Below are positions 1 through 64,000 of a stretch of DNA of 64,000 bases, one piece after another. The position numbers and the translations under genes are program-made. The notes beneath the pieces were generated by a model that worked only from the letters and a program-made list of their open reading frames with translations, was not told where the DNA came from and did no database searches. The stretch is taken from the IMG/VR virus record IMGVR_UViG_3300037200_000120, positions 34,893 to 98,892 of that record; one strand, 5' to 3'. Source of the stretch: a virus. The first letter of the stretch is position 1. Each line of letters begins with the position of its first letter.

Positions 1-14
1 AAGAATGAACCTGA

Positions 15-500
15 TCATTTGAAATACACCGCAGTCCAAGTCCCCGTCGAGGCGACTTGGTTTATGAGGGAGAAGCTGGAAAGGACGGTCGCCCCTTGCT
101 CGAAAAGACAACTCCCCGACAGCAGCGGCGTGCCGACAGTCGGTGCAACTCCTGTCGTCGGCGTGCCGTTCGTGGAGTCGACGAAATTGAACGCGCCCCC
201 GATTGCGCAGACGCGGACGTAGAGAGCTCCGGATGGGATGGTCAGTGTGGTCGCTGACGTGGCTGTCTGGTTGTATTGACCGCCGGCCATTGCCGTGAAC
301 GGATACGGGACGGCGTAGGCATAGGTCGGCGTGCCTGAACTTCCCGCCGGCCCCGTGCAAGGCCCCCCGCCCGTAGGGCAACCTCCCAAAGGCACGACGC
401 TAGGCACGATCGTTCCCCCGCTGTCCTTATACGTCTGCCCCATCGCCGGCAGCATCAACCACGCGAGCGCGAGCGCCGCGAGAAGCGGTTTGCGAAGCAT
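15..500 (-). CDS. Small exported virion-associated protein
   Basis: A 161-residue protein. The start is placed at the ATG giving MLRKPLLAALALAW because this yields a textbook Sec signal peptide (charged LRK, hydrophobic core, cleavage near AMGQ); an upstream in-frame start would bury it. The mature part is low-complexity, rich in Gly, Thr, Ser and Pro with four or more Cys, like short fibre accessory proteins. It is the last visible gene of the leftward tail-fibre block. Family not recognised; role as a tail accessory protein is inferred from position. Confidence 0.6.
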   Translation of the reverse strand: MLRKPLLAALALAWLMLPAMGQTYKDSGGTIVPSVVPLGGCPTGGGPCTGPAGSSGTPTYAYAVPYPFTAMAGGQYNQTATSATTLTIPSGALYVRVCAIGGAFNFVDSTNGTPTTGVAPTVGTPLLSGSCLFEQGATVLSSFSLINQVASTGTWTAVYFK

Positions 501-529
501 TGTCAGAGCCTTTCGGGGGAGATTGTTTC

Positions 530-1579
530 CTAGGATACCGGATAAATGCATTCGAATATCACCTGAGCCCCTGTCAGCGTTACGTTAGTTACCTGGCCCG
601 CGTTAGTGAAAAACTTCGCCGTCGTGGAGGCCTGTACGGGTAGAAGGTACAGTGCCCCAGCCAACGAGGCATAGGATATCTGACACTGCTGTGCATAGGG
701 CGCATTCGCAACCGTCAAGGGAAAACCGCCAATGATCGCGTTCGACGCGCTGGCCGTCGACGGGTAGGTTAACTGCGCGTAGGCGAACACCATGTTGCCG
801 AGACGGGTGTAGCCCGCCGAGACGCCCGTGAAAGTCAGGCTGGCTCCGCTGGCATCGGTCGGCGTCCACGATCCCGGGCTTACCGTTTGATTTGAGATCG
901 CCCCGACTGTCGTCGAGAGCGACCCCGCCGTGTTCGTAACGTCGCCTGTCAATGCCGGGAATTGTGCCGCCTGAAGCGTTCCGGTCAGCGACGACGCTGC
1001 CGGAGTGATCGTCGCCGAACTGACGGCCGTAAGCTGACCAGCCGCGTTGTAGGTGATGATTGGGGCGACCGTCGCGGACCCTGTCGGGCCGCCTGCCGAA
1101 ATGACGCCGCCGAGCGGGACGGTGGACGACGACGTCCCCGTGGGAATCTGAGCAATCGGCACCGTGCCGGAGTTGACCTCGGAGCCCGCGATCGACTTAT
1201 TGGTCAGCGTCTGCGCGTCCGTCGTCCCGACGATCGCGCCTGCGGGAAGGCCTTTGCCGCCGTCCTGGATTGTTTGACCTGTTGTCCCGCTGAACGTCGC
1301 CACGTCGCCGTTCGTCGATGATACGGGGCCAGCAATACATGGTCCACTGCCCGGTCCGAGCACTCCAGAGGCGAACGCGGCGCAAGCCGTGCCGGCCCCG
1401 GTGACGGCCAGATCTCCGGTCCCGAATGTTTGCAGCGCGAGCCAGTTGTAGGCGATCCCGATAATCGCAGGGAGCAGCGGGATCGCGGGCGAATCCTGTT
1501 GCGCCGACGCAGCCGACGCGAAGATGAACAGCCACGCCGCGAGCAGCGCGCGGGCGAGTATGCTCGCCGATCTCATCAT
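530..1579 (-). CDS. Tail fibre-like protein with signal peptide
   Basis: A 349-residue protein starting at an ATG that overlaps the stop of the upstream tailspike gene (ATGATGA arrangement). The N-terminus MMRSASILARALLAAWLF ending ASAQ is a Sec signal peptide. The rest has Gly/Thr/Ser/Ala repeats typical of trimeric phage fibres (for example the TLTNKSIAGSEVN and VPIAQIPTGTSS segments) and a compact C-terminal domain with two Cys (QQCQISY, IFECIYPVS) that could bind a receptor. Fibre assignment rests on composition and locus. Confidence 0.65.
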   Translation of the reverse strand: MMRSASILARALLAAWLFIFASAASAQQDSPAIPLLPAIIGIAYNWLALQTFGTGDLAVTGAGTACAAFASGVLGPGSGPCIAGPVSSTNGDVATFSGTTGQTIQDGGKGLPAGAIVGTTDAQTLTNKSIAGSEVNSGTVPIAQIPTGTSSSTVPLGGVISAGGPTGSATVAPIITYNAAGQLTAVSSATITPAASSLTGTLQAAQFPALTGDVTNTAGSLSTTVGAISNQTVSPGSWTPTDASGASLTFTGVSAGYTRLGNMVFAYAQLTYPSTASASNAIIGGFPLTVANAPYAQQCQISYASLAGALYLLPVQASTTAKFFTNAGQVTNVTLTGAQVIFECIYPVS

Positions 1580-4524
1580 GGCAACATCCCTTGCGTGCCG
1601 GAAACCGAGGCTGTCGGGGGAGTGACGTTGCCGGCGTTGACCGGGAACAGCCTCCTTGCGAAGATTCCGCAATCGGTCTCTATTTCGATTGTGAACATTT
1701 GCCCTGGATTGTTGTTTGTGGCATGAAATATCCATAGGCCGCTGAGCACGCGGCCGACCGGCAGATACGAAGACCCCCCGCCGCCAACCGTTATGCCGTC
1801 GGAGCCAGTCTTTCCTGCGAAAGACCCCTGCGTTATGACACGCTGGCCGCCCGTGCCTATCTGTAGGGTAACGATCGTCCCGCCGCTGTCGGCGGCATAG
1901 TTCGAGGCTGAGTTGTAGGTAGGGAAGGTAAGCTGAATTGTCGCCGAACTGTTGCTCCCCAACTGGGTCGGCGTCACCGTGATTTTTGTAATGCTTCCGT
2001 ACAGCTCTGCGGTGAATTCATTGACGGCCGCATAATTCCCGGCAAACTCATAAATCCGGTATTCCCAGAACTTCTTGCCCTTCTTGTAGGCGTACGATGC
2101 GCTGCGGACTCGGTCGCTTTCGGTGCAGTCGATGAAATCGTAACCCGCGTCCGCGAACGTCGCCATATTCGCTTTCAGCGGGAACGAAAAACCAGTCGTC
2201 CCGCCGATATTCCCGCTCGAGGCGGACATGACATCGCCTGTGAGATAGCCGCCGGAGCCAAAGTTTGTAATGCTGACGCCGGCCACGCCGCCGCCGGCGC
2301 CCACCGTAATGGTGGCAATCATCCCGGACCCGGAGCCGCCTGTCAGCGCGACGCTGGTATAGGAGCCCGGCGTGCCGCCCGACCCTCCCGTCAAGGTTCC
2401 AGGCAGCAGCGTCCATTGCGGAACCGTCACGTAGCCCGACAGCGACGTGGTGACATAGAGATAGGTCGAATCTTCGGTCACGCTGAGAATGACGCCGGTC
2501 CCCGCATCGCCGACGAAGACGCCGCTCGGACCAAACAGGGTGAGCGTCTGCCCGGGAACCGCGCCGAACAGACCCGCCCCGGTGCCTGCGGATTTCAGGA
2601 CGCTGAATATCCCGTTGGCGAAACTGAGGTTCGTACCGTCGATCGATCTCGTGACGATCGCGTCGAGCAGCGTCACTGAAAATTGCGTATTGAAGATGCG
2701 ACAGGCGTTGAAAATCGCCTCGCTGCGAAAGCCGGCGCCACCCGTTGCGGTGAGCTGGCCGATGTCGCAATTGCGTGCGTAGAAGGTCTTGCACGCCCCG
2801 AGTTGCAGCGTGCCGCTGACCTTGTAGTCGGCCAGGCTGACCCGATCCTGCGAAGCGCTCGCAAAGACCAGCGACGTTCCGCTCAGGTATTCTCCGCCAC
2901 GATACTCGACGGAGCCGAGCAGCTTGTCGGTTTCGGCCACCTGTAAATTTTTGGGGTCCTCGTGAATGACATGGTCTGACATCGTCTCCGAGAAACCGAC
3001 GCCCTTGAAATTGACGGTTTTGATCCGCCGCAAGGCCATGTAAAACCAATATTGGACGGCGTAAAGCGGACAGCCGACAAAGAGGTCGTAGTATTCGTGA
3101 TCGCAATCCCACTCGACGGTCGTAAAAGTGACCGAGGTTGGGGTCGGCGCCTGAACATTGCCTAGATTGAGAGTGTAGGTGTACGGCCCCGTCGTCGTTG
3201 CCCACACGCGGCCCTTCCCGCAGGGAGTGAATCCGGCTCCAGCCGCGGCCCAATCCGGGAAGTCGGGGCGATGCTGATAGCGGATCGTCTGGTCGGTGGT
3301 CGCGATGGCCGTTGCCGCGAGCGTGCCGCCGGAAAGGGTCAGCGAGCCTAGGCCTGGGGTCGCCGCCAGATTGATGACCGTTCCCGCCGATGCGATCGAG
3401 GAGATTGCCCAGCTTCCATTGACGCTCCCGCCGGTTATCCCGCTGACGGTGACGAAAATCCCGTTCAGCGAAACGCCGACGCCAGCGCCGAACGGAGCGG
3501 AGGCGAAGGTCAGCGATAGGACGCCGGTCGACGACGTGTAGGTTGCCGTCGCCGCGAGCGTGCCGGCGTACGAGTTGACTGCAGTGACGAGCACATATTC
3601 GTGCTGCTGAACATTGATCGGAAAACCGCCATATTGGATGTCGAGCGAGCCCAGCATGTACCAACTGCCAGCCGTGACATTGGTGTAGTCAGAGGCGGTT
3701 ACGAACGAAAATCCCTTCGCCCCGACCGTTGTTTGTTGGATGAACCAGTTTTGACCGACGGATGCTGCGTTGAATAGCGGAAGAGACAGCGCCCCAAACG
3801 GGTTCTGATAGTACGCATTGCCGCCGCTTATGCCTGCATTATAAATGTTCTGCCAGAGCGTGCCGTTACTATACCAGCGCAGATACGAAATATTGAATAG
3901 GAATCCCTGGCACTTGGAATGGTCGAAACAATAGGCGTTCCCCGTCGTCGGCTGCGCCTCGACGATAACCTGAATGCCGAGCGAGCTCTGATAGCGCGCC
4001 CATGTCGCCCAATTGTTCAGCGCCGTCGAATTGTCGGTGCCTGGATTGACGATGGTCGGGATGCCGAATGGAATGGCCTGCGTGACGACGCCGTCGCCGA
4101 GCGCGCCGAACCAGTTGATGAATTCCGGGCCGAAATATTGCCGGACCCAACAACCCGAAGCCCCGCTCGTATCTGCGGAAGGCGCAATATTTATGCCCTG
4201 GCCGGGATCATTGGCGACCGCCGTGGACATATTTGAGTATGTCCAGGCGAAGTACCCAGCCCGACCGCTCGGAGATCCAAGATAACATGTCGCCCCCGCC
4301 GCCGGCGCGGCATTGCCGACGATCGGAAGCGCCTGCATCTGAGCGATGCTGGCGACCGTGAACGAATATTGCGGGGTTGCGGCGGAGGCTAATTTGGTTG
4401 CGCCCAGTCCCGCTACGCCGAAGCCGAGCAGCCCCAGCAGCGAGCGGCGATCCTTCGCGGAGTCGAGCGGAGCTCGCGGTTCGGGATCGGGACGTGGCGC
4501 TTTCTTCCTCCATACAAAGCTCAT
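1576..4524 (-). CDS. Tailspike, pectin-lyase-like, with Tat-type N-terminus
   Basis: A 982-residue protein. Residues about 25-55 hold DRRSLLGLLGFGVAGLG followed by an Ala-rich stretch, matching a twin-arginine export signal. Residues about 120-160 contain NWFGALGDGVV with a downstream DNSTALNNWA, the usual entry segment of right-handed beta-helix (pectate-lyase-like) tailspikes. A central stretch rich in TGGSG-type repeats and a C-terminal beta domain follow. Such spikes bind or cut surface polysaccharide; no catalytic residues can be assigned by eye. It lies upstream of, and overlaps, the fibre gene. Confidence 0.75.
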   Translation of the reverse strand: MSFVWRKKAPRPDPEPRAPLDSAKDRRSLLGLLGFGVAGLGATKLASAATPQYSFTVASIAQMQALPIVGNAAPAAGATCYLGSPSGRAGYFAWTYSNMSTAVANDPGQGINIAPSADTSGASGCWVRQYFGPEFINWFGALGDGVVTQAIPFGIPTIVNPGTDNSTALNNWATWARYQSSLGIQVIVEAQPTTGNAYCFDHSKCQGFLFNISYLRWYSNGTLWQNIYNAGISGGNAYYQNPFGALSLPLFNAASVGQNWFIQQTTVGAKGFSFVTASDYTNVTAGSWYMLGSLDIQYGGFPINVQQHEYVLVTAVNSYAGTLAATATYTSSTGVLSLTFASAPFGAGVGVSLNGIFVTVSGITGGSVNGSWAISSIASAGTVINLAATPGLGSLTLSGGTLAATAIATTDQTIRYQHRPDFPDWAAAGAGFTPCGKGRVWATTTGPYTYTLNLGNVQAPTPTSVTFTTVEWDCDHEYYDLFVGCPLYAVQYWFYMALRRIKTVNFKGVGFSETMSDHVIHEDPKNLQVAETDKLLGSVEYRGGEYLSGTSLVFASASQDRVSLADYKVSGTLQLGACKTFYARNCDIGQLTATGGAGFRSEAIFNACRIFNTQFSVTLLDAIVTRSIDGTNLSFANGIFSVLKSAGTGAGLFGAVPGQTLTLFGPSGVFVGDAGTGVILSVTEDSTYLYVTTSLSGYVTVPQWTLLPGTLTGGSGGTPGSYTSVALTGGSGSGMIATITVGAGGGVAGVSITNFGSGGYLTGDVMSASSGNIGGTTGFSFPLKANMATFADAGYDFIDCTESDRVRSASYAYKKGKKFWEYRIYEFAGNYAAVNEFTAELYGSITKITVTPTQLGSNSSATIQLTFPTYNSASNYAADSGGTIVTLQIGTGGQRVITQGSFAGKTGSDGITVGGGGSSYLPVGRVLSGLWIFHATNNNPGQMFTIEIETDCGIFARRLFPVNAGNVTPPTASVSGTQGMLP

Positions 4525-4546
4525 TGGCGCGCCTCAGTTATGGTGG

Positions 4547-4942
4547 TCATGGCGCACATGCCACGAGGTAAACTAAGCCGAACCCGGTTACGTAGGCTGG
4601 GATAAAAAGCCCAGTCGTCAAGTTGGAGCAGGGGGAATTGCCAAAAGTCTGCGTCCCAAGCCCAGTCGTCGATGAGGGCATTACGAGCGATCCGGATATC
4701 GTCACGACTCCCGTGAACGTCGGGGAATCCAAGGGAGCGCCCCATGTCGAAAATACGCTGACGTCAGTGTTCCAAAGAGCTTGTTGATCTGCTCCTGTGA
4801 TCAACCCGAGATGGTTGGTCCAGGGCAATGCGTTGACTTGCGACTGCAGCGTACTCGGCGGCGTCGATGTCGCTAGCGCCGGCGCCGACAGGCTTACCGA
4901 GCACAGCGCCGCAATCGCGCCGATCGCGCGTTTCAGGATCAT
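4547..4942 (-). CDS. Small exported tail-region protein
   Basis: A 131-residue protein with a clear Sec signal peptide (MILKRAIGAIAALCSVSLS, cleavage near ALA-TS). The mature region contains DSPTFTGVVTISGSLVMP, a motif found in many phage fibre proteins, and ends VYLVACAP. Probably a short fibre segment or fibre partner. Function unknown. Confidence 0.6.
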   Translation of the reverse strand: MILKRAIGAIAALCSVSLSAPALATSTPPSTLQSQVNALPWTNHLGLITGADQQALWNTDVSVFSTWGAPLDSPTFTGVVTISGSLVMPSSTTGLGTQTFGNSPCSNLTTGLFIPAYVTGFGLVYLVACAP

Positions 4943-4971
4943 TCCGAAAATCCTTTGCTCAACCGACGTGG

Positions 4972-5511
4972 TTACGGCGTTTTCTTCTTCGTCACCGGAT
5001 CGAGCGCGGCCAGCACGCTCGGCGCGAGCGTGGCGACCTTCAGTTCTTCCCGGGTAAGTAGCGTGATGACGATCTTGAAAGGCTTTTTCATGAGATCGTC
5101 AGAATAGTCGCCGACAGCGAGATCCCACTTTTTCTGCTGGTTTTTCATTTCTGGCGTAGGATCAACTCCCGACGATGGAGTCGGCCGATCCCCGATGTTT
5201 CGCATGAACGCCTTCGCCTTGGCCTGTTCGTCGTCGATAATGACCTTGAACGCGATTTCATCGTCGGCAATAGCCTCTCGCGTCGGTTCGGCAAAATCGT
5301 AGGGCTGCGGAACGGCTCTCGATTTGCCCCCTTCCTCGATGATTTTCTGATAGCCGTCGAGGGCCGCGAGGCCTTGATAGGCGGACACAATTTGGGCGTA
5401 GGTCAGTTCCGTCGACTTGTCGGGGACCATGGGCGAGGGAGTCGCGGCCTGCGCGAACGCAAGCGCGGGGAGAGCGCAGCACAATGCAGCGGCGATGACG
5501 ATCTTCTTCAT
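4972..5511 (-). CDS. Exported helical protein of the tail block
   Basis: A 179-residue protein. The start chosen gives MKKIVIAAALCCALPALAFAQ, a canonical Sec signal peptide, after a GAAG-type ribosome site; longer upstream readings are out-of-frame coding shadows. The mature part is charged and predicted helical, unlike its beta-rich neighbours, with a Lys-rich end (VTKKKTP). Not recognised; it could be a chaperone-like or periplasm-acting factor for the fibres. Confidence 0.65.
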   Translation of the reverse strand: MKKIVIAAALCCALPALAFAQAATPSPMVPDKSTELTYAQIVSAYQGLAALDGYQKIIEEGGKSRAVPQPYDFAEPTREAIADDEIAFKVIIDDEQAKAKAFMRNIGDRPTPSSGVDPTPEMKNQQKKWDLAVGDYSDDLMKKPFKIVITLLTREELKVATLAPSVLAALDPVTKKKTP

Positions 5512-5555
5512 TTCTTCAAGATATCCCTTCTTCTTCGCGAAATCGCTAGCAACTA

Positions 5556-7898
5556 TCAGTAAAACGGCACATACCGGAGAAACCCATTCACCCTGATCTG
5601 CATACACGCCGTCGCAGAGCCACCGCCGCAACCGGACGCATTGCCCGTAGATGTTCCGCCGATGCTGATTTGATTGGTCGTGTCGGTCGGCGCGGGATTT
5701 CCGCCAAACACCGCTCCTCCGTAAAGATTGGATACGCCCGCGACGCTGAGCGCGAACGCGCCGCTCGCCGATATTGTCAGGTCCCCGCTGTTGTCGGTCG
5801 TAAATCCGGGCATGCAGAGCACGCATCCGGTGAAGTTGACCGCCGTAGCGACGATGCCGTTGACGAAATTTCCGCCTGAACTCGTGCCAAAGGTGATGCC
5901 GTTGTCTACCGTTACCTGATTGTTTATTCCGAGCGCCAGCAGCCTCGAGATATGAACGCCCGGGTCTGGCGATCCATTCGTCCCGCCGTTGATCGCGACG
6001 CCGATGCGCTGTCCGTTCGAGTCGGTCCCGGAACCCGCGTTGGAGTAAACGTCAATTTCTGCGGCTTGAATAGGCGAAGTCGGGTTTACGACATTTGTTT
6101 GATCTATGGCTTGTACGTAAAGGCCCATAGCCCAAGCCATCGACGTCCCTGGGGCTTGCCCGTTCAGGATTTTGATTGCGCTTGCCGACACGCCAATCCC
6201 GAGCAATCCCGTCGAGGCCAAAGTCCCGACATATGTGATGGAACTGACGCCGTATTCGCTGCCCGTCTCGTGGAGACCCGTGCTAGTCTGGAAATAGGCA
6301 ACGTCGTAGACGGTGCTGCCTCCCGACGCCGGAGCTATCCTGAGCACCTGGAGAGGGGTGTAGCTGGCGGCATAGTTCGTAGGGGCCGAATATATTTCCC
6401 AACCGCAAGTGACGAGCGTGGAGCAACCGCTCATATCCAGGCCAGGGCTGCCGGCGCCAGCAACGTTGTTGGACAGACCCGGAAGTCCGGGCGTCGCGAA
6501 AGAATATGGTGCAGTTACTAGTCCGTTGGCGTTTGCGGTCAGGACCGTCGCACCGTTGGCGAACGACAGGGAGAAGCTGTTCGAGTTCGATCCCAAACTG
6601 ACGAAATTGTACACGAGTTGTACGAGATTGTTGCTGCCTGTTCCCGTGATGCCTAGCCCGAGATATACTGGATGCCCGCCCCCGAGCGTCGGGTCCAGAA
6701 AACTTGCGATCAGCTCCCCGCCGGCCGCCCCGGCGCTGATTGTCTGTGGAGCGGAGAATATATTGTTGATATTGTCTTCAGTGATCGTTCCCGAATTCGC
6801 CGGAAGGATGGCGAGCGACGTCCCGAGCGCACCCGTCGCCGGTTGAAGCGCGACATATCCGCTGGTCAGATTTTCGAAAACCAAGTTGCCGGTCTCCGAC
6901 CCGGCGATGCCAAGCGTCACTTCGCCGCCGGGAACAACGACGCTCGTCGCCGTCGATAGCGTTACTGGCCCGACTTGGGCCGAGATCGTGAGGCCCCCGG
7001 TCAAGCCGGTATCGGATTGAACGTATCCGGTCGGCGTTGCGCCGCCATTGGCGTAAAGATAGGAGTTGCAAAAGCTGCACCCGCTCAGGGCCGCAGTGAA
7101 TATCGCCCGCGTGGAGCCATTCGAACTGGTTCCGGAATTCTGGGCCTGGAAATTATTTTCAAACCCCGTATTGGCGGAGGTCCAAATAGTGTTCTCATTC
7201 CCCCCTGTCGCGAATGCCCCGCCGACGCCGGCGGGAATGGTCGTCGTGAGCCCGGGGACGCCGCCGGCGGAGGTCGCCAGGATGCTATTCGCCGTGGTCG
7301 TCAGCGGCGAAATCGTATTGCCGCCCACCGCATAGAAGCCTAGATTGTTGGCGAGACCGGTCGCGACCGTCCCACTGCCGCCACCGCCTCCGCCGCAAGC
7401 CCCGCCGGAATCGATCAGGCCGCCGCTGCCGTCGATCTGCGGGCAATGGCCGGATACGAGCGCTCCATCGGCCGTGAGGAAGGCATGTGTGTTGCCGGAG
7501 ATCGTCCCCGCCGTGACCGCGCCTGAGCCGTTGCCGAGCAGGGGACCGCTGAGGCCGGAAAATACCGCGCCCGTGATCGTCGGACTCTGGATCGTCAGCC
7601 CGATCGGAAGCGTGGGCGAGCAAAAAGTCGGGCCGGCGCCGGCGCCCTGAACGAGGCCGGTGCAGGGGAAGATCGGCATTTGAAGGAAGACGTTGACGTC
7701 AGCCTGCGTCGCCGAACTGGCGATCATATTGCTGGTCAGGGCATTGAGCGACTGAGGGGTGATGGCTCCCGAAACGTTGGGAAAGATCGTACTGTTGTTC
7801 TGAATGAGGAGTTGCGAACGCGTTTCCGAGGTCTGCGCCGAAGCGCCCCCGAGAAGTCCCAGCAGACAGCAAGCCGCGAGAAGCCCGCGACGGAACAT
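5556..7898 (-). CDS. Large tail fibre protein with signal peptide
   Basis: A 780-residue protein. It begins MFRRGLLAACCLLGLLGG with cleavage near ASAQ, a Sec signal. A poly-Gly linker at about residues 168-174 separates an N-terminal repeat region from a long beta-rich region with Gly/Ser/Thr/Asn repeats. The C-terminus (CGGGSATACMQIRVNGFLRYVPFY) looks like a small capping domain common at fibre tips. It is adjacent to the membrane protein gene at 7898-8320, sharing one base. Confidence 0.65.
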   Translation of the reverse strand: MFRRGLLAACCLLGLLGGASAQTSETRSQLLIQNNSTIFPNVSGAITPQSLNALTSNMIASSATQADVNVFLQMPIFPCTGLVQGAGAGPTFCSPTLPIGLTIQSPTITGAVFSGLSGPLLGNGSGAVTAGTISGNTHAFLTADGALVSGHCPQIDGSGGLIDSGGACGGGGGGSGTVATGLANNLGFYAVGGNTISPLTTTANSILATSAGGVPGLTTTIPAGVGGAFATGGNENTIWTSANTGFENNFQAQNSGTSSNGSTRAIFTAALSGCSFCNSYLYANGGATPTGYVQSDTGLTGGLTISAQVGPVTLSTATSVVVPGGEVTLGIAGSETGNLVFENLTSGYVALQPATGALGTSLAILPANSGTITEDNINNIFSAPQTISAGAAGGELIASFLDPTLGGGHPVYLGLGITGTGSNNLVQLVYNFVSLGSNSNSFSLSFANGATVLTANANGLVTAPYSFATPGLPGLSNNVAGAGSPGLDMSGCSTLVTCGWEIYSAPTNYAASYTPLQVLRIAPASGGSTVYDVAYFQTSTGLHETGSEYGVSSITYVGTLASTGLLGIGVSASAIKILNGQAPGTSMAWAMGLYVQAIDQTNVVNPTSPIQAAEIDVYSNAGSGTDSNGQRIGVAINGGTNGSPDPGVHISRLLALGINNQVTVDNGITFGTSSGGNFVNGIVATAVNFTGCVLCMPGFTTDNSGDLTISASGAFALSVAGVSNLYGGAVFGGNPAPTDTTNQISIGGTSTGNASGCGGGSATACMQIRVNGFLRYVPFY

Positions 7899-8320
7899 CA
7901 GCGAACCGCCTTGTGGAATGGGAATCCAACCACGATCTCGGAACGGTCCCTGTCGTTGATGACGCCGACGGGATCGCCGATGATTTTCGAAAGCGCATCC
8001 GCAATGGCGTGGGAAGCGGGGGTATCCGGGCTCAGCCAGATCCCCTCGTGGCCATCGAGCGCGGCTTCCTCGACGGCGGAACCTCCCTTTTCTCGGATCG
8101 CATCGGCCAAGAGATATGGGAAGGCTCCGGAGCCAGGCCCCGCGAGAACGCGATATCCCGTCTTTTCGAACGGAATTGCGCTCAACGCAACCGGATCGGC
8201 GTGATAAACGGCCGAGACCTGATCGACCGACGGCTTGCCCGACAGACCAAACATGACGCCCGCCAAGGCAATCGCAGCCAGCCCATGCAGCCCGTAATGA
8301 ACCGGATCATGGTTATCCAT
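7898..8320 (-). CDS. Small membrane protein of unknown role
   Basis: A 140-residue protein with one hydrophobic segment near the N-terminus (residues about 10-28, YGLHGLAAIALAGVMFGLSG) followed by a soluble domain. It sits between fibre genes, where short-tailed phages often keep lysis or entry proteins. There is no lysozyme or holin motif, so lysis is only a possibility. Confidence 0.55.
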   Translation of the reverse strand: MDNHDPVHYGLHGLAAIALAGVMFGLSGKPSVDQVSAVYHADPVALSAIPFEKTGYRVLAGPGSGAFPYLLADAIREKGGSAVEEAALDGHEGIWLSPDTPASHAIADALSKIIGDPVGVINDRDRSEIVVGFPFHKAVR

Positions 8321-8325
8321 TTATT

Positions 8326-9759
8326 TCATCCCCTCACTGCGACGCTCAACGAAGTCCGGCTCCCCTGCGACCCGCCGCCGGACCATACCGGCGCTCCCGC
8401 GCTGGTAAGTCCTAGCAATGTGGCGTAGTGAAAACCCTCAGCCAGACCGCCGAACGCCCGAGAAACTACGGTCGCCATGAACTGGTTTGCGCCTGTCACC
8501 GTGCCCTGCGTATAAGCGTCCTGCGGGGTCGACGTACTGTCGATGCTTATCGCCGTCGCGACCGACATGGCCGTATTTGATTCGACGCTTCCGTTGATCT
8601 CTATTTGCGCCGAATCGCCGCTCCAAACAAGGAATTGGCACCTTATCTCGCTATTCACTTCTGCATACGAACCCGACGTTGTCGAGCGTCCGGCCGTGAA
8701 AATGTTGATGGCCGCGAGACCGCTTTTGTTGAACCACGACAAAACAAGCTGATTGGCCCCGGAATAGCCCAGGACAGGCCCGGAAGTCGGATACACCATG
8801 CCAACAAGCGAATAGGCGTTGTCGCCGGTCATGATTTCTACGCCGACGTTTCCAGCCGTGGTATCGGTCGCGTGCGCCGTGGTCGAAAAATTCAGCGTCA
8901 GGACGCCGGCGAGCATAAAGGCATAGACGTAATACAGCGTGCTCGCGGTCAAAGCCGTGGCCGCAACCCCATTGACGTACGTGCTGGTTATCGTGGCTGC
9001 GACGCCGCCGGATGGAACGGGATAATCGACCCCTGCGATGGTGAGATAAGCCCCGCCTTTCGGGACGAGAGCTACTGCGGTGGTGCTCGTGGCCGCAAAA
9101 TGGACTTGGCCGAAATTCAGCCCCAACAGCCCCGCCGCAGCGCCGGTAGTCGAAGCCTGGAGGGCCGGCCCGATAGCCGGGCTAATTCCCAACGGGGAAG
9201 TCAACTGGAAACCGCCCGCATCGCTGTTCAGCGCCGAAAGCCATATGCTGAAATATGTCGTTCCGACCGTGACTTCGCTGCCGGTCAGAACTTGCGGGCC
9301 ATCTGGCCCAGGCTGATAGACCTGAAAGCCGCTGAGCGTCATCGCGCCCGTATTTGTATAGCCCGCCGTCCATTCGAAAATTTGGCCGTTGGAAAACGTC
9401 GAGTAGCCGTTGAGGATTTGCGCGTCTGCGGACCCTGCCGTGGTTCCGGCATTGGTGATACCCGAGATCGCGGCGTCCGCGAAGGGATAGACCGGATCGT
9501 AAGTCCAGATCAGATCGCCGGCCGAATCCTCGAGGACGACTTTATAGACGATCGTAGGGTCGAGGAAGACATTCCCGATATTGCCTGCCGAATCCAGCGG
9601 TAGCGGATTCAGATTGTCGATGGATAGGCCGGAATCCTGATAGGTCGGCGTCGGAGTGCTGGTCCCGGTCAGATAAAAACCGAGCGTACCCCCGAAATAG
9701 GGCAGTCCCGTCGCTTGAATCGGCTGCTGAGAGGGGAGGACAAAACGGCTACCGGACAT
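8326..9759 (-). CDS. Tail protein with virion-attachment N-domain
   Basis: A 477-residue protein starting at an ATG inside the last codons of the upstream gene. The first 90 residues (PYFGGTLGFYLTGTSTP, then YKVVLEDSAGDLIWTYDPV) match the pattern of N-terminal attachment domains of podovirus tailspikes, which plug appendages into the tail hub. The rest is beta-rich and Gly/Thr/Ser-rich. It has no signal peptide, unlike the fibres to its left, and so probably is the adaptor that holds them. Confidence 0.7.
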   Translation of the reverse strand: MSGSRFVLPSQQPIQATGLPYFGGTLGFYLTGTSTPTPTYQDSGLSIDNLNPLPLDSAGNIGNVFLDPTIVYKVVLEDSAGDLIWTYDPVYPFADAAISGITNAGTTAGSADAQILNGYSTFSNGQIFEWTAGYTNTGAMTLSGFQVYQPGPDGPQVLTGSEVTVGTTYFSIWLSALNSDAGGFQLTSPLGISPAIGPALQASTTGAAAGLLGLNFGQVHFAATSTTAVALVPKGGAYLTIAGVDYPVPSGGVAATITSTYVNGVAATALTASTLYYVYAFMLAGVLTLNFSTTAHATDTTAGNVGVEIMTGDNAYSLVGMVYPTSGPVLGYSGANQLVLSWFNKSGLAAINIFTAGRSTTSGSYAEVNSEIRCQFLVWSGDSAQIEINGSVESNTAMSVATAISIDSTSTPQDAYTQGTVTGANQFMATVVSRAFGGLAEGFHYATLLGLTSAGAPVWSGGGSQGSRTSLSVAVRG

Positions 9760-12700
9760 TCGCCGCTCCCTTTCTCGCATCTTGTCTGTTAGAAATCGCC
9801 CGGGACGCCGCTATGGCCGCTACGCGGTTCAATTGCTGAGTGAATTTGATGTCGCGGCTGATCAACTTGGTCGGAGCCGCCTGTTCCAAAGCAGTGCGCG
9901 CCATTTCTGGATAGAGGATCATCTTCTGCATCAGCGCGGAAACGTCATTCATTCCAGCCGCGCGCTTGGCCTGGATCAGTTTCTTCGCCACGGCGGAGCC
10001 AGCCCCGACGGCGGCGCCAATTGCTTTCGTCATCGGGCCCCCGGGGATTTCTTTTCCGGCGTCGGCGCCGAGCAACATTTCGGCGAACAACGACAAGTGG
10101 CCGTGTCTGCTTTCATTAGCGGTTTTCAGATACTTGACGATATCTTGCGCCGTGGTCGGGCGTCCGGGAAGCCCCTGCTCGTCAGCGAGCGTCGAGACGT
10201 GCTTCAGTTCGGCCGCGACCGCATCGATGCCCTTCAGTTCGTCTTTGTCGAATATCTGCGCCAAGACAGTCCGATTCTGTTTGACGAAATTTTGAAAGAC
10301 GTCGCCCTTGACCTTGTCCTTGTTCGAAATCGCTTTGCTTTCGAGGAAATCAGCGACGGCTTTCCTCAAACCATCACGGGCATCGGGATTGTCTTTCACT
10401 TCCGCCGCGAGTTGGCGCATTGCTTGAATGCGATCCGAGCGAGCGAAAAGTTTACCGATTTCGTCAGTGACGCCTTGGGCATCCGAAAGTCCCATGATTT
10501 TGCCGAGCGCGCCCTTCTGATAGGCGTCTAGCGTTGCGGCGCGCATCGCCGTGGCGTCGGCCACGGCTTCGCCCGCTTTCGCTGCGGTCGCGAATTGCTC
10601 GGGAGAGCCGCCGACCTCGCCGAGGGCTCGCAAGGCATCCGAATGGCTCTTGGCCCAAGCGGCATATTTCGCAGGGTCCATCACACCCTTGTCGTCGACT
10701 GCGGCTTTGCGGAGCGAAAGCGCGGCGGCGTCTGACAGGGTTTGGATCGCGTCGACGTCGTTACCCGTCGCGGTGGCGAACGAGCGAACGGCATCGGCGC
10801 CACCGGGGCCCGGCTTCCAAAACTTGCCTCCGAAACCAGAATCAAGGATGCGGAAATCGTCCTTGGCGCCGCGCTCGGCGAGGAAATCGCCGACAGGGCC
10901 CTTTTTGAACGTGTCGTTCTTTTCTTTCGTGGCTTCCGAAGCGGCCTTGATCCGATCGGCCGCCTCGGCGTCCATATTAGCCTCGAGCGGCGGTTTGGGC
11001 TCGCCGACAATATATCCGGCTTGCCTGGCATTCTCGATCGATCGCTCGTCCATCGAAACCGGCGCGGTCTTCATGCCGGCGTCGCGCATCGCGGCGAAAC
11101 GGTTGCGGCCATCGTCGAAGCCGGTCACGGTTCCATCGGAGAGTCGCTGTACCCCGAGCGAGGGAGCGGCGAAGGTATCGCCGTCTTTCAGCGAACCTAG
11201 GAAGTCGGCCGCGCCTTGCGCTTTGCCTCCCGAGCCTGGAGCGACGTGAAACCCGGTGTCCTTCCAATCCCGATCGACTTTGGCGACATCGACATTAACG
11301 ACGCGCTCGCCCTCTTGGGCGGGGCGAGCGGCGGCTAGGACGCGGGCTTGCTGATCAGGCGAAGATAGGCTTTCACTTCCCGCAGCATTTCCAGATCGCA
11401 CGCTAGGCGGTACTTCTGTTCCAGAAGCGCCACGAACGCCTTCCGATCGGAGTCCGACATTCCGCGCACCGTCTCCGCCAATGTTGATCCTGGCGTTTTC
11501 TGCTGCGGCTTGCTCGAATCCATGCCTTTCCGCCTCTAGCCGAGCTGCCATCGTGTCTTTGGCACGCATGGCATTCGCTTTGACCGCGACGGATTCTTGC
11601 GCGGCCTTATGCTCGGCGGCATCGACAATAGCTTGTTCGATAGCCCCACGCAATTGGGTTAGACGAGCCAGGACGGTAGGCGATCCGTTCGGCCCGCGCT
11701 GCGCCCGCATCTCTTCGGAAACCAGTGAGCGTAGATCGGTGACTTCCTTCAATTTTGAAACCGGGCCGAGGGCTTGAGCTGCATCGAACAGTTTCCGCTC
11801 CGAGCCCTCGATCGGCTTGGCCTTCTTCGCAGTTTCGCTCATGCCGGATTCGATCCGACGTGCGGCGCCGGAAATTGGCGCGGTTCCTAAAGCCAATTTT
11901 CCGTCGGGATCGATCGCATCCCAAAGCGTTTTTTCCCACGCTTTAGCGCCGGCATGGTTCGCCGCGAGTTGGGTTCGGGCGACATTGCCTATGTCTTCCG
12001 GTGCGGCGGTTCCACCGATTTCGGCGGTTTTGGCTTGCGCATGCGTCGTCGCCTGGCGCTGGACGCCAGCCAAAGCATCGTCGAGTTCGGCCAACTGATC
12101 GCGGATATGCGCGGAGACAGCCGCAGGATCGCCGGTCGGTTGCAATGCCTTGATGACGCCGACGCGGGCTTCGTTCTGTTGGGCGCGGCGCTCGTTAAAC
12201 GGGGCTGGATTGGCTGTCTCAGCCTCGCGCTCCATGGAGCCGATGCCGCGATCCCCTATCGACTGATAGCTAGTGAGAGGAACGCCGCCAACGCCGGTAT
12301 CACCGTTTGTTCGCGAATTTTCCAACGCCTGATTTCGATCAGCAACGCCCTTGACGAAAAGGCGTTGCGCGAGCGCGAGCTTTTGCGGACTGTTGGCGTC
12401 GCCTTGGAACGGAGCGGCGTAGTCGCGGATGGCGCTGGCGCCCTCTCTCGCCAGCGTGGGCGCTTCGGCCAGCCCAGCGCCGGCAACGCCGCCAACGAGG
12501 TTCCCTGCCAATCTGGCTACGGGCTGCAAAGGCTCGGGGACGACAGCCGCGGCGCCTTCGCCAGTTCCTCCGGATAGGCCCCCAATAGCGGCGTTCGTCG
12601 CAGTCTGCGCTCCACTGGACCCGGACCCAAACGCGCTTTCGAGCGCCTTCGCCGCCATCGGATAGGCGTTCGCCAGTCCAGTCTTTCCGAGTCCAACGAC

Positions 12701-13318
12701 GCCAGCCTCGGGAACGAGCGCGGATGAAACACCGGACCCAATACCGCGTGCGATCGATTCTGCCGGGGTTTGCGCGACCGTGCTCTCCGGATTCATGCGC
12801 GGATCAACCGCGCCGAAAGCCTGCTTGATCGATTGTGAGCCCCCGACGGGGTTATCGATCGTCGGGATGGTCGACCCCGTCGCCGAGTTGACGGCTTGGA
12901 TGCCTTTGTTCATCAGCCATGCAGTGGCGTCGACCGGCACGCCGAGCGTGTCGATCGCACCTTCGCTCAGCCCGGCGCCGAAATTGCCGACGATCGAGCC
13001 AGCGGTCGCGGGTGTCGTTTTCTTCGGAGGTGGCGGAAGTTTTCCGTCGATGCCGGATTGCAAGAGGTCGAGCGTGCTCTGTCCTGGAGGTGAAGGTGCA
13101 GCGATCGGGGCAGCAGTCGGAGTGGGCGACCCGCTCGGCACGGGCACTCCCGACGGCTTCAGCGTGCCGTCGATCCCGCTCTGCAACAGATCGAGCGTCG
13201 CCTGTCCAGGCTGGCCGGAAACGACTTGGTCGCCGGCAGAGACAGGGCCCGGTGCGCCAGTCGCGTCCGAAGGCGCGGCAGGCGTCGGTGCTTTTGTGAC
13301 GTAGATATCGCCGGACAT
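9749..13318 (-). CDS. Very large internal virion / DNA ejection protein
   Basis: A 1,189-residue protein in the position of P22-type ejection proteins. The N-terminus is Pro/Ala-rich with a duplicated ATLDLLQSGIDG / STLDLLQSGIDG motif (residues about 42-90), then glycine-rich hydrophobic helices and long coiled-coil-like Ala/Glu/Lys segments. Near residues 690-770 there is a ParB/sulfiredoxin-like stretch (FDDGRNRFAAMRDAGM). It overlaps the next gene by a few bases. Likely enters the cell with the DNA; this is inferred from size, composition and neighbours. Confidence 0.7.
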   Translation of the reverse strand: MSGDIYVTKAPTPAAPSDATGAPGPVSAGDQVVSGQPGQATLDLLQSGIDGTLKPSGVPVPSGSPTPTAAPIAAPSPPGQSTLDLLQSGIDGKLPPPPKKTTPATAGSIVGNFGAGLSEGAIDTLGVPVDATAWLMNKGIQAVNSATGSTIPTIDNPVGGSQSIKQAFGAVDPRMNPESTVAQTPAESIARGIGSGVSSALVPEAGVVGLGKTGLANAYPMAAKALESAFGSGSSGAQTATNAAIGGLSGGTGEGAAAVVPEPLQPVARLAGNLVGGVAGAGLAEAPTLAREGASAIRDYAAPFQGDANSPQKLALAQRLFVKGVADRNQALENSRTNGDTGVGGVPLTSYQSIGDRGIGSMEREAETANPAPFNERRAQQNEARVGVIKALQPTGDPAAVSAHIRDQLAELDDALAGVQRQATTHAQAKTAEIGGTAAPEDIGNVARTQLAANHAGAKAWEKTLWDAIDPDGKLALGTAPISGAARRIESGMSETAKKAKPIEGSERKLFDAAQALGPVSKLKEVTDLRSLVSEEMRAQRGPNGSPTVLARLTQLRGAIEQAIVDAAEHKAAQESVAVKANAMRAKDTMAARLEAERHGFEQAAAENARINIGGDGARNVGLRSEGVRGASGTEVPPSVRSGNAAGSESLSSPDQQARVLAAARPAQEGERVVNVDVAKVDRDWKDTGFHVAPGSGGKAQGAADFLGSLKDGDTFAAPSLGVQRLSDGTVTGFDDGRNRFAAMRDAGMKTAPVSMDERSIENARQAGYIVGEPKPPLEANMDAEAADRIKAASEATKEKNDTFKKGPVGDFLAERGAKDDFRILDSGFGGKFWKPGPGGADAVRSFATATGNDVDAIQTLSDAAALSLRKAAVDDKGVMDPAKYAAWAKSHSDALRALGEVGGSPEQFATAAKAGEAVADATAMRAATLDAYQKGALGKIMGLSDAQGVTDEIGKLFARSDRIQAMRQLAAEVKDNPDARDGLRKAVADFLESKAISNKDKVKGDVFQNFVKQNRTVLAQIFDKDELKGIDAVAAELKHVSTLADEQGLPGRPTTAQDIVKYLKTANESRHGHLSLFAEMLLGADAGKEIPGGPMTKAIGAAVGAGSAVAKKLIQAKRAAGMNDVSALMQKMILYPEMARTALEQAAPTKLISRDIKFTQQLNRVAAIAASRAISNRQDARKGAANVR
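11335..11523 (-). CDS. Nested out-of-frame ORF inside ejection gene
   Basis: A 62-residue ORF in another frame of the same strand as the 9749-13318 gene. It reads like a real helical protein (ETVRGMSDSDRKAFVALLEQ, then YRLACDLEMLREVKAYL) with ordinary amino-acid balance. The ATG is preceded by GGCGGAAAGGC, an acceptable ribosome site. The host frame over this stretch is low-complexity (Gly, Ser, Arg), as expected where a second frame is constrained. No homology recognised. Confidence 0.35.
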   Translation of the reverse strand: MDSSKPQQKTPGSTLAETVRGMSDSDRKAFVALLEQKYRLACDLEMLREVKAYLRLISKPAS

Positions 13319-16240
13319 TTACGGCAGCAATCCGGCGGTCTGCGCGAGTTTGACCTGAGCGGCCAAGGATTTCAGCACATCCTTGCCTCCAGGCTGAGCC
13401 GCCATTCTCGCCACCAAGGTCTGAGCCTCGGTCGGATTGTCGAGTTGCATCCGATGTAGAACGAAAGCGGCCGGGCTGATGTTCTCGTTCCAATAGGCTT
13501 GGAAATCTCGCCCTTCGGATTGCGGCATCGGACCGAGCGAATTATTGTTCGCAGCACGCCATCCAGCGGCGGCTTGCTGCTTGGCGATGGTGAAATCGCC
13601 GAGTCCCTTCATTTGCGGAATGACGAGCCCGATACCGCCTTCGCTCATTTCCGGGCTCGGCAGCGATTTGTTGATGAGTTGCATTTCCTGCACGCCCACG
13701 CGCGAACTCGTCTCATGCGCGGCCGCTCTGGAAACATTCCCTGCCATCTTGACGAAATCCTGATAGTCGGCGATCGACTGATCCAACCCAGGGGTAGAAA
13801 TGCCGAGACCCTTGGCGACCGATTGCAGGCCCTCGCGAGCGCTTTCCGCGAACGGCGCCCATTTGCCAGGCGTCCATGTTCCGCCCGCTGCGGCTTGCGC
13901 CACTTCATCGAGCGTTGTGTTCATTGTCCGCGCCGAGGATGCGGCTTGATCGAGTTGCGCCGGAAGTTCTCCGTAAGCTTTGCCTTGGCCCTCCTGTTCT
14001 TCTTTTTGCGCGATGGTCATCCCCGGCTGTAGCGTCGTCCATCCTAGAGGCGCGTTGCCGGCGGCGGCCGAGGCGGCGGGAGCGGCGGGCGAGACGCCGG
14101 GAGGCGCAACAGGAGCGGCCACGGGAGCCGGGGCATTCGCCGCGACAGGCTGAACGACAGGCGCTTGACCGGGCGGACCAGCCGCCGGAGCGATATTCGT
14201 CGGCGATGGCACGATGGGCGCGACGGTTCCTTGTGCGGGGGCGACGGGAGCGAGAGGGCTGGTTCCTCGTGCGGGGGCGACAGGAATCGGCGGCACAGGA
14301 ATATTGGCCGCTTGAGCCGTCGTCCCGACCCCTTGGTTGCTTCCGAAAATAGCGGGGCGCGCCCCCGGCGCACCTGCGCTCGGCGGAGGCGCGACCAGAT
14401 TCCCGACCGGGAATTTTCCATTCGCGATCGACTCGGCATAGGCTAGCCGCGTCGGTTCGGAATTGTTGCCGTAACGGATATAGCCGTGAAGCGCCTGATT
14501 GGCCGACGCGAGATCGGTGGCTTTGAGGAACGGCGCGGCAGAAGCGCTTTCCGGCCCACCCATCTCGTATTTGACGAAATCCAATTGCGTATTGAGGTCG
14601 GTAGGAGAAGCGCCGCGCGCGGCGGCGAAAGCATTCAGTGCGTTTCGGCGATCGAGACGCCATTGCAGAAGCCCGATACCGCCCTCGGTCGGGTTCGGCG
14701 CGGCTGGGTTGAATTCGCTTTCCTGCTTCATATTGCCGGTCAGCGCGGCGGCTTGGACCGGCGTGAATCCCCTCTGGATGAGGCCGGTGTAAATTCGCTG
14801 TCCGATATTTTGTGGTGTCACCCCCGCGGTTCCGCCCGCAGTTTCTCGCTGCGCGATGGTCTGCGCGCCTTGCGCATTGTCGGCCAAGACTTGAGCCTTG
14901 GTGGCACCCGCCGTTCCCCCCGCGCTCGGCGCCGCAGGGCCGATCATATTCTGGGGAACTTCGTTCGCGTTGCGGATCGTGCCGGGGACCGCAGGAGCGA
15001 ATGAATTTGCTGATGCAGGAATAGGCGCCGCGCCCGTTGTGGTCAATCCCGTCTTCGGATCGATCGCGTTGCCGCGCGCGTCAGTAGCGACCGGCGTTCC
15101 GTCTGCCGCGCGAGCGGTAGGCCCGCCAGCGGAACCGACAGGCAGCGGCGCGGAAGCCGCTTGAAGCCCGGGAGGCCCGAGCACGCGCCCCGGCGCAACC
15201 GGAGCCGCAGGAAGCCCTTGCGAATTAGCAGGAGGGGCTCCAGGCGGCGGAGAGAGCGGACCTGACGGCAAACCGTTGAACGGCGATGCTGCAAACGGCG
15301 CACCGCCCGCAGGTGTGTCGGACAGCCCGGGGGGCAACCGTACAGTTTGTTGCGGCTCGGTTACGAGCGGCTTGTTCAGTGTCTCAGCGCGCGTGGTCGC
15401 CGCTGTTTTCGCCCCCGCGACCGTAGGCGTATCGGTCGGGGCTATGCCCCCCTGCTGCATTCCCTTGGCAAGCGGCACGAGAGAGGATACCGGCGCCTGC
15501 CACAGATATTGCTCGGTCGCGGCGTCCATCGGCTGACCGGAAGCGGCGCGAACGGCCTTGAACCTTTGGATCAGGTCCGATCTGACTTCGGGAGGCAATG
15601 TTTGCGTCCCGTCAGGATCGGTGACTATTCCGCCGAGGAGTTCCGATGCGATCTGAGCTTTTTGCGTGGCGATGTCGGCTTGCGTTGCGACTGCGGTTTT
15701 GGTGGCGCCAGCCACCGCGCCGACGCCCGCCGCGCCCCCCTCTAGACCAGCGGCCGAGAGGCTTGTGGGATTCTGTGAAAGCCCAATACGTCCTGTGTTT
15801 TGAAGATTGGCCGTTGTCGTATCGGCCATCGTTTTGGCCGCGGTAGCCGCCGTCCCGACGAGGGCCGGCCCGGCCGGAGCCGCAGACATCGGATTGTTCG
15901 GATTGGCTGCATAGGCTCGGTTGCCAGCGATAGTCATCCCGCTCTGGACGTTCCCCAAAATCGCCGTCGATCCCGCCGGATCGGTTGCGCCGAGTCCGCT
16001 ATGGATAAGCGCGCCTTCCGGCTGCTCGCCGTTGGCGATACGGGAATTATAATCCTGAAGCGCGTTGAGCCCGATCGCGCCACGTTGAACATTCTGTCCC
16101 GTCAGAGCGGCTTGCGCTTGCGCTTCCTGCCCGCGCGCGGCCATATATTGCAACTGCGCCAGTGACGTGATCTGTCCGACGACGTCCGGCGGAGGGGCAA
16201 CCTTACCCTGAAGCGCGATCGTATTGTCGATCTCGGCCAT
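13319..16240 (-). CDS. Internal virion protein with tail lysozyme domain
   Basis: A 973-residue protein. A phage tail lysozyme-type domain lies at about residues 480-610: GFTPVQAAALTGNMKQESEF supplies the typical Glu-containing motif, followed by GGIGLLQWRLDRRNAL. It is embedded between Pro/Ala-rich linkers, with a helical C-terminal region. Known family role: local peptidoglycan cutting during DNA entry. It is packed one base from the neighbouring ejection gene and belongs to the P22-like ejection set. Confidence 0.8.
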   Translation of the reverse strand: MAEIDNTIALQGKVAPPPDVVGQITSLAQLQYMAARGQEAQAQAALTGQNVQRGAIGLNALQDYNSRIANGEQPEGALIHSGLGATDPAGSTAILGNVQSGMTIAGNRAYAANPNNPMSAAPAGPALVGTAATAAKTMADTTTANLQNTGRIGLSQNPTSLSAAGLEGGAAGVGAVAGATKTAVATQADIATQKAQIASELLGGIVTDPDGTQTLPPEVRSDLIQRFKAVRAASGQPMDAATEQYLWQAPVSSLVPLAKGMQQGGIAPTDTPTVAGAKTAATTRAETLNKPLVTEPQQTVRLPPGLSDTPAGGAPFAASPFNGLPSGPLSPPPGAPPANSQGLPAAPVAPGRVLGPPGLQAASAPLPVGSAGGPTARAADGTPVATDARGNAIDPKTGLTTTGAAPIPASANSFAPAVPGTIRNANEVPQNMIGPAAPSAGGTAGATKAQVLADNAQGAQTIAQRETAGGTAGVTPQNIGQRIYTGLIQRGFTPVQAAALTGNMKQESEFNPAAPNPTEGGIGLLQWRLDRRNALNAFAAARGASPTDLNTQLDFVKYEMGGPESASAAPFLKATDLASANQALHGYIRYGNNSEPTRLAYAESIANGKFPVGNLVAPPPSAGAPGARPAIFGSNQGVGTTAQAANIPVPPIPVAPARGTSPLAPVAPAQGTVAPIVPSPTNIAPAAGPPGQAPVVQPVAANAPAPVAAPVAPPGVSPAAPAASAAAGNAPLGWTTLQPGMTIAQKEEQEGQGKAYGELPAQLDQAASSARTMNTTLDEVAQAAAGGTWTPGKWAPFAESAREGLQSVAKGLGISTPGLDQSIADYQDFVKMAGNVSRAAAHETSSRVGVQEMQLINKSLPSPEMSEGGIGLVIPQMKGLGDFTIAKQQAAAGWRAANNNSLGPMPQSEGRDFQAYWNENISPAAFVLHRMQLDNPTEAQTLVARMAAQPGGKDVLKSLAAQVKLAQTAGLLP

Positions 16241-16246
16241 CAGCTA

Positions 16247-17110
16247 TCAGTTCAACAGATACGAGGTGTCGGGATTGTCTTGAATAGCGTCCTGGCCAGC
16301 GTCGGAAAGCCCCCCATAATTGCCCGTTGAATTCTGATATGCGCTGGCCAGATTCGTATTGCCACCCAGACCCAACTTATTGACGAGAAGAGAGCTCGTC
16401 AGGCCGCTACCCAAGCTGGAAAGACCGCCGGAAAGCGCGCTTGCGGACCCAACCGTTCCCGACGCCTGCGCCTGTCCGATCGCCTGTTGCGTATTGCCCT
16501 GCGAATTTCCTGCATTGGCCGAAAGGTTCGCGACTCCCGACGCCGCGCTCTGTCCCATACCAGCCAGCGATTGCAATCGGCTGAAATAGTTGCCGAATTG
16601 TTGCGAGGCCAAGCCTTGGCCATATTGTTCTGCGCCGATCGCAGCGCCGCCGCCGCCTACGGACAAACCCGGCGTGGTTCCCGCCGCAGCCGAGCGATCC
16701 AAGGCTTGCAAACCCTGCTGGAAAGCGAATTGATAGTCTGGCGATTGTGTGAAAGCTTGATCCGCTGCCGCCTGGACTTGTGGGCCGCCTGGGCTGGAAA
16801 TCGCCGAATAGATATTGCCGGGCGTCACGACCCCTGTCGGCGACACGGTCGCAGCGCCAGTCCCAGACGCGCCATAGGCGATCCCGTACAGGTTTGCGAG
16901 TTGATCCTCGGCGCCGAGGCCTACGGTCTCGTAAGGCGCTTCCGCCGCAAGTCCCGTGTTTTCCGCGGCGACTTGAGTGGCCAACGCATTTCGAGCAGCC
17001 GTCGCCTGTTGTGAAGATGCATTATTGGCCGCGCCAGCTTGAAGCGCCGAGCCGCCGAGCCCCAGAACGCCAGCTCCGACGACGGCGGTAGGAAGAGAGA
17101 TGCTCGGCAT
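16247..17110 (-). CDS. DNA ejection protein, gp7/p32-like
   Basis: A 287-residue Ala/Gly/Gln-rich protein with an N-terminal hydrophobic segment (ISLPTAVVGAGVLGLGGSAL). It has the motif SPDYQFAFQQGLQALDRSAA followed by GQGLASQQFGNYFSRLQSLAG, typical of podovirus DNA-transfer proteins. Such proteins are packaged in the capsid and leave with the genome. Context with two larger internal proteins fits a three-protein ejection set. Confidence 0.8.
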   Translation of the reverse strand: MPSISLPTAVVGAGVLGLGGSALQAGAANNASSQQATAARNALATQVAAENTGLAAEAPYETVGLGAEDQLANLYGIAYGASGTGAATVSPTGVVTPGNIYSAISSPGGPQVQAAADQAFTQSPDYQFAFQQGLQALDRSAAAGTTPGLSVGGGGAAIGAEQYGQGLASQQFGNYFSRLQSLAGMGQSAASGVANLSANAGNSQGNTQQAIGQAQASGTVGSASALSGGLSSLGSGLTSSLLVNKLGLGGNTNLASAYQNSTGNYGGLSDAGQDAIQDNPDTSYLLN

Positions 17111-17113
17111 TTT

Positions 17114-17590
17114 CTACTCCCTTCCGATCCAGAGGAAAAATTCGCGCTTGATGAATATGGCCTTGATCCGGGCGAACAGCGAACCGAGCCGCGCGCCACG
17201 CCCCAACATCCGATGATGCAGCAAGAGATAATCGACCCCGAACGCCCTCAGTTCATGAATCGAGAAATCCAGCATCCGCCTGCACAGATTCAGCCCAGCG
17301 AAGCCGTCGGCGGCATAGATCGCGCCTTGGTTCGCCATTACGAGCCCCCACGACTCGACATCCGGCTGTACGTTCCAAGTGCAATAAGCGAGCAATCGTC
17401 CGTCCAGCCTCGCCGTGACGAGCCGCAAGATCCCCGCATCGTTGATCGCCTGCATCGCCTCGACGTGGACGCGGAACGGGCGTTTCAGGGCCAATTGACC
17501 TTCGACCTCGGCGTAATGCGCGCGGGCCAGGGGTTCGGCGTCAGGCCACATCGAGGCCCACGATTCCCAACCGACGACGAGATCGCTCAC
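17114..17590 (-). CDS. GNAT-family N-acetyltransferase
   Basis: A 158-residue protein with the GNAT layout: strand pair RLVTARLDGRLLAYCTWNV, a helix after GFAGLNLCRRMLDFSIHEL, and FGVDYLLLHHRMLGRGARL near the C-terminus where acetyl-CoA binds. Phages often carry such a gene beside ejection or tail genes. Substrate unknown. It overlaps the downstream end of the sulfotransferase-like gene by four bases, so the two are probably translated together. Confidence 0.7.
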   Translation of the reverse strand: MSDLVVGWESWASMWPDAEPLARAHYAEVEGQLALKRPFRVHVEAMQAINDAGILRLVTARLDGRLLAYCTWNVQPDVESWGLVMANQGAIYAADGFAGLNLCRRMLDFSIHELRAFGVDYLLLHHRMLGRGARLGSLFARIKAIFIKREFFLWIGRE

Positions 17591-18141
17591 GCGAGAAGCT
17601 GCGCTTTCAGTCCTTCGATCCTCGCCTGATTATCGGCGAGATATTTCATGCGGGCGTGGACGTCGATCTGGACGTTGCGCCAAGCCATCTCGCGGTCCCA
17701 AGCCTCGTCCCACGGAATTTGCAGGCAATGCTCGAACAGAACCGCTCGCGTTCTGGCCTGACACAGATCGTCAAATTGAACGGTCAAGACGCCGGGATGC
17801 CCCGATATCTCGTTCAACATCGAGGCGCGCGCGATCAGTTCCCCCATCTTGGCCTCTATTCCAAATTGGGAAAGACTACGCTCGACTTCGGAGACAGGGC
17901 GCCGGATCACCGCGAACTTGGCCTCCGGCATCCGCTCACGGATCAGGCGCCAGCCCAACATCGCGGCGGTTTCGACGGCGCCGATCATTTCGCCGTCGAA
18001 TTTATTGAAGAAATCATTTGGCGTCGAGCACGTCGCCGCGATGTCATGGCCAACACGCCAGTTGCCGCTGATCGGATAGCGAAGATATTCGCGCGTCCAT
18101 GCCGTCCTGCTCCGAGGTAGTGCGAAGACGATGAAGGTCAT
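17587..18141 (-). CDS. Sulfotransferase-like protein
   Basis: A 184-residue protein. The N-terminus FIVFALPRSRTAWTREYL is the 5'-phosphosulfate-binding loop of sulfotransferases (strand, PRSxTxW, helix), and AKFAVIRRPVSEVERSL matches the 3'-phosphate-binding strand and helix with its conserved Arg and Ser. It is shorter than cellular sulfotransferases (about 250-300 residues). A sulfate-transfer role on virion or host surface is inferred, not shown. Confidence 0.7.
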   Translation of the reverse strand: MTFIVFALPRSRTAWTREYLRYPISGNWRVGHDIAATCSTPNDFFNKFDGEMIGAVETAAMLGWRLIRERMPEAKFAVIRRPVSEVERSLSQFGIEAKMGELIARASMLNEISGHPGVLTVQFDDLCQARTRAVLFEHCLQIPWDEAWDREMAWRNVQIDVHARMKYLADNQARIEGLKAQLLA

Positions 18142-18545
18142 GCCACGCGCCGTTTCGGCACGACACGAATTACGGACTTGTTCGACACTATGAGGCGGGA
18201 ATAGACGTACCAGCGGATTTCTGTTTCGTCCGCGCCGACAGTGTCCTCATTGATCGCGGCGACGCGGATTTTGAAGGCTTCCAGTTCAGGTTTGACGCGC
18301 CAATAGAGAACGCCGGGCCGCTTCGCCTCGTAGTCGAGAACCGCCAGTCGCCAAGTCGCGACCGCGATTTCTTTCGTCGCGCACAAACACGGCTCTTTGG
18401 CGTCGCTGTCTCTGACGCCGCCGCTGCAAAACTCGATGTAGGCTTCGCCCGTGGGCGCCTTCCATGGCTCGCGGTTTTCATCGCCGTCCCAGTCGACACA
18501 GGTAATTCGTTGCGTGATGTCGCGGAGCGCTTCGTCGAGAGTCAC
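18138..18545 (-). CDS. Hypothetical virion-region protein
   Basis: About 135 residues. A GTG start overlapping the previous stop (GTGA) is preferred because this coupling recurs throughout the window; a GTG 12 bases upstream is possible. Contains YIEFCSGGVRDSDAKEPCLC and a basic end (VIRVVPKRRVA). No family recognised. Confidence 0.6.
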   Translation of the reverse strand: MTLDEALRDITQRITCVDWDGDENREPWKAPTGEAYIEFCSGGVRDSDAKEPCLCATKEIAVATWRLAVLDYEAKRPGVLYWRVKPELEAFKIRVAAINEDTVGADETEIRWYVYSRLIVSNKSVIRVVPKRRVA

Positions 18546-18871
18546 TTGTTCACCCACCCGGTGCGCGAGCCGTTGACGCCGCTTTCTTTAACCCAGAACG
18601 TATTCGTCGATCCGCCCTGATTGTTCGAATAGAAATCGCCTAGATTGCCGGCGATGACGTTTTCGGGGGAACCTACCCCGGAACTCCATTTCTGGCCATT
18701 GCCGAGCGTCACCGTCGAAGTCGTTCCGGCCACGGTTCCGTTCAGCGCGTTCGTGATGTTGGTCAGAAAGCGCAGCCCTTGACCGGTAAGCAGATGCTGG
18801 GCGCCAGTCGCCATGTCTTTGGTCAGAGCGAGCGCGGCATTGGCCGAGGTGACGAGAGGCTTGTTTACCAT
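18542..18871 (-). CDS. Small virion protein
   Basis: A 109-residue Gly/Asn/Thr-rich protein, starting at an ATG that overlaps the stop of the hub gene. The composition (ALNGTVAGTTSTVTLGNGQ) resembles small structural proteins. Role not identified. Confidence 0.6.
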   Translation of the reverse strand: MVNKPLVTSANAALALTKDMATGAQHLLTGQGLRFLTNITNALNGTVAGTTSTVTLGNGQKWSSGVGSPENVIAGNLGDFYSNNQGGSTNTFWVKESGVNGSRTGWVNK

Positions 18872-20550
18872 CAGACTTCTTCGATGTCGGCCGTGGCATA
18901 CGCCGCGATGAATGTCCTGGGAACCGGATCAGACACCACGATCCTAAACCGCCAGTCCCGAGCCGCGCCCAACTTCTTCCAGATCAGGCGCGTCGCATAG
19001 GCCCCGGTCTTCCCCAAACTCATCCAGAGTTGCCTGATGCCATAGGTTCTGCCTTGATCCTTGGAAATCATCAGCATGATTTGAGGGTCCGAGCCCTGCC
19101 CGGTCTGTGGCGCGTCGCCGACTTGCATGTTCAGTTCGAGTTTGGAGATGAAGACCCGCTTCCGGTCTTTGTGAACCGGGGGCGAATCGGCAAACCCGAT
19201 CATCGGCGATCCGAACTCGGTGTAAACCGAGTCGGAGAGGTAGCCGATCTGGCCGGATTGAGAATCCCCGATCAGGGTTTGATTGTTGAACACGACCGAA
19301 CAGTTGCCGCGCCACGCCCCGTCGAACGGCGTCGCGGCGACATACGATGTCCGCTCATGCCAGAGGCTGGTCGCGATGTCCAGTTCCCACGTCGCGTTGT
19401 TGCTGGGAAATTGCACTGCGACGAACTTGTGGCCGTTGAACGTGTAGGAGAACGCATAGGCATCTCCCGTGTTGGCATATTTCTGCCACGCGCCTTCGAT
19501 AGCGTGCGTGCTCATGCGCCTGAGTAAGACGCCGTCGAGGCGGTAGAACACCAGATCGTTGCCGAGAAAGAAAACCCCGTTGTCTTCCTTGACGATCGCC
19601 AGCGCAGCCGCGCAACCACGCTCGATCGTCGCCCCGTCATACCGGGAGAACGGATCGTTGTTCGCCCCGGTATCGTACCAGGTCTCGATCGTCTTCTGTT
19701 TGAAGATCAGAAGATTTTCTTGCTGGTTTACCGTCGCGAGAACGTAACTGGAATCGACGGAGGCCTCGTTGTAATCCAGCGCCGTATAAGTGGTTCCATC
19801 ATTATTGTTGGAGTAAACCCACTGGTTTGTTCCGGTGACGTCGTTGGTAAAATAGGTATCGAAGAATGTCGTCGTGGCTGCATCAGCGAAATTAGGGATC
19901 TGAGAAAACCCGACCGGAGGGCCAGTAAATGTCAGGTTGAAACTGGCCCCAGAACCGACGCCGGTGGTCGCCGCCTGTTCGGCTGGATTTGTGGGTTCGG
20001 TTCCATATTGGCCCGGCGAGTAGATCGTGAACGAAGCCGCAGCCGAGCCGCTGAGTGTGGCGACTTCGAGGATCGCCGGGTTCGTATAGGTTCCCCCGGC
20101 GACCGTGATCTGATCGCCGATCGCATAGTCCGAGCCGGAAGACCCGCCGACCGGCGTCGCGGCCGAGACATTGAACACGGAAGTCGGAGCATAGATCCAA
20201 CCGGCGACGCCGTTGACGATCTGGACTTGCGTTCCGTTGTTGGCCATCGAAACCGGGCCGAACCCGGCGATGCCAGAGCCCAACTCCGTCACCGTGTCGG
20301 CGACGGTCACGCTGTAGAGCGACTGTCCCGACACGAGGTAGAGGACGTTGTTCATGACGCTGAAGCCGCGGATCGGGCCGTTGCCCACCGTGACCAAAGT
20401 AATGATCCCAGGAGAGGCAATCACAGCGATGTCGGTTTTGGCGTCAGGCGGCTCTTTCTCGGCGTAGAGATTGACACAGCGTTGCGAGGATACCGGGAGG
20501 GAGTCGAGTTTGTACGATTGTGTCGACCATTGGATACGGAGCGGTTCCAT
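18871..20550 (-). CDS. Tail hub / DNA stabilisation protein, P22 gp10-like
   Basis: A 559-residue protein. It opens SQRCVNLYAEKEPPDAKTD and continues with SPGIITLVTVGNGPIRGF and repeated beta-propeller-like strands (VLYLVSGQSLYSVT), the pattern of the gp10 hub family that seals packaged DNA and carries tailspikes. Location next to a gp4-like adaptor supports this. Its 5' side has a GGGAG site, then a 13-codon ATG frame ending in a stop just before this ATG, so initiation may be by reinitiation. Confidence 0.85.
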   Translation of the reverse strand: MEPLRIQWSTQSYKLDSLPVSSQRCVNLYAEKEPPDAKTDIAVIASPGIITLVTVGNGPIRGFSVMNNVLYLVSGQSLYSVTVADTVTELGSGIAGFGPVSMANNGTQVQIVNGVAGWIYAPTSVFNVSAATPVGGSSGSDYAIGDQITVAGGTYTNPAILEVATLSGSAAASFTIYSPGQYGTEPTNPAEQAATTGVGSGASFNLTFTGPPVGFSQIPNFADAATTTFFDTYFTNDVTGTNQWVYSNNNDGTTYTALDYNEASVDSSYVLATVNQQENLLIFKQKTIETWYDTGANNDPFSRYDGATIERGCAAALAIVKEDNGVFFLGNDLVFYRLDGVLLRRMSTHAIEGAWQKYANTGDAYAFSYTFNGHKFVAVQFPSNNATWELDIATSLWHERTSYVAATPFDGAWRGNCSVVFNNQTLIGDSQSGQIGYLSDSVYTEFGSPMIGFADSPPVHKDRKRVFISKLELNMQVGDAPQTGQGSDPQIMLMISKDQGRTYGIRQLWMSLGKTGAYATRLIWKKLGAARDWRFRIVVSDPVPRTFIAAYATADIEEV

Positions 20551-20631
20551 GGGCTAAAAAATCGCCCACACCTGTTGATTGGTGTTGCATCTCATATTAT
20601 ATACACTCCCTCAATCGAGGTGGATCATTCA

Positions 20632-21179
20632 TGGAAGAAATATGGAAACCCGTCACTGGCTTTGAATTAGACTACGAAGTTTCTAACCTTGGCCGCGTAA
20701 AGCGCATCAGCCCGAACCGGGCTGGAAATACAAGGTTCGTCGGGCACATCATAAAACCAATGATGAGGACGCGCGGTTACCTCGGAATCTGTCTATGGAA
20801 AGATAGGAAGCCACACTCCAAACTTATCCATCGTATCGTTATGGAAACATTCGTTGGTCCGAGAGGGAACAACACGACGAACCACAAAAACGGAATAAAA
20901 ATAGATAATATGCTAGATAACTTGGAATACGTGACTCACTCCGAAAACATACAGCACGCATTGAACGTGCTTAAATCATTCAGACCAAGAAGTGGTGAAA
21001 CTCATCATCGCGCGACGATATCTGATGTTGACATGATCAGTATATGCAACAGACTCGACGCTGGAGAACGGCCCGGACCCATCGCTTCAGAATTTGGAGT
21101 AGCATACGGAACCATACGCGATTTCAGAGATCGAAATGGGAGATCAAAAAACGTTACGAAGAAATCATCCGCGCCCTGA
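20632..21179 (+). CDS. NUMOD4/HNH homing-type endonuclease
   Basis: A 182-residue protein on the opposite strand to all neighbours. N-terminal NUMOD4 motif (EIWKPVTGFELDYEVSNLGRV, first 20 positions recognisable), HNH core with HRIVMETFVG, NTTNHKNGIKIDN and NLEYVTHSENI, and a C-terminal DNA-binding helix region (GPIASEFGVAYGTIRDF). AGGTGG precedes the ATG. The DNA is clearly more A/T-rich than its surroundings, a sign of recent transfer. Its 3' end overlaps the adaptor gene by 15 bases in convergent orientation. Free-standing, with no intron signature around it. Confidence 0.9.
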
Positions 21180-22130
21180 TTGATCGAAATCAACACCGAA
21201 AAGCATGGACTCAGGCTCGCGGTCCCATCCTTGGACTATCTCTAGCCAATAGGCAGCTTTCTGAGCGATCTTTTGAGCCCTAGCCTGCCCCACCCCGTAC
21301 TCGGGAACAAGCTCGTCTGCAAGTCCCCAAGTGAGAGCATTCGTCCACTCTTGCGGGAAATTTGGAGTGTCGGACGCATTTGAAAAGTCTCCCAGCGCCT
21401 GTAGGTAAGTGAACTTCATCGCCGAAAGCGAGTCTTGCGGCGCGGGCCACGCCCAGAACTTGCCGATGGTCTGTTGCGGATCATAGAAGAACGTCGTGAT
21501 CGTGCCGCCGGTATATTTGTTCGGCAGATCGCGATAATCGAGCCGGGACGACACGGTCAGTTCGGTCTCGATCAACGACGGCAGATAGAACCGCCGCGCG
21601 TTCGGAATCCGCAACGGCCGCGTCAGTTTGTTGGCGACGGGATAATCAACGACGATGGCGTTCAGATTGGCTTGGAGCGGAAGCGCAGCGGCCAGATTGA
21701 CGATCCCATTGGCGGGAGCGCCGGAGACCGTCGTCCAGAACAGGGTGTTCGTCGCCAACATCACGCCGATATTGTCGCCGGCGCCAAAACCTGCCGTCGA
21801 AACCAGAGAAATCGAAGTCGCGCCTTGGCCGGCCGCCGAAACGAGGGCGCCTTGCGTCCAGTTCGCATCGGTGCAGGCCTGATCCGTATTTGTCCCACCG
21901 AGCGAATAGCTGATTTGCGTCGGCTGAGTGAAGAGAACGCCTTCCGTTTCGGTCCAGACATGGAGTCCCGTGGCTTGCCACCCCGCTACGAGGGCGTTCA
22001 ACGCATCGTAGGCGTCGCTGATTTCCTGGTTGCCGGGGATTTCCCCGGCTTGGATCGCGTTGCACTGCCGGAGCGCCCGCAACATGATCGAGTTGACCGA
22101 GGGCGAGTAGACCGAAGAAGCTATCGCCAT
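21165..22130 (-). CDS. Tail adaptor / head completion protein, P22 gp4-like
   Basis: A 321-residue protein. The first 60 residues (ALRQCNAIQAGEIPGNQEIS then DALNALVAGWQATGLHVW) match the gp4 family, which docks below the portal; a later segment LTRPLRIPNARRFYLP and the C-terminal WGLADELVPEYGVGQARAQK are also typical of these adaptors. Longer than P22 gp4 (166 residues) because of a central beta-rich insert. Start overlaps the previous stop. Confidence 0.8.
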   Translation of the reverse strand: MAIASSVYSPSVNSIMLRALRQCNAIQAGEIPGNQEISDAYDALNALVAGWQATGLHVWTETEGVLFTQPTQISYSLGGTNTDQACTDANWTQGALVSAAGQGATSISLVSTAGFGAGDNIGVMLATNTLFWTTVSGAPANGIVNLAAALPLQANLNAIVVDYPVANKLTRPLRIPNARRFYLPSLIETELTVSSRLDYRDLPNKYTGGTITTFFYDPQQTIGKFWAWPAPQDSLSAMKFTYLQALGDFSNASDTPNFPQEWTNALTWGLADELVPEYGVGQARAQKIAQKAAYWLEIVQGWDREPESMLFGVDFDQSGRG

Positions 22131-22732
22131 CAGGAAACCGAACTCAGCGCGTCGGCGAGCGATACTTGCGGCGCGCTCAGATTTTGCACGAGGTTTCCCG
22201 CCGATGCAGCGAAGGGGATAGCCGGAGAGATCGCGACTCCGGTATAGCCCTGCGTGCCGACCTGAGAGGGAAACCCAATGCTGAATCCAGCACTGAAAGA
22301 ACCTGGCACTGGATTTGGCTGGAATCCCGTGGCAAAATCGCTATTCCAATCACTGTTGTAATCCCCAGAGGTCAGATCGACGACGGTCGTGAAGAAGTTG
22401 CTTCCATCGTCCAGAATGATAGCGATGGTGTTCCCGGCCACCGCGTCGATCGAATTTTGGAGATAGAGCACATTGTTCTGAATAGCTGCAGCAAGCGCCA
22501 GCGTGGTTTCGAGGCCGAGGAACTGGTTTGCTTGACGCGGGCGCGCTTCGGGAGCGATTTGATTGTCGCGACGGCCGCGCACCCAATCTTGTGAATTACG
22601 GGCTTCCCACTCGCTGGTCGTAACCCAGTACCCCTGCCACGTTTTGCGAGTATTACCTTCTCTTTCTGCAAAACCGCTGAAATCCGAAATGCGGTACCAT
22701 GAGCCAGGCTTGTACCTCAACTTCGTTGACAT
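22130..22732 (-). CDS. Hypothetical virion protein
   Basis: A 200-residue protein translated from an ATG preceded by GGAGGG and an AT-rich TATATA spacer. It is aromatic-rich at the start (WYRISDFSGF, TWQGYWVTTSEWEARN) and beta-rich later. It shares a stop/start base with the adaptor gene and so probably belongs to the same structural unit. Family unknown. Confidence 0.65.
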   Translation of the reverse strand: MSTKLRYKPGSWYRISDFSGFAEREGNTRKTWQGYWVTTSEWEARNSQDWVRGRRDNQIAPEARPRQANQFLGLETTLALAAAIQNNVLYLQNSIDAVAGNTIAIILDDGSNFFTTVVDLTSGDYNSDWNSDFATGFQPNPVPGSFSAGFSIGFPSQVGTQGYTGVAISPAIPFAASAGNLVQNLSAPQVSLADALSSVS

Positions 22733-22855
22733 TATATACCCTCCGTCAACTTAGTTGGAACAGCCACATATGAAAATGAAGAGAATAAATCACAACCTTT
22801 GGCATCACCGCTTGATTAGAGCGAGCTATTTCAACGCCCGTGAGACAAGCCTAAT

Positions 22856-23245
22856 TCACACCCCAGCGATACAATCTAGGCTTATCACGAAGCCGGCCGT
22901 CGCAGAATTTATAGTCGTCGCGCTGATCAGGATATTCCCGTTCGGCGTGCCGGCCGCGTTGGGCAGGCCGGCGGAATAGCTATTCGACCAATCGATGATA
23001 TCCTCGCCCTGTCCGAGATAGGCCAGCGTGGCGGGGGTTCCACCCCCCCACGTCAGCGTAACAACCATGTTGGTGATTGAATATTTGATCCGCTTGACCT
23101 TGAGATGACCAAGCGGATTTTTGACGCACAGCGACCCGTTGAGGAACACGTAGTTGGTCAGACCCGTTCCGTCGGAGACGTCCGCGAGCGTGACGTTGAT
23201 ATTTCTGACGCCGTAATAAGGCGTGAACGTCAGCGCGTCGGCCAT
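22856..23245 (-). CDS. Hypothetical structural protein
   Basis: A 129-residue beta-rich protein (FTPYYGVRNINVTLADVSDG, then NILISATTINSATAG). Position between tail and capsid genes suggests a virion component. Between this gene and the next one (22733-22855) lies an A/T-rich gap that partly resembles the leader of the inverted HNH gene. Confidence 0.6.
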   Translation of the reverse strand: MADALTFTPYYGVRNINVTLADVSDGTGLTNYVFLNGSLCVKNPLGHLKVKRIKYSITNMVVTLTWGGGTPATLAYLGQGEDIIDWSNSYSAGLPNAAGTPNGNILISATTINSATAGFVISLDCIAGV

Positions 23246-23268
23246 CTCGGCGACCCTCCCTTACAGCC

Positions 23269-24687
23269 TTACGAGACCGTCACGCCTTCGGCGAGCGGCC
23301 GATAGCGGATGTACGGCTTCCAAGTGCCGGTCACGGTCGGGCCCGAACCAACAACGATGTTGATAGTTCCCGCCGGCGCCATGATCGTGCCTGGATTGGC
23401 AATCAAATTGGGACCGTTGGCATTTAGCAGCGCCGCCGTGGCTAGCGCCGTGCCGGCCAGGGTAATGGAGGCGCCCGCTGCGGAGCTAGCCACAGAGGCG
23501 GAAGCCGCGCTGATGGTCTGCGTGCTTCCCGTCGTCGGGATCACTTCGAACTGCACCGTCGCCGCCGTCGAATCGCCGCCGACCGCGCAAATCAGGAACA
23601 GCGCCTCAATCAGAATTGGGCCACCGGCCACGGTGAACAGCGCGGCACCCGTGGTGAGCAGAATCGCCGCTTTAGTGATGGTCTTGGGCTGCAAGTCGAC
23701 GACGCCTTGGAGCAGCGCGTCGATCGAGGCCGTAGCGCTCGGCAGATAGACCGCAGCATCGGTCTTGTTGCCGATGACGTCACGCTCGAGGACGTTGGCC
23801 GACGAGTTCTGCGCCGGCACGGCAAAAGTCGCCGCCGAAGGGAGCCCAGCCGGGGTGACAGCGGAGCCGCCCTGGAAAGCCACGCCACCGATTCCATCAT
23901 ACCCGCTGACGAACCATGTCGAGCCGCCGACAGTATCGACCACGTTCTTGGTAATGGCGGTATTGTAGTTGTAGAAATAGCCGCTGACCTGAACGTCCAC
24001 GCAGGCGGTCGTGGCGAAATCGACGACCGCGGTCGACCAGGCGCCGTAGGCATTGACGACGATATCGGCATTGACGACGCCGACCAATTTGACCATCGTG
24101 ACGCCGATGGTCGAGGCTGTGAACCCTTGATGGGTGAGGTTGAGCGTGAGATTCGACGCCGCCGCAGTCGTGATGACGTCCGTCACCGCCCCAACCGTCG
24201 ACGAAACGTCCTGGACCAGCGCCGAGATATTGACGCCAGCGGCCTGAATCGCGAAGATCGTCGCCAGCGAGGCGATGTTGGCGACGAAGACGGGGAGCGC
24301 GCCGGGAGCGCCGCCGATAAAAGTATTCGCCCCCGTGATCAGAATGGTTGCGGTAGTCGCTGTTCCCAGCGTGAATGTCGCCGCCTCGGCGCCGACGCCT
24401 AGATTCCAGAAGGTCAGACCCGCTTTGCTGATCGTGAGGCCGCCGGCCGCGCTGATCGTCTCCGCATGCCCCGCCATCCAGACGATGACGTCGCCGGGGC
24501 TCGCCAGCGTGATCGCGCGCTGCGTCGTCTTGAGCGGCTGCGCGAACGAACCCGCGTTGCCGTCGACGCCCGTCGCCGAATTGACGAACCAGACCGAACC
24601 GGAAGTCGGAGGAATCCCCGCCGTTCCCATGGTAGGAACGCCGAACGAGGTGACGCCGAAAGGAAAATTGGTATAACCCATTGTCAT
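23269..24687 (-). CDS. Large beta-rich virion protein
   Basis: A 472-residue protein. N-terminal SVWFVNSATGVDGNAGSF followed by LKTTQRAITLASPGDVI resembles the entry to parallel beta-helix repeats, and the body is Ala/Thr/Val-rich. It lies directly downstream of the capsid block. Could be a decoration or tail protein; assignment as virion protein is by composition and position. Confidence 0.65.
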   Translation of the reverse strand: MTMGYTNFPFGVTSFGVPTMGTAGIPPTSGSVWFVNSATGVDGNAGSFAQPLKTTQRAITLASPGDVIVWMAGHAETISAAGGLTISKAGLTFWNLGVGAEAATFTLGTATTATILITGANTFIGGAPGALPVFVANIASLATIFAIQAAGVNISALVQDVSSTVGAVTDVITTAAASNLTLNLTHQGFTASTIGVTMVKLVGVVNADIVVNAYGAWSTAVVDFATTACVDVQVSGYFYNYNTAITKNVVDTVGGSTWFVSGYDGIGGVAFQGGSAVTPAGLPSAATFAVPAQNSSANVLERDVIGNKTDAAVYLPSATASIDALLQGVVDLQPKTITKAAILLTTGAALFTVAGGPILIEALFLICAVGGDSTAATVQFEVIPTTGSTQTISAASASVASSAAGASITLAGTALATAALLNANGPNLIANPGTIMAPAGTINIVVGSGPTVTGTWKPYIRYRPLAEGVTVS

Positions 24688-24795
24688 GACTCCGAGAGTG
24701 CCCGGCGTGATTCGAACCGCCGCTTACCCGACCAGGGACACAGAGAGGATTGCGCTACGCGCCGCTGACGCCGGGTTTTGAGCCTTCGGGAGGGC

Positions 24796-25506
24796 TTAGA
24801 GCTTGTGCTTCGCTAGATAGGCGATGGCGCGTTGGAGAATGGCCTGATCGTCTCGACCGTAGCCGAGCATTCGATTGCAGCGGACGCAAAGGAGACCGCG
24901 AACCTTGCCGGTGTCGTGATCGTGGTCTACGGACAACTCTTGGACTACTTTCGTCCTCGAGTTGATGAAACTCTCAGGATTGCCGCATATGTCGCAAACA
25001 TACCCTTGAGCTTTCGCCAGGGCGGCATATTCCGTCACGTCGATGCCGAACTTTTTCTTCAGCGTCCAATTGCGGACGTAATCGGCACGCTCTTGCGGCG
25101 TGAAGTAGTCCTTGACGGGAACCTCAGGCGGCGGCAACCAGAACAGATTGTCTTTCACCCACGGGCCGGTAGGATCGATCAGCCTGAGAACATGCTTTGG
25201 GCCTGGACGCTCCCCGACATCGGCGAGGAAGGCGTCAAACCAGCGCCAGGAGGCCGGATAGTTGCCGGCCCCTAAGCGCAGCCTCGTATTTTTCCAGAGC
25301 GGCTTTAACGGGTGACTGTCCCGCGCGTAATGGTGCGAGCAAAGCTTCTTGGCGAAAACGATTTCCGTGCATCCCTCGATATCGCACGTTCTCGTCAATT
25401 CCGAGTATTCAGACAACGTACCGCTGGTGCGCTCGCTTTCGTAGCACCCAGTGCATAATCCGCGCCCTTGGTTGCGCTTATCTCTACCGCATTTCCTGCA
25501 TATCAT
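24796..25506 (-). CDS. Endonuclease VII-like HNH nuclease
   Basis: About 236 residues. Two N-terminal zinc-knuckle segments (ICRKCGRDKRNQGRGLC, CTEIVFAKKLCSHHY) are followed by the recombination endonuclease VII core: CDICGNPE, LSVDHDHDTGKVRGLLC, CNRMLGYGRDD. Start set at the ATG before ICRKC; an upstream TTG is possible. It follows the last capsid exon and a 30-codon ORF. Such enzymes often mobilise neighbouring introns, so it may serve the capsid-gene introns, which carry no ORFs of their own. Confidence 0.85.
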   Translation of the reverse strand: MICRKCGRDKRNQGRGLCTGCYESERTSGTLSEYSELTRTCDIEGCTEIVFAKKLCSHHYARDSHPLKPLWKNTRLRLGAGNYPASWRWFDAFLADVGERPGPKHVLRLIDPTGPWVKDNLFWLPPPEVPVKDYFTPQERADYVRNWTLKKKFGIDVTEYAALAKAQGYVCDICGNPESFINSRTKVVQELSVDHDHDTGKVRGLLCVRCNRMLGYGRDDQAILQRAIAYLAKHKL

Positions 25507-25510
25507 CCGG

Positions 25511-25603
25511 TTACGGCCATGGTAGGCCCCTCTGTTGAAGGAAGCCAACCATGTACCTTTTTGTTGACGACCAATCAAGATCAATCGTCAGACGCCAGGC
25601 CAT
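25511..25603 (-). CDS. 30-residue ORF coupled to the capsid stop
   Basis: MAWRLTIDLDWSS-type peptide whose ATG overlaps the proposed capsid stop as TAATG, with GAGGGTG upstream. The overlap supports both the capsid end and this start. It ends five bases before the HNH gene. Unknown function; may be a remnant. Confidence 0.35.
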   Translation of the reverse strand: MAWRLTIDLDWSSTKRYMVGFLQQRGLPWP

Positions 25604-27705
25604 TATTTCACCCTCGGTCGCTATCCCGAAGATCGTCCACTGAGGACTGCTGAACGTTTCCGCTCAGAGAAGACCATATCATGATCTCTCGAAAGAGACC
25701 CTGCGCACTTCCCGCCGCTTGGCGGTACTCCCCGAAGGGATGGCCGTTGAACCTTCCGCTCATTGAGCGGCTCGGCTGCTGATTGTCCAATCTAGTTGCT
25801 TTTCAAACTATCGCGCCCGCCGTTGCCGGCCACGCTGTAGTGAACTAGCTCTAAGGATGTTCCAGCAATTCACGCAGTTATTCGACAGTAGTCGCCTACT
25901 GAAGGACCCAATATGTGGCGTCACATATAGTAACGAGTCCCGTAGATCCCGCGGAAGTCGCTCCAACCGCAAGAATAACGCTCGTAACAAGCCGCTTTGG
26001 CGTTCTTGGTATCGACGCTTATGTTCGATTTGGATAGCAACTCCAAACCCGTCCTAAGTGGACTGCCTCATATTACTATGAGGGCCAGACTATATCATCA
26101 TCCTGAATACTCAGGAGTGGGGCGCTTCGGCTCGCTTGAGCCTACGATCTCGCGATCTAGTCGTTGCACCTTCCGTCTCTCGACGGCTTGGCTCAGGATT
26201 GTCCCCGGCACCACCCGGTAGGAGATTCCCTGAGTTCACCCCATTCTTCGATGCGAGTCACCCCGCAAAGGACCTAATTCCAAAGAATTGAGTCGTTGTC
26301 CTGATCGCTAACTATTCGAAATGAATCGCTAATTCATCCCCGGCTTGCGCCTGCTGCACGTTTCCGCGCAGAGTGGACTATATCTTCATCTATTCAATAC
26401 TGAATAGAGCTAGGAACTTCGGCCCGCTTGGGCCTACGGTCTCGCGACCTAGTCTCTGAACCTTCATCACGATATTACATGATGCTTGGCTGCTGATTGC
26501 CCAATCCTGCAAATTTTCAAACCGTCACGCTCGCCGTTACCAGCCACGTTGTGGTTTTGCAGGCTCTAAGGGTGTTCCAGCAATTCACCTAGTTTAGACA
26601 GCTCCAATCATTAAAGCTGATGCCCTCGCGCTCGTACCACATCATCCCGCGCGGGATATTCGTCCTGATAAACCAGGCGGTCGCGCTGGAGAAATAGTGG
26701 CTGGCGAAGATCCCCTTCGGGAAAGCTCCCATGGCGCGCATCACGTTGATGTTGTTGTTCGCCGTGTCGCTCTGAAGCACGCTCTTGTAGATGCGGTTAG
26801 CTTCGAAGATGAGCTGATAGGGGATATGGAGGGACTGAGGAAGCGCGGAGATTTTCAGCCCGCGCGAATTGACCGTGAGGCCGACCTGGATCAGCAGATC
26901 CTCGATTGCGGTTTCGGACAAGTCCGCCGCCGTCGTGAGGAGATTCGACTGAGAGCCGCCGACAGTCGGATGCGCATTGTTGATCATGCACGTTCCGTCG
27001 CCGCCCGTATAGGCCGTGTTGAATGCACGGTTGTAGACGTTGGCCGCGATGTTTTCCTTGGTCTGCCGCATCGAGAACGCCAATTGCTGGGCGCGACGCT
27101 TGCTGACCACTTCGTAGAGATCGTCTTTCAACTCTTCGTACGTGACGATGTAGCCGAGAGCATAGGCGACGTTCGTATAGCGAGTGACCGAACCCTGGGT
27201 TTCGGTGTCGTACACGATCGAAGTGCCTTCGTTCTTGACCGGCGCCAAGCCGAAGCCGGTGATTTCGACCTCTTCTTCGTACGCCTTGTCTGAGGTGTCC
27301 TGCTCGAACAGATCCGACCATTCGGAAACGTGTTCGTCGTAGGAACGCCCCCACCAAGCCGCGATTCCTGGCCAAAGGGCCTTCGCTTGTTTGTTCGACG
27401 CAATTCGCTAGATTGCGCCCGTCGCTCTAAACGCGACCGCTGCATATCGCTATGCAGGCCTGACTATCTCTTGCCCCTCAATTGATCGATAGGGGCCGCA
27501 CCATTTCGGCTCGCTTGAGCCTACGGCCTTTCGGCCTAGTCGATGAACCTTACGACGTGCTATGATCGTCGTCTTGGCTGCTGATTGTCCGATCGTCGGA
27601 ATCAGAACGAGCGGAGTTCCCGGCAATTAAATGCGATCCCATTGCGCATTACGGCGCAATGGCCCGAGTTTATGCAGGATGTGTGCCTGTAGTAATAACG
27701 GCCAT
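25603..27705 (-). CDS. Major capsid protein, split gene with five exons
   Basis: Proposed exons (read leftward): 27705-27676, 27383-26613, 26305-26282, 26040-25936, 25620-25603. Joined they make one frame of 315 residues. Exon 1 starts with an AGGAGG site and MAVITTGTHP; exon 2 continues KALWPGIAAWWGRSYDEH, exactly how this HK97-fold capsid family reads, and runs to EREGISF; exon 4 supplies DTKNAKAACYERYSCGW and DFRGIYGT, the conserved C-terminal signature; exon 5 gives RPRVK and TAA. Each exon length is a whole number of codons. Junctions 1, 2, 3 and 4 are set by P1 helices with a U-G pair at the 5' splice site. Exon 3 (8 codons) and the exon 5 boundary are the least certain. Without splicing only MAVITTGTHPA would be made from the normal start. 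Confidence 0.85.
25621..25935 (-). ncRNA. Group I intron D in capsid gene
   Basis: About 315 nt, no ORF. P1 pairs exon GGGACT with GGTCCT. Core: GGACAATCAGCAGCCGAGC. P7 here is GGCCA with TGGTC, whereas the other introns use GACTA with TAGTC; pairing is kept while the sequence changes, which is covariation. It splits the last few codons from exon 4. Confidence 0.8.
26041..26281 (-). ncRNA. Group I intron C in capsid gene
   Basis: About 241 nt, the shortest of the four, no ORF. P1 pairs exon ATTCTTT with GAAGAAT. Core: GGGACAATCCTGAGCCAAGC (a different J-region variant from the other three), GTGCAACGACTAG and GATATAGTC. A GTCC/GGAC hairpin precedes the 3' end. The splice site before TTG is inferred from frame and the need for a terminal G. 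Confidence 0.8.
26306..26612 (-). ncRNA. Group I intron B in capsid gene
   Basis: About 307 nt, no ORF. P1 pairs exon CAGCTTT with GGAGCTG (U-G at the junction), and P10 can form between TGAT in the P1 loop and the exon start ATCA. Core: GGCAATCAGCAGCCAAGC, GGTTCAGAGACTAG, then GAAGATATAGTCC, the classic P7 3' strand of T4-type introns. The region before P3 is almost identical to that of intron D (GTGAATTGCTGGAACA). Confidence 0.85.
27384..27675 (-). ncRNA. Group I intron A in capsid gene
   Basis: About 292 nt, no ORF. Core sequences on the minus strand: P4/J region GCCGGGAACTCC, P6 region GGACAATCAGCAGCCAAG, P7 5' strand GGTTCATCGACTA and P7 3' strand AGATAGTC. P1 pairs exon end ATCCT with intron GGGAT, giving the required U-G at the splice site; the P1 loop contains a CATTGCG/CGCAATG hairpin. 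The last intron base is G. Without removal the reading frame stops at codon 12. Confidence 0.85.
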
Positions 27706-27735
27706 GTCGGCCTCCTATGTTTCTCCAGCCAGCCC

Positions 27736-28365
27736 TTATTCGCCGGTGGTGTTGGTGAACTGATGCAGGTTGATCGATGTCAGCCACTTGGCGTTGGTCC
27801 CAAGAACGTTGTCGGCCTGTTCCAGCAATCTGAGAACGCGCATCTGAAGCGCGCTGGTCGAGAGCGAGGCGGAACCCAACTGCCAGCCGGAATATCCGGT
27901 GACGGTGGAACCCGCGCCCGCGACGAGATCGACGTTCTTGCCGGGCCCCGGAACGGAGCCGGCGGTCGGGGTCGCGCCCGCCATGTTGCCGTTTTCCTGC
28001 GCCTCGAAGAGCAGGAACGGATCGTCGGCGACCAGGATATACCCGGCCGTCAGCGCCGGCAGATAGACGTTGCTGGCCTGAGTAATCGGGATGATCGGCT
28101 CGCCGCCGTTGACCCGACCCACGACGGAGCCGATCAGGCCATAGGTGCCGATGCCGGAATCGGTGCCGTTGCCAGCGGTGATGATTTGAACGGCGGGGAT
28201 GCCGTTACCGTCGGCCGAACCGCTCAGGATTTGAACGGGATCGCCGATGTAGAGCGCCGTAGCATTGGCCGCCGGAACGTAATAGATGTTCGCGGCGCCG
28301 TTGTACGGGGCTCCTGACCTGTAGCGGTAGGGGATGAGCCCGCGCGCTACGACAGCGTTAGCCAT
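27736..28365 (-). CDS. Capsid-associated (decoration-type) protein
   Basis: A 209-residue protein directly before the capsid gene. The sequence (ARGLIPYRYRSGAPYNGAAN, IYYVPAANATALYIGDPV, then beta-rich Gly/Ala segments) is of the type usually found between scaffold and capsid in podoviruses. Probably decorates or stabilises the head. Assignment by position and composition. Confidence 0.6.
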   Translation of the reverse strand: MANAVVARGLIPYRYRSGAPYNGAANIYYVPAANATALYIGDPVQILSGSADGNGIPAVQIITAGNGTDSGIGTYGLIGSVVGRVNGGEPIIPITQASNVYLPALTAGYILVADDPFLLFEAQENGNMAGATPTAGSVPGPGKNVDLVAGAGSTVTGYSGWQLGSASLSTSALQMRVLRLLEQADNVLGTNAKWLTSINLHQFTNTTGE

Positions 28366-28474
28366 GGGGCTAATCCTTCATGTCGGAGTTTTGGTAGCCG
28401 CTGGCATGATTGGCTGCGGCGCGAAATCGCTGTTGATTGACCCGGAAGAACGAGCCGGGGCCGATGCTCTATGG

Positions 28475-29134
28475 CTATCGACGGGCGTGCGTGGTCGAGA
28501 TCTTGATCCCCCGACCTTCCGAACTGGGGTAGAAACGTTTCTGATCCACCGCGTCCTTGGCGTTGACCATGCCGCGGCGAATGGCGTCCTCGCGCTGGGC
28601 GACATCCTGCTCTTGAGCGGCCATGTCGTCGGCGTGCCATTCCTCGGGGATTTCAAGGAGATGGGAATATTGCGGGACGCCGCCTTCGCGGACGCCGGTC
28701 ACGCGCTGGACGTTCTTGCCTCTGGCATCCTTGACCGGAGTCCAACCGCCTTCTTCGAGTGCGAATTCGATACGACCTGGATTGTCGACGAACCAGTGAC
28801 GATAATAGCCGGGACGGGAGGGATAGGCGAGCTTCTGTTGCGTGGACCCGAACGGGCGCCGATTGGCGCGGGTGCGGCGCGGCGCGTCCGAGGAGGCGTC
28901 GGCCGTGACGCCAGCGCCGACAGGGAGGGCATCCGAAGGCAACGGAGAGGCGCTGGCTCCTTCGAGGCCCTGATTGGCCGCTGAGGGGCTCTGAGCGGCT
29001 TGCTGGGCTTGCGGCGGAGCTGGGTTGACCCCCGCGAGTTGAACGGCGCGGGCGGCGCGCATTTCCTTGGTGAAACCGCGAGGGCGCGGAGCGTCGTGTT
29101 GGGCTGCGTCGGTCATTGATCGATCCTCGCTCAT
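28475..29134 (-). CDS. Hypothetical head-region protein
   Basis: About 219 residues; start chosen where TAATG links it to the scaffold stop. N-terminal half is Ala/Pro/Gln-rich and probably disordered; the C-terminal half has LAYPSRPGYYRHWFVDNPGR and WTPVKDARGKNVQRV, like small ordered structural domains seen in phage head proteins. Role unknown. Confidence 0.65.
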   Translation of the reverse strand: MSEDRSMTDAAQHDAPRPRGFTKEMRAARAVQLAGVNPAPPQAQQAAQSPSAANQGLEGASASPLPSDALPVGAGVTADASSDAPRRTRANRRPFGSTQQKLAYPSRPGYYRHWFVDNPGRIEFALEEGGWTPVKDARGKNVQRVTGVREGGVPQYSHLLEIPEEWHADDMAAQEQDVAQREDAIRRGMVNAKDAVDQKRFYPSSEGRGIKISTTHARR

Positions 29135-30033
29135 TATTCCGGCCACTCGTACAGCGAGACGTATTCATCGCGGGTGAATGGCTTCTTCAGGTGGGCCATT
29201 TGCTTGACTTGCTTGTCGCAAGCCTTCTTGGCTTCCGGAGGAAGGTTTTCGAAGGAATGCGCGTTCTTCTGCCGGGCCGGGGCGCCGTTGGAGGTTCCCA
29301 CGGCGGTCGGCGCGGCACGGCGCGCATTGCCGGCGTCCTCGGTCGTGACGGTCCTGCCGAACTTCTCGGGATGCAAGCGCTGGACCTCCGCTTTGACTTT
29401 GGCGAGCCTGGCCGTGATTGTCAGCGTCGGCTCGTCTTCGCGCAGATCATTGTCGATCGAAGTCGCGGCGCGCTTCAACTGGCGATCATCGTTGAACCAA
29501 GGGTTGGCGTCGATCCACGTTTGAACCTCGGGGGCCAGTTTTACGGCGCCTTGCGTTTCTGCGGCGGACACGACCTTCTTCGGCGGTTCCGGCTTCGCCT
29601 CGTCGAGTTCCTTGAGCTTGGCCTCGACGCCCTTGACGGCGCCGACGTCGGCTTGCGTGATCGCGGTTTCCCGCTGCGCTTCCAATTCGGCGCGGGCTTT
29701 CTCGTAAGCCCGAATTTCGGCCCTGGTCGCGAACTCCCGATAGCCGTTGAACGCCTCCGCCATTTCGGCGAGCTGGCGTTCCATCTTGCCATATTTGTCG
29801 TCCATCGTCCGCAAGGTCTTCTTGAGGACAGGCATGGATTCGGTGGCGATCTCGATATATTGCTCGGGAGGAATCCACTTGTCCTCTGGACCTTTGTACT
29901 GGTCCTTGGGACGCCAGCCCATGCGAAAGGCGCGGGCCTCGATATCGATCTGAGGCGCGGCAGCGGTCTGACTTTCGGCGCCGGCGGTTTCGGTTTCGGC
30001 GCTCGTTTGATCCGCGCCAACTTCGACTTCCAT
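29134..30033 (-). CDS. Scaffolding protein
   Basis: A 299-residue acidic, highly helical protein. A short ordered segment ARAFRMGWRPKDQYKGPED near the start is a hallmark of many phage scaffolds, followed by long coiled coil (KKTLRTMDDKYGKMERQLAE, AELEAQRETAITQADVGAVK) and a conserved WIDANPWFNDDRQLKRAA segment. Encoded just upstream of the capsid genes. It would guide procapsid assembly and be removed on maturation. Confidence 0.8.
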   Translation of the reverse strand: MEVEVGADQTSAETETAGAESQTAAAPQIDIEARAFRMGWRPKDQYKGPEDKWIPPEQYIEIATESMPVLKKTLRTMDDKYGKMERQLAEMAEAFNGYREFATRAEIRAYEKARAELEAQRETAITQADVGAVKGVEAKLKELDEAKPEPPKKVVSAAETQGAVKLAPEVQTWIDANPWFNDDRQLKRAATSIDNDLREDEPTLTITARLAKVKAEVQRLHPEKFGRTVTTEDAGNARRAAPTAVGTSNGAPARQKNAHSFENLPPEAKKACDKQVKQMAHLKKPFTRDEYVSLYEWPE

Positions 30034-30035
30034 TG

Positions 30036-30224
30036 TTACTTGATCTCCTTGATAGTGGGGCCGCTAGTGACACCCACGGAACTTGCCAACCCACGACCCG
30101 CGAGAACTCGATGGATCGTCTCGCCGACCGCATGAACGGGAACTAGAGTTGGACTCGCTGGCTCGGCGGATCGCGCCTTGCGCTCGGCGTAGGCTCTGGC
30201 GAAGTCGCGCTCGGTCTGATGCAT
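30036..30224 (-). CDS. Small protein next to scaffold
   Basis: 62 residues, ATG overlapping the stop of the co-chaperonin gene (TAATG). Basic helical start (QTERDFARAYAERKARSAEP). Unknown function. Confidence 0.6.
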   Translation of the reverse strand: MHQTERDFARAYAERKARSAEPASPTLVPVHAVGETIHRVLAGRGLASSVGVTSGPTIKEIK

Positions 30225-31039
30225 TAGACGAATCCGTCGCCGAACGCGCGGACTCGCGGCCGAGCGCAATCGTCGACCGGCTTACCATCAGGTCCATCAT
30301 TTATGACTGGAGCCGCCTCTTCCCTGATCTCGATCGTCCCGAGGTCGGGTTGATCGCCCTTCCTCAGTTTGGCCAACGCACCCCAGTCGAATGTCGCAAC
30401 CTTAACCGGGTCCAATGTCGCGAACCTAACCGGATGATCGACAGGCATCCGCCACAGACAATCGAGAACCGCATTCCTGTACGCGTAGCCGCGCCCCTTG
30501 TCGTCGCGAATAATGCAAGGAGCGGGCATATCGTTCCATGCGGCGTGGCCGTCCTTCACCACGATTGCAACCTCGTGGATGCAATTGTGAAGGTTTTCGA
30601 AGAGCGTGATTTCTCGCTCTTCCTCGGAGCATTCCCTGATCTCGATCGCCCCGATGCAGTTCTGTTCGCATAGCCGATAGACCTTGCCATCCTTGCCGAG
30701 AACGAGTTGGCCGGAATAGCGCTGCATGTAGATCCGGTCGCCGGGCGAAGGCTTCAACCCTTCCCATCGGCGGGTACGATCGGCATTCCAGAGATAAGCA
30801 TCGGAACCGAGCGCGACGACGACGCCGGATTCGGCGGCCATAGACATCCGATCGGTCGTTTCGACGGTCAGGACTATACCGCCGCTGGTCTTTTCCGCCG
30901 CGCAATCGGGCGCGATCAGCACCATATCCCCGAGGGGATGATAGCCGGACTCGTTGGAGCCGGTCCATTCGGCGGCGACGAATTCGTGTTGCTGGGAGGA
31001 CTTGAGAAGACGGGGCTTGACTTGATCGTGAGGCTTCAT
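30224..31039 (-). CDS. GroES-like co-chaperonin with C-terminal extension
   Basis: A 271-residue protein. Residues about 33-135 match the GroES fold: PLGDMVLIAPDCAAEKTSGG (the GroES core start and roof-loop pattern), a degenerate mobile loop (IVLTVETTDR), SGVVVALGSDA, then PGDRIYMQRYSGQLV and CIGAIEI. GroES itself is about 97 residues; here about 130 extra residues follow, containing NDMPAPCIIRDDKGRGYAY. Known phage precedents (T4 gp31) replace host GroES to fold the capsid protein. Encoded three to five genes from scaffold and capsid, which supports that job. Confidence 0.8.
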   Translation of the reverse strand: MKPHDQVKPRLLKSSQQHEFVAAEWTGSNESGYHPLGDMVLIAPDCAAEKTSGGIVLTVETTDRMSMAAESGVVVALGSDAYLWNADRTRRWEGLKPSPGDRIYMQRYSGQLVLGKDGKVYRLCEQNCIGAIEIRECSEEEREITLFENLHNCIHEVAIVVKDGHAAWNDMPAPCIIRDDKGRGYAYRNAVLDCLWRMPVDHPVRFATLDPVKVATFDWGALAKLRKGDQPDLGTIEIREEAAPVINDGPDGKPVDDCARPRVRAFGDGFV

Positions 31040-31335
31040 AGTTGTTCTGGGGTTGCGGGCTCAGCCTCTTCGTCTGGCCCTGGATAGAAAGTAACCATCG
31101 ACGCGAACGTAAGTTCAGCGATATCGTCGAGTTGCGCGACACGGCCTCTGATTTCGAGATCGCGAACTTCCTCGGTTTTGCCGGCCAACCATTCGGCGAG
31201 ATGCTGTTGGACCAAAGCGCCGCGGAAGTCGGCGAAATACTGCGCGACGACCTTGGAAACGGGATGATGCTTCCAGAGTTTGAAGTCTTGTTCGTTGACG
31301 CCAGAGACGATGGGGGTGGCTGGTTCAGCGCTCAT
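31036..31335 (-). CDS. Hypothetical protein
   Basis: 99 residues from an ATGA-coupled start. Helical, with VSKVVAQYFADFRGALVQQH. No family recognised; part of the small-gene run between portal and co-chaperonin. Confidence 0.6.
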   Translation of the reverse strand: MSAEPATPIVSGVNEQDFKLWKHHPVSKVVAQYFADFRGALVQQHLAEWLAGKTEEVRDLEIRGRVAQLDDIAELTFASMVTFYPGPDEEAEPATPEQL

Positions 31336-31571
31336 CGATCTGGATGCCATCTTTGATCTGGTGACAACGACGCGTACCACTCAAGGAAGTTCAACTTGCG
31401 TTCATCGTCATGGCGGACTAGGTCGCTAATAGGTTCGATCGCATCAAGCATACCGCCGCGCCGCGTCCACGCTTTGTCACCATCGATAGCCACGATGATC
31501 GCTGTAGCGCCAGTACGCGATATGTGGCAGACCAAGTCGCCACGTTTGAAGTTGAGCGGCTCGTCAGACAT
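31332..31571 (-). CDS. Hypothetical small protein
   Basis: 79 residues. FKRGDLVCHISRTGATAIIV looks like a small SH3-like beta-barrel fold. Overlaps both neighbours. Function unknown. Confidence 0.6.
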   Translation of the reverse strand: MSDEPLNFKRGDLVCHISRTGATAIIVAIDGDKAWTRRGGMLDAIEPISDLVRHDDERKLNFLEWYASLSPDQRWHPDR

Positions 31572-31821
31572 AGATCACAGCCTTGACGCCATCGGCGCCG
31601 ATCACGGGCTTGTTGCGGAGCACGATGGGAGCCCGGTTCCGTTCCCATCGACTCGGATTGCGGATACCGTCGGCGATGGCCTCGAGGATAGCTCGCTCGC
31701 GCAGAGATTTGGCTTCCGGCAGGCGATCAAGCTTGTCGGCAAGGGCGCGAGCCGGCGTCGAGAGATAGCCGGCCGCCGCGGTCTGGAACGCAGGCGACAG
31801 ATAGTTGGGGTCGAATGTCAT
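31564..31821 (-). CDS. Hypothetical small protein
   Basis: 85 residues from an ATGA-coupled start (TFDPNYLSPAFQTAAAGY). Helical then basic (PSRWERNRAPIVLRNKPVIG). Not recognised. Confidence 0.6.
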   Translation of the reverse strand: MTFDPNYLSPAFQTAAAGYLSTPARALADKLDRLPEAKSLRERAILEAIADGIRNPSRWERNRAPIVLRNKPVIGADGVKAVIYV

Positions 31822-32123
31822 TTCGGAAAATTCGCCACAAAGAGTTTCGTCAGATCGCCGGGATGAAACGCGTTCGACGGTATATCCTCGACACGCTTGC
31901 CGTCGGCCAAGAGATACGGCGGCGGCTCGAATTCGCTGACGCCACAGCCAGGAATGGCTCGGAGAATCGCGGCGCCGAACTTGTCGCGATCGATCTCCAT
32001 CACGATCTTGAGGCCGTTGCCGTCGGTCGCGGTCGACTGGATAGCGGCGATCATGGCGTCCAACGCGGACATGAACGGCTTTTCTCGGATAACGATCATG
32101 TCGGGACCAATTCGTTTGTTCAT
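31818..32123 (-). CDS. Hypothetical protein next to portal
   Basis: 101 residues, start overlapping the portal stop by four bases. Contains LDAMIAAIQSTATDGNGLKI. No family recognised. Confidence 0.6.
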   Translation of the reverse strand: MNKRIGPDMIVIREKPFMSALDAMIAAIQSTATDGNGLKIVMEIDRDKFGAAILRAIPGCGVSEFEPPPYLLADGKRVEDIPSNAFHPGDLTKLFVANFPK

Positions 32124-34423
32124 GGAGTAACCGCGCCTTGAGCCTGGGGCGCAGCGCCGGGCTGGCCCGTCGAGGCGTCGATCTCCGCGCTGGGATCGTT
32201 CGCCGCCGCGGTTCCGGCAAGCCCGGCGTTGGCTTGGGCATCCATCGCCGTCTTGATCACGTCCAACTGATGCGTGGCCCAGGCCACGTCACTCTGCCCG
32301 ACAGCCTTATCCGCATTGGCCAGGGCCAGAATAGCCTGAGCCCGGAAGTTCAACGCCTTGGCCTGTTCGGATTCGATCAGCGCGGCGTCGTGACGCTCCC
32401 TGAGCTGAAGCCCAGCTTCTTTTTCGGCCTGCTGCATATCCACGGTTTGCTTCTTGATCAGCAGTTCCTGCATCTTCGCCACGATCGCAGGATTCGGCGG
32501 CGGGTTCGCGGTAAAGAGATCGTCGATGTTTTCGATTTGCGCCGCTTCGAGATTGCGGCGGACCAGCTTCTTCTGATCGAATAGCGGATTGCCTTCGTAT
32601 TGTTTGAGAAACCCGGCGCGGCCGAGTTTCTGCATATCCGTGACCATCGTCGGATCGGAGACCGGCTCGACGCCAGAGCCCCTCTCGTAATCCGCACGGG
32701 TGATCTTGCGCCAGTCAGATCCGACCTTGTATTCGGTGTCCTGGTCGAGATAGAGCCGGTTCAAGCGATAGAGCTTGGCGAGCTCCGCTTTGAGCGAGCG
32801 ATGAACCCGCTTGTAGATCGCAGTGAACGTCTTCAACCCCTGTTCGACCATCGCGAGCATCGTCGTGGCAGGCGTATTGGCTGGCATCGCTTCGCCGGTT
32901 AGGACATCCTTGACCCCTGCCACTTCCTTGCCAGCTTCGATCAAGAGGCCGAGCAGCTTGAACAGCACTTCATTCGGGCCCGGAGCCGGGAGCGGCACCA
33001 GTGAATCCCGAACCGATTGGCCAGGCGAGTTGACCGGCTTCCACTCGCCGGGCTGAAACCGGATCTGGCCGGAATTCATCGACAAGCCCTTGCCGATGAA
33101 CCCGCCGCCGACCACGGCGAGATGACCGGCATCGATCATCATGTTGAGCGTCGTGTTGATCGAGGCGTTCAGCGACTTCAATAGTTGCCCGAAGCCAAGA
33201 CCGTATATACCGCCTTCCGTGTTCGGAAGGAAGTTGTAAATCGTGTAATAGTGAACCGGATCGATCTTTTGAATCCGGCCCTTGGTGAAGTTGTACTTTA
33301 TTCCGTCCAACTCGAACCGGGCCACAATCCTGACGACTTTTTGTGATTCCTGGTGAACGGTGACGATATACGGTTCAGGATAGCCGTCATCATCCATATC
33401 ATACCAACGATGCTGCTCCAAGAACAGAATAGGAGCATCAGTATCGCCGTCTTGACCCGTCTGCGGATACGTGATTTCCAGCCAAGTGCCGGCAAGTTCC
33501 TTCTCCTTGATTTCCAAGGGATAGAACGTGATAAGTTCCGTAAGGCGAGGCGCAATTTCCAGCGCTCTGGCCTTGTAATTGATGCAGAGGTCTTTGGCCT
33601 GCACCATCAGGCTCGAATTACGATCCTTGTCGGCGTCGAAGAACGACTTCCGGAACACGCACCCCACGATCGGGAGGATATGCAGGAGTTGATCGGTTTC
33701 CGGCTCCCATTCCGGTTGCTCGTCGAGGAGCTGCCAGGACATGTGTTCGCCGACGCGATCGGCTCGGGTTTGTTTGTAGCCGGGAACCTGGGGCGTGCCG
33801 TCCTTGCCGACCATCCATTGTGACGGGTCGTTGGGATCGGCTTGTAGCGGAGGACCGCCGTTGTGACCTATGCCGGGAGGCGCCGGCGCTTGACCGGGAG
33901 GAGCGCCGGGTTGTGGCGGCTGCTGTTGCGCTTTGGCCGCAGCGGCGGCGGCCACCGCTTGCGGATTGGGAACGCCGTCGTCGGACCCGATGACGACGCC
34001 TTTGACGACTTCCTTCCCGGCGATGATAGCGGGATAGGCGCGAGCCGCGAACTGAATCGCCGCGGTCGTCATCAACGGGAAGATCACGGCCGATGCTTTC
34101 GGCCATGGGTACGACTTCGGCTCCGCTTGCTGCATCGCAAGCTTCATCGCTTCCTCAGACTTGTCCAGCCATTCGGAGCGCGAGTTTTCGTCGATGTCGT
34201 ATTCTCGGCAGACCAGGGCGCCGATCTTGATCAGTTCGTTATCGTCGGGGCCATCGGCTTCCAGCGCGATATTGTTGGAATTGGCCCAGCGATGGAGGCG
34301 TTCGAGGACTTCGGGCTCAGGCGGCTTCAGCGAGGCAAGCTTCGGCGAGCCGTCAGGCGCTATCGGGTTGTCGTCGTCAGTGTCCGCGTCGCCGAGATCG
34401 GCGAGGCCCGAGAGATCGTTCAC
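32120..34423 (-). CDS. Portal protein
   Basis: A 767-residue protein. Features of the P22-like portal family: N-terminal SRSEWLDKSEEAMKLAMQQ, a central WQLLDEQPEWEPETDQLL and ILPIVGCVFRKSFFDADKDR, later FYPLEIKEKELAG, the long crown helices with EVAGVKDVLTGEAMPANTPA, and a coiled-coil barrel near the C-terminus (QQAEKEAGLQLRERHDAALI). A Pro/Gln/Gly-rich insert lies at about residues 160-205. Forms the dodecameric DNA channel; sits between terminase and scaffold genes as usual. Confidence 0.9.
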   Translation of the reverse strand: MNDLSGLADLGDADTDDDNPIAPDGSPKLASLKPPEPEVLERLHRWANSNNIALEADGPDDNELIKIGALVCREYDIDENSRSEWLDKSEEAMKLAMQQAEPKSYPWPKASAVIFPLMTTAAIQFAARAYPAIIAGKEVVKGVVIGSDDGVPNPQAVAAAAAAKAQQQPPQPGAPPGQAPAPPGIGHNGGPPLQADPNDPSQWMVGKDGTPQVPGYKQTRADRVGEHMSWQLLDEQPEWEPETDQLLHILPIVGCVFRKSFFDADKDRNSSLMVQAKDLCINYKARALEIAPRLTELITFYPLEIKEKELAGTWLEITYPQTGQDGDTDAPILFLEQHRWYDMDDDGYPEPYIVTVHQESQKVVRIVARFELDGIKYNFTKGRIQKIDPVHYYTIYNFLPNTEGGIYGLGFGQLLKSLNASINTTLNMMIDAGHLAVVGGGFIGKGLSMNSGQIRFQPGEWKPVNSPGQSVRDSLVPLPAPGPNEVLFKLLGLLIEAGKEVAGVKDVLTGEAMPANTPATTMLAMVEQGLKTFTAIYKRVHRSLKAELAKLYRLNRLYLDQDTEYKVGSDWRKITRADYERGSGVEPVSDPTMVTDMQKLGRAGFLKQYEGNPLFDQKKLVRRNLEAAQIENIDDLFTANPPPNPAIVAKMQELLIKKQTVDMQQAEKEAGLQLRERHDAALIESEQAKALNFRAQAILALANADKAVGQSDVAWATHQLDVIKTAMDAQANAGLAGTAAANDPSAEIDASTGQPGAAPQAQGAVTP

Positions 34424-34728
34424 GCCGCGCCGTTACCGGATGGTCGCGTGCAAATCTCGCCGTCCCCGTCTATCGCCTTCGCAAACCTTCGAACCATTCT
34501 ACCAATCGCGGCGTCGAGATGCCACGCTTGGCCAGCAGAAGCGCAGAAATCGCTTTCGATGGATTCCCCGCTCAGATCGCGCTTCATGACGACCGCGACC
34601 GCGGCGCCAACCACGATTCCGGCTTTCGCCTGTTCGAGATATTCTTCGAAAATCGCGACGATATTAGCCACCGGCTCGCCGTGTGGCGTCGGCACCGAAT
34701 AGCCGGGAAGGGCGACGACTTTGCTCAT
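34420..34728 (-). CDS. Hypothetical protein
   Basis: 102 residues, overlapping the portal start. VANIVAIFEEYLEQAKAGIV resembles a helical domain seen in small phage proteins between terminase and portal. Function unknown. Confidence 0.55.
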   Translation of the reverse strand: MSKVVALPGYSVPTPHGEPVANIVAIFEEYLEQAKAGIVVGAAVAVVMKRDLSGESIESDFCASAGQAWHLDAAIGRMVRRFAKAIDGDGEICTRPSGNGAA

Positions 34729-34735
34729 TGCACAC

Positions 34736-34867
34736 TCACTCGCACGTTCTCCGCCACGCCCATACCTGCCCGTGTTCGTCCATGACGAGAATCTCGCTCG
34801 GCGAAATCGTCCACGCGAGTCCGCAGCAGCGGCGCATCCCGAACCACGCGCAAAGTTCAGCGCTCAT
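34736..34867 (-). CDS. Very small ORF (43 residues)
   Basis: MSAELCAWFGMRRCCGLAWT-type peptide between two coupled genes; three Cys and four Trp. The start is supported only by tight spacing after the upstream stop. A longer upstream reading would overlap the neighbour heavily and was set aside. Confidence 0.4.
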   Translation of the reverse strand: MSAELCAWFGMRRCCGLAWTISPSEILVMDEHGQVWAWRRTCE

Positions 34868-34881
34868 CTTAATCGGGTTTT

Positions 34882-35103
34882 TCAATGCAGCTTCCCCGCT
34901 TCCGCGCGCTCTTCGTCCGTCACTTCGGCCGCAATCCATTTCCCACCCGGGAATGGCCCGGCGACAACACGCAGACATTTGCGGACGCTGACGAATTCCG
35001 CGTCGTCGTCGCCATCAAAAAAATAGTTGGTGATTGGCGCGGTTTCCGAACCGCGCTTGACGACACCGTCGAGAAGATCGACCGAAACCTCGCGTTCGCT
35101 CAT
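34882..35103 (-). CDS. Hypothetical small protein
   Basis: 73 residues, acidic middle (YFFDGDDDAEFVSVRKCLRV). Overlaps the next gene by four bases (ATGA). Not recognised. Confidence 0.6.
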   Translation of the reverse strand: MSEREVSVDLLDGVVKRGSETAPITNYFFDGDDDAEFVSVRKCLRVVAGPFPGGKWIAAEVTDEERAEAGKLH

Positions 35104-35345
35104 TTCGCGATCTTCGCCATGCTGCGGACGTGCTCAGCGGCTATCTTCTTGACCGTTTTCATCAGCGATGGATTCGCCTTGTGCTCCTCGGCTCGCGCAA
35201 TGGTCCGTAACGCATCCTCAGCCTGATATCGCCGCTCCCGAGCGCGATCCTCTTTTGACGAACGCATCGGCGTGTGCATCATCGGGATATCGGCGAGGGC
35301 GACGATCGCTTTGGTTTTCTTCGAAGCGAGTTTCTTGGCGGCCAT
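35100..35345 (-). CDS. Small basic protein
   Basis: 81 residues, Lys-rich start (AAKKLASKKTKAIVAL) and helical body. Could bind nucleic acid; position beside terminase gives no clear function. Confidence 0.55.
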   Translation of the reverse strand: MAAKKLASKKTKAIVALADIPMMHTPMRSSKEDRARERRYQAEDALRTIARAEEHKANPSLMKTVKKIAAEHVRSMAKIAK

Positions 35346-35348
35346 GGC

Positions 35349-35543
35349 TTATGTCTCGATCAACGTTCGCTTCGGATCGGCGCCGACATTCTCGGGGCGC
35401 GCTTCGATCTCGTCCATGATCGCCTTCACGCGAGCACGATCCTCCAATACGCTCGGATCGCCATCGTGCATGGCGAGTTGGATGGCGTTCCAATCGGTCA
35501 GGGACATTCTGATCGGCTGCTTGTCTTTCACCAGATCAACCAT
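35349..35543 (-). CDS. Hypothetical small protein
   Basis: 64 residues. The ATG is preceded by GGAG at good spacing and is preferred to an upstream TTG beside the terminase stop. Contains SLTDWNAIQLAMHDGDPSVL. Unknown. Confidence 0.55.
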   Translation of the reverse strand: MVDLVKDKQPIRMSLTDWNAIQLAMHDGDPSVLEDRARVKAIMDEIEARPENVGADPKRTLIET

Positions 35544-35593
35544 CTTGTCGCTCGCTCCACGCCGCGGACAATGGAGGAATTTTGCCGTCCATC

Positions 35594-37165
35594 TCAATAC
35601 CCCGTCACGGGCGACCGGCTCTGATAGCCGTCGTCGGCAAAACCGTCTTCGTCAGGATAGGCGCCCTGCATGTCGATGACGGGCTCGGCGAAGGTGAGGA
35701 TAACGCTCGACCACTCGTCGGGCGACGGAACGCCGCGCGACCTCATGTGTTCGCCGGATTCGATCACGAGTCTTTGGTTCATGTCGTAGCCGTAACCAGG
35801 CGCGCACGCATCAGCGTGGAGGCTATCGAGATCAGGGATATCAGCCCCGCCGACGTCAAGCAACCAATCTTTCGACCGCATCCACATTTCGTCGCGGCGC
35901 AGCCGCCCGCCGGGCTTTTTGGTTCCATCGTCGAGAACGATATATTCATTCTGCGGCTTGGACCCGAAATTGACCGCGACGCAAATCCGGGAATAGGGCA
36001 AGCCCCACGAAACCAGAATGTCGAACACCCCAGCGCCGAGGCCCCCGACGTCGATGAAGCAGCGATCCGGACGCATCTCGTCGATTTCCGACTTGACCCA
36101 GTTGGCCCCAGAAACCACGTCGATCTTGTTCTTGGACTGGACGCCGAGGATTTTGCGACCACAGCGATAGGAGATCGAGAAACGGTCGTTGCCGAACCGA
36201 GCCGGATCGACACCCATGACGAGCGGACCGAAGCCGTCCAGTTTGGCTTTCCTAGCGCGAAGAATGTCGACCGGTTTGATGAAACTGTCGTGGCCGGTGG
36301 TCTGGAAGCTCTCCGCCGCCGTCGCGGGGTATTCCTGCTTGAAAAGCATCGGGTCTTTCAGTTCGGCGATCTTGTTGCGGCGCCAAGCCATTTGTTCTTG
36401 GTCAAGGCTGTAAGCCTCGGCGTAGTCGAGTTCTTCGTCGTCCAACTCGAAATCCTCTGGGGCAGGCCGACGATATTCGTCCTGCCAAAACCACGGAACG
36501 AAGATCGGAACGAAATCACTCTTGCCTCGTTCAGCGTCGACCCAATCGGAATGGAACAAGTTGTTCATTCCGTTGGCCGTGCTCTCCTTGATAACCTCAG
36601 TCCCGCGCTCGTCCGGAACGGTCTGCATGATGCCGGCGGAATGCGAGGCCGCAAACTTCCAGAACGCCATCTCCGAAGCGTGCAAAAGTTGGATTGTCGA
36701 CGATCTTCCCACGCCCTGAGAGCCGGCCGTTCCCACCTTGTACCCGCTGTCCAATCCTGGAAACATCAACTCCTTGGCATTCGCGTTGCCGGCCATGGGC
36801 CGCACGAGTTCGGGGCAATGATCATGAAACCGCTGCACCATATCGAACAAGTTTTGTGTCGCCGCATCCTCGTGCGTCAGGATGAAAACCCGCAACCCAC
36901 GCGAATGCGTGATGCGATGATAGAACCGCCCCCCGACGTATGTGGACGTTCCTTGTTGACGACCCTTCAAGATTTGAGCCCGGACGCGGCCCGTATCCCG
37001 CCGCTGAGCCTCAAGCCGCGCGTGGATAAACCGCTGCGCCCTGTTGAACAAGAAGGGAAGCGTCGTTCCGCTCTTGGTCCGTATCTTCAAACACCTCGAC
37101 GCGTAGTGTTCGAGATCGTCCTTGAGGCGCTGGCGGATCGCCCGTTCCTCACTTGAGGGCGGCAA
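35594..37165 (-). CDS. Terminase large subunit
   Basis: A 523-residue packaging motor. ATPase domain with Walker A-type GRQQGTST at residues 68-75 and Walker B IQLLHASEM at about 158-166 (catalytic Glu 165); C-terminal RNase H-like nuclease with LVMGVDPARFGNDR (Asp 320) and CFIDVGGLGAGVFD (Asp 372). Length is typical. Overlaps the small-subunit gene by 17 bases. The opposite strand carries a long open frame here that is a coding shadow. Confidence 0.95.
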   Translation of the reverse strand: MPPSSEERAIRQRLKDDLEHYASRCLKIRTKSGTTLPFLFNRAQRFIHARLEAQRRDTGRVRAQILKGRQQGTSTYVGGRFYHRITHSRGLRVFILTHEDAATQNLFDMVQRFHDHCPELVRPMAGNANAKELMFPGLDSGYKVGTAGSQGVGRSSTIQLLHASEMAFWKFAASHSAGIMQTVPDERGTEVIKESTANGMNNLFHSDWVDAERGKSDFVPIFVPWFWQDEYRRPAPEDFELDDEELDYAEAYSLDQEQMAWRRNKIAELKDPMLFKQEYPATAAESFQTTGHDSFIKPVDILRARKAKLDGFGPLVMGVDPARFGNDRFSISYRCGRKILGVQSKNKIDVVSGANWVKSEIDEMRPDRCFIDVGGLGAGVFDILVSWGLPYSRICVAVNFGSKPQNEYIVLDDGTKKPGGRLRRDEMWMRSKDWLLDVGGADIPDLDSLHADACAPGYGYDMNQRLVIESGEHMRSRGVPSPDEWSSVILTFAEPVIDMQGAYPDEDGFADDGYQSRSPVTGY

Positions 37166-37670
37166 GAGCTTCCTCTTGGGATATCGTCACGCGCAACTCG
37201 CCCTTCTCTGTGAACATGCCGAGATGGCGCCCGAGATCGACCAACGCGGCCCGCTTGTCGTGGAACTTAATCCGGATGCCTTCTTTGGTCTGCGCAACCT
37301 CTGAGATCGCCGCAGCGGCGTCGTCGCTGATTTCAGTGGAGTTGAGCAAGCCCACGCCATTGGCGATCTTCGTTCCACCTTCGCCGTCGGGAACCGCGAT
37401 GCCCGAGCCCCAAAACACGGCGCGTCGGATATCGCCGAAGCCGATCTTGGCGAGTTCGGCCACGACCCTCTCGACGGTGACGCCCACTTTCGCGCACGCT
37501 TCGTTCAGGATTTCTTGGACCCGATCTCGAATCCTGTCATTTCCTTTCAGACGCGAGGCATTCCCGTCGTTTTTCGCATAGCCCGCACTGACGTAAGCCT
37601 CAGAACACGGCGTCCCCTTGGCAATTTCCTGTGCGAACTTTTCATGCTTTGAATTTTCAAGAATGGGCAT
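37149..37670 (-). CDS. Terminase small subunit
   Basis: A 173-residue protein of the Terminase_2 type: N-terminal HEKFAQEIAKGTPCSEAYVS and AGYAKNDGNASRL (helix-turn-helix), then RDRVQEILNEACAKVGVTVE, and a C-terminal region. It recognises DNA for packaging and precedes the large subunit, as usual. First gene of the leftward late block. Confidence 0.85.
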   Translation of the reverse strand: MPILENSKHEKFAQEIAKGTPCSEAYVSAGYAKNDGNASRLKGNDRIRDRVQEILNEACAKVGVTVERVVAELAKIGFGDIRRAVFWGSGIAVPDGEGGTKIANGVGLLNSTEISDDAAAAISEVAQTKEGIRIKFHDKRAALVDLGRHLGMFTEKGELRVTISQEEALAALK

Positions 37671-37768
37671 TTTTCAACGTTCGACCTATTTTTAGTGTCG
37701 ACAAAGATTTCTCTTGCGCGAGTGCCAAATCAGTGCCATAAGAGTGTCACGCACACGGGAGACGCGAA
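37671..37768 (+). promoter_or_regulatory. Divergent intergenic region
   Basis: Ninety-eight bases between the leftward terminase genes and the rightward small genes; promoters for both directions should lie here. A/T-rich on the terminase side. No confident -35/-10 pair can be assigned by eye. Confidence 0.4.
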
Positions 37769-37984
37769 ATGCTCATGCAGATCATCACCGAAGCCGCCGC
37801 GATCGAGTACGTGAAGCAACTCGAACTTGAGTGGTACGGCTCGCACAGCGTCAAGCCCTACATCGTGGCTTCGTATCCAGACCGCGAATCGACGGCTGAA
37901 TTCCCAGCCTACACCGTCCGAACCGGCGAGAACTATTGGACAGTCTGGATGGAGCCGGATGGCCACGTCTACGGCGAGTGCTGA
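37769..37984 (+). CDS. Hypothetical small protein
   Basis: 71 residues after a GGGAGACG ribosome site. Ends with TGENYWTVWMEPDGHVYGEC. First gene of a four-gene rightward cluster. Not recognised. Confidence 0.6.
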   Translation: MLMQIITEAAAIEYVKQLELEWYGSHSVKPYIVASYPDRESTAEFPAYTVRTGENYWTVWMEPDGHVYGEC

Positions 37985-37993
37985 ACGCCGGGA

Positions 37994-38167
37994 ATGATCA
38001 AGATCGAGAACATCAACCCCCGCGCTCAGAAGCGTGGGCGCCCTCGCATCGAGGAGATGGCCGACACGATTGAAGCGGCCAAACCGTGGATCGCTCTCGG
38101 CATGAGCCGACGCACATGGTATCGTAGGCAACGCGAGAAGGCCGACAAGGAGAAGAACGGGAAATGA
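37994..38167 (+). CDS. Small helix-turn-helix-like protein
   Basis: 57 residues. KRGRPRIEEMADTIEAAK followed by GMSRRTWYRRQREKAD resembles the resolvase-type HTH (GRPxx then MSRRTWYR). Stop overlaps the next start. Likely a DNA-binding regulator. Confidence 0.6.
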   Translation: MIKIENINPRAQKRGRPRIEEMADTIEAAKPWIALGMSRRTWYRRQREKADKEKNGK

Positions 38168-38412
38168 CCGAGATCGAGGAACTACGCGAAGAGAACGAAC
38201 GATTGCGGAATCGCCTCCACAACATCCACCTCGGACGCGATCCGAATTACAACGTAACGCCGGAATGGCGAATTGTCGGCCCTGACGGGGCGATCAAGCG
38301 AGAGGGCGCCCCGGTTCAGTGGCAGACCAAAATCACACTGAACGAGCCAGCGCCGCCAGCCGAACCCGAAAAGCCATACAATCCGTTCGACCCGAAGAAT
38401 TGGGGAGTGTGA
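38164..38412 (+). CDS. Small coiled-coil protein
   Basis: 82 residues, leucine-zipper-like start (IEELREENERLRNRLHNIHL) and Pro-rich end. ATGA-coupled to the HTH gene and TGATG-coupled to the next. Confidence 0.6.
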   Translation: MTEIEELREENERLRNRLHNIHLGRDPNYNVTPEWRIVGPDGAIKREGAPVQWQTKITLNEPAPPAEPEKPYNPFDPKNWGV

Positions 38413-38555
38413 TGGACAACAACGCTCTCATCATCACCGCAACCACCGTGATATTCTTCGTGTTAATGCTCTTGAATGCGCGCTGCAATGGGTTTGCCAG
38501 ACGCCTAGAAACGCTGGAAACTGACCGCGTTGCTAGAATGCGCGAGAGGCGCTAA
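38412..38555 (+). CDS. 47-residue membrane protein
   Basis: One transmembrane helix (residues 6-24, ALIITATTVIFFVLMLLNA) and a basic cytoplasmic tail (RRLETLETDRVARMRERR). Stop overlaps the convergent gene on the other strand by four bases. Confidence 0.55.
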   Translation: MDNNALIITATTVIFFVLMLLNARCNGFARRLETLETDRVARMRERR

Positions 38556-38812
38556 CTCGCCCGCAACCCGTCGATCTGCATATCCGACATCCTCGAATCC
38601 AGAATAGCGGGGGAATGCTGGCGGCAGAACATATCGGATTGGACGACGGGGAATCCCGACCACTCCGCCACGATCCGAGGCCCTTTCGGGTTCCATTCGA
38701 TGATCGGAACCAAAGTCGGCGGATTGAGATGGCAGCGCATGATCCCGCCATTGTCCTTTTGCATTGCGGCGCAGGACGTGCAGGTTTTGGCGCGGATGAT
38801 CGTCGGCGGCAT
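38552..38812 (-). CDS. Cys-rich small protein, probably zinc-binding
   Basis: 86 residues with CTSCAAM near the start, RCHLNPP, and FCRQHSP: four Cys/His pairs spaced like a zinc site. Unknown role. Confidence 0.55.
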   Translation of the reverse strand: MPPTIIRAKTCTSCAAMQKDNGGIMRCHLNPPTLVPIIEWNPKGPRIVAEWSGFPVVQSDMFCRQHSPAILDSRMSDMQIDGLRAS

Positions 38813-38994
38813 TAAAACGCCTTCTTGCCCTTATGCCCGAATGCCATGGCGTGCTGTGCGGCGCCGGGGAACGCCACAGCGTCTTTCGCGGGCGTCCGTG
38901 CCAGCAATGGCCGCTTGGCCGGCATTGGCGGCGCAGAGGCCATTGCAGCCCCGCCGGGGAGGGCAATGGGTACAGAGCCTTCGGTGATAGGCAT
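38812..38994 (-). CDS. Small Ala/Pro-rich protein
   Basis: 60 residues, low-complexity (PSGGAAMASAPPMPAKRP type) with a basic end GHKGKKAF. Coupled to its neighbours by overlap of one base each side. Little can be said. Confidence 0.45.
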   Translation of the reverse strand: MPITEGSVPIALPGGAAMASAPPMPAKRPLLARTPAKDAVAFPGAAQHAMAFGHKGKKAF

Positions 38995-39251
38995 TAGGGA
39001 GTCCTCTGCGCAGTCGACTGACGGGGATTGTCGTGGGCCATTTGGCCGCGCGAGAAGCCGAGTTTTCGATCAGCTACCTTGCGCACGTGTGCAGCCTGCT
39101 CGGCAGTGATATTGCCGACGTGCAGGGCTCGTGTGGCGCCGCTCAGCGCCGAACGGGCGTGAGAGGCGTCGGGCATCGGAAACCTCTTGCCGGGCAAGGC
39201 ATATTCGCTTTGCGGCATTGCCTTGCGCGATTCAGTGCTGAGCTTTGCCAT
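38994..39251 (-). CDS. Hypothetical small protein
   Basis: 85 residues; NITAEQAAHVRKVADRKLGF looks helical and basic. Similar short proteins are found near phage structural genes. Not recognised. Confidence 0.5.
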   Translation of the reverse strand: MAKLSTESRKAMPQSEYALPGKRFPMPDASHARSALSGATRALHVGNITAEQAAHVRKVADRKLGFSRGQMAHDNPRQSTAQRTP

Positions 39252-39273
39252 TGGCGCTACTCCACAGTGACGA

Positions 39274-39744
39274 TTAGATCGTCATATCGCCAGAACGCTT
39301 CTGCATCCCGCCCATGGGCATCTTCTTGCCCGTATCCATCGGCCCGTGGGGGCCATGATCCGGGGCTGCTTGGGCCGGCATCATGCCTTTTGAATGCTTC
39401 ACCGGCATCCCGGCGCCGCGATCCCCATCGCTGAGCATCTTCGCGCTCGGAGGCCCCATGGAGGCGCCCTTGCAGCAATCGATCGGCGCTACGCCGAAGT
39501 TTCCCGTACCCGTTCCGCCACCCATGGAATACCTCGCTCTCGTGCCATTGGAATCCGATAGATCGGCCATATCGACCGACAGTGCGTCCTTTGCCATTTC
39601 CATGCCCTTTAGTTGTGATCGCCCTTTGCGATCGGCGCCGCCCCATGCGGCGAGGCTGTCTTTGCCACGGCTGAAACCGAGAAGCACGCGCGGCCCATAC
39701 TCCGCTCGCACCTGGGCGATGATTTCGGGGCTGGGGGCAGTCAT
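39274..39744 (-). CDS. Fusion: PAPS-reductase-like start on Met/Gly-rich protein
   Basis: 156 residues in one frame. The first 34 residues (EIIAQVRAEYGPRVLLGFSR then GKDSLAAW) match the PP-loop start of phage PAPS reductase-like ATP pyrophosphatases, but the remaining 200 residues of that family are missing. Downstream is a Met/Gly/Asp-rich segment with its own possible start at 39603 or 39597 behind AAAGGG. Best read as a deletion that joined a PAPS-reductase stub to a different small gene. Confidence 0.5.
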   Translation of the reverse strand: MTAPSPEIIAQVRAEYGPRVLLGFSRGKDSLAAWGGADRKGRSQLKGMEMAKDALSVDMADLSDSNGTRARYSMGGGTGTGNFGVAPIDCCKGASMGPPSAKMLSDGDRGAGMPVKHSKGMMPAQAAPDHGPHGPMDTGKKMPMGGMQKRSGDMTI

Positions 39745-39932
39745 TTAGCGCTGGCTTTCGCAGCGACTTTTTCCCAAGTTGTCAACGCCTTATCCAACAA
39801 GGCGCGGATAGCGGCAGACTCGCTCGGACACCGCTCGGCGAACCGATAATTCTCGACGCGCTTAAGCAAAGCATCATCGATCGGGGTGATGACGCGCTTA
39901 GGCTTTGCCGACTTTGCGGGTTCTTTGCTCAT
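39741..39932 (-). CDS. Ribbon-helix-helix type regulator
   Basis: 63 residues. KRVITPIDDALLKRVENYRF followed by CPSESAAIRALLDKALTTWE is the ribbon-helix-helix pattern (basic strand, then two helices). Divergent from the TTGACG promoter at 40002, which it may control, possibly with itself. A GTG 15 bases upstream is another start. Confidence 0.65.
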   Translation of the reverse strand: MSKEPAKSAKPKRVITPIDDALLKRVENYRFAERCPSESAAIRALLDKALTTWEKVAAKASAK

Positions 39933-40001
39933 GCCGCTTTCTGGCACGAAGCGAAAAGATTGTCAATCGCATATTTTTCTCAGAAAAAGCGATTTTTTTG
40001 C

Positions 40002-40030
40002 TTGACGCCTTTCCGCATACATGACATAAC
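40002..40030 (+). promoter_or_regulatory. Sigma70-type promoter
   Basis: TTGACG, 17-base spacer, CATAAC. Followed by GACATACCGAAACG, the same 14 bases found downstream of the promoter at 42194. Upstream lies TTTTTCTCAGAAAAA, a small palindrome that could be an operator. Confidence 0.65.
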
Positions 40031-40058
40031 AGACATACCGAAACGAAAGGCAACGCCG

Positions 40059-40379
40059 ATGACAACCTACAGCAACCCGAGAATGCAAGCCACGATCGAA
40101 AACTGGCCGAGCGGGAAACATCGGGTTACGGCGACTTTCGCGATCGAGGCGGACCCGAAGCGAGGCGAGCGCGCGGTGCGCACCACCACGGGAGCGCCGA
40201 AGAAACTGACTTTCGCGCGCAAGGCGCGGATTGTCGACGGCGACGATGGCCGAACCTACATCGCGGAACTGACCATTTTCGCGCATATTACGATCATGCG
40301 CGGCGATATGAAGTTCCATCACGAAACCATCTTCGCGAGCGACCCGCGCTACGCCGAGTTGCTTGCCCTTTTCGCCTGA
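40059..40379 (+). CDS. Hypothetical early protein
   Basis: 106 residues behind the promoter at 40002. Beta-rich (QATIENWPSGKHRVTATFAI, AELTIFAHITIMRGDMKFHH). No family recognised. First gene of an early-type rightward unit with the DUF3560 gene. Confidence 0.6.
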   Translation: MTTYSNPRMQATIENWPSGKHRVTATFAIEADPKRGERAVRTTTGAPKKLTFARKARIVDGDDGRTYIAELTIFAHITIMRGDMKFHHETIFASDPRYAELLALFA

Positions 40380-40401
40380 CGCTCAAACCGGAGCAACGCC
40401 G

Positions 40402-41142
40402 ATGAACAGCTATGAGGCCAAGCAAGAGGCGAAGCGCGAGCGGATACAGGCTCGCGCGGATCGCCTCGCAAAGGAAGCGCAATCCACCTTCGCGCGAGCG
40501 CAGGAACTCGGCTCGATCATTCCATTCGGCCAACCGATTTTGGTAGGCCACCATTCTGAGGGCAGAGACCGGCGCTACAGGGCGAAGATTCGCGCGACCT
40601 ATGAACGCGCCTTCGAAACCGACAAGGCCGCAGGCGAGGCCGCGGCGCGCGCTGCATCGATCGGAACCGGGGGAATATCCTCGGACGACCCTGACGCTAT
40701 CGCAAAGCTCAAAGCCGAACTTGCCGAGCGCGAAGAAAGGCAAGCGACCATGAAAGCCGCTAACAGCGCATGGACGAAAGCCGGCCACAAGATGGGGCGC
40801 CAGACCGATGGGACTTGGATTGACCCGCCGAATCCGGCTTTCCGGCTTTCGAACAATTCCCAAAACATGGCGCGCATTCGCGCTCGGATCGCCACCTTGG
40901 AGCGCAACTCGACGCGCGAGACGAAAGAGCGGGAAACCGCAAGCGGAGTCCGCATTGTCGAGAACGCCGAAGCAAACCGGCTGCAGCTTTTCTTTCCCGG
41001 CAAGCCCGATGCGACGATCCGCGCCGAGTTGAAATCGGCCGGCTTTCGCTGGGCGCCGAGCGAGGGCGCCTGGCAACGCCAGCTAAACCCCAATGCGATT
41101 TATATGGCCAATCATATCCTGGCCAAAGAGGCGCAAAAATAA
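40402..41142 (+). CDS. DUF3560-family protein
   Basis: 246 residues. The N-terminus is long coiled coil (EAKQEAKRERIQARADRLAK); the C-terminus carries the family signature VRIVENAEANRLQLFFPGKP and GFRWAPSEGAWQRQLNP. DUF3560 proteins are common on plasmids and phages of Proteobacteria and are of unknown function. GGAG precedes the ATG. Confidence 0.75.
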   Translation: MNSYEAKQEAKRERIQARADRLAKEAQSTFARAQELGSIIPFGQPILVGHHSEGRDRRYRAKIRATYERAFETDKAAGEAAARAASIGTGGISSDDPDAIAKLKAELAEREERQATMKAANSAWTKAGHKMGRQTDGTWIDPPNPAFRLSNNSQNMARIRARIATLERNSTRETKERETASGVRIVENAEANRLQLFFPGKPDATIRAELKSAGFRWAPSEGAWQRQLNPNAIYMANHILAKEAQK

Positions 41143-41174
41143 TTCATGCGCCATTGCGCCATTCCGATATGCGC

Positions 41175-41203
41175 TTGACATACCCTATGTCATGTGAGAC
41201 AAA
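41175..41203 (+). promoter_or_regulatory. Probable promoter with inverted repeats
   Basis: TTGACA with a poorer -10 (GACAAA) 17 bases on. The -35 sits inside TGACAT-accct-ATGTCA, and the whole site is flanked by CATTCCG and CGGAATG. Both inverted repeats are possible operators. It heads a 329-base stretch (41143-41471) with no convincing larger gene. Confidence 0.5.
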
Positions 41204-41214
41204 GACATCACGGA

Positions 41215-41292
41215 ATGCAAATCCGCTCTCCCACTCGAGCGGCGCCGGAAAAAACCGAAAACGAACTTCGGGCCGGCGCTGGGGAACTTTAG
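41215..41292 (+). CDS. 25-codon ORF behind promoter
   Basis: MQIRSPTRAAPEKTEN-type peptide starting 12 bases after the -10. Possible leader peptide; no ribosome site is evident beyond CACGG. The rest of 41293-41471 shows no gene. Confidence 0.25.
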   Translation: MQIRSPTRAAPEKTENELRAGAGEL

Positions 41293-41471
41293 GGGTGTTC
41301 GCCGCCGACCTTGCCCAGGCAAGCTAGGCAGAGGCCCCAAACGGTAGCGGTAACATTCCCCTCGACGGCCCCTAGGCCACGCTGCGAAGCGCGCCAAACG
41401 GGACCGGCTGAGATACGCGCCAGACTCTGACGCGGATTTGAGCCGAGCAATCAAACCGGAGCCGACCCGCT

Positions 41472-41630
41472 ATGTCAAAACATTCGAACAAGGTCACAAA
41501 GACTCGCCGCACGCGCCGCATTCTGAACCGGAGCGACGAGGCGACCAATGTCACCGGCCGACGCCTCGCAATCATCCGCTACGGCGACGGTATTTCCCGC
41601 CAGCAGGTCGAGACCCGCGACCAGCGCTAA
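41472..41630 (+). CDS. Small basic protein
   Basis: 52 residues: Lys/Arg-rich start (SKHSNKVTKTRRTRRILNRS) and VTGRRLAIIRYGDGISRQQV. A strongly basic mini-protein of this type could bind DNA or RNA. Weak ribosome site (GGAG 10 bases upstream). Confidence 0.5.
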   Translation: MSKHSNKVTKTRRTRRILNRSDEATNVTGRRLAIIRYGDGISRQQVETRDQR

Positions 41631-41708
41631 GCGACCGCAAGCCCATGGCGCCATTGGAACCGGCGCCATGATCGAGCGATCAAACGAGATAAACCCAGAG
41701 CAACGCCC

Positions 41709-41882
41709 ATGGCCCGCAAGCTCAAGCCCGACCCGCACTACCGAAAGAACCTTATCCGCCGCGCCGCGAGTCTGCCGACCCGCGACCGCGCCCCGCTGAC
41801 GCCTGAGCAAATCGCCCGCGAGCGGCAGGCCCGCGAGGATCGAATGGTTTTGGCCTATGTCGAGGAAGGACTCGGCGGGTAA
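41709..41882 (+). CDS. Small basic helical protein
   Basis: 57 residues: ARKLKPDPHYRKNLIRRAAS and LTPEQIARERQAREDRMVLA. Preceded by AGAGCAACG. Similar in style to the neighbouring basic mini-proteins. Function unknown. Confidence 0.5.
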   Translation: MARKLKPDPHYRKNLIRRAASLPTRDRAPLTPEQIARERQAREDRMVLAYVEEGLGG

Positions 41883-41921
41883 CATTTAATCTACCATAAC
41901 CCATTGAACGGAGCAACTAAA

Positions 41922-42164
41922 ATGGAATTCGAAGTTCGCGATGAAGGCACGGCATGGACCGATGCTCCGCGCACCCTCTCTCCCCATGAAGTCCAGCAAA
42001 TGAAAGAGGCTCTACAGTCTCCCCAGCAAGGCCACTTAGCGGGAGGAAGGATTGCGGCGATCCGGCTGCATCGCCAACTCACCAACTCGACGCTGCGCGC
42101 CGCGATTCGGTGTGTTGACCAAATCATTTCTGACGCGAAGCTTCCCTCCTCGACCTCGCCTTAG
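41922..42164 (+). CDS. Hypothetical small protein
   Basis: 80 residues after GGAGCAACTAAA. LSPHEVQQMKEALQSPQQGH and RLHRQLTNSTLRAAIRCVDQ suggest a two-helix protein. Not recognised. Confidence 0.55.
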   Translation: MEFEVRDEGTAWTDAPRTLSPHEVQQMKEALQSPQQGHLAGGRIAAIRLHRQLTNSTLRAAIRCVDQIISDAKLPSSTSP

Positions 42165-42187
42165 AATAATTCATCGACGCTTCATTA

Positions 42188-42228
42188 TGTCACTTGACAT
42201 ATAATATGATATCAGCATATAAGTGACA
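42188..42228 (+). promoter_or_regulatory. Promoter flanked by 8-bp inverted repeat
   Basis: TTGACA at 42194, 17-base spacer, ATATAA at 42217. The promoter is bracketed by TGTCACTT and AAGTGACA, a perfect inverted repeat, so a dimeric repressor could cover it. Followed by GACATACCGAAACG as at 40031. Confidence 0.65.
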
Positions 42229-42249
42229 TACCGAAACGGAGTGACGCAG

Positions 42250-42432
42250 ATGGCCACCGAAACCTTCAAATTTGGCGATAAGGCGACGATTGTTTTCGAG
42301 ATCAACGGGCGCCGGATCGAAAAAACCGGAACGGTTGTCCGGAGTTTCCAGCCCGGCGAAAAGCGCCCCGGAATCGAATGGGGGCATTGCTGGGTTCCGC
42401 TGGCCCGCGCGATTTCAGTAACCCGCGCCTAA
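42250..42432 (+). CDS. Small beta-rich early protein
   Basis: 60 residues: FKFGDKATIVFEINGRRIEK and GIEWGHCWVPLARAISVTRA, an SH3-like barrel pattern. GGAGTGACG precedes the ATG. Directly controlled by the inverted-repeat promoter at 42188. Confidence 0.6.
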   Translation: MATETFKFGDKATIVFEINGRRIEKTGTVVRSFQPGEKRPGIEWGHCWVPLARAISVTRA

Positions 42433-42593
42433 CCCTCTCGGCGCCCTACGCGGGCGCCCTCCCTCCTCGAACCGGAGAGTAAAGACGATGAACGCCACGC
42501 GCGGACCAGGCGACCGGACTTCATCCGGAGATCGGCGGTCTGCCAGACGGGAATATCCGCGCCTTCGATAGGCGGCCAGTCGTCGAGTTTCAT
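42429..42593 (-). CDS. 54-residue ORF
   Basis: MKLDDWPPIEGADIPVWQTA-type protein with a strong TAAAGGAG ribosome site. Its end overlaps the convergent early gene by four bases. Later residues are Arg/Ser-rich. Plausible but unproven. Confidence 0.35.
   Translation of the reverse strand: MKLDDWPPIEGADIPVWQTADLRMKSGRLVRAWRSSSLLSGSRREGARVGRREG
42440..42458 (+). terminator. GC hairpin after early genes
   Basis: GGCGCCC-TACGC-GGGCGCC, a perfect 7-bp stem just after the stop at 42432. It lacks a T tract (CTCCCTCC follows), so it may be a transcript-stabilising hairpin and not a true terminator. Confidence 0.35.
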
Positions 42594-42959
42594 CCGGCTC
42601 CTTTACGGCAGAGGCCGGCCCAGAGTGTATGGGCTTTCGAGCGGGCTGGGGCGCAACTCCCGGCTTTCGACGTGAGGCCCTCTCAGTCCTAACCGCATTT
42701 AAGCGGGTCGGTTCTCTTTGAGAGGTTCGTCCGCTCGGCAAGAGACGCCGCCGCTCGAAACTGTACCCTATAGGGAGAGGCTGCCGGCCCGATCATTCTC
42801 TCGCTGCGATCGGGATGACTTGTCGGGTTTTCGTCGGGCCGGCTTGGCCGTCTGCTCTGCTCTGGGGTTTTGTCCATGCGCCCTTTCGGGCGAATCTCTA
42901 CAGCGCTTCGGGCGCGCAACTCCATTAAAGCAGTTTCCTACCTTAGCCCGTTAACGGGG
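42594..42959. other. Gene-poor, hairpin-rich region
   Basis: 366 bases without a convincing gene on either strand. It holds CCGC/GCGG and TCTC/GAGA mini-hairpins, CTATAGGGAGA (a T7-promoter-like core at 42768), and a 10-bp inverted repeat GCCGGCCCGA (42783) with TCGGGCCGGC (42834), which competes with CCCGATC/GATCGGG inside it. Could be an untranslated structured RNA or a leader. Confidence 0.4.
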
Positions 42960-43856
42960 TCAAGAGCTGCGGCGCCAGTTTTTCCCCTTTGAATAGTGGT
43001 CGGCGAGATTTTCGAGGCCAGCCTTCAGGCGATCGAGCGCCACGGCCCGGCATTGAGGAATATTCAAAGGACCATTGTGAAGCTTTCGTCCAACAGAAAC
43101 CAAGTCCATTTCGTACAAAACCAAGTTATCGACCGCGCCCTGAAACCGAGAGTATATAGACTCTCTAGCATTTGTCCACAAAATAAACTGGTCCCTCTGC
43201 CATTCGTTCTGAAAATATCCGCTAGGGACTTGCGAACCGTTCACGAATGGTTTAGAAAAGTCCATGGCTGAGATCGAATGCTTGCCTGCATTGCTCCATT
43301 CTTCAAAGTATCTCCTGCCGACTTGAGCGAGAAGCGCGTTGGCGAACTTATCCCCAGGCGCGAGAAGATTGCGGTCGCGCAGCATCAGCAACGGCACGTC
43401 CGCCAAGCGGATTCGCTTGCCCTTGATCTCTTGCGTCGCCGGCTTGCCGTCTTCCCCTTGGATTTCGACCTGCTCTTCGAAACTTTCGGTTGCGAACTCG
43501 CCCCCGGCATGTACGAGCCGCTCCGCTGTCGGGGCGTCCGGCGCCGTAGAGCCGCTATTGCGAAAGTCGTGGATGAAACGCCGCTGGTCTTTCACGCGCT
43601 TGCGTACAGCCGCGGCAGGGGCGGCATTGGGCCATCCTGGGTCTACCGGGAGTTGTCGGACGGCGAACGCCTTCCGATCCGCCTCGGATTCGATCCGCTT
43701 CGGGTCCAAGCGAAGAGGTTTCCTCGGCTGCTCGATCTTGCCGGGAAAGGTAGATGCGGGGCGCGGCACCTGGGATTTCGGCAACACATCGGCCTCCGCC
43801 TCCGCCTTGGCGAGGTTCTCTTCACCGTAAGATCCGCCGTAAGATCGATTCGCCAT
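42960..43856 (-). CDS. Phage protein, possible DUF6456-like HTH
   Basis: 298 residues; the start follows GGGAG. The disordered Pro/Ala/Lys-rich N-terminal half is followed by a C-terminal helical domain (NARESIYSRFQGAVDNLVLY, then LNIPQCRAVALDRLKAGLEN) like DUF6456-style DNA-binding domains of alphaproteobacterial phages. First gene of the leftward replication block as read. Domain call is tentative. Confidence 0.5.
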   Translation of the reverse strand: MANRSYGGSYGEENLAKAEAEADVLPKSQVPRPASTFPGKIEQPRKPLRLDPKRIESEADRKAFAVRQLPVDPGWPNAAPAAAVRKRVKDQRRFIHDFRNSGSTAPDAPTAERLVHAGGEFATESFEEQVEIQGEDGKPATQEIKGKRIRLADVPLLMLRDRNLLAPGDKFANALLAQVGRRYFEEWSNAGKHSISAMDFSKPFVNGSQVPSGYFQNEWQRDQFILWTNARESIYSRFQGAVDNLVLYEMDLVSVGRKLHNGPLNIPQCRAVALDRLKAGLENLADHYSKGKNWRRSS

Positions 43857-43903
43857 TGCAGCTCCCATTTCAGGTCTCCAGTTGTCCCGACGCGTTCACG
43901 CTC

Positions 43904-44176
43904 TCACTCTGGATACCGTTTACGATGAGGCGTGAGGAACTCCTCCATCTCTCCGGAAACCTTGATGGGCGACGTTTTGAACTGCCCGTCCGACATGCTT
44001 ATGCACATCCGGACGTGATTGTTTAGAAACCACCAGTTCTCGCCCGTGTCGTCTTGAAAACAACCGTACCAGACGAGTCGATCGATATGAAGTAGGCGAG
44101 CGCCGGCCCTAGTGGAGTCAGAACGGGCAACGGCGGGTTGAGTTGGACGGGTTGTTCTGGCGTCATGAATTTTCAT
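43904..44176 (-). CDS. Hypothetical protein
   Basis: 90 residues. Start chosen at the ATG that overlaps the upstream stop (ATGA). FQDDTGENWWFLNNHVRMCI resembles small beta-rich phage proteins. Not recognised. Confidence 0.5.
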   Translation of the reverse strand: MKIHDARTTRPTQPAVARSDSTRAGARLLHIDRLVWYGCFQDDTGENWWFLNNHVRMCISMSDGQFKTSPIKVSGEMEEFLTPHRKRYPE

Positions 44177-44433
44177 CTTTCCGCAGCTTGCGGCGCCGGA
44201 TAGAGCCGGCCCAGTTGATCGAGTCCGAGCCCGAGATGCGCCTCGGCGATCGGGATGGGCGGCCCCAACTTGCCTTTGCGCTCGGCCTCGTTGAGCATAT
44301 CCGCGCCTTCGAAGCGGTTTTAGAGCCGCTGCAAGCAAGGGCCGCGCGGACCGCAAATCCAGATAAGCCAGGATTTCCTCACGACCAGGAACTTACCTTC
44401 GCTGAAATTCTCAGTTTTCGCCCATGTTTTCAT
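44173..44433 (-). pseudogene. Small gene interrupted by an in-frame TAA
   Basis: Strong AGGAGGTG site and an ATG give MKTWAKTENFSEGKFLVVRK and 17 more residues, then TAA at about 44320-44322. The same frame continues immediately with NRFEGADMLNEAERKGKLGP to a stop at 44173 that overlaps the next gene. Upstream and downstream halves both look coding, so this is either a recent nonsense mutation or a readthrough site; a TAA followed by AAC. Confidence 0.5.
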
Positions 44434-44474
44434 AGACCATCACCTCCTAATATGCTATCAAACTCAACGAGTTG

Positions 44475-44912
44475 TCACCACAATTCGAAGCCATGCATTT
44501 TCTGAAACGCCGTCCGCAACACATTCCGCTTTGCGATCGTCGCTGCTTGCTTGGTGGCCCGCTCGACCTCGCGCTCGCGCTGGATTCGAAGCTTCGTCGC
44601 CAGGCTGAACGAACGGTTGACCGCCAAATCAGGATCGAGCCGATTGACGTCGCGAGCCTGTTCCCGGATTCGATCGGTCACGAACGCAGGAAGCGCGTTC
44701 ACGGCGAGATAGCCCACCATCTTTTGCGCAATCGCCCCTTCGTCGGCGATCGATGCAGGCGCCGCGCTCAATTCGCTGACGCCCGAACTGACGCCATAGC
44801 CGAACAGGCTCGAGACGCCGCCGCGAAGCCCGCTAGCTTGCTCTGCGGAGCCCGCGATGATCGCCGCTGGCCCCAGTCCCAAAGCCCGAAGGAATGTTCG
44901 TCTACCGAGCAA
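44475..44912 (-). CDS. Protein with twin-arginine-like N-terminus
   Basis: 145 residues from a TTG start (GGAG site seven bases upstream). GRRTFLRALGLGPAAIIAG fits the Tat export consensus (RRxFL then a mild hydrophobic core). The mature region is helical and basic (RIQREREVERATKQAATIAK). Role unknown; export would be unusual in the replication region. Confidence 0.55.
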   Translation of the reverse strand: MLGRRTFLRALGLGPAAIIAGSAEQASGLRGGVSSLFGYGVSSGVSELSAAPASIADEGAIAQKMVGYLAVNALPAFVTDRIREQARDVNRLDPDLAVNRSFSLATKLRIQREREVERATKQAATIAKRNVLRTAFQKMHGFELW

Positions 44913-44960
44913 CTGCCATCTCCAATTTCAACTCGCCCAGATCCACCGTCTCTAGGCCCG

Positions 44961-45731
44961 CTACGCCGCGCCGAGATAGCGCTCGTGGCCGGGAGGCGTT
45001 AGGCGACAGGATCGACAGGAACGCTCCCCAGCGTGCGCCCGAATGGTCGCGCCGATCGAATCGGGGATAGCCTCAACCGAGACGCCGTGGGCGCGACAGA
45101 GATCGTGGAACTCGGCTTCAGCGCGGCTCGGCGACGGCGTCGCGGCCTCGAGCGCGCGCGTGGCTGGAACTTTCGCTTGAAGCGCGCGAATCTTGTCCCT
45201 GACGACGGCGCGCTCGGCATCGGTTGGCTCGTGGAAGACCTTGGCTGCGAGAACCGCCGTGATCTGATCCGCCTCCGCGTGGGCGCCCTGAGCCTTCTTG
45301 CGGGCCAAGACGAGCAGCTCCGGGGCGCCGGGACGAAACTTGGCTCCGCTCTCGACCACGGCCCGGCAAGCCGCGTTGATCGCCCAGAGCGGTTGCGAGG
45401 ACAGCACCCGAGCGTAATCCGTCACGGTCGCCTCGACCGAGGCGGCATCTATCCCGACCATCGGCAGCAGGCCGAATAGTCTGGCAATGCTGCGCTTGGC
45501 GTCGTCTAGGTCGGCCCCACGCACCGCGGCGCCGAGAACGTCACGGCGCCCCTCGAGCGCGCGCCGCTCGTCATCGCGAAGCGCAGTGCGGTCTGAAATT
45601 TCATACCCGATTCCGATCGGCTCCATCTCGCGGCAACACCTCGACAACGCTTCCCTCGATCGTGGGTCCAGCGGAACCGGAGGTTTGGCCGAAATCGAAA
45701 CTGTCGTCAGGCTGTTCGTGGCGTTTTCCAT
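44961..45731 (-). CDS. Replication accessory protein (helicase-loader type)
   Basis: 256 residues from the first ATG, or 221 from an ATG at 45626 with a better ribosome site (GAGGTG). Central PLWAINAACRAVVESGAKFR and RPGAPELLVLARKKA match proteins that follow the initiator gene in rhizobial phages; C-terminal CRSCRLTPPGHE may bind zinc. Partner of the preceding initiator, like lambda O and P. Inference by order and pattern. Confidence 0.55.
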   Translation of the reverse strand: MENATNSLTTVSISAKPPVPLDPRSREALSRCCREMEPIGIGYEISDRTALRDDERRALEGRRDVLGAAVRGADLDDAKRSIARLFGLLPMVGIDAASVEATVTDYARVLSSQPLWAINAACRAVVESGAKFRPGAPELLVLARKKAQGAHAEADQITAVLAAKVFHEPTDAERAVVRDKIRALQAKVPATRALEAATPSPSRAEAEFHDLCRAHGVSVEAIPDSIGATIRAHAGERSCRSCRLTPPGHERYLGAA

Positions 45732-46434
45732 CGATAATATCTCGTAAAATTGAGGACGTAGAGGGCTTGGCGGAGTGGCCGTTGAGCGGCCCGGCGCGGG
45801 CTGGCGGGAACGTGGCGTTTTTGAACCAATCGAGTCGGAAACCCTGCCAACCGCGGTCGATCATCATCCGAGCCGCGTCCTGCGGCATGCCCGTCGCGAC
45901 GAATTCGTTCGCCAGCCGCGCGGCAGCTTGGGGCGTCAGCGGTTTGCGCATCCGCTGCCGGTGATCGATTACCTCGGCCGCCAGTTCGTCGCCCAAGGCT
46001 TCCGAGAGTTCCTGCCGAGGGGTTGGCTTCCGAATGGCAGTGGGCTGGGTCGGCGTTTCGACTTGGGGAACAGAATGCGTAGCATTCGTAAGGGGTATAA
46101 TTACTTCTTCTGCGCCATAAAGAACGGGCGTGGGCGCACATACGCGAGGCTCTGGTTTTTGTTTCCTAATTTCCTTTGAAATCATTGAAGAATTTTGGTC
46201 CGCAATAGGCGCGACGGTCGCTTCCGTGTCGCTTCCATGTCGCGCGACAGTCGCTTCTATGTCGCGCGATGCTCGTTCTTTTGCTTTTTGCGCCGCGCGC
46301 TTTGCCTTCCTGGCAGCCTCGACATTATCGCGCGCTTCGATCGCCTCCACGGCAAGCGCGATGGCCTCTGCTGGCGCCCCAGCATCTGACATGGCGCGGA
46401 TCAAGGCTGCGATGCTCACAGACGACCGCGCCAA
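45601..46434 (-). CDS. Phage replication initiation protein
   Basis: 277 residues. N-terminal domain with IAALIRAMSDAGAPAEAIAL, a basic coiled coil (EAARKAKRAAQKAKERASRD), a linker, and a C-terminal domain with ARMMIDRGWQGFRLDWF, the usual end of phage helix-turn-helix replication proteins. Overlaps the downstream replication gene. Likely binds the origin; none could be located. Confidence 0.6.
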   Translation of the reverse strand: MARSSVSIAALIRAMSDAGAPAEAIALAVEAIEARDNVEAARKAKRAAQKAKERASRDIEATVARHGSDTEATVAPIADQNSSMISKEIRKQKPEPRVCAPTPVLYGAEEVIIPLTNATHSVPQVETPTQPTAIRKPTPRQELSEALGDELAAEVIDHRQRMRKPLTPQAAARLANEFVATGMPQDAARMMIDRGWQGFRLDWFKNATFPPARAGPLNGHSAKPSTSSILRDIIDGKRHEQPDDSFDFGQTSGSAGPTIEGSVVEVLPRDGADRNRV

Positions 46435-46895
46435 TCTTCAGGCGTGATGTCCGCAGCGTCAGCGTGGAAGACATATCGCCCCTTCCACTCGCTCATCATG
46501 AGATCGCACTTGCTGCTATTGCAGGGCCTGCATGCTACTACGAGATTCGATAACTCATTCGTCCCGCCTCTCGCCAACGGAACGACATGATCGACCGAGA
46601 ATGGGCCTCCCTCATCATTGCAGTAGTAGCATTTGCGGCCATCTCGCCGATACACCACTCCCGTGAGAGGCAGCCATTCCTTTTCCGGAAGCCGGGGAGT
46701 CGCCGCGATCCCGAGCGTTCTGTGCGCCAAGGGAGCCGCGATTCGACGCAAATACCTCCGTTCGGAATAGACTTGAGCATCCTTCCTTTCGGCCTTGGCC
46801 GACCGCTTGCCGATTAATCCATCGGCGACGGTTCCCATCTGTTTTTTAGTGCATCCGGCTAGGCGCATCTGTTCAATCACGTCCTCAAGGGTCAT
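46416..46895 (-). CDS. HNH endonuclease
   Basis: 159 residues. HNH core: GRKCYYCNDEGGPFSVDHVV, PLARGGTNELSNLVVACRPC, NSSKCDLMM, with both Cys pairs and the His/Asn/His order. Starts at the ATG overlapping the stop of the gene before it. Lies at the head of the initiator gene, a usual place for free-standing HNH genes. Confidence 0.85.
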   Translation of the reverse strand: MTLEDVIEQMRLAGCTKKQMGTVADGLIGKRSAKAERKDAQVYSERRYLRRIAAPLAHRTLGIAATPRLPEKEWLPLTGVVYRRDGRKCYYCNDEGGPFSVDHVVPLARGGTNELSNLVVACRPCNSSKCDLMMSEWKGRYVFHADAADITPEDWRGRL

Positions 46896-47023
46896 GCGCG
46901 CCGCCATTCGGAGAGAAGGCGATCACCCCGCTTCGAAACTGAACGGGCAAATCTCTTGTCGACCGCATGCCCAGGATGCGCGTGCGCGGCGTTCAGCACG
47001 GCGCCGGAGACGATTCGGAGCAT
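46892..47023 (-). CDS. Small protein before HNH gene
   Basis: 43 residues (MLRIVSGAVLNAAHAHPGHA, then AVDKRFARSVSKRGDRLLSE). ATGA-coupled to the HNH gene. Helical and basic; unknown role. Confidence 0.5.
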   Translation of the reverse strand: MLRIVSGAVLNAAHAHPGHAVDKRFARSVSKRGDRLLSEWRRA

Positions 47024-47061
47024 TCTGAACTGGGCGCCGTTCGCCCTTTTCCAAAGGGAAC

Positions 47062-47310
47062 TCACGAATCCTCCCCCGCCGCCAGATCCTCGAACGCAGC
47101 CGCAGCCAACAAGAGAGGAGAGACGCCCAAAGCGCGGGCGAGAGAGGCGAGAGTCCCGACGCGAAGCGTGGCGACGCCGGAACCGTCCATGCCCGCACCC
47201 TCAATGCGTAGGACTAATTCCTCCGCCAGATTGGCCTTGTCGGCGAGGCCTTGGAACGTCATTCCGAGCCTCTTGCGGTGATGCGCGATCTTGTCGCCGA
47301 GAGCGGTCAT
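47062..47310 (-). CDS. Xre/Cro-C1-type regulator
   Basis: 82 residues. Helix-turn-helix IAHHRKRLGMTFQGLADKAN and LAEELVLRIEGAGMDGSG, followed by LRVGTLASLARALGVSPLLL: the standard Cro/C1 pattern. Possibly regulates the replication block. ATGA-coupled to the gene upstream of it. Confidence 0.75.
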   Translation of the reverse strand: MTALGDKIAHHRKRLGMTFQGLADKANLAEELVLRIEGAGMDGSGVATLRVGTLASLARALGVSPLLLAAAAFEDLAAGEDS

Positions 47311-47831
47311 GCGAGCACCTCAACTTCAACCGAGTGCGTCAGCGACCACCGGCCATATATCTGATGACGTTCAGCTCGTTGGACACATTCTTTCAGAATC
47401 CATGGAACCAGTTTCTCGCTCCAATCGTTCAATGAAGTCCAGCCGGAACCGTTGGCCAATGCGTTCACGTCAAAAACGCCGACCGTACCGTCCTCTCTCT
47501 TCGCCGAGCCGACCCAATGCGTGTACCGATAGGCGGCTCGCGGTGAGACGCCAGGGGCACTCCAGGGGCCGTGCCACTGGATACGCGCTAGACCCCATGT
47601 CGGCCACTCCAAGGGCTCTCGGCGTCGTTTCCAGACCACGCCGAGTCGGCCCAATATTTCCCACATCAGCGTCGGATTGGTGTATCGCTTCTGCTCGAAA
47701 TCTCCGAGGAAGGGACGCACCTCGAAAAGCGTCAGCCCTGTGATCGCAGCAATGGCCGCAGGCCCGCAGTTGCACCCCCACGCATTGAATGCGGCCTCGG
47801 CGTCTTCTCGGGTGAACCGGGGCGCTTTCAT
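47307..47831 (-). CDS. C39/papain-like cysteine protease fold protein
   Basis: 174 residues. CNCGPAAIAAITGLTLFEVR carries a Cys followed by GPAA as in C39-type peptidases; a later YRYTHWVGSAKRE gives the His and GVFDVNALANGS the Asp or Asn of a catalytic triad. Such a small soluble form without other domains is unusual. Whether it cuts protein or has another use is unknown. Starts ATGA-coupled. Confidence 0.55.
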   Translation of the reverse strand: MKAPRFTREDAEAAFNAWGCNCGPAAIAAITGLTLFEVRPFLGDFEQKRYTNPTLMWEILGRLGVVWKRRREPLEWPTWGLARIQWHGPWSAPGVSPRAAYRYTHWVGSAKREDGTVGVFDVNALANGSGWTSLNDWSEKLVPWILKECVQRAERHQIYGRWSLTHSVEVEVLA

Positions 47832-48031
47832 GCCGCCACCTCGACCTTCCGCCGCACTGCCACAACGGCCTTCAGAAGCCATTCTCTATCCACGCCTTCA
47901 AAGCTGACATCACAATCCATGAGATCGTCGACCAGGGCGTCGTTGGACATGGCGGCTAGTTCGGGACCGTAGCCGTTCAAGGTTGCCCGCTTGATGGATT
48001 CGGAGACGAGATGGTCGAGGGAGGTGGTCAT
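47828..48031 (-). CDS. Hypothetical small protein
   Basis: 67 residues; start chosen at the ATG overlapping the methyltransferase stop. TTSLDHLVSESIKRATLNGY and acidic DDLMDCDVSFEGVDREW. Could be a small inhibitor or cofactor for the neighbouring methylase; unproven. Confidence 0.5.
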   Translation of the reverse strand: MTTSLDHLVSESIKRATLNGYGPELAAMSNDALVDDLMDCDVSFEGVDREWLLKAVVAVRRKVEVAA

Positions 48032-49722
48032 GCGGATGAGCTTTCGTGACGGGCGGCGTCGGCGAGGATTCTTTCGCCGATCCATCTGACAACCGGAACC
48101 GCGAAACTGTTGCCGAGTTGGCGATACCTAGCTCCGTCGGCTTGACCTTTTCCAGTCTCGTCGGGTATCAATGTATAATCATCAGGAAATCCTTGTAGGC
48201 GCTCACACTCTCGTAATCGCGGGGTTAGACGACGAACGGCCCAACCCCCAGCACCTCCTTTCCCGTGGGCTACGTCGCCACGGTCGGAGGCGAATTGTTG
48301 GCTTTCGTCATGCCCCATGGAGCGCAGCGTCGGCGCGAGGTCTGAGGTCGCATCGGCGCCGTGATCCTTGCAGGAAAACGCGATTGGCCCAGTCTGGTAG
48401 GCGATTGCCGGCTCGGCGTTGGCGACGGCCCGCAAAGGATGGCACGGATCGCCGACCTTGGGGTTGCTGAAATTTGCCGGATGATGAATCTGGCGCGGAT
48501 CAAACGCAATTGCCAGCGGGTGCGCGCCGGCAGCCAGCGGATGGCAAGGATCACCGGGTTGCGGATTGGAGCGGTTCGTCGCGCTCGTGATCTGCGTGGT
48601 GTCGAAGGCGACGGCCCACGGCTTGACTGTTTCCAGCGTGCCGCAGATGTCTTCCGACACGGGCGGGGGCCGATCGTAGCCGCGCCCGTCGTCCCCGCGG
48701 AAACGATCCTGAAAGGCTATCGCCTGGCTGAAGCCGTCCGTATCGAGAGGCGCGGCATGGTCGCCGTAGACGCAGACGTCGCTCTGCCGAGCATCGAAGG
48801 CCGTCACACCGGCTTTGTGGGCGACGACGTCGCCCACAAAGCCGGTGGTTTGGTTGGCGCCTACCGTCAGACTGTCGGCAACTTCGCATGCGATCATAGT
48901 GGTGGACTCGTAATCCTGAGACGCGCCCTCGCGCGTTGCGACGCAACGCGCGAGGGCGGGCGCTGCAATCAATCCTCCGTCGCGGTCGAAATCTGTTCCG
49001 AGCCCGCCACCGCCTCGAGTGCGCGCCGCAAGAGTAGGGGCAACTCTTTCCCGCGTTTCTCGGCGCGGCGCAGAATCCCCCTGCACGCTTTTGCGCTCAA
49101 ATAATATCGACGCTGGATCAACCCTGTCTCCAAAACCGATGACAACGAACACACGGCGGCGTCGTTGGGCGAGTCCGTGGTATTGAGCATCCCGAACGAA
49201 CCACGCAAGCCGCGCCCGTGGTCCATGAACCATACCGACGTCGGGCCATCCTCCCCCTCTAGGCGGTACGAGGGCGCGTTCGCTTCCGACAAACGCTCCC
49301 AGCAAACAACCGAAGGCGTTGTCTGGGGTATTGAGCAGTCCTGGCACATTTTCGTAGAGGGCGCCGCGGAGTCCGCATAGTCGAACAAGTTCATGAGCGA
49401 GCACCACATAAGCCAGTGTTAGATTTCCGCGCGCGTCATCCAAAGAAAGCCGCTTTCCTGCGATAGAAAACGCTTGACACGGCGGGCCTCCTATCAACCA
49501 ATCGACCCTACCTAGACTTGCGGGATCAATCAAGGTAAAATCGCCATAGTTGGGAACGCCGTTTCGCGATAGCGGCTCGCCCGGCATGTTCGACCCGTAG
49601 TGATGCGCCAGCACGCGCGACGCAGCCTTGTCGATTTCCGCAAAGCCTACGGGCGTGAAACCGAGCGGCTCCAATGCGCAGCTCGCCGCCTCGATCCCAC
49701 TGCACACGCTCAGGAAACGCAT
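48028..49722 (-). CDS. C5-cytosine DNA methyltransferase
   Basis: 564 residues with all main motifs: I SVCSGIEAAS (5-14), IV GGPPCQAFS with catalytic Cys 82, VI ENVPG (124-128), VIII AQRRRRVFVV (about 185-194), and X YRQLGNSFAVPVV near the end. A long target-recognition region lies between VIII and IX (about residues 200-500) with DxxxxxN-type repeats (FDTTQITSATNRSNPQPGDP). Two perfect palindromes lie in the part that encodes residues about 255-306. Start at an ATG that overlaps the preceding gene. Confidence 0.9.
   Translation of the reverse strand: MRFLSVCSGIEAASCALEPLGFTPVGFAEIDKAASRVLAHHYGSNMPGEPLSRNGVPNYGDFTLIDPASLGRVDWLIGGPPCQAFSIAGKRLSLDDARGNLTLAYVVLAHELVRLCGLRGALYENVPGLLNTPDNAFGCLLGAFVGSERALVPPRGGGWPDVGMVHGPRARLAWFVRDAQYHGLAQRRRRVFVVIGFGDRVDPASILFERKSVQGDSAPRRETRERVAPTLAARTRGGGGLGTDFDRDGGLIAAPALARCVATREGASQDYESTTMIACEVADSLTVGANQTTGFVGDVVAHKAGVTAFDARQSDVCVYGDHAAPLDTDGFSQAIAFQDRFRGDDGRGYDRPPPVSEDICGTLETVKPWAVAFDTTQITSATNRSNPQPGDPCHPLAAGAHPLAIAFDPRQIHHPANFSNPKVGDPCHPLRAVANAEPAIAYQTGPIAFSCKDHGADATSDLAPTLRSMGHDESQQFASDRGDVAHGKGGAGGWAVRRLTPRLRECERLQGFPDDYTLIPDETGKGQADGARYRQLGNSFAVPVVRWIGERILADAARHESSSA
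48807..48847. repeat. Perfect 41-bp palindrome (20-bp arms)
   Basis: CACCGGCTTTGTGGGCGACG, one A, and the exact reverse complement of the arm. Inside the methyltransferase coding sequence, in the variable recognition region. The arms stop matching immediately outside. Confidence 0.9.
48924..48958. repeat. Perfect 35-bp palindrome (17-bp arms)
   Basis: CGCCCTCGCGCGTTGCG, one A, and the exact reverse complement. About 75 bases from the 41-bp palindrome and with the same one-base A centre. Confidence 0.9.
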
Positions 49723-49892
49723 GGCTCTTGCCCCGCTTCGATCCTATCCACCATCGCAACCATCTCCCGACGCGTTTCCTCGAGGTCGAAGCCGTCTTCT
49801 TCGGCTTCATCGAGGATTTCTTCGTCGGACATGGCCATGATGTCTTCGACCAGGAAGTCGGATAGACGCATGAGCTGTTCGTGCGCGCTCAT
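49710..49892 (-). CDS. Small acidic protein
   Basis: 60 residues, strongly acidic helical (DIMAMSDEEILDEAEEDGFD). Overlaps the methyltransferase start. An acidic DNA mimic would fit the position beside a methylase, but nothing proves it. Confidence 0.6.
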   Translation of the reverse strand: MSAHEQLMRLSDFLVEDIMAMSDEEILDEAEEDGFDLEETRREMVAMVDRIEAGQEPCVS

Positions 49893-50158
49893 GCTGGTTC
49901 CTCAGGAAGTTCGATTGCGGTCCAATGCGTATGGTAGCCGGGCCAGCCGCCGACGTCGGTAGTCACCGTTCTCTTGGCAGCCTTCGTGTATGTTCTCACA
50001 GCTATATCAACTTGCACCGTGTACCCACAATCGAGCGGCGTCCCGACATACGGCGGTTCGTTGACAGGAAATCTCCACCACAACACTGGGCCGAAGTCTT
50101 CGTGCCATTCCGAAAGATGGCCGGCTTTCTCGGTTGATTGCTTGTTAGATATTGACAT
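49889..50158 (-). CDS. Hypothetical protein
   Basis: 89 residues. Aromatic-rich beta protein (SEWHEDFGPVLWWRFPVNEP, then DVGGWPGYHTHWTAIELP). ATGA-coupled to the next gene. Not recognised. Confidence 0.6.
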   Translation of the reverse strand: MSISNKQSTEKAGHLSEWHEDFGPVLWWRFPVNEPPYVGTPLDCGYTVQVDIAVRTYTKAAKRTVTTDVGGWPGYHTHWTAIELPEEPA

Positions 50159-50159
50159 T

Positions 50160-50216
50160 TCACGCGCCTCCAGTCAACATGGAACGCAGCAATTCTAACT
50201 CATCTGCGATGATCAT
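50160..50216 (-). CDS. 18-codon ORF
   Basis: MIIADELELLRSMLTGGA, coupled ATGA to the ORF before it and three bases from the next start. Probably a translational bridge; may not be a functional protein. Confidence 0.3.
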   Translation of the reverse strand: MIIADELELLRSMLTGGA

Positions 50217-50305
50217 GCGACCCTCGCAAATTCGCCGAAATGTTCGAGCGCGGCGCGCACGTAAGCCTCATCCTGAGACGGAAATGGTCGGCGCCGGCCG
50301 GTCAT
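50213..50305 (-). CDS. 30-codon ORF
   Basis: MTGRRRPFPSQDEAYVRAAL type peptide directly behind the DnaA domain IV gene stop (GGGGG site). Ends coupled ATGA to the 18-codon ORF. Confidence 0.35.
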   Translation of the reverse strand: MTGRRRPFPSQDEAYVRAALEHFGEFARVA

Positions 50306-50307
50306 TG

Positions 50308-50979
50308 TTATTGTCCCCCCAGCATTTTTTTCAGCAGAGCGAGTTCTTCCCGCAAAGTTGGATCAATTGCGCATAACGACTCGATCCTTTGAACCGCGTG
50401 GATCGCCGTAGAATGATCACGACCGCCAAACTTACGGCCAATCTCTGGGTATGACCGCAAAGTCAATTGCTTCGCCAGATACATCGCCAATTGGCGAGGC
50501 CTCACGATGATCGCCGTGCGCCGCGACGATAGGATGTCTCTCACGGTTACGGGGAAGTATCTCGCCGCCACCACGCGGACGATGTCTTGGATCGTTGGGG
50601 CATTTTTTACGGGAGGAACTTCCGATTCCGTTTCAGCTCGCTTGGCTGCGATCAACTCGAGTTCCGCAATACGCGCCTTGAGAGGCCGCAACGCGCGTTC
50701 GATCCGAGCTTCGGTGTTGTCCTCCTCGGGAGTAGTCTCGGGCGTTCTGATCAAAGACAAAGGCTTCATCACGACTTCGGGCTGCTCTACCCGCTTGAGA
50801 ACAGTAGCCGGCAAAGTTCGCGGATCGCGCGCGCGCCTGGCCGCGTGGGCCTTCCGCAGGGCTTCCCCGGCATTGGGACCGAGGCGTTCCGCTTCCTGCT
50901 CTGGCGACGTTCCTATCTCGATCGGGCAGCGGGAACTGAGGCTGGCGGAGTAGGAGCCTTGGGAGAAGATGGCGGTCAT
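50308..50979 (-). CDS. DnaA domain IV-like DNA-binding protein
   Basis: 223 residues; start at the ATG overlapping the stop of the Dam-type gene. C-terminal domain (about residues 140-223): [20 protein letters not shown], then [20 protein letters not shown] and [13 protein letters not shown], which is the DnaA signature (DHSTxxHAxxxI) and the origin-binding helix-turn-helix. The AAA+ ATPase domains of DnaA are absent. N-terminal half is linker and coiled coil. Could bind DnaA boxes on phage or host DNA, either to start replication or to compete with host DnaA. Confidence 0.75.
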
Positions 50980-51458
50980 ACGGCATTCCTCACTAACCAA
51001 CCCAGAGATCGCGCATTGTAGAGCGCCGCGACCCCACGCGCTCCGATCGCCATCAGCGCCGTTCCGGTTCCTGGCGATTTGCCGATAGTCCCGTCAGGGC
51101 GTTCGAATTTGACCTTTGGCGAGATGAACAGGACCGCATCCATCTTCGGAGCGGCCCATTGAAACCATGGGGCTGACGTGCGATCAGGAACAAGGCAGAC
51201 CCCGTTGGCGTGGGCGACGAAAGTTTCCAGCCAAGGCATGAGGCCGTTGCGTTTCCCAAACGGGGCATTCATCCAACAGAACCCGTCCCACGACCACGAC
51301 GTCTCTTGGCCCTTGAAGATCCATCGATTCGCCGGCACATGGCGCGGGCCTTCCTTGGGCGCGGCAACGTCGACGTCGAACCTGACGCCGAGCGCCTCGA
51401 AAATATAGGCGGGAGTATGCCACTCGTCGCTCTGGCCTTCCGTTTCCCATGCGCTCAT
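50976..51458 (-). CDS. Phage DNA N6-adenine methyltransferase (Dam-type)
   Basis: 160 residues. [20 protein letters not shown] is the N-terminal signature of the phage Dam-like family (PF05869 type); [15 protein letters not shown] carries the NPPY-equivalent motif, here NAPFG. No large recognition domain, as usual in this family. Protects phage DNA or marks it. Overlaps the DnaA-like gene. Confidence 0.8.
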
Positions 51459-51520
51459 GCGCGCACCTTCGCCTTGGAATCGTGGTGCTCGCGGAACTCG
51501 TGCACGACGGCGATATTCAT
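51455..51520 (-). CDS. 21-codon coupling ORF
   Basis: MNIAVVHEFREHHDSKAKVR type peptide with ATGA overlaps on both sides. Probably maintains translation across the gap. Confidence 0.35.
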   Translation of the reverse strand: MNIAVVHEFREHHDSKAKVRA

Positions 51521-52335
51521 GACTGCTTCTCCGCGTTACGCTGCTCGAGGGCCGATCTTTGTTTAGGTGGATCGCCCATCAGTAGGGCCGTCAGGTTTAC
51601 GGGCAGGCGTTTATTGCGCGCATCGACAATTCGCTCTTCCAAAGGCGTTGCCGGAAGAGAAGAGTGCGAAAATTCGGTTTTTCTTTCGTGGCGCGAGCGC
51701 TGGAAGTCATCGAGTGCGCGCGCGGCCGGCGACGGCTCAATGTGTCTCGGCTCAGTGGGCGCGGAGCGAGAAATGGCTTTTTGCTCTGGTCCTAGTTTCT
51801 CGACGATCTGCGGATGCAGTCCACGCAGTTCGTCATCCGTGATGTTCGTGAGGCGAAGGGGCGGAAGGGCGGATATGTCGGGATTAGCCGCGCCGACAGT
51901 GCGATCGAATATCTTGGGGACAGGTACGACGAGAAGATCGGAGAAGGGGATATCCTCATCGGCAGGCGGCGCGGCGGGCGCGGCCGCACGATTCTGGATC
52001 GCGGCTTCGGCCTCAGTCGCGTTGATCGCCGCATTGAGCGCGGCCTTGACGGTTTCGAGGTCCGCGTCGCGCCACCATGAACCTCGGACTCTCTTCTCTC
52101 GGATCGCTTGGCGGGTATGTCCGCTGGCCTTCGGGTTTCCACAGAGGATCGCGAGCCTAGTGGCGACGACCCTTGGAAAAACTTCCAGCAGCGCCGCTAA
52201 CGCGAGCCAGCGGCCACGCACGGTCGCACCCTCGACGGTCAGGATTGGGTCCTCGTCATGCAGACGAGCTGCGGTGACGATCGCGACGGCGATCTCTCTC
52301 GCTGTAGGCCAGGCGATGGGGCGAGCGTCGGTCAC
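51517..52335 (-). CDS. Hypothetical protein with DNA-binding-like N-domain
   Basis: 272 residues. WPTAREIAVAIVTAARLHDE and RWLALAALLEVFPRVVATRL, then KASGHTRQAIREKRVRGSWW, suggest an N-terminal DNA-binding region, followed by a Pro/Ala-rich disordered segment. Between two methyltransferase genes. A GcrA-like role is conceivable but unsupported. Confidence 0.45.
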   Translation of the reverse strand: MTDARPIAWPTAREIAVAIVTAARLHDEDPILTVEGATVRGRWLALAALLEVFPRVVATRLAILCGNPKASGHTRQAIREKRVRGSWWRDADLETVKAALNAAINATEAEAAIQNRAAAPAAPPADEDIPFSDLLVVPVPKIFDRTVGAANPDISALPPLRLTNITDDELRGLHPQIVEKLGPEQKAISRSAPTEPRHIEPSPAARALDDFQRSRHERKTEFSHSSLPATPLEERIVDARNKRLPVNLTALLMGDPPKQRSALEQRNAEKQS

Positions 52336-52964
52336 GCGGCGACCTCGGGCGGATAGTCGCTATCCTTTTCGAGGCGACGACGACACGGCGGTATCCAATG
52401 AAGCCTTGTGCCCGACGCCGCTCCATTTCTCCACACCAACCAACAATAACTCGTTGCCGTCGAGCCGTGACGGTCCAGCCGTCCTTTGAACATCGGGACG
52501 CGCTCGACGAATTGGAGTACGTCGGTTGGGGGCGTCTTGCTGAAAAGCGAATTGAACCGAGCGGCGCTTTCAAGGAAAGCCGTTCGAACCAGAATCGCCG
52601 ACGCGACGCGGGAAACTTCGCGCATCTTGATCGCGAATTGCTCCGCTAAACGAAATGGGGGATTCGTCACCGCAAAGTCGACAATCCTATCCGTTGCGAA
52701 CAGGAAATCCTCGACCTTGCCGAAGCCATAATCGTGAACGTCCGACGAATAGACTTCGCCGAAATACTCCGCCAGCGCGCAACTCATATGGCCCTCTGCG
52801 CATGCAGGCTCCCAACAAGTGACTTGCTTCAAGACGCCGGCGGCGCCTTTCTCTAGCCACTCACAAAGCGCTCGCGTCGCGAAAGGAGGCGTGGGAAAAT
52901 GGTCAAGGCTATCGTTCGCCTCGATGCGCGTTGCCATGACAGCGTTACTGCGATTTTGCGCCAC
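52332..52964 (-). CDS. Class I SAM-dependent adenine methyltransferase
   Basis: 210 residues. Motif I WEPACAEGHMSCALAEYFG, a following acidic strand with YSSDVHDYG, and motif IV DFAVTNPPFRLAEQF (NPPF). Aligned to small phage MTases lacking a recognition domain. Third methylase in the block. TAATG-coupled to the gene before it. Confidence 0.8.
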   Translation of the reverse strand: MAQNRSNAVMATRIEANDSLDHFPTPPFATRALCEWLEKGAAGVLKQVTCWEPACAEGHMSCALAEYFGEVYSSDVHDYGFGKVEDFLFATDRIVDFAVTNPPFRLAEQFAIKMREVSRVASAILVRTAFLESAARFNSLFSKTPPTDVLQFVERVPMFKGRLDRHGSTATSYCWLVWRNGAASGTRLHWIPPCRRRLEKDSDYPPEVAA

Positions 52965-53428
52965 TATCTCGTCCCCGCCCGTTGCGCCAGCTCAGCGCTC
53001 GTATCTGGCCTTCCGACCGTGATCACTCTCATGAGCGCCTCGCGATCAATCTTGCCAGCAGCGAAAAGCGCCAGCGCCTTGTTCTTCGTCTCGGGATCGA
53101 CCAGGACCTTCCTCGGCTCACGCCCGGTGAACACTTTGCCTGCCACAGTACCGCCGGTTCGAAACGTCGCTTCTCTTTCCTTCTTTCGTTGCTTCTCGCC
53201 GTTTTCGTCGAAGAACTCACGGACCGTGGACTCGCTTCGATGCACGGCTTTGGCGATAGCGGCGAAACCCATTTTCAAGGGTTCAGCGCGGAGTCTGCGG
53301 GCTTCCATATGCCACGAAGGCGGAAGCTCGCTCTTGGTGGACCTGGTGTTGCGGTTGCGGGGACGCACTACCGCAACCAACTCGGGAGCGTCGTCTCCAT
53401 CAGAGAACGGGAAAGCATCGTGCGTCAT
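52964..53428 (-). CDS. HTH-containing hypothetical protein
   Basis: 154 residues; start at the ATG overlapping the previous stop. MGFAAIAKAVHRSESTVREF gives a clear helix-turn-helix, next to FFDENGEKQRKKEREATFRT. Might regulate this block or aid recombination. Not recognised. Confidence 0.55.
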   Translation of the reverse strand: MTHDAFPFSDGDDAPELVAVVRPRNRNTRSTKSELPPSWHMEARRLRAEPLKMGFAAIAKAVHRSESTVREFFDENGEKQRKKEREATFRTGGTVAGKVFTGREPRKVLVDPETKNKALALFAAGKIDREALMRVITVGRPDTSAELAQRAGTR

Positions 53429-53682
53429 GCGGAGACCTCGAATGTTGACCCAGCATCCGCCGCCAAATCCGGCGCGACATGCCAACTGCAATGGACCGAA
53501 TGTTCGCAGACCGAATAATAGACCTCACATTGGCCCGTGAAACGGCAGATATTCGAAAGCCCGTGGGCGATATCCAGAATCGTGAAATGCGAGGTCTCAG
53601 GTTCGAGCAAGTTGAGCAGGATAGTTGGGCCGTGGATGCGTTTGATGGAGGCCACTACGTCACTCCCCCTTCGCCGATTCAT
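53425..53682 (-). CDS. Truncated HD-domain (YfbR-like) protein
   Basis: 85 residues. FTILDIAHGLSNICRFTGQC and YYSVCEHSV match the start of YfbR-like HD phosphohydrolases (first His ligand in EHSV). The family continues for another 100 residues with the HD motif, which is missing: the frame goes HCSWHVAPDLAADAG and stops. No other frame supplies the HD motif nearby. Enzyme activity is therefore unlikely. Confidence 0.6.
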   Translation of the reverse strand: MNRRRGSDVVASIKRIHGPTILLNLLEPETSHFTILDIAHGLSNICRFTGQCEVYYSVCEHSVHCSWHVAPDLAADAGSTFEVSA

Positions 53683-54223
53683 CGCCGGACTTGGTCCACC
53701 GAGCGCTGGGAACGGTCAGCGTCCATCGGGCTTGATCGTCGCCGAAAGCCGTCCGAGGCGAACCAGCCTGCGCATCCCCTGGCGCACCGTCTTTCGTGCC
53801 GCCCCGGCCATCGCCAGCCTTGTCAGAAGCGCTACGGCTGAGAAACACCGGCTGGCCCTGCCCGAGCTTCTGTTGGGCTTGCCGGAGCGCTTTGCGCATT
53901 TCTGGGTCGGGAACGACCGTCACCGCGAGCGGAGTCGGTTCATCGGGGCCGGCGATCCAGAGATCAAACGATTTGTCGTCAACGGAGTGCATCGCGAAGA
54001 GTTGAAATTTATCTGGCAGCTCGCTCATCGCGCGTGCTTGCGGGTATCCGAGGATCGCGCGCGTAGCCAGAGGCGTCCAGCACGCCAGCACCGCGAGAGA
54101 CAGCGCAAGCGCGACTTTCACCCCGATCGCGCCGGCGGACGTCTTGAATATCCACGTCACGGCGCAGACGAGTAGGCCGAGTAGAGCGGCGTCGGTGAGA
54201 ATGAATGTGGAAAAGGGCGTCAC
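53660..54223 (-). CDS. Membrane protein with export-side domain, motor module
   Basis: 187 residues from a GTG (GTGA-coupled). Two hydrophobic helices at the start (FILTDAALLGLLVCAVTWIF, GVKVALALSLAVLACWTPLA), then a soluble region with SFDLWIAGPDEPTPLAVTVV, sharing the DLWxxGP motif with the ExbD-like protein two genes upstream. Part of the ExbB/ExbD-like cluster. Function unknown. Confidence 0.55.
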   Translation of the reverse strand: MTPFSTFILTDAALLGLLVCAVTWIFKTSAGAIGVKVALALSLAVLACWTPLATRAILGYPQARAMSELPDKFQLFAMHSVDDKSFDLWIAGPDEPTPLAVTVVPDPEMRKALRQAQQKLGQGQPVFLSRSASDKAGDGRGGTKDGAPGDAQAGSPRTAFGDDQARWTLTVPSARWTKSGDESAKGE

Positions 54224-54399
54224 GGCTTCTCTCCCCACCGATATAAGAACGGCTGGCAACTGAACTTGTCGCCAGGATTGCGTTCCACAAGCTCGTAGCC
54301 GTCGCCTTTGCATAGAGCCTCTGTGGGATAACGCATGTGTAGAATGTATGGATCGACTGTCGGCGACCAAACAATGAGCAACCAAAATCCAAACATCAT
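54220..54399 (-). CDS. 59-residue exported or membrane protein
   Basis: MMFGFWLLIVWSPTVDPYIL-type protein: short hydrophobic N-terminus then two Cys (EALCKGDGYE, DKFSCQPFLY), suggesting a small secreted disulfide protein. ATGA- and GTGA-coupled on both sides in the motor module. Confidence 0.55.
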   Translation of the reverse strand: MMFGFWLLIVWSPTVDPYILHMRYPTEALCKGDGYELVERNPGDKFSCQPFLYRWGEKP

Positions 54400-55061
54400 G
54401 GCGTCCCCGGCGTCGGCGCCGCTCCTGGTGTATGTGACGAAGCCCCCGGCGGCCCCTGATAGAACCTCGCCGTGATCGGTTCGACAGGAAGTTCAGCCTC
54501 GACGAAACCGCCATCAGGCATGACGTCCATCGACCAAATATTGACCGAGTCCCCTTCAAATTCTAAAATGACGTCGGCGCGGTGGATCATGACGACCTTC
54601 GGGTTGATTTTGACGACCTCGACGTGAACCACGATTCCGAGCGCGTGAGGATCGCGAACGCGGTGGTCGTCGGCGGGGCGCGTCTTGTACGCATGGACGC
54701 CGTAGACGTAGTGGCCTGGGACGATACCGCGGAGCGACATGGTTTCTTTGTGAGGCAGGTAAACCAAGTGGTTATCGACGATCAGCCGGTCGTCGAGGTA
54801 TCCTCGCGAATCGCGATCCAACGAAAGCGCCCCGCCCTCCAGATTTTGATAAAAAACAGGATTTTTCGGGTCTGGGGGACCAACGGCCCAAAGGTCAATG
54901 TCGTCGTCCAACTGGGCGCTCCACTCGATGGTCACGAGATACTCGGCCTTGACTTGAACGCCGTCAGCAACCTTCTTCGGCGCAACCGAGACGATCAAGA
55001 TAGCTACAATCACAAGTAGCATATCTACGTAGGCCAAAAGCGTGCCGGCGCGGCGTTTCAT
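54396..55061 (-). CDS. ExbD/TolR-like motor subunit with beta domain
   Basis: 221 residues. Single N-terminal helix VDMLLVIVAILIVSVAPKK with Asp 13 at the membrane edge, as in the proton-bearing Asp of ExbD and TolR. The export-side domain starts TIEWSAQLDDDIDLWAVGPP and has GHYVYGVHAYKTR, a beta-sandwich resembling YfaP/DUF2135 modules instead of the usual TolR fold. Encoded two genes after an ExbB-like channel gene. Predicted to form an inner-membrane proton-driven complex. Confidence 0.65.
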   Translation of the reverse strand: MKRRAGTLLAYVDMLLVIVAILIVSVAPKKVADGVQVKAEYLVTIEWSAQLDDDIDLWAVGPPDPKNPVFYQNLEGGALSLDRDSRGYLDDRLIVDNHLVYLPHKETMSLRGIVPGHYVYGVHAYKTRPADDHRVRDPHALGIVVHVEVVKINPKVVMIHRADVILEFEGDSVNIWSMDVMPDGGFVEAELPVEPITARFYQGPPGASSHTPGAAPTPGTP

Positions 55062-56944
55062 ACGGAGACCTCGGCGAAAAGAGGACCATGATCTGCAGGC
55101 TTACCTTTGAGCTTCGCCTTGATGCTCTCGCGTGCTCGCTCGTCGGGGCCGGCGAGACACAGTTTCATCCGACGTTCGATATCGGCGAGGTATTCGGTCT
55201 CGCGTTCAATCAGGACAGCGTTGAAGCCTTCGCGATATGATGCCTCGCCAGTCGTGCCCGTGCCAGCCATCGGATCAAGGATCGTTCCGCCGGGAGGACA
55301 GAGCAACCGGCAGACCCATTGCATGAGATCGACAGGCTTGACGGTCGGGTGTTTGGAACCAAGGCGCGATTCGCTGTCAGCCTTTCCCGAGTAGTGGAAT
55401 CGCTTTGCGAATTTTGTCCTCGCATCCTTCGGCGATTCCTCGCTCGCGGTGGCGCATTCGATGGCATGAAATACAGAGCCAAACAATTGCTTCAGGCTTG
55501 TTGTAGTCGTTATGATGTCTGTGTTTTCCCGCCCCTCCACATGAAGCGCAAGGTTGTGGCGTAGGATTCGCGCGCTGCGCTCTGAGATAAAATCCGGCAA
55601 CGGAAGTGATTCCAAGTCGCGGCGAGTCTTTGGCCCGGCAAGCCCTTGAGCAATAGCTGTTGCGCATAAGTCGCACAGGTCCGCCGCAGACCTTACATTT
55701 TGGACGATCTTTGACGGAAGCAGCGGCGGCGCACTCGGTTGAGCAGAAGCGCCGTTCAGCGGATGGCATTCCTTTGAATGGCTTCCCGCATTGGTCGCAC
55801 GGCCGCTCGACGGATTGCTCTTGTCCGCGCTTTCTGGCGCTTGCAAGACCGCTGCATTGACGGGAACAAAAGCGTCGCTTTGGATGTTTTGAGTCTGTGA
55901 CGCCGATTCCGCATTGTTCGCATTGCATAGCTGATTGGTATCTGATTGGACACCGCAAAGCAAGCCGCAAAGATCGCAACGGGGCTCATTTTCTTGAGGA
56001 AAAGAAGCAAAGAACCGCGCCGCAGAGCCGGAATCGCCAATGTGGCCGCGTTCATCCTGCAGCTTGAACTCGCCATAAACTCCGTTCGTCTTTGGCTCGT
56101 TGCGGCGGCCGCTGAATGTTCCGCTGGTGGTGTCCGGGAACGCCGCCAGCACTTCATCTGATCCGTCGTGGACAAGGTTCGCGGGCCATCGACCAAGCGG
56201 GCTGGCGGTCACGTTTCCACCGTTCGGCTTGAACGAAATATTTGCGCCGTCGAGATCGCTACCCACAGACGTCTTGTAGCCGTTCTGAATGCGGTAAAGA
56301 GGATTGGTTGCTGCGTTCTTTGTGTCCTCGTAGGCGATCCGAGTGGCATCAATATTCAGCGCGCCGACGCCCCAACGCCTCACATTTGCCTCAACAGTGC
56401 GCTCTGATAAAGGCTTCCGCGCCAAGCAAATCGGCTCCCACGCGGGCTTCAAGGCCCCGCCCCAAGGTCCAATCGGGTTGCCTTCCTCGTCTTGAAAAAT
56501 GTAACCTTGTTTGTTGAAGCCAGTTCCATAGGTCCACGCTAATTGATCACGAATCTGGAAACCAGCGTCTTCGATTGCGCACGCGAGCCGATGGTACGTC
56601 CGCGTTCCTCCGAACGCTGCGAGGTGGCCACCAGGCTTGAGCACACGCCGGGCCTCGCGCCAAAACTCGACGTTGTGCGCAATGCCAGTCCCGTCCCATT
56701 CCTTGCCCATGAACCCGCCAACGGGCCGATTATCTCCGTTGACGCCTACACGGGCGCGCGCAAATGGCATGTCATTGAGAGGAGGCGGGTTCTTTCTGTT
56801 TGCCTGCGTAAGCTCATAGGGCGGATCGGTCACGACAGCATCAACCGAATTGTCGGCAAGCGTTTTCACCACGGCTATGCAATCGCCAGCGTGGACGATG
56901 ACCCGACCGCCAAGAAACGAAACCGCCTGCGCGCCGTCACCCAT
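55058..56944 (-). CDS. DNA amino-methyltransferase interrupted by HNH insert
   Basis: 628 residues if read straight through. N-terminal VVTDPPYELTQ (motif IV) and FMGKEWDGTGIAHNVEFWRE, C-terminal LGSKHPTVKPVDLMQWVCRL and PPGGTILDPMAGTGTTGEAS (motif I), so it is a beta-class amino-methyltransferase. Between RFFASFPQEN (about residue 315) and FHYSGKADSES (about 520) lies an extra segment of about 190 residues, open in this frame, that coincides with the nested HNH ORF. Start overlaps the ExbB-like stop (ATGGGTGA). Confidence 0.8.
   Translation of the reverse strand: MGDGAQAVSFLGGRVIVHAGDCIAVVKTLADNSVDAVVTDPPYELTQANRKNPPPLNDMPFARARVGVNGDNRPVGGFMGKEWDGTGIAHNVEFWREARRVLKPGGHLAAFGGTRTYHRLACAIEDAGFQIRDQLAWTYGTGFNKQGYIFQDEEGNPIGPWGGALKPAWEPICLARKPLSERTVEANVRRWGVGALNIDATRIAYEDTKNAATNPLYRIQNGYKTSVGSDLDGANISFKPNGGNVTASPLGRWPANLVHDGSDEVLAAFPDTTSGTFSGRRNEPKTNGVYGEFKLQDERGHIGDSGSAARFFASFPQENEPRCDLCGLLCGVQSDTNQLCNANNAESASQTQNIQSDAFVPVNAAVLQAPESADKSNPSSGRATNAGSHSKECHPLNGASAQPSAPPLLPSKIVQNVRSAADLCDLCATAIAQGLAGPKTRRDLESLPLPDFISERSARILRHNLALHVEGRENTDIITTTTSLKQLFGSVFHAIECATASEESPKDARTKFAKRFHYSGKADSESRLGSKHPTVKPVDLMQWVCRLLCPPGGTILDPMAGTGTTGEASYREGFNAVLIERETEYLADIERRMKLCLAGPDERARESIKAKLKGKPADHGPLFAEVSV
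55377..55928 (-). CDS. HNH endonuclease nested in methyltransferase gene
   Basis: About 183 residues in a different frame of the same strand. Three Cys knuckles (QCEQCGIG, CSRQCSG; PCDQCGKPF, RFCSTECA; CKVCGGP, YCSRACR) and an HNH core: PCASCGGAGKHRHHNDYNK, WLCISCHRMRHRERG. Its codons fit a real protein, while the methyltransferase frame here is low-complexity. Start ATG is set before QCEQCG; the ribosome site is weak. The stop falls where methyltransferase homology resumes. Confidence 0.85.
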   Translation of the reverse strand: MQCEQCGIGVTDSKHPKRRFCSRQCSGLASARKRGQEQSVERPCDQCGKPFKGMPSAERRFCSTECAAAASVKDRPKCKVCGGPVRLMRNSYCSRACRAKDSPRLGITSVAGFYLRAQRANPTPQPCASCGGAGKHRHHNDYNKPEAIVWLCISCHRMRHRERGIAEGCEDKIRKAIPLLGKG

Positions 56945-57413
56945 TCCGGCGGGCCTTCCGCAATGAGGCGTTGAGTACATGAGACAGCACCAGCACGATC
57001 GCGAAGCCGGAAACGCCAGCCAAAGTGGAGAACAGCGATGTCCCGAGCATCGCCAGCACATCGCCGCCTTCCCGGAGGGCCACAGCTTGTTGAGAGAGCC
57101 CGTACACCGTGCCGCACAACCCGATCGCTGGCGAGAGGTCGGCCGCGATGCCTCCCCACTCGGCTGAATCCTCGATCTCGGCGACCGTGTCGAGTTCGTC
57201 GGCGTAGTTCCCAGCATCAGGCACCCGCCAACACAAATACCCGATATAGGCGGCCGTCCCGATCACGAGCGCCGCCACGAGCGACGAGGCATGGCTCAGA
57301 TCGTCACGCCAGATGCGACTGAGAAGTCCGAAATGGCCGGCATAAAAGGCTGCGATCCCCATCGCTACGACGATGGACAGCCATTGGAGAAACGCCGGCT
57401 TGCGGGCGGTCAT
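56937..57413 (-). CDS. ExbB/TolQ/MotA-like proton channel protein
   Basis: 158 residues. Helices at about 8-30 (LQWLSIVVAMGIAAFYAGHF), 43-62 (LVAALVIGTAAYIGYLCW), then the family core SPAIGLCGTVYGLSQQA and LGTSLFSTLAGVSGFAIVLV, which align with the two pore helices of ExbB and MotA (GLxGTVxG, then TxxAGxxxA). Smaller than ExbB (about 240). ATG start chosen because it overlaps the mini-protein stop. A phage-encoded member of this family is unusual. Confidence 0.75.
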   Translation of the reverse strand: MTARKPAFLQWLSIVVAMGIAAFYAGHFGLLSRIWRDDLSHASSLVAALVIGTAAYIGYLCWRVPDAGNYADELDTVAEIEDSAEWGGIAADLSPAIGLCGTVYGLSQQAVALREGGDVLAMLGTSLFSTLAGVSGFAIVLVLSHVLNASLRKARRNG

Positions 57414-57520
57414 GGGTTCCATCCTAGACAAATATTATGGTCCGGAGCAGCCCAAACGAGGAACGCCACAAAGGCAACCGCGAAAAGCGTCACGACGATA
57501 AATTCTATTGGACTGGTCAT
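57410..57520 (-). CDS. 36-residue single-span membrane peptide
   Basis: MTSPIEFIVVTLFAVAFVAF-type peptide with one transmembrane helix and a short tail. GGAG site upstream; ATGA-coupled to the ExbB-like gene. Below usual ORF cut-offs, so easily missed. May be a small subunit of the motor complex. Confidence 0.5.
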   Translation of the reverse strand: MTSPIEFIVVTLFAVAFVAFLVWAAPDHNICLGWNP

Positions 57521-57560
57521 ATGATTCTCCGCGAGAAACCCCCTTCAGGGCGGGGATCGG

Positions 57561-58010
57561 TTACTGATCTTGACCCTGAGGCGGTTCGTGTTGAACATCA
57601 CCGACTTCGTTGAGCAGGGTGACGAGCGCCTGGGGGACAGGCATGATATCGCAAGCCCTTGAGGCGTCGATGAACACCACCAGCGACTTATCGCCGTTCC
57701 GCGCCAGCGCCGCCGCACCGCCGTAGGGAATGCCTTCAGGCGTATGAGGCGCCATGATCGAGACGCCGCGTAAAAATTGGAATTGATCCTGCGTCAGATC
57801 GATCCATGTCGCCCCATTGGTGGAGGCGACTCGCGATTTCATCTCGGCGAGTTCCATACAGTGGTGCGGAGCCGTAGCGCCATCCGCCCGCGCGTGCTGA
57901 TACGCGGCCATTTCCCCGCAAAGGGCGAGGCCTAGAATCGCGGCGCAAGTAAGCGCGCGGCGATCTTTGATTGCAAAACGCACTGTTTGGTCTACATTGA
58001 ACCCTCTCAT
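57561..58010 (-). CDS. Hypothetical protein with N-terminal membrane segment
   Basis: 149 residues. ALTCAAILGLALCGEMAAY is a signal anchor or Sec signal; the exported part has GATWIDLTQDQFQFLRGVSI and ACDIMPVPQALVTLLNEVG. Upstream of the ExbB-like gene and possibly part of the same module. Start set by ATGA coupling. Confidence 0.55.
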   Translation of the reverse strand: MRGFNVDQTVRFAIKDRRALTCAAILGLALCGEMAAYQHARADGATAPHHCMELAEMKSRVASTNGATWIDLTQDQFQFLRGVSIMAPHTPEGIPYGGAAALARNGDKSLVVFIDASRACDIMPVPQALVTLLNEVGDVQHEPPQGQDQ

Positions 58011-58198
58011 GATAGATTCCCCTTCCTTTGAAACTCTCGCGCCGCCGCGAGCAGACGACAGACTTCCGGTTCTTTCCGATTGATGATCTTGGCGATTTCC
58101 GCCGTGTCCCGCCCGCGTCGAAACAGATCGAGCACGGCGGCGCCGGCCCGGTCCCATTTCGAGAGAGATTGGATTTCAGCATCGGAAAGAATGGTCAC
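58007..58198 (-). CDS. Small HTH-like protein
   Basis: 63 residues from a GTG overlapping the preceding stop. LDLFRRGRDTAEIAKIINRK and EPEVCRLLAAAREFQ read as a helix-turn-helix of the small sigma-like type. Probably binds DNA. Confidence 0.6.
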   Translation of the reverse strand: MTILSDAEIQSLSKWDRAGAAVLDLFRRGRDTAEIAKIINRKEPEVCRLLAAAREFQRKGNLS

Positions 58199-58416
58199 GA
58201 CTGCGCCGCCTTCCATACCTCGAACGAAGCCGCGTTGGCTGCGATGATGTTGAGATCCTTCCCGACGATCGTGAGCGCGGCCAGAATGGCCTTCTGCCGA
58301 ACGACCCAGGCCTCGGTGCGTTTGAGTTCGCCTTTTTCGGCGCGCTCAATCAGGTTGAGGTTGCCTCGGTATAGGAGGTGCATCTCTTCGGAGACGCCGA
58401 GATAGTTGGTCGTCAT
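58195..58416 (-). CDS. Hypothetical small helical protein
   Basis: 73 residues (LLYRGNLNLIERAEKGELKR, then AILAALTIVGKDLNIIAANA). Overlaps both neighbours. Unknown. Confidence 0.55.
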   Translation of the reverse strand: MTTNYLGVSEEMHLLYRGNLNLIERAEKGELKRTEAWVVRQKAILAALTIVGKDLNIIAANAASFEVWKAAQS

Positions 58417-58673
58417 GGCGCAGCCCCCGCGTCCATCTTCTCCCGCTCCACAATCAACATCGTCTTGCAGAGCCTTTCCATATGATGGAGAATGCGATCG
58501 TTGCCCGCGAGGTCGCCCAAGAAATTACGCACCTCTGCATCTTCGGTTCCGAACTTGCCGGACGGAGAGGCGTCGGCGAGCGGAGGTAGTTGCGAGCCCC
58601 AATGATTGACCGCGAGGGAGAAGGCTGACTCGGGGTTCAATGCCTCGATCTCGGCGACTGAGGGGAGCGTCAT
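58413..58673 (-). CDS. Hypothetical small protein
   Basis: 86 residues; the start overlaps the nuclease gene stop (ATGA). Contains AEVRNFLGDLAGNDRILHHM. Not recognised. Confidence 0.55.
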   Translation of the reverse strand: MTLPSVAEIEALNPESAFSLAVNHWGSQLPPLADASPSGKFGTEDAEVRNFLGDLAGNDRILHHMERLCKTMLIVEREKMDAGAAP

Positions 58674-59128
58674 GCGCGACACTCCCGGGTCGGAACATTC
58701 CATTGGGCAAATGCGTCGCGCACGTCATCAATCGAGCGGGCGACAACGTGGGGGACGCCCATCTGGATCAACGCGCCACGAAATGCGATCTGGTCGTCGG
58801 ATAGTTCGCTCTTGCCTGTCTTGACTTCGATGAATGCGGCGCGCGGGGCAAACATTCCGTACCATGGGAGCACAAGCGCGAGGTCGAACACGCCCTTGCG
58901 GAGCCCCGGGACAGCGTTCGAGGCCCGACCGCCCGCTGTGCGACGGCTTGCGTTGGGAACCGCGTAGCAGAGCACCGTAGGGGCCACTGCAGCGATGTAA
59001 TCACAAATCGCTTTTTGGATGGCGGCTTCGGGCTGCGCGCGCTCGCGTCGGGGCTTGGCGCCCGTTCGCGGGGCTCTTGCCTGCGGAGGGGGCTTGCCTG
59101 TGGCGTGGAGGGGGAAGTGAGAGCCCAC
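58670..59128 (-). CDS. VRR-NUC domain nuclease
   Basis: 152 residues from a GTG start. PEAAIQKAICDYIAAVAPTV, then PGLRKGVFDLALVLPWYGMF and FIEVKTGKSELSDDQIAFRG, the VRR-NUC family layout with the D...ExK catalytic core (Asp in FDL, Glu and Lys in EVK). Single-domain phage forms process branched DNA in replication or packaging. Encoded beside the GapR-like gene. Confidence 0.85.
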   Translation of the reverse strand: MGSHFPLHATGKPPPQARAPRTGAKPRRERAQPEAAIQKAICDYIAAVAPTVLCYAVPNASRRTAGGRASNAVPGLRKGVFDLALVLPWYGMFAPRAAFIEVKTGKSELSDDQIAFRGALIQMGVPHVVARSIDDVRDAFAQWNVPTRECRA

Positions 59129-59469
59129 TAGGCGTGCGCCGCCATCTGCGAACGCACCGAACCGACAGCATGCTTGATCGCCGCTGCGCCAAGCGGGAGA
59201 TCGCTCAGCATGCCTAGGGATGCCATGTACAGGCCGAGGATCTCCTCTTCTTCGCGGCGTTTGTCCGCGTCCTGCTTACGCAGGGCTACGATCTTGCGCA
59301 TGATCTTCACGTCGAAGCCGTTGCCCTTGGCCTCGGCGTAGACATCCTTGATATCGCCCGAGAGCGCCTTCTTCTCTTCCTCGAGGCGCTCGATCCGCTC
59401 GATGAAGGCTCGCAGGTGGCTGGCGTTGACATCTTCGGAGCCGGCGACGACGGGTTCGCTCATGTTCAA
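59128..59469 (-). CDS. GapR / DUF2312 nucleoid-associated protein
   Basis: 113 residues. [20 protein letters not shown], then [20 protein letters not shown] and [20 protein letters not shown] are the GapR signature almost residue for residue. Host GapR clamps overtwisted DNA and helps replication in alphaproteobacteria. A C-terminal extension of about 30 residues ([20 protein letters not shown]) is extra. Strong evidence for the host group. Confidence 0.9.
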
Positions 59470-59658
59470 TTCCTCACAACCTCGTTACCGCTTGGAACTC
59501 GACGCGACGCACGTGTGTTTCGTTGTCGGTAGGCTAGGCCGCGAAGCTAACTGCCCGCTTCGCTTTATTTCGTTTCGTTAACCTAGATCAGTTGACCCAT
59601 TCGGTACGGCGTCGTACGCTCACAAGGGGGCGTCCGACCTGATTGACGCCGCGACGGG

Positions 59659-59850
59659 TCAAAAAAAAGCATCATCGTCTTCGAACTTCTTCGCCTTCTC
59701 TGGCCACGTCCCCGAGTCGATCCGAACCGAGAGACGCATGATTCCGTCCCCCAGGCTCGTCATGCCCAAGTCGGCTACCAGAGCGCCCGTTCCAAAGACT
59801 CCCGACGCCAGCGCGCGCTTAGCCACCCTGATCCACCCCTGAATTTTCAT
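59659..59850 (-). CDS. Hypothetical small protein
   Basis: 63 residues (IRVAKRALASGVFGTGALVA). Overlaps the end of the next gene by 32 bases. A 189-base gap (59470-59658) to GapR probably holds the GapR promoter but no clear -10 can be chosen. Not recognised. Confidence 0.45.
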   Translation of the reverse strand: MKIQGWIRVAKRALASGVFGTGALVADLGMTSLGDGIMRLSVRIDSGTWPEKAKKFEDDDAFF

Positions 59851-60187
59851 TGTTTTGGCCGCCCAATTCTTTGATCCGTTGGTCTAGCTGGACGCGCTGC
59901 AACTCGAGTTGACGCAGTTCCTCCAGACGCCGCGCCGGCTCGATCCAGACGCGGCTGTTCGGGCAGACGGCGGCGAGAAACTCCGGCCCGTAGGCGCCTA
60001 TCAGCGCGAGCGTATGCGTCCAGCGCGGGGTCGACTCGCCCCGCAGCCAATGATGCACCGTGTTGGCCGAAATCCCGGTCTCCACCGATACGCAATCGGC
60101 CGTTTTCACGGGATGCTTGGCCCTCAGAAACGCCAGAGCAAACTCGATACGATTTCCATCAATGTTGATTTTTGATCCATCAGACAT
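59819..60187 (-). CDS. HTH regulator
   Basis: 122 residues. ADCVSVETGISANTVHHWLR and GESTPRWTHTLALIGAYGPE form a Cro/C1-like helix-turn-helix; the tail is a coiled coil (RRLEELRQLELQRVQLDQRI) for dimerisation. A 200-base gap upstream (60188-60388) shows no other gene and probably contains its control region. Confidence 0.65.
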   Translation of the reverse strand: MSDGSKINIDGNRIEFALAFLRAKHPVKTADCVSVETGISANTVHHWLRGESTPRWTHTLALIGAYGPEFLAAVCPNSRVWIEPARRLEELRQLELQRVQLDQRIKELGGQNNENSGVDQGG

Positions 60188-60388
60188 TGTCGAACGTCCC
60201 CGCCAAGATGCACGCGGCCGGGGCGAGCGCTTGGCGGCGCTGCCCTCTGTAGAAAACGGCGTTGGCGCGCCGTTGTATGCTGACGAAGCGAGAGACATCG
60301 TGCTCAGACACCAAGAGGACTTATTACGGCACACTCAGCAACTAGACGCGTGGGAGCCCGTGGGCTTGGCGGCCCTAGGGGTAGTGAT

Positions 60389-60634
60389 TCAACTGACGGG
60401 AAAAGAGAAAGACGTGGCGACGCGGGGAGCGCGCCACGTCAGTCTTCCTGAGACTCCTGTGGGCAGGAGAGCGGCGGAACCGGGATTCCGGTCCAAATCT
60501 GCGAAGGAATGCTCTAGCGTCACAAAACCGCAATCGAGGCATGTCCCGATGAGGCGCTGACCTAGATCGTCGGGTTGCTTTTGGGCTGGAGCGTCGGCGC
60601 CGCAACCGCCGCATTCGATGGTGTGGCCCGTCAT
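60389..60634 (-). CDS. Small zinc-ribbon protein
   Basis: 81 residues with two knuckles CGGCGA and CLDCGF 20 residues apart. May bind nucleic acid or a polymerase partner. ATGA-coupled to the next gene. Confidence 0.55.
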   Translation of the reverse strand: MTGHTIECGGCGADAPAQKQPDDLGQRLIGTCLDCGFVTLEHSFADLDRNPGSAALLPTGVSGRLTWRAPRVATSFSFPVS

Positions 60635-60843
60635 AGCCCGCGCTCCATGGATACCGGAGCGAGAGTGACGGGGATATTGCGCTGTTCAAGACTCTTGTTT
60701 TGCCGACCCTTGATCGACCTTGAAAAAGCACTCAGCTTTTCGCGGCTGACTTGCTGCGCTACGGCAAAGTTCTTGAGCGCGGCTCGACGCCGATTGTAGT
60801 GGGCGACGATCTCGGGGGAAGGGGGATCCTGCAGCTCGCTCAT
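60631..60843 (-). CDS. Hypothetical small basic protein
   Basis: 70 residues, basic and helical (HYNRRRAALKNFAVAQQVSR). Overlaps its neighbours. Unknown. Confidence 0.5.
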   Translation of the reverse strand: MSELQDPPSPEIVAHYNRRRAALKNFAVAQQVSREKLSAFSRSIKGRQNKSLEQRNIPVTLAPVSMERGL

Positions 60844-61028
60844 CGTAGACGTCCCCGGCGCGCTATGGCGGCGTATCTTGCTTCATAACTGGCCTGGAGC
60901 GCGGCGGCGGGAGCGGCGCATTCGAGGGCGCGTTTCTTGATCGCTTCAACCTGGGCAGCGCCTTTGCGAAGCATGCGGAACGTGACTGCTCCCCGGCATG
61001 AAGTCCGGGGCGCTGATGATTTATCCAT
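60840..61028 (-). CDS. Small ORF at broken IS605 end
   Basis: 62 residues starting eight bases inside the LAGLIDADG gene end. The first 15 residues are encoded by the IS605-like hairpin at 60991; the rest is helical (AAQVEAIKKRALECAAPAAA). Possibly a phage gene whose start was captured by the insertion. Confidence 0.4.
   Translation of the reverse strand: MDKSSAPRTSCRGAVTFRMLRKGAAQVEAIKKRALECAAPAAALQASYEARYAAIARRGRLR
60991..61010 (-). repeat. Hairpin resembling an IS200/IS605 right end
   Basis: CCCCGG, eight-base loop ACTTCATG, CCGGGG, followed by AGCAGTCACG on the minus strand. This looks like the conserved 3' end of TnpB-type IS605 elements. With the TnpB fragment 500 bases upstream it marks the remains of one element. 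Confidence 0.5.
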
Positions 61029-61512
61029 GAGTAATCGCCTCCCTGTCGGAATAACGTTCCCTTCGGTAATCCCGAGAAAGGTCTCTAGCTCTTTGGCAGG
61101 CAACACAATTAAAACGACCATTATCTGCCCTCATTCTGAGGTTAGGGCCTTCTAAAATATGCCCACGCTTGCACACACCAAATGGTCGCATGCGGTCAAG
61201 TCTAGCTAGCGCCTCCGCCGAACTAATTGACCGGCGTTTTCCAAAATACTGGCTGATATGACCAAGCACCAATCTTACGCCGTGACGGCCTGAAACACTC
61301 CATACCCACGATGCTTTGTGCTTGGCGTCAGTGGCTTTCCGTGTTTGGATTGTTCCTACTTTTGCAATATCATATATCCGGTGAATAATATCTTCATCAG
61401 TCATCTCAACTGAGAGTGTTACACCGTTCTTAGAACGAAAATAAATGCAGCCTTCCCCCTCAAAAAGGCCAGCTAACCACGCCCACTCTGCTGCATCGTT
61501 CGTCACTATCAT
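61021..61512 (-). CDS. LAGLIDADG-family homing endonuclease
   Basis: 163 residues with one LAGLIDADG motif (WAWLAGLFEGEGCI at residues about 10-23), then the family layout TDEDIIHRIYDIAKVGTIQT and HKASWVWSVSGRHGVRLVL. A C-terminal CKRGH/CVAC zinc pair is added. One-motif enzymes act as dimers. It is more A/T-rich than its neighbours. It starts four bases inside the end of the TnpB-like fragment. Confidence 0.85.
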   Translation of the reverse strand: MIVTNDAAEWAWLAGLFEGEGCIYFRSKNGVTLSVEMTDEDIIHRIYDIAKVGTIQTRKATDAKHKASWVWSVSGRHGVRLVLGHISQYFGKRRSISSAEALARLDRMRPFGVCKRGHILEGPNLRMRADNGRFNCVACQRARDLSRDYRRERYSDREAITHG

Positions 61513-61796
61513 ATTCGCCCCCAGACGAAATTGACCGCTCGCGCCTGCCGGTTGAGTTCGGCCGCGTGCTTATCGCGAAGGCGGAATTTGAATGTGAGCC
61601 GTTGACGCGCTATAGGCGTCTCAGCCGCAGGGTCCGGTTCCATCGGTCTCTCGGTTAGAGCCGAGGCGCGTGTTGCAAGCACTCGCTTCGGCTCGCTAAA
61701 TGTAGCAGAAATCGCAGGCCGCTGCAACCACCGCTCGCTATTCACGCCATGAATGACGGGGCTTGCGCTCGCTCCGTGGAGTTCGGTCAGCGTCAT
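61509..61796 (-). pseudogene. TnpB (IS605 OrfB) N-terminal fragment
   Basis: 95 residues. The last 27, RLTFKFRLRDKHAAELNRQA and RAVNFVWGRI, are the N-terminal helix-turn-helix of TnpB proteins (KFRL..KH...L...A..VNFVWN). The other 300 or more residues, including the RuvC catalytic part, are gone; the LAGLIDADG gene begins at this point. The first 65 residues are from elsewhere. Not able to act as an RNA-guided nuclease. Confidence 0.6.
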
Positions 61797-62314
61797 GCCG
61801 CATCCCCTGCCAGGAGCGAAGCCAACGCGCTCGCTGAGCGCAGCGTCGCCTCGCTCACCGGGCCGCAGTATTTCCTGATTGTGTCGACGAGGGTAGAGAA
61901 TTGATGACGGCGTGCCGTTTCGGCGATTTCCTCACGGAGCTTGTCTGTCCAGAGTTCGACGCGTCCGTAGCCGCGATGGCTGGGCGCATGCGCGGTCCAT
62001 TCTCTCCCAGCGCTCCACGTTGCGCACGAAGGCTTCCATTGCACATTGTCGTCGAGTAGGAAGTTGCCGTTCTTGTAGACTCTCGTGATTGTCGCCGATT
62101 TGACCGCTACGCCGAAGCCCCACCTCGCGCGATGCGCGATTGCGACCTCGAGTCCGACAACGAACGGGCTGATGGACTCGGAGGGCGCGGGCGATGGGCC
62201 GACTTCGCGCTCGGAATGGCTGACGATAGCATCTTGCACCGATGTCATCCCTGCCCCATCGACGCGCTCGCGCGGTCCAGTGCGAGAAGCCCTGAGGTGA
62301 GGGATCGCGCTCAT
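61793..62314 (-). CDS. Hypothetical protein
   Basis: 173 residues; start set by ATGA coupling to the 15-codon ORF. ISPFVVGLEVAIAHRARWGF and AVKSATITRVYKNGNFLLDD suggest a small beta-rich domain followed by a helical tail. Not recognised; a longer upstream reading would overlap the Cro-like gene and was rejected. Confidence 0.5.
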   Translation of the reverse strand: MSAIPHLRASRTGPRERVDGAGMTSVQDAIVSHSEREVGPSPAPSESISPFVVGLEVAIAHRARWGFGVAVKSATITRVYKNGNFLLDDNVQWKPSCATWSAGREWTAHAPSHRGYGRVELWTDKLREEIAETARRHQFSTLVDTIRKYCGPVSEATLRSASALASLLAGDAA

Positions 62315-62358
62315 GCGGCCACCGTTGCCGTCGAGTAGACGTGGCCGGTGGCGCTCAT
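62311..62358 (-). CDS. 15-codon bridging ORF
   Basis: MSATGHVYSTATVAA, ATGA-coupled to the stop of the Cro-like gene and to the start of the next gene. Likely keeps ribosomes moving across the gap. Confidence 0.3.
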   Translation of the reverse strand: MSATGHVYSTATVAA

Positions 62359-62624
62359 TCCGCAGCCTCGCTACGCGAGAACGGCGCCGTGCGAGCCTCG
62401 CCAATGATCTTTCGCGGCTCAAACTCTCCAGGGGTAAATGCTCCGCCGGTCGCATCTGAAATCCGCTTGAGGATATCAAAGGTCCAATTCCCATATCCAT
62501 TGCGAACTTTGTTGATGGTCCCCTGCGAACATCCAGCCTTGTCGGCTAGACTCGCTTCAGTGACATCCTGATGGGATCGGATATAAACATCAAGCCTCAT
62601 GCCGATATTATTCGCATGAGGCAT
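62355..62624 (-). CDS. Cro/C1-like regulator
   Basis: 89 residues (or 81 from the internal ATG at 62600). DVTEASLADKAGCSQGTINK and VRNGYGNWTFDILKRISDA make a clear helix-turn-helix. Divergent from the rightward promoter at 62689. The inverted repeat at 62594-62622 lies over its own start region, so autoregulation is likely. Confidence 0.7.
   Translation of the reverse strand: MPHANNIGMRLDVYIRSHQDVTEASLADKAGCSQGTINKVRNGYGNWTFDILKRISDATGGAFTPGEFEPRKIIGEARTAPFSRSEAAE
62594..62622. promoter_or_regulatory. Operator-like inverted repeat
   Basis: GCCTCATGC, 11-base spacer, GCATGAGGC. Perfect 9-bp arms lying at the start codons of the Cro-like gene. Confidence 0.5.
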
Positions 62625-62688
62625 TGCGGCCTGTCAAGCCTAAAAATCGCGCAGCGAATTTATTTTGAAAGAAAAGCACCTTTGGGGC

Positions 62689-62717
62689 TTGACGGCCTTT
62701 ATTCCCTATGAGAATAT
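62689..62717 (+). promoter_or_regulatory. Sigma70-type promoter, rightward
   Basis: TTGACG, 17-base spacer, GAATAT, followed by an untranslated leader and the AAAGGAGG site of the leader peptide. Faces away from the Cro-like gene. Confidence 0.6.
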
Positions 62718-62772
62718 CTCCCCTGTAAGCAAATCGGCTGATCCCGACGCACCTCACCAAAAGGAGGCCGCC

Positions 62773-62835
62773 ATGATCCGAGCCGGTGAAAGACCGGCGG
62801 TCGCTACTGCGCTGTTTTCACCCGCAGTGCGGTAG
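62773..62835 (+). CDS. 20-codon leader peptide ORF
   Basis: MIRAGERPAVATALFSPAVR behind a strong AAAGGAGG ribosome site. The same stretch can form CCGGT/ACCGG and CGCTACTGCG/CGCAGTGCGGTAGCG hairpins, so it may be an attenuator for the next gene. Confidence 0.4.
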   Translation: MIRAGERPAVATALFSPAVR

Positions 62836-62859
62836 CGATGCTGGACAGGAGAGCGAGAG

Positions 62860-63171
62860 ATGGCCACGCATACCGCTACGCCAGAAACCAGCTTTGAGCG
62901 ACTAAAGCGCCTTCGGAACGCGAAGCGCGAGAATGTCAAAATCGATCTTAGCCTGAGCGCCGGCTCGCATCGGCTGGATCTGGTTGCGGCAGTTTGTTTC
63001 GTCCACGACAAGCAGGACAATACCACGGCCAGTCACGGAGTGACCTCGCTGGCGATTGTCGAGAGACGCAAGGAAATACAGCAGGCGATCTGCCCTGAGT
63101 GGCTGGAGGATTGGATTATCGAAAATCTGACCGATGCGGACCTGATCGCCAAAATAACCTTGGAGGATTGA
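62860..63171 (+). CDS. Hypothetical early protein
   Basis: 103 residues after AGGAGAGCGAG. LKRLRNAKRENVKIDLSLSA and WLEDWIIENLTDADLIAKIT suggest a helical protein. First main gene behind the promoter at 62689. Not recognised. Confidence 0.6.
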   Translation: MATHTATPETSFERLKRLRNAKRENVKIDLSLSAGSHRLDLVAAVCFVHDKQDNTTASHGVTSLAIVERRKEIQQAICPEWLEDWIIENLTDADLIAKITLED

Positions 63172-63176
63172 TCCAT

Positions 63177-63391
63177 ATGGCCGCCAGCCTCATGACCAAA
63201 CCCGACGCGGCCGATAGGCGATTTACGACGCGATTTGCGACGGCGAGGGGCGAGCGACGGCGAGCTATCTCAGGCGCCATCTGGCCAAGCGCGGCCTCTT
63301 GATTGTCGACGCCGCTCATTTCGCCCGCTTGAGACTGAGGGCGGGACTGGTCGATTCGGTTGCCGCCGAACTCGCCAAGCTGGAGGCATGA
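63177..63391 (+). pseudogene. Small gene with one-base frameshift
   Basis: Starts MAASLMTKPDAAD, then the continuation AIYDAICDGEGRATASYLRR and HLAKRGLLIVDAAHFA lies in another frame. Around 63213 (GCCGATAGGCG) one base appears missing. The joined protein would be about 71 residues. Either a mutation, a sequencing error or a frameshift site. Confidence 0.5.
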
Positions 63392-63394
63392 ACC

Positions 63395-63787
63395 ATGTTT
63401 GACCGCACCGCAACCCCCGCCGAGCCCTGCCTGATCTTCGCTACCGGCGCTTACGACGAGTCCGCCATCGCCGCCGAGATCGAGCGACGCATGGAAGGCC
63501 GCGAGCCCTGGCAACGCGACATGATCGCCGCCAAGGTTCGCGACGCCGCCCACGCGCAGCGCTGGCCCTTTGTCGAGCGCGCTGTCGAGGCGGAGTGGAC
63601 TGCCGCCGAGGACGCCGAATATTGGCGGCTCCAGGATGCCAAGCACGCGACGGGTGTTTCCGCGCCGGGCCTCGCCGAGTGGGATCGCATCGCCAGACTC
63701 CAGGCCAAGCTCGAGGATGCGGTAAAGGCGCGCGCCCTGGCGAAAATCGACGCGCCTGCGCCGGCGCTCATGCAAGCGGCAGAGTGA
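63395..63787 (+). CDS. Hypothetical early protein
   Basis: 130 residues (FATGAYDESAIAAEIERRME, then WTAAEDAEYWRLQDAKHATG). Helical and acidic. Coupled closely to the frameshifted gene. Not recognised. Confidence 0.55.
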   Translation: MFDRTATPAEPCLIFATGAYDESAIAAEIERRMEGREPWQRDMIAAKVRDAAHAQRWPFVERAVEAEWTAAEDAEYWRLQDAKHATGVSAPGLAEWDRIARLQAKLEDAVKARALAKIDAPAPALMQAAE

Positions 63788-63818
63788 CAATCAACCATTC
63801 CTTCGAAGGAGCAACCCT

Positions 63819-64000
63819 GTGAACTCAGACAAGATTTTCATCCTCGTGAACGACCGCAGCACTTCACTGGCGCAACTCGCCGCGATGGATAAGCAGACAA
63901 TCAAATACCTCTGCGCGAGCGGTTGCACCGCCCTGACGGCGATCGACGCGCCTGCGGCCGAAACCCTCGACGCGAGCGGTTGCACCGCCCTGACGGCGAT
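63819..64000 (+). CDS. Leucine-rich-repeat protein, incomplete at window end
   Basis: At least 60 residues from a GTG behind GGAGCAAC. After a 35-residue lead (KIFILVNDRSTSLAQLAAMD) it enters 19-residue repeats of the type LDASGCTALTAIDAPAAET, with two copies nearly identical in DNA. The gene runs off the end. This type of LRR appears in phage and symbiosis or effector proteins; role unknown. Confidence 0.65.
   Translation, partial: MNSDKIFILVNDRSTSLAQLAAMDKQTIKYLCASGCTALTAIDAPAAETLDASGCTALTA

Follow-up and report, generated by a model that had tools for sequence, protein, structure and literature searches.

One-base-centre palindromes in the mosaic recognition region of phage C5 methylases

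The recognition region of a family of phage C5 cytosine DNA methylases contains palindromes in which two arms of at least 10 bp flank a single central base. Our results indicated that these palindromes are a real, non-random class of elements, which is undescribed as far as we have found. Template switching is their most likely origin, and a function as reversible one-codon switches is attractive, if unproven.

Two palindromes in a mosaic methylase gene

The window, a 64-kb stretch of DNA taken from a virus record of 98.9 kb (34893-98892), carries two perfect palindromes of 41 and 35 bp, each with a central A (Table 1). Both had been reported in the initial annotation and are present exactly where it placed them; it also assigned the pair to the recognition region of a C5 methylase, and they do lie in the segment of the gene that varies, flanked by the conserved N- and C-terminal parts. 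The gap of 75 bases that it gave was measured as 76. In 40 windows simulated with a first-order Markov model, the longest one-base-centre arm had a mean of 8.4 bp and a maximum of 11 bp, and the Markov expectation for one-base-centre palindromes in the window is ~7e-6 for arms of at least 17 bp and ~1e-7 for arms of at least 20 bp. No further perfect inverted repeat with arms of at least 10 bp and a spacer of fewer than 10 bases was found in the window.

Table 1. Palindromes, methylase gene and neighbouring features of the window
Feature	Position	Strand	Remarks
Palindrome 1	48807-48847	.	41 bp; 20-bp perfect arms, CACCGGCTTTGTGGGCGACG-A-CGTCGCCCACAAAGCCGGTG
Palindrome 2	48924-48958	.	35 bp; 17-bp perfect arms, CGCCCTCGCGCGTTGCG-A-CGCAACGCGCGAGGGCG
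C5 cytosine DNA methyltransferase, 564 aa	48028-49722	-	matches to PF00145, TIGR00675, phrog_116 and M.HhaI
Variable modular recognition region	48238-49092	-	~residues 211-495; position of the target recognition domain
Recognition cassette APALARCVATREGASQDYESTTMIA (~25 aa)	48889-48963	-	contains palindrome 2
Long open frame	48361-49104	+	antisense to the methylase
HNH endonuclease gene	46416-46907	-	downstream of the methylase; weak match also to phage endonuclease VII families
Phage protein with DnaA C-terminal DNA-binding domain	50308-51000	-	PF08299
Two more DNA methyltransferase-like genes near the C5 methylase	50976-51458; 52332-52964	-	Dam family PF05869; phrog_799

At the centre of palindrome 1, an A on the plus strand corresponds to a T on the gene strand, the second base of the Val299 codon (GTC), in the peptide context TTGFVGD-V-VAHKAGV. 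Its left arm encodes TGFVGD, a conserved motif of homologous cassettes, and its right arm (VAHKAG) diverges from these cassettes beyond VA, the KAG being the reverse complement of the left arm and absent from the homologues. Similarly, the centre of palindrome 2 is the second base of the Val261 codon (GTC), in the peptide PALARC-V-ATREGA, and is a lengthened form of the widespread element GCGCGTTGCG-W-CGCAACGCGC (the ARC element), the arms of which measure 10-12 bp in relatives and have here grown to 17 bp via the codons of A256, L257 and G266-A267. Both palindromes hold the state that is usual for their position (T, Val), and the complementary base at either centre (V261 or V299) would turn GTC into GAC, encoding Asp. 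With the centres at second codon positions, the two strands give the same peptides (TGFVGD, ALARC and ATREG), and the long antisense open frame is probably due to the palindromes and the high G+C content rather than being a gene. Assembly fold-back, against which the initial annotation had warned, is unlikely, because complete genomes of independent origin, namely the cultured Sinorhizobium phage NV1.1.1 and the Mesorhizobium chromosome NZ_CP034448, carry palindromes of the same kind and because the arms are conserved across independent contigs.

The gene that carries the palindromes was identified as a C5 methylase by PF00145 (E=1.5e-32; 113.7 bits against a cut-off of 22), TIGR00675 (110 bits against a cut-off of 100.65), phrog_116 (E=5.6e-69) and sequence similarity to M.HhaI (E=3e-10). 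In 34 sequences, P81 and C82 (PC), E124, N125 and V126 (ENV), Q186, R187, R188 and R190 (QRRR), and G537 and N538 (the C-terminal GN) are invariant. The core is predicted to fold as in M.HhaI: in a model of a relative (L155) most of the core had pLDDT >80, and the best matches in the PDB were M.HhaI and DNMT3A (E ~1e-10). The insert was predicted with pLDDT of only ~25-45.

Relatives were collected by protein searches, which yielded methylase genes from IMG/VR contigs, genome contigs, phages and plasmids. Their comparison revealed that the recognition region is a mosaic of cassettes of 25-40 aa, which are common to different phages and occur in differing order. Near-identical methylase cores bear quite different cassette sets (L062 versus L065; L029, L011 and L024), and L062 and L065 are alike apart from swapped single cassettes. 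The cassette that contains palindrome 2 is swapped as a ~75-bp block between otherwise different genes, and inter-contig alignments of it usually span from ~-23 to ~+52 around the palindrome centre. In one relative (L028:3001-5103), ~200 aa that its relatives lack are inserted in frame into the conserved C-terminal part, and another palindrome with 11-bp arms lies downstream, at 5955 of that locus.

Multispecific C5 methyltransferases with tandem target-recognising domains are encoded by SP-beta-type phages of Bacillus. The genes analyzed here resemble them in having a conserved catalytic core and several exchangeable units of ~25-40 aa between the N- and C-terminal parts, and differ from them in a cassette repertoire that is far larger and freely recombined; the modular mosaic is apparent from the sequences, and the target of each unit is putative. 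To our knowledge, one-base-centre palindromes have not been described in the SP-beta-type enzymes. Dmt of phage P1 and its relatives belong to the same methylase family and likewise have a variable insert, and no one-base-centre palindrome was found in the P1 dmt gene. In addition, P1-type dmt was observed in 493 of 5426 complete E. coli genomes (on P1-like plasmid-phages), and about half of these matches covered less than 80% of the query at an identity mostly of at least 95%, which is consistent with replaced stretches.

A discrete class confined to one gene region

The frequency of the palindromes was determined in 164 methylase genes fetched by protein search (119 kb of insert), and the loci fetched by palindrome DNA (L136-L157 and L253-L269) were omitted from this count. 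One-base-centre palindromes with arms of at least 10 bp numbered 22 in these genes, against ~0.3 in synonymous-codon shuffles, one-base-centre arms of 4-9 bp occurred at the null frequency, and no zero-base-centre arm of at least 9 bp was found. The floor at 10 bp is sharp; most arms measure 10-12 bp and a few measure 17-21 bp. The longest of the class, with 21-bp arms, lies at about codon 226 of the extracted methylase gene of an alphaproteobacterial genome (L161), and its left arm encodes the conserved motif FDLDGGL.

A scan of the genes revealed perfect palindromes that were almost all centred on exactly one base. For 11-bp arms in 176 inserts, a one-base centre was found with 25 perfect palindromes against a null of 0.1 and with 18 one-mismatch palindromes against a null of 1.6, and was at the null level with two or more mismatches; centres of 0 and of 2-9 bases equalled the null in every mismatch class of the same inserts. 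Near-palindromes with 3-4 mismatches were likewise no more frequent for one-base than for zero-base centres beyond the null. As the excess stops at one mismatch, the class is not a continuum of imperfect repeats. Chance is ruled out by both the Markov and the synonymous-codon nulls, and the latter, which preserves the protein, also disposes of a protein motif that happens to be palindromic in DNA, predicting only the low number given above.

The palindromes are confined to the modular recognition region and their sequences differ among genes. In ~1.4 Mb of other DNA from the same loci, with methylase copies removed, ~5 such palindromes were found, not above the numbers for other spacer sizes. 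The class is thus not a genome property, nor a genome-wide trait of these phages, because this neighbouring DNA has no excess; it shows a ~fifty-fold concentration in a single region of one phage gene family. A dispersed mobile palindromic element was also rejected, since unrelated sequences occur within one gene family and not one sequence family over many genes. Most of the related methylase genes have no palindrome.

Independent origins and turnover of the centre base

On the tree of the methylase core, the presence of palindromes requires at least 16 changes, at least 11 of which are forced by supported branches; with sequences and positions that differ, and a tree that demands many origins, a single inherited element was rejected. 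Of the 24 independent palindromes, 18 are centred on codon position 2, six on position 1 and none on position 3, against ~30% of null near-palindromes centred on position 3. Codon alignments with palindrome-free homologous cassettes revealed that the arms were overwritten in register, with no change of length, in L141, L145, L144, L022 and L061. Examples are YGGVASV against the YGADASV of relatives (L141), GGSDATAL in place of GGDIATAL (L145), QITSRAIRTR in place of QITSKVNGTR (L144), DEVSATLR against the conserved SPTLR of relatives (L022), and GSGRRAPI in L061 and L145 against GSGRGAPI in L143.

Fifteen cases were informative on how the centre relates to the most frequent base of palindrome-free homologues; of these, eight had the same base, six its complement and one another base, so that six of the seven changed centres are complements. 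The complemented centres alter conserved residues (G in 70 of 71, D in 18 of 18 and N in 7 of 7 homologues), giving G->R, D->V and N->I, respectively. In addition, both centre states of the same palindrome were observed in different contigs for ARC[V/D]ATR, DGG[L/Q]TAVC and GSGR[R/G]API. The changes observed consist of arm copying and complementing of the centre, and are not adenine-directed as in a diversity-generating retroelement.

Of these pairs, ARC[V/D]ATR belongs to a widespread cassette. In the viral collection, 22 contigs contain the core of the element, in every case in this methylase cassette, and an exact search of 397 genomes of the order to which the Mesorhizobium locus belongs gave one match, in a prophage methylase. 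Of 24 distinct sequences, picked so that the central base was either A or T, 14 encode Val (T) and 10 encode Asp (A), and this state is uncorrelated with relatedness; every member of a set fetched by peptide (n=26) likewise has T or A there. The Asp form is present in the cultured Sinorhizobium phage NV1.1.1. Silent third positions in this cassette have nearly reached saturation, and a centre that carries no signal of kinship therefore points to rapid turnover, not to a turnover faster than that of silent sites; flipping at such a higher rate was considered and is unsupported for the same reason. This comparison shows that the nonsynonymous centre base changes about as readily as silent bases do. 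Downstream conservation is 0.94 in Asp-state and 0.88 in Val-state cassettes, and since the former are as conserved as the latter, the Asp state does not look like decay.

The arms of the ARC palindrome behave differently from what the initial annotation had expected of such arms, namely that they would normally be lost quickly. In a sample that was fetched by the peptide downstream of and outside the palindrome, and not by palindrome DNA, silent sites are all but frozen inside the 21-bp ARC element: among pairs with the same residue, the fraction with differing codons is 0.00-0.18, against 0.27-0.72 for flanking cassette codons (with the one-codon Met excluded). Related cassettes (L050 and L029) retain the palindrome in other letters: both bases differ in 6 of 12 pairs, and pairing holds in 97% of cells. 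Because the centre is at codon position 2, the third position of a codon in one arm pairs with the first position of a codon in the other, and arm-to-arm repair together with protein constraint would freeze the silent sites.

Template switching and the alternatives

We favour, with moderate confidence, the view that replication template switching within recognition cassettes gave rise to the palindromes, which toggle one codon and are retained by selection. At a partly self-complementary stretch, the growing strand would jump to the complementary strand, copy ~10-12 bases (sometimes ~20) backwards and then return in register, and the result would be two identical arms and, if the jump precedes the centre, a complemented single centre. 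A finished palindrome may flip again, toggling the centre codon between Val and Asp, Leu and Gln, Pro and Ala, or Gly and Arg, and arm mismatches would tend to be repaired from the opposite arm. Selection on cassette specificity or activity may keep these events in this region, and each palindrome would then serve as a one-codon switch that is slow and reversible. What we infer is that the enzyme-level route is template switching, that flips are reversible within a lineage and that selection acts. The discreteness of the class, the occurrence of one-base centres with arms of at least 10 bp only, the complementary centres, the frozen arms and, in several cases, the in-register overwriting argue for this account, and template switching in the recognition domain, one of the origins offered in the initial annotation, fits well with arms that are identical in register, a centre that is complemented and origins that are many and independent.

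Quasipalindrome template switching in coding genes of yeast homogenises arms and inverts spacers, in scattered cases with spacers of 2-5 bases, in a study that covered changes of two or more bases only (PMC8604942), and hotspots and reporters of such events have been described in E. coli (PMC7202029). The palindromes analyzed here resemble these cases in their perfect in-register arms, the inversion of short spacers, recurrent and putatively reversible flips and the change of one or two amino acids, and the arm threshold of 10 bp agrees with the requirement of arms >9 bp for spacer inversion in quasipalindromes. Unlike them, they occur in one phage gene region, exclusively with one-base spacers and never with the centre at codon position 3. 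The exclusive one-base spacers bear against the account, as a range of spacer lengths is a hallmark of template switching and spacer 1 alone exceeds the null here; 8 of 15 informative centres with the ancestral base also count against it. Partly matching sequences, which are possible starts of template switching, are about equally frequent at every spacer size, and the mechanism alone therefore does not predict the one-base pattern. Similarly, neighbouring genes without an excess suggest that a gene-specific cause, such as selection, would be needed. The restriction to one-base centres and to this gene region is thus unaccounted for by known template switching. Selection for codon changes would partly explain both restrictions, because inversion leaves a zero-base centre as it was and, at codon position 3, has mostly silent or mild effects. 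A more specific proposal, that of a contingency switch in which an element of 21-41 bp reversibly inverts one base pair and, without a recombinase, toggles one codon to turn a cassette on or off or to change its specificity, is one that we advance tentatively, as a possibility that has the odds against it.

The palindromes might instead be neutral by-products, formed by template switching in weakly constrained, often recombining cassettes, persisting unused and kept perfect by arm repair. A mosaic region with many cassette swaps, the many genes without palindromes and the common ancestral-base centres are consistent with this, but outside the palindrome the cassettes show strong conservation, in the flipped state included, centres of 0, 2 and 3 bases would be expected too and yet match the null, and codon position 3 is avoided as described above; we regard neutrality as rather unlikely. 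We think it improbable that a putative dedicated enzyme makes or uses one-base-centre sites of ~21-25 bp by their shape, in cassette shuffling or the joining of hairpin ends, and leaves the palindromes as footprints. The sharp arm floor, the narrow range of most arm lengths and the exclusive one-base centres would suit such an enzyme, as would a linker between cassettes (L049) that is flanked by two palindromes, one arm of each resembling a reversed cassette end, but several palindromes lie inside a cassette, with overwriting in register, and not at a junction, and no sequence is common to them.

Functional hairpins in mRNA or DNA, whether for regulation, for protein binding or as a nuclease target, are in our judgement very improbable. 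The covariation of arms between related cassettes and the frozen silent sites would be expected of hairpins, but the latter are also expected from arm-to-arm repair with protein constraint, loops of 3-8 bases would be tolerated and yet are absent, and the palindromes are missing from most related genes and vary in position and sequence. Of two further suggestions of the initial annotation, regulatory mRNA hairpins are unsupported, given the mostly palindrome-free relatives, the unrelated sequences between genes and the exclusive one-base centres, and a nuclease target lacks support, there being no shared sequence.

If the flip of the template-switched centre is selected, the palindromes would resemble the invertons of phase-variable methylases, in which reversible DNA inversion alters methylase action, and would differ from them in that the inverted segment is one base pair with no recombinase or long flanking repeat, as far as seen. 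Even if the palindromes are neutral, a signature limited to one gene region and one spacer size calls for explanation and offers a clean route to studying template switching in phages, and the cassette mosaic amounts to a natural library of many recognition modules. Should the flip be selected, it would represent an invertible DNA switch smaller than any other known to us, one base pair run by the ordinary replication machinery; it would tie template-switch mutagenesis to the evasion of restriction by phages, and Sinorhizobium phage NV1.1.1 would provide a natural, cultured test system.
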